Of a stretch of DNA of 19,278 nt, positions 1 through 19,278 are shown piece by piece (within the stretch, counting starts at the first letter, position 1; every line of letters begins with the position of its first letter). The stretch is from Frigidibacter mobilis (lineage in GTDB: Bacteria; Pseudomonadota; Alphaproteobacteria; Rhodobacterales; Rhodobacteraceae). A program made the translations under genes and the position numbers. The DNA is taken from positions 1 through 19,278 of the forward strand of contig NZ_CP012663.1 of assembly GCF_001620265.1 (NCBI RefSeq), in the 5' to 3' direction. Under the pieces are notes generated by a model that worked only from the letters and a program-made list of their open reading frames with translations, did not search any database and was not told the origin of the DNA.

Positions 1-1808
1 GGGCCGCCCGCCTGCGGCGGGCCAGCCTGCAAATCCTCGGCCTGACCCTGCTGCTGCGCCTGCCGGTGCTGTGGGAATGGGTGTCTGACGTGCCGACCGC
101 GCCCGCCCTGTGGTTGCGCTTCCTGAATTTCCAGTTTCTGACCTTCCCCGGCATTGTCGGGCTGTTCGGCGCGGCGCTTGCGGCCTTCCCCCTGTGGGGC
201 CTGCTGAAATTCATCGGCTGGGTCTGGCGCGGCCTGCGCTATCGCCGGCCGGCCGGCGACCGCCTGCCGCCGCTCAGCGACAATTACGGCAGCGCCCGCT
301 ATGCCGACCTGCGCACCGATCCGCCCGAGGGGGATACCGGCGTGTTTTTCGGGAAAAGCAGCCATCCCGACTTGGGGGGCGTGCCGCCCGCCGATCAGGC
401 GGGCGGGCCGGTGTTCTCCAAGCCCGAGAACCATACCCTGATCGTCGCGCGGACGCGGACAGGGAAGGGAACGCGGATCATCGTGCCGACCCTGCTGGAT
501 TATGACGGCAGCGCGGTCGTGATCGACCCCAAGGGCGAGAACGCGGCGATCACCGCCCGCGCCCGCAAGTTCTTGGGGCAGGAGGTGCATGTCATCAATC
601 CGTGGAATGTTCTGGCCGCCACCTTCGCGGCGCGGCAGATACCGCCCGCGACCTTCAATCCGCTCGACATGCTGGACCGCAACGATCCGAACGCGGTCTC
701 GCTGGCGCAAACGCTGGCGCGGGCCGTTTGCCCATTCAGCCCTGACGACAAAGACAGCTTTTGGCAGGGAGCTGCCGCCTCTGTGCTGACGGCGGTGTTC
801 CTATGGATCACCGACCAGCCCGGCGAGACCAAGACGCTCGCCGCGCCCGCGAGATCATCAGCCTCAGCCGCAAGGATTTCACCGCCACCTATCTGGTGCC
901 GATGGCGGCGAGCAGCGCCTTTCACGGCGCGATCCGCGAAATGGCCAGGCCCTTTATCGACCTCGCGGACGAGACCTATTCCGGCATCATGGCGAACCTG
1001 TCGGAGAACACGAAATTCCTGTCTGACCCGCAGATCAAGGCAGCCACGGCAAGGTCGAGCTTCGACATGGCCGACCTCATCCGCAAGCCGACCTCGGTTT
1101 ATCTGGTGATCCCGCCCGACCGCATCGACACGCAGCGCACCTGGCTCCGGCTGATCGTCGCTGCCGTCATGAACACCCATCGGTACTATCCGCTCGATCA
1201 GCGGCCGGGGCATCGCTGCATGGTGCTGATGGACGAGTTTCCCGCGCTTGGCCGCATGCCGGACATGCCGAGCGACATCGCCACCATGGCCGGCTATGGC
1301 ATCGACTTTACCCTCATTGTTCAGGGCATCGACCAGCTGAAGGATCACTACGGCAAGGGTGCGGCCGCCCTGCTGTCCAACTGCGCCTACAAGTGGTTCT
1401 GCAATGTGCAGGACCTTGAGAGCGCCAAATACCTCTCCGAAACCCTTGGCAAGACGACCGTGCGCACGCTTGGGCAGTCCGAGGGCGAGAACCAAGGCCC
1501 GGCGGCGCGTCAAAGAGCGCGGCAAGAGCTACGGGGAGACCGGCCGGCTGCTGCTGGCCCCCGACGAGGTGCTGACGCTGGGCCGTGACGTGGCGATCGT
1601 GCTGAACCCCGAGGGCCACCCCCTCTACGTTCACCCCGTCGATTACTGGCAGCTGAAGGACGCCTTCCGCCACCTGGCGGGGCGGACGCTCCGGTTCACG
1701 ACGCTGCGCTTCGATGAAAACCCCTATCATGAGGCCGGCAAGAAGAAGGCGGGGCAGGGGGCGAGCAGAAGAAGCAGGCCCCGCCCAAATCCAGCACCGG
1801 CCCCATGA
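1..1808 (+). pseudogene. traG: VirD4/TraG-type conjugative coupling ATPase, 5' end outside window, frameshifted
   Basis: Type IV coupling proteins are inner-membrane ATPases that bring the relaxase-DNA complex to the secretion channel. The frame is already open at base 3, so the start lies upstream of the window. Two hydrophobic segments (about 40-75 and 105-235) precede the ATPase. The Walker A region is seen as ARTRTGKGTR near 447-477, followed by VVIDPKGEN near 518-545; Walker B is MVLMDEFPALG near 1221-1253. The C-terminal region has the family's GETGRLLL and HPVDYW blocks. As given, the frame breaks near 846 and again near 1504 and 1521. Adding one base in each G/C run restores TLAAAREIIS and a GASKSAGKSYGETGR-like reading. 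The stop overlaps a downstream ATG (1805) in an ATGA arrangement. No VirB genes are present, so it must serve a transfer channel encoded elsewhere. Confidence 0.88.
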
Positions 1809-1983
1809 GCCGGCGGCGGCGCTGTCCATCCTTGGCCTGGCCGAAGGGGCCACCCCTGCGCAGATCAACGCCGCCTACAAGCGCCTGATCAAAAAATTCC
1901 ACTCTGACGCGGGCGGCACGGACGGCCTGGCCGTGCTCCTGAACGAGGCGCGCGCTGTGCTGCTGGGAGGGAAGGCCGCATGA
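1714..1983 (+). CDS. Short J-domain-like protein with HSD in place of HPD
   Basis: The C-terminal 50 residues (SILGLAEGATPAQINAAYKR and following) match the helix II-loop-helix III part of a DnaJ domain. The loop tripeptide reads HSD (in KKFHSDAGG) where chaperone J domains need HPD to stimulate Hsp70. Short J-like genes of this kind sit beside coupling-protein genes in some alphaproteobacterial conjugation operons; a role in transfer is inference. The open frame begins at 1714, overlapping the coupling protein by 95 bases. I think the natural start is ATG 1805, which overlaps the traG stop as ATGA; it joins the J frame if one G is missing near 1821, giving MSRRRRLSILGL. The end overlaps another ATG at 1980 after a strong GGGAGGGAAGG. 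Confidence 0.6.
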   Translation: MKTPIMRPARRRRGRGRAEEAGPAQIQHRPHEPAAALSILGLAEGATPAQINAAYKRLIKKFHSDAGGTDGLAVLLNEARAVLLGGKAA

Positions 1984-2113
1984 TTTCTGCCCCGAAATCC
2001 CCCCTGTTGTGGTACAATCCCGCCTGCTCGCTGCCAAACCGAATCATAGCCGAAGGCGTGGCGGCGGGCATTTTCCCGCAGCGGAGAGCACGGGCCGCAT
2101 ACGACCCTACCCC

Positions 2114-2162
2114 AAAGCCCGGCCCGTTTCGTGGTATCCTGAAACTTGTGTTGAGGGGCTTT
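2114..2162 (+). other. Candidate oriT core: nic-like TATCCTG in nested inverted repeats
   Basis: TATCCTG at 2135-2141 matches the nic core known for IncP and VirD2-type MOBP relaxases (cleavage after the G). It sits in the loop and start of the right arm of GTTTC (2126-2130) / GAAAC (2141-2145), itself enclosed by AAAGCCC (2114-2120) / GGGCTTT (2156-2162). The position between the coupling protein and the traD-mobC-relaxase genes is where an oriT is expected. A 7-base match can occur by chance, and the classical spacing of nic to an upstream inverted repeat is not exactly reproduced, so this remains a candidate. Confidence 0.4.
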
Positions 2163-2171
2163 GCAAGCCAT

Positions 2172-2552
2172 GGACGGACTGACCGTCCGTCCGCTTGGCA
2201 AGGGAGACGCTTCGCTCTCCCGTTGCATCCCTCTCGATCCGCGTTGACACCGGAACCGTCCGGGGAGCCTTCGTGCTCCCTGCGACCCATGACCGGGGCT
2301 TTGCCCTCGGTACCCACCAAGGCGCATCGCCCTTGGAACCAGACGAGGGCTATCGCGCCCCTCGACCACTCGCCGGAACTTTCGCATCCCGGCACCCACG
2401 ACCAGAGCTTTCGCGCTCTGGACATCGAGCAGGCGGCTTTCAGGCCCCTGCACCCTGACGAGGGATATTCGCTCCCTCGACCCCGAGCAGGACACGCCGT
2501 TCCTGCACCTCGGCCGGGTTTCACCCCGGACCCGACCATGGGGCGGCCATGG
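2172..2552 (+). repeat. Tandem array of about 12-13 short hairpins, period about 28 nt
   Basis: Successive perfect or near-perfect stems of 5-8 bp follow each other with centres mostly 25-30 bases apart. Clear ones are GGACGGAC/GTCCGTCC (2172-2192), GGGAGA/TCTCCC (2202-2221), GGGAGC/GCTCCC (2263-2280), CCAAGG/CCTTGG (2317-2336), CGAGGG/CCCTCG (2344-2364), CCAGAGC/GCTCTGG (2402-2421), GCAGG/CCTGC (2429-2451), CGAGGGA/TCCCTCG (2459-2479), GCAGGA/TCCTGC (2487-2506) and CCATGG/CCATGG (2536-2552). Weaker ones lie at 2250-2263, 2293-2310, 2372-2393 and 2514-2529. Stem sequence differs from unit to unit while pairing is kept. Many loops contain TTCG, ATCG or TTTC, and spacers in the second half follow ACCC(C/T)GA. 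An open frame crosses the region, but the repeated peptide DEGY.-PRP appears in two different frames, so structure rather than protein seems conserved. Confidence 0.75.
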
Positions 2553-2603
2553 AGCCGGCGACAAGACAGGCGAACGCAACCGCAGTCAAAGGGGGAGGGA
2601 GGC

Positions 2604-2783
2604 ATGGCGGATGATCTGACGATGCACCGGCGCTTGGCCGATTTGCCCGCCCCTGCGGCGGACAACGACCCGCTGGCCGACGCGCGGCTCATGGCGCGGG
2701 CCGCTGGCTTCGGAGATCGTGTCGATCTTTTCATCATCGCCCGTGCACGCGGCCACCGGATCATGCCGGAGGGCACGGCATGA
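2604..2783 (+). CDS. traD: Small TraD-like conjugal transfer protein
   Basis: This 59-residue protein resembles the short TraD proteins found just upstream of mobC/relaxase genes in alphaproteobacterial mobilization modules (not the F-plasmid coupling protein of the same name). The centre, with DPLADARLMARAAGFGDR, and the end, with ARARGHRI, are its recognisable parts; no catalytic motif is visible. The start at 2604 is supported by GGGGGAGGGA ending 3 bases before the ATG. The same frame is open back to 1980 through the hairpin array, but that upstream stretch looks non-coding. The stop overlaps the mobC start as ATGA, so the two are translationally coupled. Its exact role is unknown to me; an accessory DNA-processing function is inferred from context. 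Confidence 0.6.
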   Translation: MADDLTMHRRLADLPAPAADNDPLADARLMARAAGFGDRVDLFIIARARGHRIMPEGTA

Positions 2784-3226
2784 CGGATACGCCCCGCCAG
2801 CCCCGCCCCAAATCCGAGGCCCGGCAGCGCACCGATCGGCTGTTTGTCCGGCTGACGCCCGAGGAAAAGGCGATTTTCCTCGGGCGCGCCGATAAGGCCG
2901 GCCTGACGGCCGCCGCTTTCCTGCGGGCGGCGGCGCTTGGCGACGCCGGCCCCCGCGCGCAGAAAAGGGTTCCCGCCGATGCGCAGGCGCTGCGCGAGGT
3001 GCTGGGGCACCTCGGCAAGATCGGCGGCAACCTCAACCAGATCGCCCGCTATCTGCACACCGGCGGCAGCACCGAGGTGGTGCTTGGCGATATTCGGGAC
3101 GTTCTGGCCGACCACGCGCGCATCCGCGACCGTCTTTATGAGGCGCTTGGCAAAGTGCCGGATCACGCCCGCCCGAGCGACCCCACCCAGACCCCGCCGC
3201 CGAAGCGGCCACCGCCGCAGCGATAG
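2780..3226 (+). CDS. mobC: MobC/TraJ-like relaxosome accessory protein
   Basis: MobC-family proteins bind oriT beside nic and help the relaxase open the strands. This one has 148 residues. The N-terminal third contains the ribbon-helix-helix-like stretch TDRLFVRLTPEEKAIF followed by AAAFLRAAAL. The central GHLGKIGGNLNQIARYLHTG block is the hallmark of bacterial mobilization protein MobC (N-L-N-Q-I-A). The C-terminus is a proline-rich, basic tail (from about residue 128). It overlaps traD by four bases and ends 10 bases before the relaxase start, so the three form one operon. The frame is intact, unlike several neighbours. It would be expected to bind near the candidate nic at 2135-2141 or the hairpin array; that is inference. 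Confidence 0.85.
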   Translation: MTDTPRQPRPKSEARQRTDRLFVRLTPEEKAIFLGRADKAGLTAAAFLRAAALGDAGPRAQKRVPADAQALREVLGHLGKIGGNLNQIARYLHTGGSTEVVLGDIRDVLADHARIRDRLYEALGKVPDHARPSDPTQTPPPKRPPPQR

Positions 3227-3235
3227 GGCGCGGCG

Positions 3236-4780
3236 ATGATTGTCAAAGGGGGATCACGGGGCGGGCCGCAGCAACTGGCCGACCATCTGCGCCGCACGGA
3301 CACGAACGAGCGCGTCGAGGTGCTGGAATTGCATGCCGGCACCGACGACCTGGCCGCGACCTTCCGCGATTGGCAAGTGCTGTCCGAGGCGACGCGCGGC
3401 AGCAAGGGCCTGTATCACGTCAACATCGACCCCGACGCCCGCTATGTCATGACCCCCGACCAATGGGCGCGGGCCGTGGAGGTGCTGGAACAGGAGCTGG
3501 GCCTCACCGGCCAGCCCCGCGCCGTGGTGATGCACGAGAAAAAGGGCCGCCAGCACATCCATGTGGTGTGGGCGCGCACCGACCTTGAAACCATGACGCT
3601 GCGCGATGACGGTTTCAACTATGACGCTCATGAACGGGCCAGCCTGCGCATGGAGCAGGAGTTCGGCCATGAGCACGTCCCCGGCAAACACGCCAAGCGC
3701 GACCGCGAGAAACAGCCTGACTTCCCCCGCGCGGAAATCACCCATGCCGAATGGCAGCAGGCCGAGCGGGCCGCCCTGTCCATTGACGAGCGCAAAGCGC
3801 AGATTACCGCCATCAAGGAATCCTGCGACAGCGGCCCCGCCTTCAGGGCGGCCCTGGACGAGGCGGGCTATGTGCTCGCGCGCGGCGATCGACGCGGTTT
3901 CGTGCTGGTGGACGCGGAGGGCGAGGTTCACGTTCTCGGCCGCCAGATCGGCATGCGCGCGGCCGAGGTAAAGGCGTTCATGGCCGATGTGGACATGGAC
4001 GCTCTGCCGTCCGTCGCGGAGGCGCGGGAGCATCAGGAAGCGCGGCAGGCCGCGCCCGTGCCGGAAGCCATATCGCCTGATCCGGCGCCACCGGCGCCGG
4101 AGGCTTCCGCCCCTGAAAAGCCCGCCCTGTCCGCCGTCCAGATGGATCCGCCGCCGATCGAGGATCTGGCTCCCGCGCCCGAGGCGCGGAAACCGGATCT
4201 CGATCCTGCCCCCCTTGATCCCCTTGTCGCGGCCGCGCTCGCCGCGCGGGAGCGGGAAGAAGCCGACAAGCTGGCGGCCTGGCACGCGGCCGAGACCCGC
4301 CAGCTTGAGCGGGCGCTGCTGCGCGAGGTGCAGGACAAGCTGAAGGCGCAGGACGCCCTTGATGCGGCCGAGCGCCGGCGCTTCGAGCGAGAGATGAAGG
4401 AAAAGCAGCGCGGCATCCTCGGCTACATCGAGGCCCTGCAAAACCGCCTGAATCCCGGACGCGGGGCCGAGCTGCGGCAGGCCCGCGAACAGGCGCGCCA
4501 GCAGCTTCATGCCCGGCAGGAGATCGAGCGGCGGGACATGCAGGTGCTATGGGAACAGACCAAGGCACAGGAGCTGGAAGCCCTGGCCGAGCGCCACGCG
4601 CAGCAGATGCGCGAGCAGGCCGGCCGCTTCGAGGAAGACCGCAAACGCTATGCCGAGGATACCGAGCGTTCGCGCCGGCTGTTGGAACGCATCGAGGAAG
4701 AGCGGCGCTTGCGCGAGCGGCAGGAACAGGAGCGGTGGGGCAGGGGAGACCCGCCCGGCGGCGGAGGGCGGACAAAGTAG
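3236..4780 (+). CDS. Relaxase (MobA/VirD2-like mobilization nuclease)
   Basis: Relaxases nick oriT, stay covalently bound to the 5' end and pilot the strand through the coupling protein. The N-terminal domain (about residues 1-150) starts with MIVKGGSRGGPQQLADHL. It contains the metal-binding histidine motif, H100 then H107-I-H109-V-V-W, in MHEKKGRQHIHVVWART, typical of the MOBP-like nuclease fold. No tyrosine occurs before residue 60, so the usual N-terminal catalytic tyrosine is not obvious; Y60 or Y70 are the first candidates. Residues about 265-335 are rich in proline and alanine, and about 335-505 form a charged coiled coil rich in Glu, Arg and Gln. The start at 3236 follows mobC by 10 bases. 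The TAG at 4778 is probably premature: one extra G near 4760 would join the frame to 4781-5142, giving 635 residues. Confidence 0.88.
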   Translation: MIVKGGSRGGPQQLADHLRRTDTNERVEVLELHAGTDDLAATFRDWQVLSEATRGSKGLYHVNIDPDARYVMTPDQWARAVEVLEQELGLTGQPRAVVMHEKKGRQHIHVVWARTDLETMTLRDDGFNYDAHERASLRMEQEFGHEHVPGKHAKRDREKQPDFPRAEITHAEWQQAERAALSIDERKAQITAIKESCDSGPAFRAALDEAGYVLARGDRRGFVLVDAEGEVHVLGRQIGMRAAEVKAFMADVDMDALPSVAEAREHQEARQAAPVPEAISPDPAPPAPEASAPEKPALSAVQMDPPPIEDLAPAPEARKPDLDPAPLDPLVAAALAAREREEADKLAAWHAAETRQLERALLREVQDKLKAQDALDAAERRRFEREMKEKQRGILGYIEALQNRLNPGRGAELRQAREQARQQLHARQEIERRDMQVLWEQTKAQELEALAERHAQQMREQAGRFEEDRKRYAEDTERSRRLLERIEEERRLRERQEQERWGRGDPPGGGGRTK

Positions 4781-5142
4781 GCGGCTCGCGTTTCTTGCAA
4801 CCAGAACCGGGCCGATCACAGGAACAACAGGTTGCCACCGACGATCCGGCCGACCGCGAGGATGACGACGAGGACGAGGAAGAGACCGCGCATTTCGGTG
4901 TGCGCGGGCTGGAATCGCGCTTTCTCGCGCCAGTGCGGCGCATGGTGTCGCGCTTCTGGCAGGCCCCGCCTTCCGCTGTGCCGCGCGCGCCGGCGCAGCC
5001 CCGAGGGCTGCGGGCCTTGCTCACGCGCTTTCTCATGCCGTCGCGGTTTCGGCGGCGGCCGGTGGCACCGCCGCTGCCACCAGAGCAGCCGTCGCGGCCG
5101 CTGAAATCGCGGTTTGATCAATCGGCGGGGCCGAAATTATAG
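4781..5142 (+). pseudogene. Probable out-of-frame C-terminus of the relaxase
   Basis: This open frame continues without interruption from inside the relaxase gene to a TAA at 5140. It has no convincing start of its own: the only nearby initiator is TTG at 4795, and GGAGGG lies 26 bases upstream, too far to use. It encodes an acidic patch (DREDDDEDEEE, about 4852-4884) and then a basic, arginine- and proline-rich tail with two RFL-type blocks. Because many genes in this window have lost single bases in G/C runs, I read it as the real C-terminal 120 residues of the relaxase, displaced by one missing base in the G-rich stretch 4757-4768. It could instead be a small separate protein. Confidence 0.55.
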
Positions 5143-5180
5143 GGGGGGATCGCCACAGGGGCGGTGCCACCATCCCGCTT

Positions 5181-5578
5181 CTATTTGGTGCGGTGCCCGT
5201 CGCGCCACCATTCTTGAAGCCCGCTCGGCCAGATCACGGCCGGCCCATCCTCGCGGTGCCGCTTGCCGTGCTGATACCACTCTTCGGTGCCGTCCTTCCG
5301 TTTGACGGCGGGGCCGCCGTCACGGTGCAGCCGGCCTTCAAAAAACCAGAACTCTTCGCCGCTGGGGCGCACGAGGGCAGGGCCATCCTCGCGGTGGCGC
5401 TGTCCGTGGCGATACCATTCCTCGGTGCCGTCCTCGTGGCTGCCGGGCAGCCAGCGCACGGCGGGGAACCCTCGCAATGCAGCTTGCCGCGCAGCATCCA
5501 GTAATCCCGCTTGCCGTCCGTGTGGAGTTTCGGGCGCTTTAATCTAAAGATGATGGAAAATACTTTTAATATATTCAT
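5181..5578 (-). pseudogene. HREDGPA-repeat protein, single-base frameshift
   Basis: The protein is built of repeats of about 22 residues: an aromatic (often W), a glycine, then HREDGPA or HRDGGPA, then G..E.W. Three to four units are visible. Such repeats resemble MORN/YwqK-type repeats and also occur in phage and symbiont proteins; no activity can be assigned. The N-terminus begins MNILKVFSIIFRLK at 5578 and is basic. The frame breaks at the GGGG run 5463-5466 (CCCC on the coding strand); adding one C restores HCEGSPAVRW and a 132-residue protein. It is convergent with the relaxase and divergent from the prepilin gene. A second gene with the same repeats lies at 6663-7151 on the other side of that prepilin gene. 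No good ribosome-binding site is seen. Confidence 0.65.
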
Positions 5579-5590
5579 GGTTTATTTTAG

Positions 5591-5609
5591 CAACAATCTT
5601 TGATTGTTG
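5591..5609. repeat. Perfect 8-bp hairpin CAACAATC/GATTGTTG
   Basis: CAACAATC (5591-5598) and GATTGTTG (5602-5609) form a perfect stem with a TTT loop, 13 bases upstream of the minus-strand repeat gene and in an AT-rich gap. It could be an operator for that divergent gene or part of a promoter region; no factor is identified. Confidence 0.45.
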
Positions 5610-5643
5610 AAATATTAATCAATTTTTGAAAGAATAAACGTGA

Positions 5644-5870
5644 GCATAAAGAGATTTATGCTTGGGGTTTCACAGCCTCATTACATTTACGGTTGGTATG
5701 TTCCGAGAAACATGCCGCCTTCGGCTTATGGCCGGGAGGCGGCAGTGGCTACGTATAGTAGCCGGATGTCCAAGCCTCGCGGCCAAAGACTGCCGCACCA
5801 TCTTTAAATGTAAATGGTTGTGAACTCCCGTGCCGCCAGCAGGCTTGATCCTGCTTGCGGTCATTCAACC
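5644..5870 (+). ncRNA. Structured leader upstream of the prepilin gene (candidate regulatory RNA)
   Basis: A hairpin GCATAAA/TTTATGC (5644-5661, loop GAGA) is followed by a multi-stem domain. Its ends can pair as TTACATTT (5681-5688) with AAATGTAA (5806-5813). Inside lie GGTATGTT (5695-5702) with AACATGCC (5709-5716), GCCGCCT (5714-5720) with AGGCGGC (5737-5743 region) around an inner CGGC/GCCG, and GGCTAC/GTAGCC (5747-5763). GCGGCAGT (about 5739-5746) is also perfectly complementary to ACTGCCGC (5789-5796), which competes with the GCCGCCT pairing. Two more small stems follow, GCAGG/CCTGC (5839-5853) and GCGGT/ACCGC (5857-5872 region), before the Shine-Dalgarno. The layout resembles a riboswitch or leader RNA, but I do not recognise a known class; c-di-GMP-I features were looked for and not found. 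Confidence 0.45.
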
Positions 5871-5890
5871 GCGACAGGGAGGGATAGCAC

Positions 5891-6643
5891 ATGCGCGGCA
5901 TGTATCAGGAAGATCTCAGCACCAGAAACCAAGGCTTCACGCTGGTCGAGCTGGCGATTGTCATTACCATTATCGGACTTTTGATCGGCGGGGTGCTGAA
6001 AGGGCAGGAGTTGATTAACAACGCCCGCGTCACGGCGACAATTGCGCAGATCAAAGCCTATCAGGCGGCCATGCTTTCCTTTCAGGATCGCTACGACCAG
6101 TTTCCCGGAGATTTCTCGGTTGCGCTAACCCGTGTGCCGGGGTGCACCACCGACAACTATTGCTCCAATGGTGATGGAAATTCCCGAGTTGGAAATTATT
6201 ATACAGGAGCAGCGATTGGCACCATACAAACAGGGACTGCCGTTCCCGCCGTTGAAACGTCAAACTACTGGAAGCATTTGGCGATGGCCGACCTGATCTC
6301 CGGCGTCAATCCATCCGCAAACCCGGCTAGTCCGGTATTTGGAAAAACGCATCCTTCATCACCATTTGGCGGCGGCTTCATGACCGTTTTCGGGATGCAT
6401 GTTACCGGCTCCAAAGCCGGCTTGTGGCTTGTTCTCTCGAATACGCTGACGGGGACGACGGCCTATCTCCCGAGCGCCCAAAACGTGCTGACACCCGCGC
6501 GTGCGGCGCAGATTGACCGCAAGATGGACGATGGTCGTCCAGATGCTGGCTATGTGCAGTCGCCGGATAACGGCACTTGCGACTCTGGAAGCCCCGGATT
6601 TATCGGGAAAGTGATGAATATGCGAACCAAAAGACCTGCATGA
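5891..6643 (+). CDS. Type IV prepilin-like protein (class III signal, pilin/pseudopilin)
   Basis: The N-terminus has a short basic leader ending in G15, then FTLVE with glutamate at mature position +5, then a hydrophobic helix (LAIVITIIGLLIGGVL). This is the prepilin peptidase signal of type IV pilins and type II secretion pseudopilins. Residues about 40-85 continue as an amphipathic helix. The C-terminal globular part holds cysteine pairs in PGCTTDNYC and near GTCDSG. The start follows GGGAGGG with 7-base spacing. No pilus assembly ATPase, platform protein or peptidase is in the window, so it would depend on host machinery. It could be a minor pilin, a DNA-uptake or mating pilus subunit, or a decoy subunit. 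It lies between two HR(E/D)DGPA repeat genes and behind a long structured leader. The frame is intact. Confidence 0.82.
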   Translation: MRGMYQEDLSTRNQGFTLVELAIVITIIGLLIGGVLKGQELINNARVTATIAQIKAYQAAMLSFQDRYDQFPGDFSVALTRVPGCTTDNYCSNGDGNSRVGNYYTGAAIGTIQTGTAVPAVETSNYWKHLAMADLISGVNPSANPASPVFGKTHPSSPFGGGFMTVFGMHVTGSKAGLWLVLSNTLTGTTAYLPSAQNVLTPARAAQIDRKMDDGRPDAGYVQSPDNGTCDSGSPGFIGKVMNMRTKRPA

Positions 6644-6662
6644 TCGTCTTTAATATTTTCTG

Positions 6663-7151
6663 ATGAACATGAAAATCGCATGGGTGACTTTATTCTCGGT
6701 TATCACGGTGGCCACAGTTGCTTATGTGTGGCCTCAGGAGCCAGCCTTTGTTGTGGCTTCGGACGGCACGAAGTTTTGGCTTGACGAGGGCTTGCCCCAT
6801 CGCGACGGCGCACCGGCGATCATTGCCGCGAACGGCGCGCAATTCTGGCTGCAGCACGGCATCGTGCATCGTGACGACGGACCGGCGATTACTTGGCCGA
6901 GCGGTGCGGAGATTTGGTGCCGTCATGGCCTTCTGCACCGCGATGGCGGGCCCGCCGTCACTTCGGCCGCAGGCCGCAGGGGCTGGTGGATCGAGGGCAA
7001 GCCCTATCGCCTTGATGTGCCTGTGGTCGATCGCCGCAGCGGCGTCGAACAATGGGGATGCAACGGCCAGCCGTGGCAGGGCGAAGAGGCTGCTGTCTGG
7101 CGCACAGTGTCCGGCGTTTCTGCTAACGCCGCGCCGTCACACATCCCCTAA
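6663..7151 (+). CDS. Membrane-anchored or exported HRDDGPA-repeat protein
   Basis: An N-terminal hydrophobic segment (about residues 4-23, IAWVTLFSVITVATVAYVW) acts as a signal peptide or anchor. Four repeats of about 22 residues follow, with the cores LPHRDGAPA, IVHRDDGPA, LLHRDGGPA and a degenerate PYRLDVPV, each preceded by an aromatic-G pattern (FWLDEG, FWLQHG, IWCRHG, WWIEG). The same repeat builds the minus-strand gene at 5181-5578, so the two are paralogues. The gene starts 19 bases after the prepilin stop, suggesting co-transcription, but no Shine-Dalgarno precedes it; ATG 6669 is an equally possible start. A strong terminator follows at 7179. The function is unknown; a surface protein working with the pilin is only a guess from linkage. 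Confidence 0.72.
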   Translation: MNMKIAWVTLFSVITVATVAYVWPQEPAFVVASDGTKFWLDEGLPHRDGAPAIIAANGAQFWLQHGIVHRDDGPAITWPSGAEIWCRHGLLHRDGGPAVTSAAGRRGWWIEGKPYRLDVPVVDRRSGVEQWGCNGQPWQGEEAAVWRTVSGVSANAAPSHIP

Positions 7152-7178
7152 CCGTTTCCTCCCTCCCATGAGGAAAGG

Positions 7179-7210
7179 CCGCCAGCAGCCCCCTGCTGGC
7201 GGTTTCTTTT
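7179..7210 (+). terminator. Rho-independent terminator
   Basis: A perfect 10-bp stem, CCGCCAGCAG (7179-7188) with CTGCTGGCGG (7193-7202), loop CCCC, is followed by TTTCTTTT. It ends the prepilin/repeat-protein transcript. The opposite strand lacks a T tract after the stem, so it should act mainly on the + strand. Confidence 0.9.
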
Positions 7211-7213
7211 AGG

Positions 7214-7408
7214 CTATAGGCCGGCCTTTTTCAGATCGGCCAGCTTCGCATCCACCACGGCCTTTGCATCGGCGGCGCTTTGCTTACCGCCCTCGGCAAT
7301 GGCGGCATCCAGTGTCTGATGCAGCGCGGTCAGCCGCGCTTCGCGCTCTTCGACCAGGCGCAGGCCCTCGCGCATGACCTCGCTGGCGGAGCTGTACCGC
7401 CCGCTTTT
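7214..7408 (-). pseudogene. parD: ParD antitoxin, C-terminal fragment cut by IS insertion
   Basis: On the minus strand this reads KSGRYSSASEVMREGLRLVE and continues to a TAG at 7214-7216. It matches the second ribbon-helix-helix half and the toxin-binding tail of ParD antitoxins. The N-terminal 14 codons lie on the other side of the IS3 element (8682-8723). The two parts together lack about three residues expected between FVD and KSGRY, so the insertion was accompanied by a small deletion, or the ends overlap target bases. No parE toxin follows: the + strand terminator and the repeat-protein gene lie immediately downstream. It is therefore an orphan and disrupted antitoxin. Confidence 0.78.
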
Positions 7409-7477
7409 TGACCTGCCCCTTAAAAGTGTACCGCCGCTGATGTGAGATTAGCGGGACGCGGAGGGGAGGAGGTTGAG

Positions 7478-7756
7478 ATGGCGAGGAAGCAGCACAAACC
7501 GGAGGAGATCGTGGCCAAACTGCGCCAGGTCGAGGTGTTGGTGGCGCAGGGCAAGACGGTGGCCGAGGGAGCCCGGGTCATTGGGGTGACGGAGGCGACC
7601 TACTACCGCTGGCGGTCGGAATACGGTGGCCTGAAGCTGGACCAGGTAAAGCGGCTGAAGCAGTTGGAGCAGGAGAATGGCCGCCTGCGCAAGGCCGTGG
7701 CGGATCTGACGCTGGAGAAGCTGGTGCTGAAGGAAGCCGCGTCGGGAAACTTCTGA
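7478..7756 (+). CDS. IS3-family transposase OrfA
   Basis: OrfA binds the inverted repeats. It has 92 residues: a helix-turn-helix (KPEEIVAKLRQVEV to GVTEATYYRWRSEYGG) followed by a leucine-zipper-like helix (LKQLEQENGRLRKAVADLTL). I chose ATG 7478 because GGGGAGGAGG lies just upstream; the frame is open from 7442. Its last codons contain the slippery heptamer that shifts ribosomes into orfB, giving the OrfAB transposase. Confidence 0.9.
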   Translation: MARKQHKPEEIVAKLRQVEVLVAQGKTVAEGARVIGVTEATYYRWRSEYGGLKLDQVKRLKQLEQENGRLRKAVADLTLEKLVLKEAASGNF

Positions 7757-7779
7757 GCGCCGCGCGTCGCCGGGCGGCG
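7744..7779 (+). promoter_or_regulatory. Programmed -1 frameshift signal between orfA and orfB
   Basis: The heptamer G GGA AAC (7744-7750) sits in the orfA zero frame in X XXY YYZ form, four codons before the orfA stop region. Slipping back one base continues as GKLLSAARRR in the orfB frame. A 6-bp GC stem, CGCCGC (7758-7763) with GCGGCG (7774-7779), starts 7 bases downstream, the usual spacing for a stimulatory structure. IS3-family elements are known to use this mechanism. Confidence 0.75.
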
Positions 7780-8648
7780 GTGGAGCATGTCAGGGCGGCG
7801 CTGGGCGTCTCGGAGCGCTTTGCCTGCCGCGTGCTGGGCCAGCATCGCGCGACGCAGCGGCAGGCACCAGCCCCTCCGGACGACGAAGCGGCGCTGACGG
7901 CGGCGATCATTGGCCTGGCCCGGCAATACGGCCGATACGGCTACCGCCGGATCACGGCCTTGCTCCGGGCCGAAGGCTGGCACTGCAACCACAAGCGGGT
8001 GGAGCGGATCTGGCGCCGCGAGGGGCTGAAGGTGCCTGCCCGACAGCCCAAACGTGGAAGGCTGTGGCTGAGTGACGGCTCCTGCGTGCGGCTGCGCCCC
8101 GAACGGCCGGACCATGTCTGGGCCTACGACTTCGTGGAGGACCGGACGCGCGACGGACGCAAGCTCCGCATGCTGAACGTGGTGGACGAGTTCACCCGTG
8201 AATGCCTGGCGATCCGGGTGGCGCGGAAGCTGAGCTCCCTTGATGTCATCGACGTGCTGACGGAGCTGTTCATCGCCCGGGCACGCCCGCGCATATTCGC
8301 TCCGACAATGGCCCTGAGTTCGTGGCCAAGGCGGTGCAGGGCTGGATCCGCGGCGTTGGCGCAAAGAGCGCCTTCATCGAGCCCGGCAGCCCCTGGGAGA
8401 ACGGCTATGTGGAGAGCTTCAACGGCAAGCTGCGCGATGAACTGCTTGACGGCGAGGTGTTCAACACACTGGCCGAAGCCAGGGTGCTGATCGAGCAGTG
8501 GCGGGTCCACTACAACACGACCCGCCCCCATTCCTCGCTTGGCTATAGGCCACCAGCACCGGAGGTGATCATGCCGGAAAGGGCCAGACCAGTGCCCCAC
8601 CCCGGTTCCAATGGCTCATCGCCGCCGCCTCTGACCATGCTCCACTAA
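7744..8648 (+). pseudogene. IS3-family transposase OrfB (DDE), one-base frameshift
   Basis: OrfB supplies the rve-type DDE catalytic core. The first aspartate is in HVWAYDFVED. After the frame break come SDNGPEF (second aspartate, in the restored frame) and GSPWENGYVESFNGKLRDEL (glutamate region). The N-terminal part carries the HTH_21-like YGRYGYRRITALLR block. The frame changes at the GGG run 8279-8281; adding one G restores ARGTPAHIRSDNGPEF. It is expressed through the -1 slip at 7744 rather than from its own start; GTG 7780 would be a possible internal start. Whether the frameshift is real or a base-calling error cannot be decided here. Confidence 0.85.
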
Positions 8649-8681
8649 AATCTTGCCCGGAACAGTTGATGGGGCTGGTCA

Positions 8682-8723
8682 GTCAACGAAGCTCTCCCAG
8701 CGATCTCCGATGGAGACGTTCAA
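8682..8723 (-). pseudogene. parD: ParD antitoxin, N-terminal fragment (TTG start)
   Basis: The minus strand reads LNVSIGDRWESFVD, matching the beta strand and first helix of ParD family antitoxins, and then runs into the IS3 right end. The start codon is TTG at 8721-8723. It is supported by AGGGAGG seven bases upstream (CCTCCCT at 8731-8737 on the + strand). The rest of the gene lies at 7214-7408. The 150 bases upstream, up to the IS1380 element, should hold the parD promoter; no clear -35/-10 pair was identified. Confidence 0.72.
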
Positions 8724-8876
8724 CGTGAATCCTCCCTGCGATTCCGGCTAGCGCAATAACAAAAAATATGCATTCTGCGTTATCGTTGCGATGTCGGTTT
8801 GTGGCCCATATAGGGCATCGGCAGCCATTTTTCTGCGCCACCCGACCCGGCACGCTGTTGCATCCATGGCATGTCA

Positions 8877-10548
8877 CCCCACATTCTCCAAGTAAGTCGC
8901 TGATTTCGCTGTCGTAATCGTGATATTTCGCATATAAATCATGGCGTTGACGGCTGCGAGGGGCGCGTTTCATGGATCACCTGGAGGGTGCGGGCTTGGC
9001 GCGGGGAGATCGGGTTGATTTCGACCGCCGTGTGCGTCTGGAGTTCCGTGGTGCGCAGATCAGTTCAGACGGTGGCCTGCTGGTGATGCGCGAGCTTGAT
9101 GACGTGCTCGGCCTGTCCAATCTGGCGTCGGAGGCGCTGCGAGACAGCCGCACCGGGAAGAACACGCTCCATCGGCTTGACGGATTGTTCCGGCAATCGG
9201 TGTTCGGACGACTGGCCGGATACGAGGATGTGAACGATGCCGACCGCTTGGCCCTCGATCCCGTGATGCGTCAGGTCGTTGGCGGCAGGGCCGTCGAGGC
9301 GCAAGCTGCTTCGGCATCGCAGATGGGACGGTTCGAGACCGAGACGCTGGCTCTGGCCGCGAACCGGGCGGCGCTGGCCGATCTGAACGGCCAATGGATC
9401 GACCGGTTTCATGACCGCAACGGGTTGAAATACATCGTGCTGGACATGGACAGCTCGGTCAGCCCCACCCACGGCGATCAGGAAGGTGCTGCCTGGAACG
9501 GGCATTTCGACTGCACCTGCTATCACCCCATCTTCTTGTTCAACCAGTTTGGCATGCTGGAGCGCTGCGCCCTGCGTAACGGCAATGTCCACAGCGCCGA
9601 TGGCTGGCGGGATGTCCTTGATCCCGTCATTGCCCGATATGCTGGCCGCGACCTTGGTGGACGCTTCTTCCGGGCCGACGCTGCCTACGCGATCCCGCGA
9701 TCTATATGCGGCTGGAAGAAGCCAGGTTCTTCTACGCCATCCGTCTGCCCGCCAACGCCGTCTTGCGCGAGAAGATCGCGCATCGGCTGACACGGCCCGT
9801 GGGACGGCCTTCGCTGACCAAGGTCAAACGGTTCTTCGAGGACTTCGAGTATCAGGCGGCGTCCTGGGACAAGCCGCGCCGCGTCATCGCCAAGATCGAA
9901 TGGCATCCGGGCGAGCTGTTCCCCAAAGTCGGCTTCATCGTCACCAACCTGCCGATGGAGCCAGACTGGGTGGTGAGGTTCTACAACCAGCGCGGCACCG
10001 CAGAGCAGCACATCAAGGAAGGCAAATATGCCTTTCGCTGGACGCGGCTGTCATGCCGGAAGTTCCGGCACAACGAGGTGCGGCTGCAACTGCACGCGCT
10101 GGCCTACAACCTGGCAACCTTCCTGCGCTGCATCGAACTGCCCGAGGCCATGGCGGACTGGTCGTTGACCAGCCTGCAACTCAAGCTGATCAAGATCGGC
10201 GCCCGCGTCGTCCGCCACGCCCGCGCCATTACCTTCCAGTTGGCCGAGGTCGCCGTCACCGGCCCGATGGTGCGGGCCGTCCTTGCCGCCATCCGCCGTC
10301 TTCGAACGCCTCCGTCATGCGCATGACCACGATCCATGCCCAAGCTGAACGAAAGCGGCAGGACAGGTCCGTCTGCCGCGCGGAAAAGCGGCTCTGCCGG
10401 GCCAGAATGCTGCGGGTTCGAGGCTTGATCCACCCGACTTCGGCCGTTTGCGCGACGACAGACACCGCTCGGGGCGAAAAACGCTTGCCCAGCGAGCAAA
10501 ATCAGGCGATCTTGAAGTCAAGCGGCAGGCCACTTGGGGAATGTCGGG
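8877..10548 (+). mobile_element. IS1380-family element, about 1672 bp
   Basis: The inverted ends are CCCCACATTCTCCAAGT (8877-8893) and, read on the opposite strand, CCCGACATTCCCCAAGT (10548-10532), with 15 of 17 bases matching. The length and single transposase gene fit IS1380. TCA flanks both ends (8874-8876 and 10549-10551), a possible remnant of the target duplication (the family usually makes 4-5 bp). Bases 10327-10531 are non-coding 3' sequence of the element. The right end lies only 13 bases before the start of the secreted-protein gene at 10562. Confidence 0.78.
8972..10326 (+). pseudogene. IS1380-family transposase, one-base frameshift
   Basis: The protein shows the family's N-terminal DFDRRVRLEFRGAQISSDGG block and the YEDVNDADRLALDPVMRQ segment. 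It also shows DMDSSVSPTHGDQEGA with the first catalytic aspartate region, and the C-terminal FYNQRGTAEQHIKEGKYAF block with the catalytic glutamate. ATG 8972 follows GAGGGG at good spacing. The frame breaks near 9694-9698; one extra C or G restores AIPAIYMRLEEA and a 451-residue protein, the usual length. All DDE regions are present once the frame is repaired, so the element may be active if the break is a sequencing artefact. Confidence 0.9.
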
Positions 10549-10561
10549 TCACCGGGGATTT

Positions 10562-11029
10562 ATGCGCAAGTTGACCTTCCGAAACGTGATGGTGGCCGGG
10601 GCGGCGATGCTGCTAGCCGGCCCGCTGACCGGCTACGGCCAGAACTCGGCCTCGGCTGATACGACCGTCGAGGCGCTTCCCTTGAAGCGCGGCTATTACG
10701 TCAGGTCGGGAACACCCTGCAATCGGGCCTCGCGGGCGGACGTGTTTTCGCTGGTGACGCGCAAGGGCATGAATCTGAACTGCACGTTCAAGAAGATCGA
10801 AAAAACGGGCGCGACGACTTACCGGGTGACGCAGGAATGTTCGAGCAGTGGCGCTGCATGGGGCCGACCGGATGAGATCGAGACATCGACCGACACATAC
10901 GAGATTCCAAACGAGACCAGCTACAATGTGACATATGACGGTGGCTATCAGGCGAGCGCCCGCTATTGCGCCCAATCGAGCATGTCGCCTGAATACCGCA
11001 GCAACGATATTTCCGATCTGATCAAGTAA
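10562..11029 (+). CDS. Secreted cysteine-containing protein of unknown function
   Basis: A 155-residue protein with a clear signal peptide: a basic start (MRKLTFRN), a hydrophobic core (VMVAGAAMLLAGPLTGYG) and a likely cleavage after an alanine near residue 32. The mature part has four cysteines (in GTPCNRAS, LNCTF, QECSSS and RYCAQ), consistent with two disulfides and a periplasmic or extracellular location. I do not recognise the family. The ATG at 10562 follows CGGGGA; the frame is also open upstream inside the IS1380 end, but that part is not coding. The IS end 13 bases upstream has replaced the original promoter region. It is followed after 12 bases by the membrane-protein gene. Confidence 0.7.
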   Translation: MRKLTFRNVMVAGAAMLLAGPLTGYGQNSASADTTVEALPLKRGYYVRSGTPCNRASRADVFSLVTRKGMNLNCTFKKIEKTGATTYRVTQECSSSGAAWGRPDEIETSTDTYEIPNETSYNVTYDGGYQASARYCAQSSMSPEYRSNDISDLIK

Positions 11030-11041
11030 CGGGGAAGCCGC

Positions 11042-11419
11042 ATGTCTCTCAAGACATACAATGAGCACGCGACCTTCGGCCCCTCGGCGGGCCGGCCACA
11101 ACGGCGGCGGCGGCGGCCGGCAGGCCGCCTATGCGGCGCGGAATTCTGGCCCTCCCGGCGTTCCGTCCAACTGGACATCGAACAGCTTGCCGGCAGAGCG
11201 CCCCACTGGATGCGGCGCCATCCGTTCAAGCGCGGGCTGGCCCTGTTGATCTTTGCGCAAATCCTGTTCGTCGTCATCGGGACTGTTGTAAAGCCCGGCT
11301 CCGTCGTGGCCGATCTGCTGTCGTTTTCCCTGCTCGTTGCCATGGTGATTGGACTGGCCGGCGTGGTTGTGGGTATCCGCGATGCCCTGAAACGCCGCCG
11401 CGCGAAGGCGGCTAGCTAG
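11042..11419 (+). CDS. Small membrane protein with two transmembrane helices
   Basis: Residues about 65-84 (GLALLIFAQILFVVIGTVV) and 89-110 (LLSFSLLVAMVIGLAGVVVG) are strongly hydrophobic, followed by a basic tail, RRRAKAAS. The N-terminal 55 residues are arginine-rich and less convincing: the neighbouring frame reads GHNGGGGGRQAAYAAR over 11092-11140, so missing bases in G runs probably shift this part. The start at 11042 follows GGGGA. The gene lies 12 bases after the secreted-protein gene and is probably in the same operon. The family is unknown; small two-helix proteins of this type occur beside other mobile-element cargo. Confidence 0.55.
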   Translation: MSLKTYNEHATFGPSAGRPQRRRRRPAGRLCGAEFWPSRRSVQLDIEQLAGRAPHWMRRHPFKRGLALLIFAQILFVVIGTVVKPGSVVADLLSFSLLVAMVIGLAGVVVGIRDALKRRRAKAAS

Positions 11420-11528
11420 CCTTTGGCAGGCGATCACCGTTCACGCTGACGATCAGCTTCGACGGGTGGTATGCGCCGCCCAAGGCCGCGTCAGCGTGCG
11501 ATTTCTGAACCGGACGGGGAAGGGCCTC

Positions 11529-12168
11529 ATGGCAGCAGCCGAAAAGAGTATCGCGCAGCTTTCTACGCTGACGGGCAACTACGATCTGAAGATTCTGACG
11601 GGGTTGTTGCCGATGCCAACACGCGCAGCGTGACCCAGGTTTACGGCAATGACGGCAACGTGGGTTCCACCACCACGACCCATACAGGGCTTTTTCTGGT
11701 GGACCGCGAGGGCGTGGAGCATGCGGTCCAGTTGGTCAATCTGGACGTGCCCTGCCGGCCTGGGAACATCATTTCGATGATTTCGGCCGAGGGGCGCATA
11801 ACTGGCGCATTGCGGCCTATAACCACTCATCCCGGCGGCTGGCCTATGCGGATGGTGCCCTCGGGCACATCCTTGGGCGTCGGCGCGTCTATTACGCGAT
11901 CTGGGCGCGGTGATTTTGCTCGCAGTCCTGATCTACTGGATGTCCGGCCAGACGCTTCATGGCGAAGCGGATTGGTCGGGTCTGTTCCTTTTCGTGCCGG
12001 GCGGCTGGCTGGTCGGGGTATCCTGACCAACATCGTCACGCCCCTGTATGCCAAAGCACGGATTGCAGCATTCAAGAACGGGCTGCGATGGCGAAGGTGA
12101 AAAAGGCGTTGGAGGCGGCCGACCTGTCGGCATTCCCTCAACCGGCTGGCATGGTGCGCACGGCCTAA
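11529..12168 (+). pseudogene. Membrane protein of unknown function with several one-base frameshifts
   Basis: ATG 11529 follows GGGGAAGG and begins MAAAEKSIAQLSTLTGNYDL. The rest is recovered by adding one G at each of 11600-11603, 11791-11794, 11909-11910 and 12015-12018. The recovered reading is TGVVADANTRSVTQVYG, a soluble part ending in SAEG, then HNWRIAAYNHSSRRLAYADG. Two hydrophobic segments follow (RVYYAIWARVILLAVLIYWM and WSGLFLFVPGGWLVG), then ILTNIVTPLYAKARIAAF. The repaired length is 191 residues to 12100. A 26-residue tail in another frame (MAKVKKALEAADLSAF, ending at 12168) may be a further displaced C-terminus or a separate small gene. I recall similar plasmid and island proteins but cannot name a function. 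It lies in series with the two genes upstream. Confidence 0.6.
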
Positions 12169-12176
12169 TGCCCGCA

Positions 12177-12198
12177 GGGCGGGATTACATCCCGGCCC
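12177..12198 (+). terminator. Hairpin between convergent genes, possible terminator
   Basis: GGGCGGGAT (12177-12185) pairs with ATCCC-GCCC (12189-12198, one bulged G), loop TAC. It lies between convergent gene ends; the TAA of the minus-strand gene is inside the stem. Only a short TTT follows, so termination efficiency is doubtful. Confidence 0.35.
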
Positions 12199-12372
12199 TT
12201 TGAGGCGGCGCTTGATGATGGCGCGGTTGATGTTTTCCAGCGAAGCGAGGGCGTTCCGGCGTGCGGTCGTCGTGGCGTCCGTGCGGTGCAGGAAGCGGCT
12301 CACGCACATGAATTTGGAGTGCAGGACGGCTTCGGGCTGATGATCGAGTTCGGCGGCGGTGATGAGGCGCAT
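12185..12372 (-). CDS. Small conserved-type hypothetical protein (about 62 residues)
   Basis: ATG at 12372 on the minus strand follows AGGAG with a 7-base spacer and begins MRLITAAELD, continuing with FMCVSRFLHRTDATTTARRN and ALASLENINRAI. The pattern (an N-terminal TA.EL motif and ALASLENI near the end) is familiar from short hypothetical genes on alphaproteobacterial plasmids, with no known role. As given, the frame runs past the expected end; one extra C in the CCC at 12196-12198 brings it to GAGM and a stop at 12185-12187. An overlapping longer frame exists but is poorly supported. Confidence 0.55.
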
Positions 12373-12618
12373 GGCGTTTCTCCTGTCTGGCGAGGCCGCA
12401 ACCATCACGGCCTTTCATGCCCCGTATTGGCGACGGCAGCGCCGGCCGCACCCGCAGGGCTGAAACGGAGAGGAAGAGCACGCGCGCGTGCTTGCGGCCG
12501 CAGGCGCGGACGGTGCCACGGTGCAGGATCAAAAGGACGCTGTGGGGCGGCTTTGCCGGCAGGAATGCCGGAAGCTCCATCGTTGCCGATACCGGATCAG
12601 CCGGGCAGGCATGCCCGA

Positions 12619-12887
12619 TCAAAGCAGAAGCTGTTGCCGCAGGCTCGCCCGCGAGACGCTATGGTTCTGCACATAGACCTCCGCCCGCGTGCCCCTGGAC
12701 ACATTGACGTAGGTTTCCGACCCGAGGCCGTAGCCATTGCGCCAGGTCAGCACATCGCCGGCCTCAAGCTCCCAGCCATCCAGCAGCTCGATGATGGTAA
12801 ATCCGTCGTCTTCGGTGGCAATCGCCACCATGCGCGCGCCGGATTCATCGCCGCGACGGTGCCCGTGCGCTTGTCGTCATAGGGCAT
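12619..12887 (-). pseudogene. Small hypothetical protein, about 89 residues, one-base frameshift
   Basis: ATG at 12887 on the minus strand follows AGGGAGG with five bases between and begins MPYDDKRTGTVAAMNP. One extra base at CC 12839-12840 joins it to ARMVAIATEDDGFTIIELLD, GWELEAGDVLTWRNGYGLGS and ETYVNVSRGTRAEVYVQNHS, ending at 12619. The composition (many beta-prone residues, W and G) suggests a small beta-barrel-like fold; I do not recognise it. It directly follows the truncated methyltransferase and shares its direction. Confidence 0.5.
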
Positions 12888-13004
12888 GGCATCCTCCCTT
12901 TTCTTTGGTTTGATAATGTATCTTCTGAAAAATAGCCGGTTTCCATCCATTTGATATTGCCGGTTTTCGGGCGCGTCCGGCGCATGCCGGGTATATAGAT
13001 GCTG

Positions 13005-13494
13005 CCAACGTCCGATAGCAACTCTCTCATAAGAGAGAGGCGAGGTGTAATCATCTGTAAATATGACGCCGTGCCATCTGCCCATGTGTCGGAGTATGCA
13101 AACTGTTCCAAAATACTAGGATTCTGCTGAATCTCAGATTCAGGTAGAATTATCTTTGTCCTATAATCAGCCTTGCTGTCAAAGGCGGATCAATATATAT
13201 AAGATCAATTTTGTTGCGCAGGGTTTCCTTGCTGGAGCCGCCAGCAATCAGCGCAGCCATAGCGAGAAGGTTGTCGCCGTATATCAGGGCATTGCCTTTG
13301 CTAGAGCTTAGGTCATTGCCAATCTCTGGCTTGTCTCGAAACAAATCCTTCCATTTACTATCCTTGGCCGGAACGACCAGCTCCCGCGTTTGCAGCCCGA
13401 GGCGGTAGTTGCTCTCGGCCCGCTCCATGACGCGCTCGGCTTCCCGCTTGCCTTCCGCGACGATGGACGGAAGCTGTTCCAGCAAACTCTTCAT
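13005..13494 (-). pseudogene. Truncated Mod-type (type III-like) DNA adenine methyltransferase
   Basis: The N-terminus MKSLLEQLPSIVAEGKREAE, then LGLQTRELVVPAKDS, ALIYGDNLLAMAALIAGGSS and IDLIYIDPP, is characteristic of Mod-like methyltransferases of type III restriction systems; DPP(F) is the catalytic motif IV. The frame breaks at AAA 13181-13183 (TTT on the coding strand). One more T restores DPPFDSKADYRTKI and leads on through QFAYSDTWADGTASYLQMIT to LLSDVGSIYI. After that (about 13005), the expected remainder of several hundred residues, including the SAM-binding and target-recognition parts, is absent. The DNA here is poorer in GC than its surroundings, which suggests separate acquisition. 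No Res subunit is present, so this is a remnant. Confidence 0.72.
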
Positions 13495-13588
13495 TCAAGT
13501 CCCCTGCCCGTGCTCTGCACGCAGCATCATTAAGTTGTCTTTGCATCAGATCAGCGACGGTTACTGATCGAATGTTTTTCATTGTCCA

Positions 13589-14079
13589 TCATTCAACTTG
13601 TCCGGCAGCTACAGACAAGATCAATGTCAGCGGATTCGTTACAGAGGGAATGAATCCATGGCGTTCATAAAACGCCCGCGCCTCGTCCGAAATCGCATGC
13701 ACAAGGACGCCACGAATCCCCATGATCGAGGCGGCTTGCTGGACGCGCAGCACCGCGTCTTGCAGAAGCGCCACCCCAACCCCCTGTCCCTGCATGCTGC
13801 GGTCGATCGCCAGCCGGCCCAAGACTGCCATGGGGATCGGATCGGGCATGTTCCTCTTGATCCGGCCGGGCGATTCCGCATGCGCAAGCGCGCCGGAGGC
13901 CAGCGCGTAATAGCCCACCACGCGGTTTTCCGGGTGGCGACAACATAGATGCGCGACGCACCGGAGAGCTGGTTCGCCATTGCCCGCCGACGCAGCCAAT
14001 CATCCAGCGACGACACGCCGGAATCGAACGCTGTCAGGATATGCGCGCCTGTCAGAAGGCTTGGGGCCTGCAACTCCAC
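13589..14079 (-). pseudogene. tacT: GNAT acetyltransferase toxin (TacT-like), one-base frameshift
   Basis: TacT-type toxins acetylate aminoacyl-tRNA and stop translation. The start is GTG 14079, two bases after the antitoxin stop. The N-terminal part reads LDDWLRRRAMANQLSGASRI, typical of the family. After the frame break at 13925-13931 (one base short; repaired as ATRENRVVGYYALA) the fold continues. It includes RNMPDPIPMAVLGRLAIDRS, the acetyl-CoA loop QGQGVGVALL, and the C-terminal HAISDEARAFYERHGFIPS. The repaired length is 163 residues, the normal size. If the frameshift is real the toxin is dead; if it is an artefact this is a working plasmid-stabilisation module. Confidence 0.87.
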
Positions 14080-14081
14080 GC

Positions 14082-14372
14082 TTACCCCTTCCAGGGCTTG
14101 GGCGCACGCATCAGCCGTTCATACCCTTCACCGGACGGCGGCCGATCCAGAACGGCTAGATACTGCGCGTAGGTGTCGGCATCGACCCGCACGAAGGTCT
14201 GATCTAGCAGCGCATTTTCCGCCGCCTGCCGTGACGCCTCGATCATGAAATCCGAGCGCGTCTTGCCGTTGACACGCGCTGCCTGGTCGATCAGATCGCG
14301 CACGTCCTCGCGCACGCGCAAGTTTACGGGGCGCGTGACCGGCGAAACGGTTTCTTTGGAAGTCATAGCCAT
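14082..14372 (-). CDS. tacA: DUF1778 (TacA-type) antitoxin
   Basis: A 96-residue protein with an N-terminal ribbon-helix-helix domain (RPVNLRVREDVRDLIDQAAR, then GKTRSDFMIEAS) and a C-terminal toxin-neutralising tail (LAVLDRPPSGEGYERLM, LMRAPKPWKG). DUF1778 proteins pair with GNAT toxins and autoregulate the operon. ATG 14372 is chosen because AAGGAGA lies 8 bases upstream; the frame is open further up to 14414. The toxin starts two bases after its stop. A perfect palindrome at 14405-14423 upstream is the likely operator. Confidence 0.9.
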   Translation of the reverse strand: MAMTSKETVSPVTRPVNLRVREDVRDLIDQAARVNGKTRSDFMIEASRQAAENALLDQTFVRVDADTYAQYLAVLDRPPSGEGYERLMRAPKPWKG

Positions 14373-14404
14373 GGTGCATCTCCTTTTCTTCAGCATAGCA
14401 CGAT

Positions 14405-14423
14405 AGATACACAATGTGTATCT
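14405..14423. promoter_or_regulatory. Palindromic operator upstream of the toxin-antitoxin operon
   Basis: AGATACACA-A-TGTGTATCT is a perfect 9+1+9 palindrome, 33 bases upstream of the antitoxin start. Ribbon-helix-helix antitoxins of this family bind such sites to repress their own operon; the assignment is inference from position and symmetry. Confidence 0.6.
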
Positions 14424-14452
14424 GATTCTTCATGTCGAAGGTTTCAAGGCTG

Positions 14453-14480
14453 TCTCGCAAAAACGACCGTTTTTGCGAGA
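14453..14480. repeat. Perfect 12-bp hairpin between the TA operon and the resolvase
   Basis: TCTCGCAAAAAC (14453-14464) and GTTTTTGCGAGA (14469-14480) are perfectly complementary with loop GACC. It could be a bidirectional terminator-like structure, a folded pair of transposon ends or part of a recombination site. It resembles the start of Tn3-type ends only loosely. Confidence 0.55.
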
Positions 14481-14524
14481 TCGGCGGCCAGCTCGCGCGA
14501 GCGCCCGAAGGGGCCGTGCATGTC

Positions 14525-14590
14525 TCTCAAAACTATCTCTTGAAATTCGTCTCTCAATTCCCTATGGTGAGACGAGTTTTAAGAGGTTTG
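14525..14590 (+). other. Candidate res recombination site of the resolvase
   Basis: Directly upstream of the resolvase start, an AT-rich stretch contains nested inverted arms: AAAACT (14529-14534) with AGTTTT (14575-14580), CTCTT (14537-14541) with AAGAG (14581-14585), and GTCTC (14549-14553) with GAGAC (14569-14573). Serine resolvases usually act at dimeric inverted sites next to their own gene, where they also repress it. The subsites are not individually defined. Confidence 0.4.
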
Positions 14591-14591
14591 C

Positions 14592-15160
14592 ATGCTTGTC
14601 GGCTATACCCGCGTCTCGACACAGGATCAGAATCCCGCCTTGCAGCTCGACGCCCTGAAGGCGGCGGGCTGCGAGAAGGTATTCACCGAGAAGGCATCCG
14701 GCGCGCAGCGCGACCGGCCCGAGCTGGCCGCCGCGCTGTCCTACATGCGAGCGGGGATAGCCTGGTCGTTTGGAAGCTCGACCGTCTGGCGCGCTCCCTG
14801 CCCCAGCTCATCGAGACCGTCGCCGCCCTTGAGGACCAGGGCATCGGATTCCGCTCCCTGACGGAAGCGATCGACACCACGACCGCCGGCGGAAAGCTGA
14901 TCTTTCACATTTTCGGGGCGCTTGCCGAGTTCGAGCGATCTGTGATCCGCGAGCGCACCCGCGCCGGCCTAAAGGCCGCGCGCGATCGCGGCCGCAAGGG
15001 CGGCCGCCCCCCTGCCCTCTCGACCGCCGACCTAGCGGCGGCGAAGGCCCTGCTGCGCGATCCAGAAATCACCGTGGAAGATGTGGCGAAGCGGCTGAAG
15101 GTGTCGCCGGCGACGCTCTACCGTCACCTGCCGGGCGGCAGAGGCGGCCTCAGGTCTTGA
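14592..15160 (+). pseudogene. Serine resolvase/invertase (Tn3 resolvase type), one-base frameshift
   Basis: Small serine recombinases resolve cointegrates or plasmid multimers. The N-terminus MLVGYTRVSTQDQNPALQLD carries the catalytic serine in RVST. After the frame break at GGGG 14753-14756 (one G short) the protein reads DSLVVWKLDRLARS (the catalytic arginine region), then LIFHIFGALAEFERSVIRER. It ends with a helix-turn-helix tail (ITVEDVAKRLKVSPATLYRH). The repaired length is 189 residues, the standard size. The gene ends 12 bases before the end of the convergent rep gene. On a plasmid it probably keeps the replicon monomeric; a res-like site lies just upstream. Confidence 0.9.
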
Positions 15161-15172
15161 GGTTAAAGCCCA

Positions 15173-16230
15173 TCACGGCCGCCCGCGCTTGGCAAACCAC
15201 GTCTCGCAGAACTTGACGAACATCTTGTTCGGGTTCTTGGAATGATTTCTTCCTCCGTCAGCCATTCACGGAAATGACCTTCGAGGTGATACGGGTCCCA
15301 ACCAGGCGCGACACGGCGCACCTCGTTGTGAATGTCCTGATCGAGACGCCCCGACCACGGCTCGCCCTTCTCGTCCTCTCCCCGATCTTCATGGTGTTCC
15401 GGTTGGTGAACGTCACCATGTCTTCCGTGCCGTCGAAAGACACCAGATAGTCGGGAGGTGATTGCCGGCGGCCAGTTCGCGCAGCGAGCGGCGGAACTCC
15501 TTCTCCGACGACTTCGAGCCAGATTTCTTGAGCAGGATATCCAGCGACACCTTCCATGAAGGTTGCTGGCCGCAATGCTTGCGGCCAGCTCGTAAATCCG
15601 CCGCTCGATCGGCTTGCGCAGCCGGAAATAATCCCGGTGCAGCGTCAGCACCTCGTTGCTCTTGATCGCGTTGAACACCCAATCCGACAGCGTGATCTCG
15701 CAAGACAGCAGGCGACCATCGAGGCCGTTCTGGCGACGGATGGAGGAAGCGTCGATCAAACCGAACGTGTCGGTCTGCTCTTCCTTCCCCGTGCGGATGT
15801 TCGTCGAGATCGTCGTGCCACGGATGCGCTCTAGCGCCTCTTGTAGCGCCTCATAGTCTTTTCCGGCCGTGCCGCGATTGGTGAAGACCAGAAGATCGCG
15901 GCTATTGATCCGCACCCGCTTCGATACAGGCTCGCCGTTCTTCAGCTTCGCCATGATCTGCGAAATACAGTAGATCAGAATGTCCTTGTCGTAGATCGTC
16001 GCCAGCCCCTTCACGCTGGGAATGACTTTGATCCACTGGCCGTTGTGCTCGTAAAGCCGGATGCTTGTCTCTGGCTTCTTCGACAGGGAGTAAAACGGAT
16101 GCTCCATTTGCGGCATCACGTCTTTCAACACCGCATCCGCCACGTCGCAGATGAACAAGTCATACTGGGGATGCCGCTCCGGCAGGAGCGCATCTTGAAC
16201 AACTGGGAGATTCGGGGTTTCAGACACCAT
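15173..16230 (-). pseudogene. repA: Replication initiator, RPA family (RepA), with one-base frameshifts
   Basis: The sequence matches the replication initiator protein A family of alphaproteobacterial plasmids: LPERHPQYDLFICDV, MEHPFYSLSKKPETSIRLYE, VIPSVKGLATIYDKDILIYC, LERIRGTTISTNIRTG and RDYFRLRKPIERRIYELA. These proteins bind iterons and load the replication machinery. ATG 16230 is the likely start; it overlaps the innermost iteron (16211-16228), so the first codons (MVSETP) are encoded by the repeat. The C-terminal third changes frame four times. One base added at 15583-15584, 15453-15455, 15375-15376 and 15239-15240 gives ARKHCGQQPSWKVS, DYLVSFDGTEDMV, RDEKGEPW and KNPNKMFVKFCETW, a total of 353 residues. 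Since the plasmid must replicate, these breaks are almost certainly sequencing errors. Confidence 0.9.
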
Positions 16231-16418
16231 GCGCCATATTCGGGTTTCACCCACCCGCGTCAACGATTTTCGGGGTATCAGACACCTACCCGCGTATGCT
16301 GCTACCGTTTCAGGCACCTTTGCCAGAAGGATTCGGGGTTTTAGACACCGCAGGACATATTCGGGTTTCACCCACCAAGATTCGGGTATCAGACACCAAG
16401 ATTCGGGTTTCACCCACC
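16211..16418 (+). repeat. Iteron array of the replication origin (8 units, two alternating classes)
   Basis: Eight related 17-18 base units lie at 16211, 16239, 16269, about 16304 (degenerate), 16332, 16360, 16381 and 16402. Consensus is TTCGGG(G)T(T/A)TCA followed by either CCCACC or GACACC. The CCCACC class (16239, 16360, 16402) alternates with the GACACC class (16211, 16269, 16332, 16381). The last three units are spaced 21 bases apart, about two helical turns; the others are spaced 28-30. They precede and overlap the rep start, as expected for Rep-binding and autoregulation. Confidence 0.88.
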
Positions 16419-16532
16419 AACTATGGCAAAACACAGCCGATTCAGTGCTTTGAATCAATCGCTTAAGGTTTTGCCAGAATCCCTTAACCCAGACTCTAAC
16501 ACCTATATAACACCCACCTTGACCGCACAGCC

Positions 16533-16541
16533 TGTGGATAA
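16533..16541 (-). other. DnaA box in the replication origin
   Basis: TGTGGATAA is the exact complement of the consensus TTATCCACA. It lies 115 bases beyond the last iteron, next to an AT-rich stretch (CTATATAAC, about 16503-16511). Together with the iterons it marks the vegetative origin. Confidence 0.8.
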
Positions 16542-16567
16542 CTCGCCGAAAGGCCCCCTCTAGCCTT

Positions 16568-17025
16568 TCAACGTCGCGCCAACGGAAGGCCGCAAAGGCT
16601 TGGCAATGAAGAGGAAGCAAGCGGAGGGCACCGCCTAAGCCCGACGAAGCGTGAGTGGCTGACAACCGCAGCTCTGGCCCCTTCATCGCTCCAAATCAGG
16701 CGATCCACCCTTCCCTGCCCTATCTTGGCGTACTGACGACGAACCAGTTCCCCCTTGCCGTAGGCCGGTATCGGTTTCCACCAGTCCGGCCCCGGCTCGA
16801 TCCGACAATCCGCGACCTCGACATGCACCCATCCTGCTTTGTCGATCTTCACCACCTGACCAGTGACGACCCGCTGGCCGATCCGCATGGGAGGCTGTCG
16901 GGATTTCCGGCTTGTAGTCGTGCGCCGCCGTTCCGGTTTCCAAACCGGCTCCTGCCAGCGAATAACATCGGCTTCGATCACTTGCTGGCTCTCGCAGGCA
17001 ATCCACTCCCCCACACGTCCCCCAT
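16568..17025 (-). pseudogene. Hypothetical protein beside the origin, about 152 residues
   Basis: The main frame reads EWIACESQQVIEADVIRWQE, PVWKPERRR, RIGQRVVTGQVVKIDKAGWV, EPGPDWWKPIPAYGKGELVR and on to TGA at 16568. The N-terminus is best started at ATG 17025 (MGDVWG) if one base is added to the CCCCC run 17008-17012; as given, only GTG 17014 is available. A basic, tryptophan-rich protein with a central VVTGQVVKI strand pattern; no family is recognised. It is transcribed toward the origin, in the same direction as rep, and diverges from the partition operon. A role in copy control is possible from location only. Confidence 0.5.
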
Positions 17026-17082
17026 TCTGGCGGCAAAGCCCTTACCCCGATGATATCATGACCGCGCTTCACCATTCGTTAA

Positions 17083-17212
17083 TGGATACCAAAAGATACG
17101 ATAGGATATCGTATCTTATTATACCGCGGGATACCTTATAGTACCTTAAGATACCCTATTGTAGGGTACCCTATGATACGGTACGATATCCCGAAAACGT
17201 ATCCTCTCATTC
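17083..17212. other. Palindrome-rich centromere/operator candidate of the partition system
   Basis: This AT-richer gap upstream of parA is full of GATAC/GGTACC-type motifs in both orientations: GGATACC (17084-17090), AGATACGATA/TATCGTATCT (a perfect 10-bp inverted repeat, 17094-17116), GGGATACC (about 17128-17135), AGATACCC, TACCCTA/TAGGGTA (17152-17168), GATACGGTACGATATC (17175-17190) and GTATCC. Type Ib partition systems place the centromere upstream of parA, where the ribbon-helix-helix partner binds and also represses the operon. The function is inferred from this position and density. Confidence 0.6.
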
Positions 17213-17224
17213 TGCGAGCCCGTC

Positions 17225-17913
17225 ATGCCTACAATCACCTTCGCTAATTCAAAGGGCGGCTCCGGCAAAACCACCTCGGCCTTGCTCCTGGCTTGCGAGC
17301 TGGCGACTGCCAAGCCTGTCACCCTCATCGACGCCGACCCGAGGCACCCCGTAACAGCTTGGGCGAAGCTGGCCGGCGCCCGAAAAACCTCAGCATTGTG
17401 ACGAACGAATCTGAGAAGACCATTCTTGACGAGATCGAGGCCGCCGCCGCCAGCTCCACCTTCGTTATCATCGACCTCGAAGGCACGGCTTCGCGCCTGT
17501 CCAGCTACGCGATCAGCCAGTCCGATTTCGTCATCATTCCGATGAAAGAGCAACAGCAGGACGCCAACGCCGCCATCGCGGTTATTGAAGAAATTCACCG
17601 CGACATGAAGGCCGTGCGCCGGACGATCCCGTTCGCCGTGCTGTTCACGCAAACCAAGGTCGTCGCGAAATCGCGCACCGCGCGCTTTGTCTCGGGCCAG
17701 TTCCGGCAGAACGACAAGGTGGACACCTTCCAGACCGAGATTCACGAGCGCGACGCCTATGCCGCGATCTTCGCAGCGGGCGGTTCCGTCCGCGATCTCA
17801 ACGCCAAGGAAGTCAACAACCTCGAAGCGGCGATCCTCAATGCGCAGGACTTCGCCGCCGAAGTGATCGACAAGCTGCGGCGTCAGCGCGGCACAGCGAA
17901 GGAGGTTGCGTGA
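17225..17913 (+). pseudogene. parA: ParA-type partition ATPase (short, type Ib), one-base frameshift
   Basis: MPTITFANSKGGSGKTTSAL contains the deviant Walker A box KGGSGKTT of ParA/MinD ATPases, followed by VTLIDADPRHPVTAWAKLAG (motif A'). The frame breaks at CCC 17379-17381. One extra C joins it to NLSIVTNESEKTILDEIE, then FVIIDLEGTASRLSS (Walker B) and FVIIPMKEQQQDANAA. The repaired length is 229 residues with no N-terminal helix-turn-helix, which is the type Ib class (or VirC1-like). It is followed without a gap by a ribbon-helix-helix gene, its likely centromere-binding partner, and preceded by a palindrome-rich centromere candidate. It should distribute plasmid copies at cell division. 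Confidence 0.88.
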
Positions 17914-18194
17914 TGACCAGTTCCCGAAAACCGCTCGACTTTGGCAGCCTTGACGACTTCGACACGCCGAAATCAGGCGGCATCGAGAAGGAAGTCTTCG
18001 CGCCAATCGCCGAGAAAAAAGCTGTTGATCGGGTATCGGCGTTTCCGAGCCGCGAGCGGCTGGATGACAGCCAACTAAACATCAAGGCACCGGAAGAGGT
18101 GGCGCGCCGCTTCCGGGCCATGGCGAAGGCAGAGCGCTATACGCATGGCGCTTTCCTCGAAATCCTCATGGACGCCTACGATGGGAAAAAATGA
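17913..18194 (+). CDS. Ribbon-helix-helix partition partner (ParG-like centromere-binding protein)
   Basis: A 93-residue protein with a flexible N-terminal half (FGSLDDFDTPKSGGIEKE and on) and a C-terminal ribbon-helix-helix domain: QLNIKAPEEVARRFRAMAKA followed by THGAFLEILMDAYDG. This matches ParG/Omega-type partners of short ParA proteins, in which the N-terminal tail stimulates the ATPase and the C-terminal dimer binds direct repeats. ATG 17913 overlaps the parA stop by one base and has AAGGAGG seven bases upstream, a near-perfect site. The frame is intact. The probable DNA target is the repeat region 17083-17212. Confidence 0.75.
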   Translation: MTSSRKPLDFGSLDDFDTPKSGGIEKEVFAPIAEKKAVDRVSAFPSRERLDDSQLNIKAPEEVARRFRAMAKAERYTHGAFLEILMDAYDGKK

Positions 18195-18705
18195 GCCGCC
18201 GCGAGACCAAGGCGGCTATTGGGGCGACGAAGATGAAATGACACCAGAAGAGCGGGCCGCGCTCGATGCCTATGAGAAAGGGCAGGGCGATACCCCCAAT
18301 CCGGCCACGCATCCGAAGCTTGCCGAGTTGCGCGCGGCCCTCGACGCCCTGCCAGACGTGCGGCGGCTGAACGGGCTTCTGGACGCCGCCATGAATGACG
18401 CATCCGATCCCGTGCCGGTGACAATCGCCGTGCAGCCGGGGCTTTTGCGCCTGCTGGCGCATATCGCCGGACTGGACGCGACGGCCGCAGGCCGCGCGCC
18501 CGATCCGGTCAGCGCCAGCCTCGCGCAGCGCGTCCATAACGACCTCGAAAACCTACTGCACCAGCTCGCCACCGACCCGACCAACCACCCCCATTATGCA
18601 AAGGCATGGAACGCGCTTTGCGCCGCCGAAGGTGCGCCCGAGCTGGCGGTGCCTGATGGAACCCCTCAATCCGGCCCGCAGGCGGGCGAGAGAGGCGTTT
18701 TCTGA
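18181..18705 (+). CDS. Hypothetical protein between partition and transfer genes
   Basis: A 174-residue protein starting MGKNEPPRDQGGYWGDED at ATG 18181, overlapping the previous gene by 14 bases; the frame is open from 18145. The N-terminal 45 residues are acidic and polar (EDEMTPEERAALDAYEKG). The remainder is mostly helical and alanine/leucine-rich, with LRAALDALPDVRRLNGLLDA, and no membrane helix. No family is recognised. It ends in TGATG, overlapping the next start by one base, so translation is coupled to the following membrane protein. This would suit an accessory role in the transfer operon if the plasmid closes as proposed. Confidence 0.6.
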   Translation: MGKNEPPRDQGGYWGDEDEMTPEERAALDAYEKGQGDTPNPATHPKLAELRAALDALPDVRRLNGLLDAAMNDASDPVPVTIAVQPGLLRLLAHIAGLDATAAGRAPDPVSASLAQRVHNDLENLLHQLATDPTNHPHYAKAWNALCAAEGAPELAVPDGTPQSGPQAGERGVF

Positions 18706-19278
18706 TGCTGTCGGCGGCCAGACTGCCCTTTGCCGCCGTCATCGTGTTCCTTGGCCTTCTGTGGGCCGTCGCCGGGCCTGCCGTAGGGCAGGGGACCGGC
18801 GACCCCGTGCTGGATCGGCTATCCCCCTTCCGGCAGCAGCAATTCATGAGCGACGCCCGCGAACTGGCCGACCTCACTGTGGCGGCCGTGACCAATTCGC
18901 GGCGCTACAGCGCCGGCGCGATCGACACGCCCAGCTTCCAGGCCGAGAACCAGAGGCTGAATCCGCAGATCGAGACCATCCGCACCCGCTGGCGCGGCTT
19001 CGGCGCGGAAAGCCAGATGAATTTCATCGCAAACCGTCTCGCCAAAGACCGGATTGACGATATCAACCGCCGCTACGGCTACGGCCCGCAGGAGCCGACC
19101 TTTTGGGACAATGTGCAGGCGTTCGTGAACCTGGCCCTGCCGGGCATGCTGTCCGACCTCTGGAACGCCATCCCCATCGTGTTCCTTCTCCTGCTGGTGA
19201 TCGTGTTCGTGCTGGTCAACACCTATGCGCTGATCGGGCATTGGCTCGGGCCGGCCAGGCTGCGCCCCTCGCAGACCT
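18705..19278 (+). CDS. Membrane protein, 3' end outside window; possible N-terminus of the coupling protein
   Basis: The 191 codons visible begin MLSAARLPFAAVIVFLGLLW, a signal peptide or anchor (about residues 5-28). A polar, probably periplasmic domain follows (about 30-140, including RLSPFRQQQFMSDARELADL). Next comes a strong membrane helix (IPIVFLLLLVIVFVLVNTYA, about 158-177), then LIGHWLGPARLRPSQT. The gene is open at the last base. If base 19278 joins base 1, the next codon is TGG and the frame runs into the TraG frame at base 3 without a stop, giving about 794 residues once traG is repaired. On its own I would not recognise the family. The start overlaps the previous stop by one base. 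Confidence 0.65.
   Translation, partial: MLSAARLPFAAVIVFLGLLWAVAGPAVGQGTGDPVLDRLSPFRQQQFMSDARELADLTVAAVTNSRRYSAGAIDTPSFQAENQRLNPQIETIRTRWRGFGAESQMNFIANRLAKDRIDDINRRYGYGPQEPTFWDNVQAFVNLALPGMLSDLWNAIPIVFLLLLVIVFVLVNTYALIGHWLGPARLRPSQT

Follow-up and report, generated by a model that had tools for sequence, protein, structure and literature searches.

What is the row of short hairpins between the coupling-protein and mobilization genes of Frigidibacter mobilis, to which element does it belong, and what might it do? The window, i.e. the whole stretch of DNA analysed, corresponded to the complete 19,278-base contig C3 of the host genome. The initial annotation had reported about a dozen short, near-evenly spaced hairpins at 2172-2552, and unit-by-unit folding confirmed 12 of them at 2250-2552, mostly 25-30 nt apart, after two longer hairpins (2163-2197 and 2198-2226). 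The array in that interval was therefore real, but its first two hairpins formed an oriT-like segment (hereafter the head) starting at 2163, before the start given. Head and array were placed between the split coupling-protein gene and mobC, with mobC and the relaxase gene downstream, as follows (hairpins were identified by folding, and the head also by the sources named).

66..1588, plus strand: TraG/VirD4-like coupling protein, split over overlapping frames 66-1109 and 761-1588
2163..2197, minus strand: hairpin 1 of the predicted oriT head, outer CAAG/CTTG, inner 8-bp stem (also alignment A1 and model R1)
2198..2226, minus strand: hairpin 2 of the predicted oriT head, base GCAA/TTGC, stem GGGAGA/TCTCCC, then conserved ATCC (also A1)
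2250..2263, minus strand: possible first array unit, CCGG...CCGG, 4-5 bp stem, with one base common to the next unit
2263..2280, minus strand: array unit, 6-bp stem, 6-nt loop (ACGAAG on minus)
2292..2311, minus strand: array unit; with a 6-nt loop, the mismatch is G.T on plus and A.C on minus, which contradicts a minus-strand reading
2317..2336, minus strand: array unit CCAAGG/CCTTGG
2344..2364, minus strand: array unit, minus loop GCGATA, one bulge
2372..2393, minus strand: array unit, full 8-bp stem and loop GCGAAA only on minus
2402..2421, minus strand: array unit CCAGAGC[GCGAAA]GCTCTGG
2429..2451, minus strand: array unit with one bulge
2459..2479, minus strand: array unit CGAGGGA[7]TCCCTCG
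2487..2506, minus strand: array unit GCAGGA[8]TCCTGC
2514..2529, minus strand: array unit CCGGG[GTGAAA]CCCGG
2536..2552, minus strand: last hairpin, CCATGG[5]CCATGG
2780..3226, plus strand: mobC-like relaxosome protein (NikA-like PF21983, MobC PF05713)
3236..4780, plus strand: relaxase (PF03432)

Ten array loops started at 2269, 2299, 2324, 2351, 2380, 2409, 2438, 2467, 2494 and 2519, i.e. in steps of 25-30 nt. Perfect 5-bp stems in 2240-2555 numbered 3, 2, 4 and 3 for loops of 6, 7, 8 and 9 nt, respectively, compared to means of 0.41-0.44 in 500 dinucleotide shuffles; shuffles of equal composition, a check that the initial annotation had proposed, on average made far fewer such stems. The shuffle maxima were 4, 4, 3 and 3, so that with loop sizes taken one by one only loop 8 exceeded the best shuffle, and one hairpin may be counted under both loop 6 and loop 8. 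The TTCG-like loops noted initially were found on the plus strand, but on the minus strand the loops read GCGAAA or GCGATA-like.

Elsewhere in the window, a pilin-like protein with a prepilin-type N-terminal signature (5891-6643) and transposase genes of the IS3 and IS1380 families (7780-10326) were observed, the IS1380-family transposase looking split (only its first piece was scanned for families). An ORF pair on the minus strand (13589-14414) is presumably, from its appearance, a GNAT-type toxin with a DUF1778-type antitoxin.

The head as a predicted transfer origin

At the end of hairpin 1 the minus strand reads GGCTTG|CAAAG, which places the predicted nic between 2164 and 2163. The cores CTTG|C(A) are given for pRS01, pS7a, pS7b, pRJ6 (P7) and Tn1549 in tables A3 and A4 of PMC7755788. 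Minus-strand CTTG was followed by C at +1 in 98% of 124 loci (of 128), CTTG itself being demanded by the search, and conservation fell past this C (0.42 bits at the next base). The link to a nic-like site suggested by the initial annotation was supported by relatives, and CTTG|C on the minus strand equals published nic cores. Model R1 matched the window at 2151-2240 with 71.8 bits, the window being part of its training set. Alignment A1 (85 sequences) showed GCAAG, a variable stem, CTTGGCAAGG, a second variable stem and CCGTTGCATCC; it comprised 84 of 116 head references and the Rhizobium etli locus L144, the other 32 being omitted for long hairpin-1 inserts or for no special reason. The head stems covaried in A1, and the search-motif letters, which include part of hairpin 2, were invariant by construction.

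When 61 genomes, the host's own among them, were searched at the DNA level, seven others matched, six of them at window 2192-2236, i.e. in the head; the seventh (G052) matched near the array end. Heads were further compared across nine plasmid regions with a relaxase relative (of 14 plasmids) and Desulfosarcina Do28_2. A head lay directly upstream of mobC in Desulfosarcina, Sphingopyxis pSREG01, Methylomagnum and Nitrosospira, and variant heads were found in pTF4.1, X. hortorum, Sinorhizobium and Bradyrhizobium, while no clear head was seen within the 700 nt inspected in Sphingobium (L152) and Peteryoungia (L155). Plasmids carrying relaxase relatives were mostly assigned to MOBP by MOB-suite, with one, Sinorhizobium pSymB, assigned to MOBQ. 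A first candidate nic on the plus strand, at GCATCC, was dropped because the four variant heads keep CAAG...CTTG but change GCAT, which in heads of the main type makes up the base of hairpin 2.

Overall, the head combines a nic core, an inverted repeat 5' of the nic (hairpins 1 and 2) and a co-occurring relaxase. Because mobC and the relaxase gene lie downstream and the minus-strand GGCTTG|CAAAG matches published nic cores, the segment 2163-2230 is very probably the origin of transfer (oriT) of a MOBP-type relaxase. The nic position and the assignment of the minus strand as T-strand are predicted from the motif match.

The association with the relaxase was further verified in 100 genomes of the host's family (own included), where the covariance model found a head in 16. 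Of these 16, 14 carried the relaxase (E below 1e-60), as did 6 of the 84 genomes without a head; as this line was set afterwards, the counts at the search's own limit (1e-12) are also given (14/16 and 11/84). Without the six genomes that contributed rows to the relaxase alignment, it was found in 8/10 head genomes compared to 6/84 others (p = 1e-6). All 12 heads with a relaxase gene on the same contig had it on the array side, at distances from adjoining to about 18 kb. Upstream of the head, serine recombinases were directed away from it in 26/26 loci and coupling-protein genes in 22/29, an orientation from which we infer the layout of integrative mobilizable elements.

Several other features were observed around the heads. 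One single-contig 3.6 Mb genome carried two (L177 and L178; G007:C1, near 1543079 and 1843858), each flanked on one side by a serine recombinase and a coupling protein and having a relaxase on its other side, at a distance of 13-18 kb; the array units numbered 1 and 6, respectively. Large proteins of one family, which by their appearance we take to be type IIG restriction-like, lay near heads in 7 loci (L011, L018, L019, L028, L041, L035 and L068), and a type I restriction system adjoined the head of the R. etli locus. A small protein of unassigned family was found in 9 loci, in several beside the serine recombinase (in L010 at -578 to -194 of the head, minus strand). In addition, seven contigs filed as viral in IMG/VR possessed a head (L129, L130, L131, L133, L136, L138 and L140); three of these (L130, L131 and L138) also had a serine recombinase and may thus be mobilizable islands rather than phages.

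Distribution, selection and folded strand of the array

Heads for these comparisons came from an exact-letter motif scan, which is biased to one head subtype and matched at least 120 times in genome contigs and 14 times in viral ones. Among at least 140 pattern matches (6 earlier loci, 120 genome, 14 viral), 129 passed the hairpin filter, and among the matches listed 123 loci (6, 110 and 7, respectively) were left after L032, L034, L115, L139, L141 and L142 had been dropped by name. Loop counts and the mismatch strand test were based on 115 distinct segments of at least 300 nt, also among the matches listed.

Three or more array units followed 78 of 128 heads (18/31 mob-adjacent and 60/97 others), compared to 4/92 far controls. 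In the family sample, obtained with the covariance model and not with exact letters, at least three array-side units were found in 12/17 heads, including 8/9 whose relaxase gene is 4-18 kb distant, and in only 1/17 controls further on and 0/17 upstream. These family-sample counts strengthen the tie: the array goes with the oriT head, and not with mobC or with the interval between coupling-protein gene and mobC. The position given initially, between coupling-protein and mobilization genes, therefore holds in the window, but in relatives the array is tied to the head instead. The arrays at heads without a close mobC or with a distant relaxase also ruled out a mobC leader. The array is not essential, as some heads lack it: no unit was found at 14/128 heads, and fewer than three at 5/17 family heads. 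In L114, L116, L118, L125 and L126, the head was followed by 0 array units and then by other DNA.

Array composition was mosaic. Scoring of eight unit types gave 42 different non-empty strings in 61 of the 78 loci (none of the types in the other 17), with types recurring in partly kept order, a pattern that redundant and interchangeable sites would produce. Where no mobC lay close to the array, the next ORF was on the plus strand in 32 loci and on the minus strand in 20 (52 loci; crude ORF calls), a weak strand bias that does not favour a promoter for that gene.

In the stretches downstream of the 115 heads, 309 six-nt loops had five perfect closing pairs, compared to 53 in shuffled sequences, and for eight-nt loops, partly from the same hairpins, the counts were 257 and 55; loops of 5, 7 and 9-12 nt were raised as well (92-132 compared to about 56). 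Control stretches had no six-nt peak and only mild rises (upstream, loop 7, 85 vs 44, and loop 3, 76 vs 50; far stretch, loop 9, 58 vs 40). In the unit-1 stems of 44 loci (alignment A2), 93.6% of cells were paired, while slid versions of the stems were 11-56% paired. The search for compensatory changes in homologous regions, proposed initially, gave 50 double-change cells in these loci, compared to 14.3 in shuffled alignments. Unit-1 loci were chosen by their loop and a trailing CAC, and A2 holds 44 of 47 segments (L002, L026 and L092 were left out as unpaired); across all 47, 207/235 cells were Watson-Crick (88%).

No conserved reading frame was detected: of 53 arrays, 9-10 had plus-strand frames without a stop over 300 nt and 2-4 had such minus-strand frames, and array indels did not come in threes (length modulo 3 of 0, 1 and 2 in 150, 539 and 219 cases, respectively), which ruled out a coding repeat. 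Spacing peaks at 27, 30, 33 and 36 nt in the arrays resemble those of coding sequence, but this reading was discarded because frames and indels deny it; the peaks probably reflect shared descent of a few unit pairs. Overall, selection of the array as a structure and not as a peptide, which the initial annotation had suspected, is supported: the stems covary, no frame is kept and indels ignore the codon length.

Which strand folds was deduced from mismatches. Among 7-bp stems with one mismatch and six-nt loops at the 115 heads, the plus strand showed 52 A-C and 15 G-T mismatches, compared to 5/8 and 11/11 in the flanking controls (together 16 A-C and 19 G-T). As a plus-strand A-C corresponds to G-T (G-U) on the minus strand, the minus strand is the one that folds. 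The bias was found separately in the 31 mob-adjacent loci (21/5) and the 97 others (32/11). An A-C excess was also present for loops of 5 to 14 nt and was reversed at loop 4 (7/17), and loops of 20-44 nt were near the composition expectation (227/194). The excess at other loop sizes may arise as even loop sizes share hairpins and odd ones represent bulged units; these controls weaken the specificity of the test for six-nt loops, not its direction. C-to-T change on an exposed T-strand could contribute to the skew and would likewise mark the minus strand as exposed.

In the window itself, 12 array units folded singly as RNA were more stable on the minus strand in 7 cases, equal in 2 and less stable in 3; unit 2372-2393 reached -12.1 kcal/mol on minus, with two wobbles, and -7.2 kcal/mol on plus. 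Counter to the minus-strand reading, the fold z-scores of the window were stronger on plus (RNA, 2100-2600: -5.2 on plus and -2.8 on minus; DNA, 2160-2560: -5.1 and -3.1), and the wobble of unit 2292-2311 lies on plus. Head hairpin 1 was without strand bias (9 G-U and 8 A-C cells, tallied from A1). Across the loci, the folded strand is the minus strand, which is also the predicted transferred strand.

Proposed function and comparison with known systems

The relaxase would nick the minus strand at CTTG|C (2164|2163), and this strand would be exported as the T-strand, with its 5' end, on the side of the coupling-protein genes, in the lead. With the nic as predicted, the array lies just 5' of the nick and would arrive last, the T-strand ending with mobC/relaxase, array, head and 3' hydroxyl in this order. 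Once single-stranded, the array could fold into successive redundant hairpins, usually with loops of six bases. These would most likely recruit a host factor that starts the complementary strand, be it RNA polymerase, primase or another replication protein, so that the array would resemble a single-strand origin situated immediately upstream of the nick. Folded single-stranded DNA at the leading or lagging end of transfer had been among the initial proposals; given the predicted nic, the lagging, last-transferred side and the minus strand stand, and the leading end does not.

In most rolling-circle plasmids, the single-strand origin (sso) lies upstream of the double-strand origin and becomes single-stranded only when displacement is almost complete (PMC4595007). 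As the array would, with the nic as predicted, occupy this usual position, a single-strand origin or a loading platform is favoured. The oriT is accordingly read, with about an even chance of being right, as carrying an appended single-strand hairpin array that likely serves as single-strand origin or protein-loading site for second-strand synthesis, a function suggested by position and form. The wider proposal of a new class, i.e. a modular array of about ten exchangeable ssDNA hairpins at the last-transferred end that works as a single-strand origin or loading platform with many sites, is put forward more tentatively. Like an sso, the array is a strand-specific folded non-coding sequence near a predicted nick origin, which a same-strand RNA fits equally. 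A counter-case is ICEBs1, where the sso lies on the other side of oriT and the authors argue that an upstream sso could harm integrating elements (PMC4595007).

The main rival is transcription of the minus strand into a structured non-coding RNA needed for mobilization, the hairpins being RNA, as the wobble test cannot separate RNA from DNA of the same strand. SGI1 offers a precedent, with an sRNA encoded between mpsA and oriT that is described as essential for transfer in the relevant part of PMC9299015. This is nevertheless unlikely: no sigma-70-like promoter was found in 1700-2900 (0.1 expected; host promoters may differ), no terminator-like site at the array and no Rfam match up to E 10 in 2100-2620, and mosaic units (42 strings in 61/78 loci) seem, in our judgement, unusual for one RNA fold. 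Distinctly less probable is a single-stranded promoter (Frpo/ssi-like) on the T-strand driving the adjacent plus genes (mobC, island cargo) early in the recipient. The plus genes right of the array, mobC among them, would indeed have the minus T-strand as template, and Frpo promoters are folded T-strand structures in the account of PMC11541004. Yet the array lies on the last-transferred side, and in the test reported there a position in the lagging region made expression considerably less effective; crude ORF calls put the next ORF on plus in just 32/52 array loci where mobC is not close, the scan of 1700-2900, which targets duplex sigma-70 promoters, gave no -35/-10 match, and about ten near-equal units are unlike the form reported for Frpo in that account.

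Window hairpin 2, GGGAGA[8]TCTCCC, resembles units of relatives such as GGGAGA[6]TCTCCC, and arrays start directly after it, as if the hairpins were amplified copies of it to which MobC or the relaxase, as relaxosome proteins, could additionally bind in the donor. The MobC of the window presumably has the same fold as the accessory protein PcfF of pCF10. Array stems, however, vary freely with structure alone kept, and PcfF is described as binding double-stranded inverted repeats specifically in the part of PMC6514445 concerned, which makes such sites improbable here. Recombination-prone repeat debris, either REP-like hairpins by oriT without function or a cargo-swapping site, would agree with the variable length and composition of the arrays and with the abrupt stop of some at unrelated DNA; it is very improbable, as covariation, loop-length preference and strand bias over many loci need selection.

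Within the databases and literature searched, the array appears to be new. Rfam 15 held no family matching the array region, blastn of the window region against plasmids and of one relative's array against phages gave no match, and the best-ranked results of the open-licence literature described no such array and held nothing relevant for the head letters. As far as the Rfam and open-licence literature searches go, the oriT is of a known kind and the array a new component attached to it, and comparable arrays lie next to this kind of oriT in other bacteria, on plasmids as well as on islands. If the preferred reading of a single-strand origin or loading platform is true, the array would secure second-strand synthesis for plasmids and mobilizable islands. 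The 2015 ICEBs1 paper stated, in the part concerned, that virtually nothing was known, for any ICE, about the conversion of the transferred strand to double-stranded DNA (PMC4595007); a compact, recurring array that can be deleted, reversed or transplanted beside oriT makes this step directly testable. Moreover, the head model marks transfer origins on islands whose relaxase lies many kilobases off and thus helps to delimit these elements.

The oriTs with core CTTG|C (pRS01, pS7a/b, pRJ6, Tn1549 and, we assume, the pCF10 group) share its nic core, inverted repeat at the nic, accessory protein and relaxase; here, in contrast, a second hairpin and a long array follow, of which there is no mention in the published descriptions consulted for those systems. 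Frpo/ssi promoters are likewise folded T-strand DNA of conjugative elements, but in the account of PMC11541004 they belong to the leading region and carry promoter motifs, whereas the array lies on the lagging side of the predicted nic with no motif in the duplex scan. The sgm-sRNA of SGI1 is also a non-coding stretch between a mobilization gene and oriT; its mobilization proteins are of tyrosine-recombinase type and not a relaxase, and the portion of PMC9299015 drawn on here mentions no hairpin array. The sso's of rolling-circle plasmids, mostly upstream of the nick origin, and sso1 of ICEBs1 resemble the array as orientation-specific non-coding stem-loops on the displaced strand in the corresponding part of PMC4595007. 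Unlike the array, sso1 is described there as having three stem-loops important for activity and similarity to known sso's; the locus studied here has about ten hairpins with variable stems, joined to a proteobacterial oriT, for which a comparable role is proposed.
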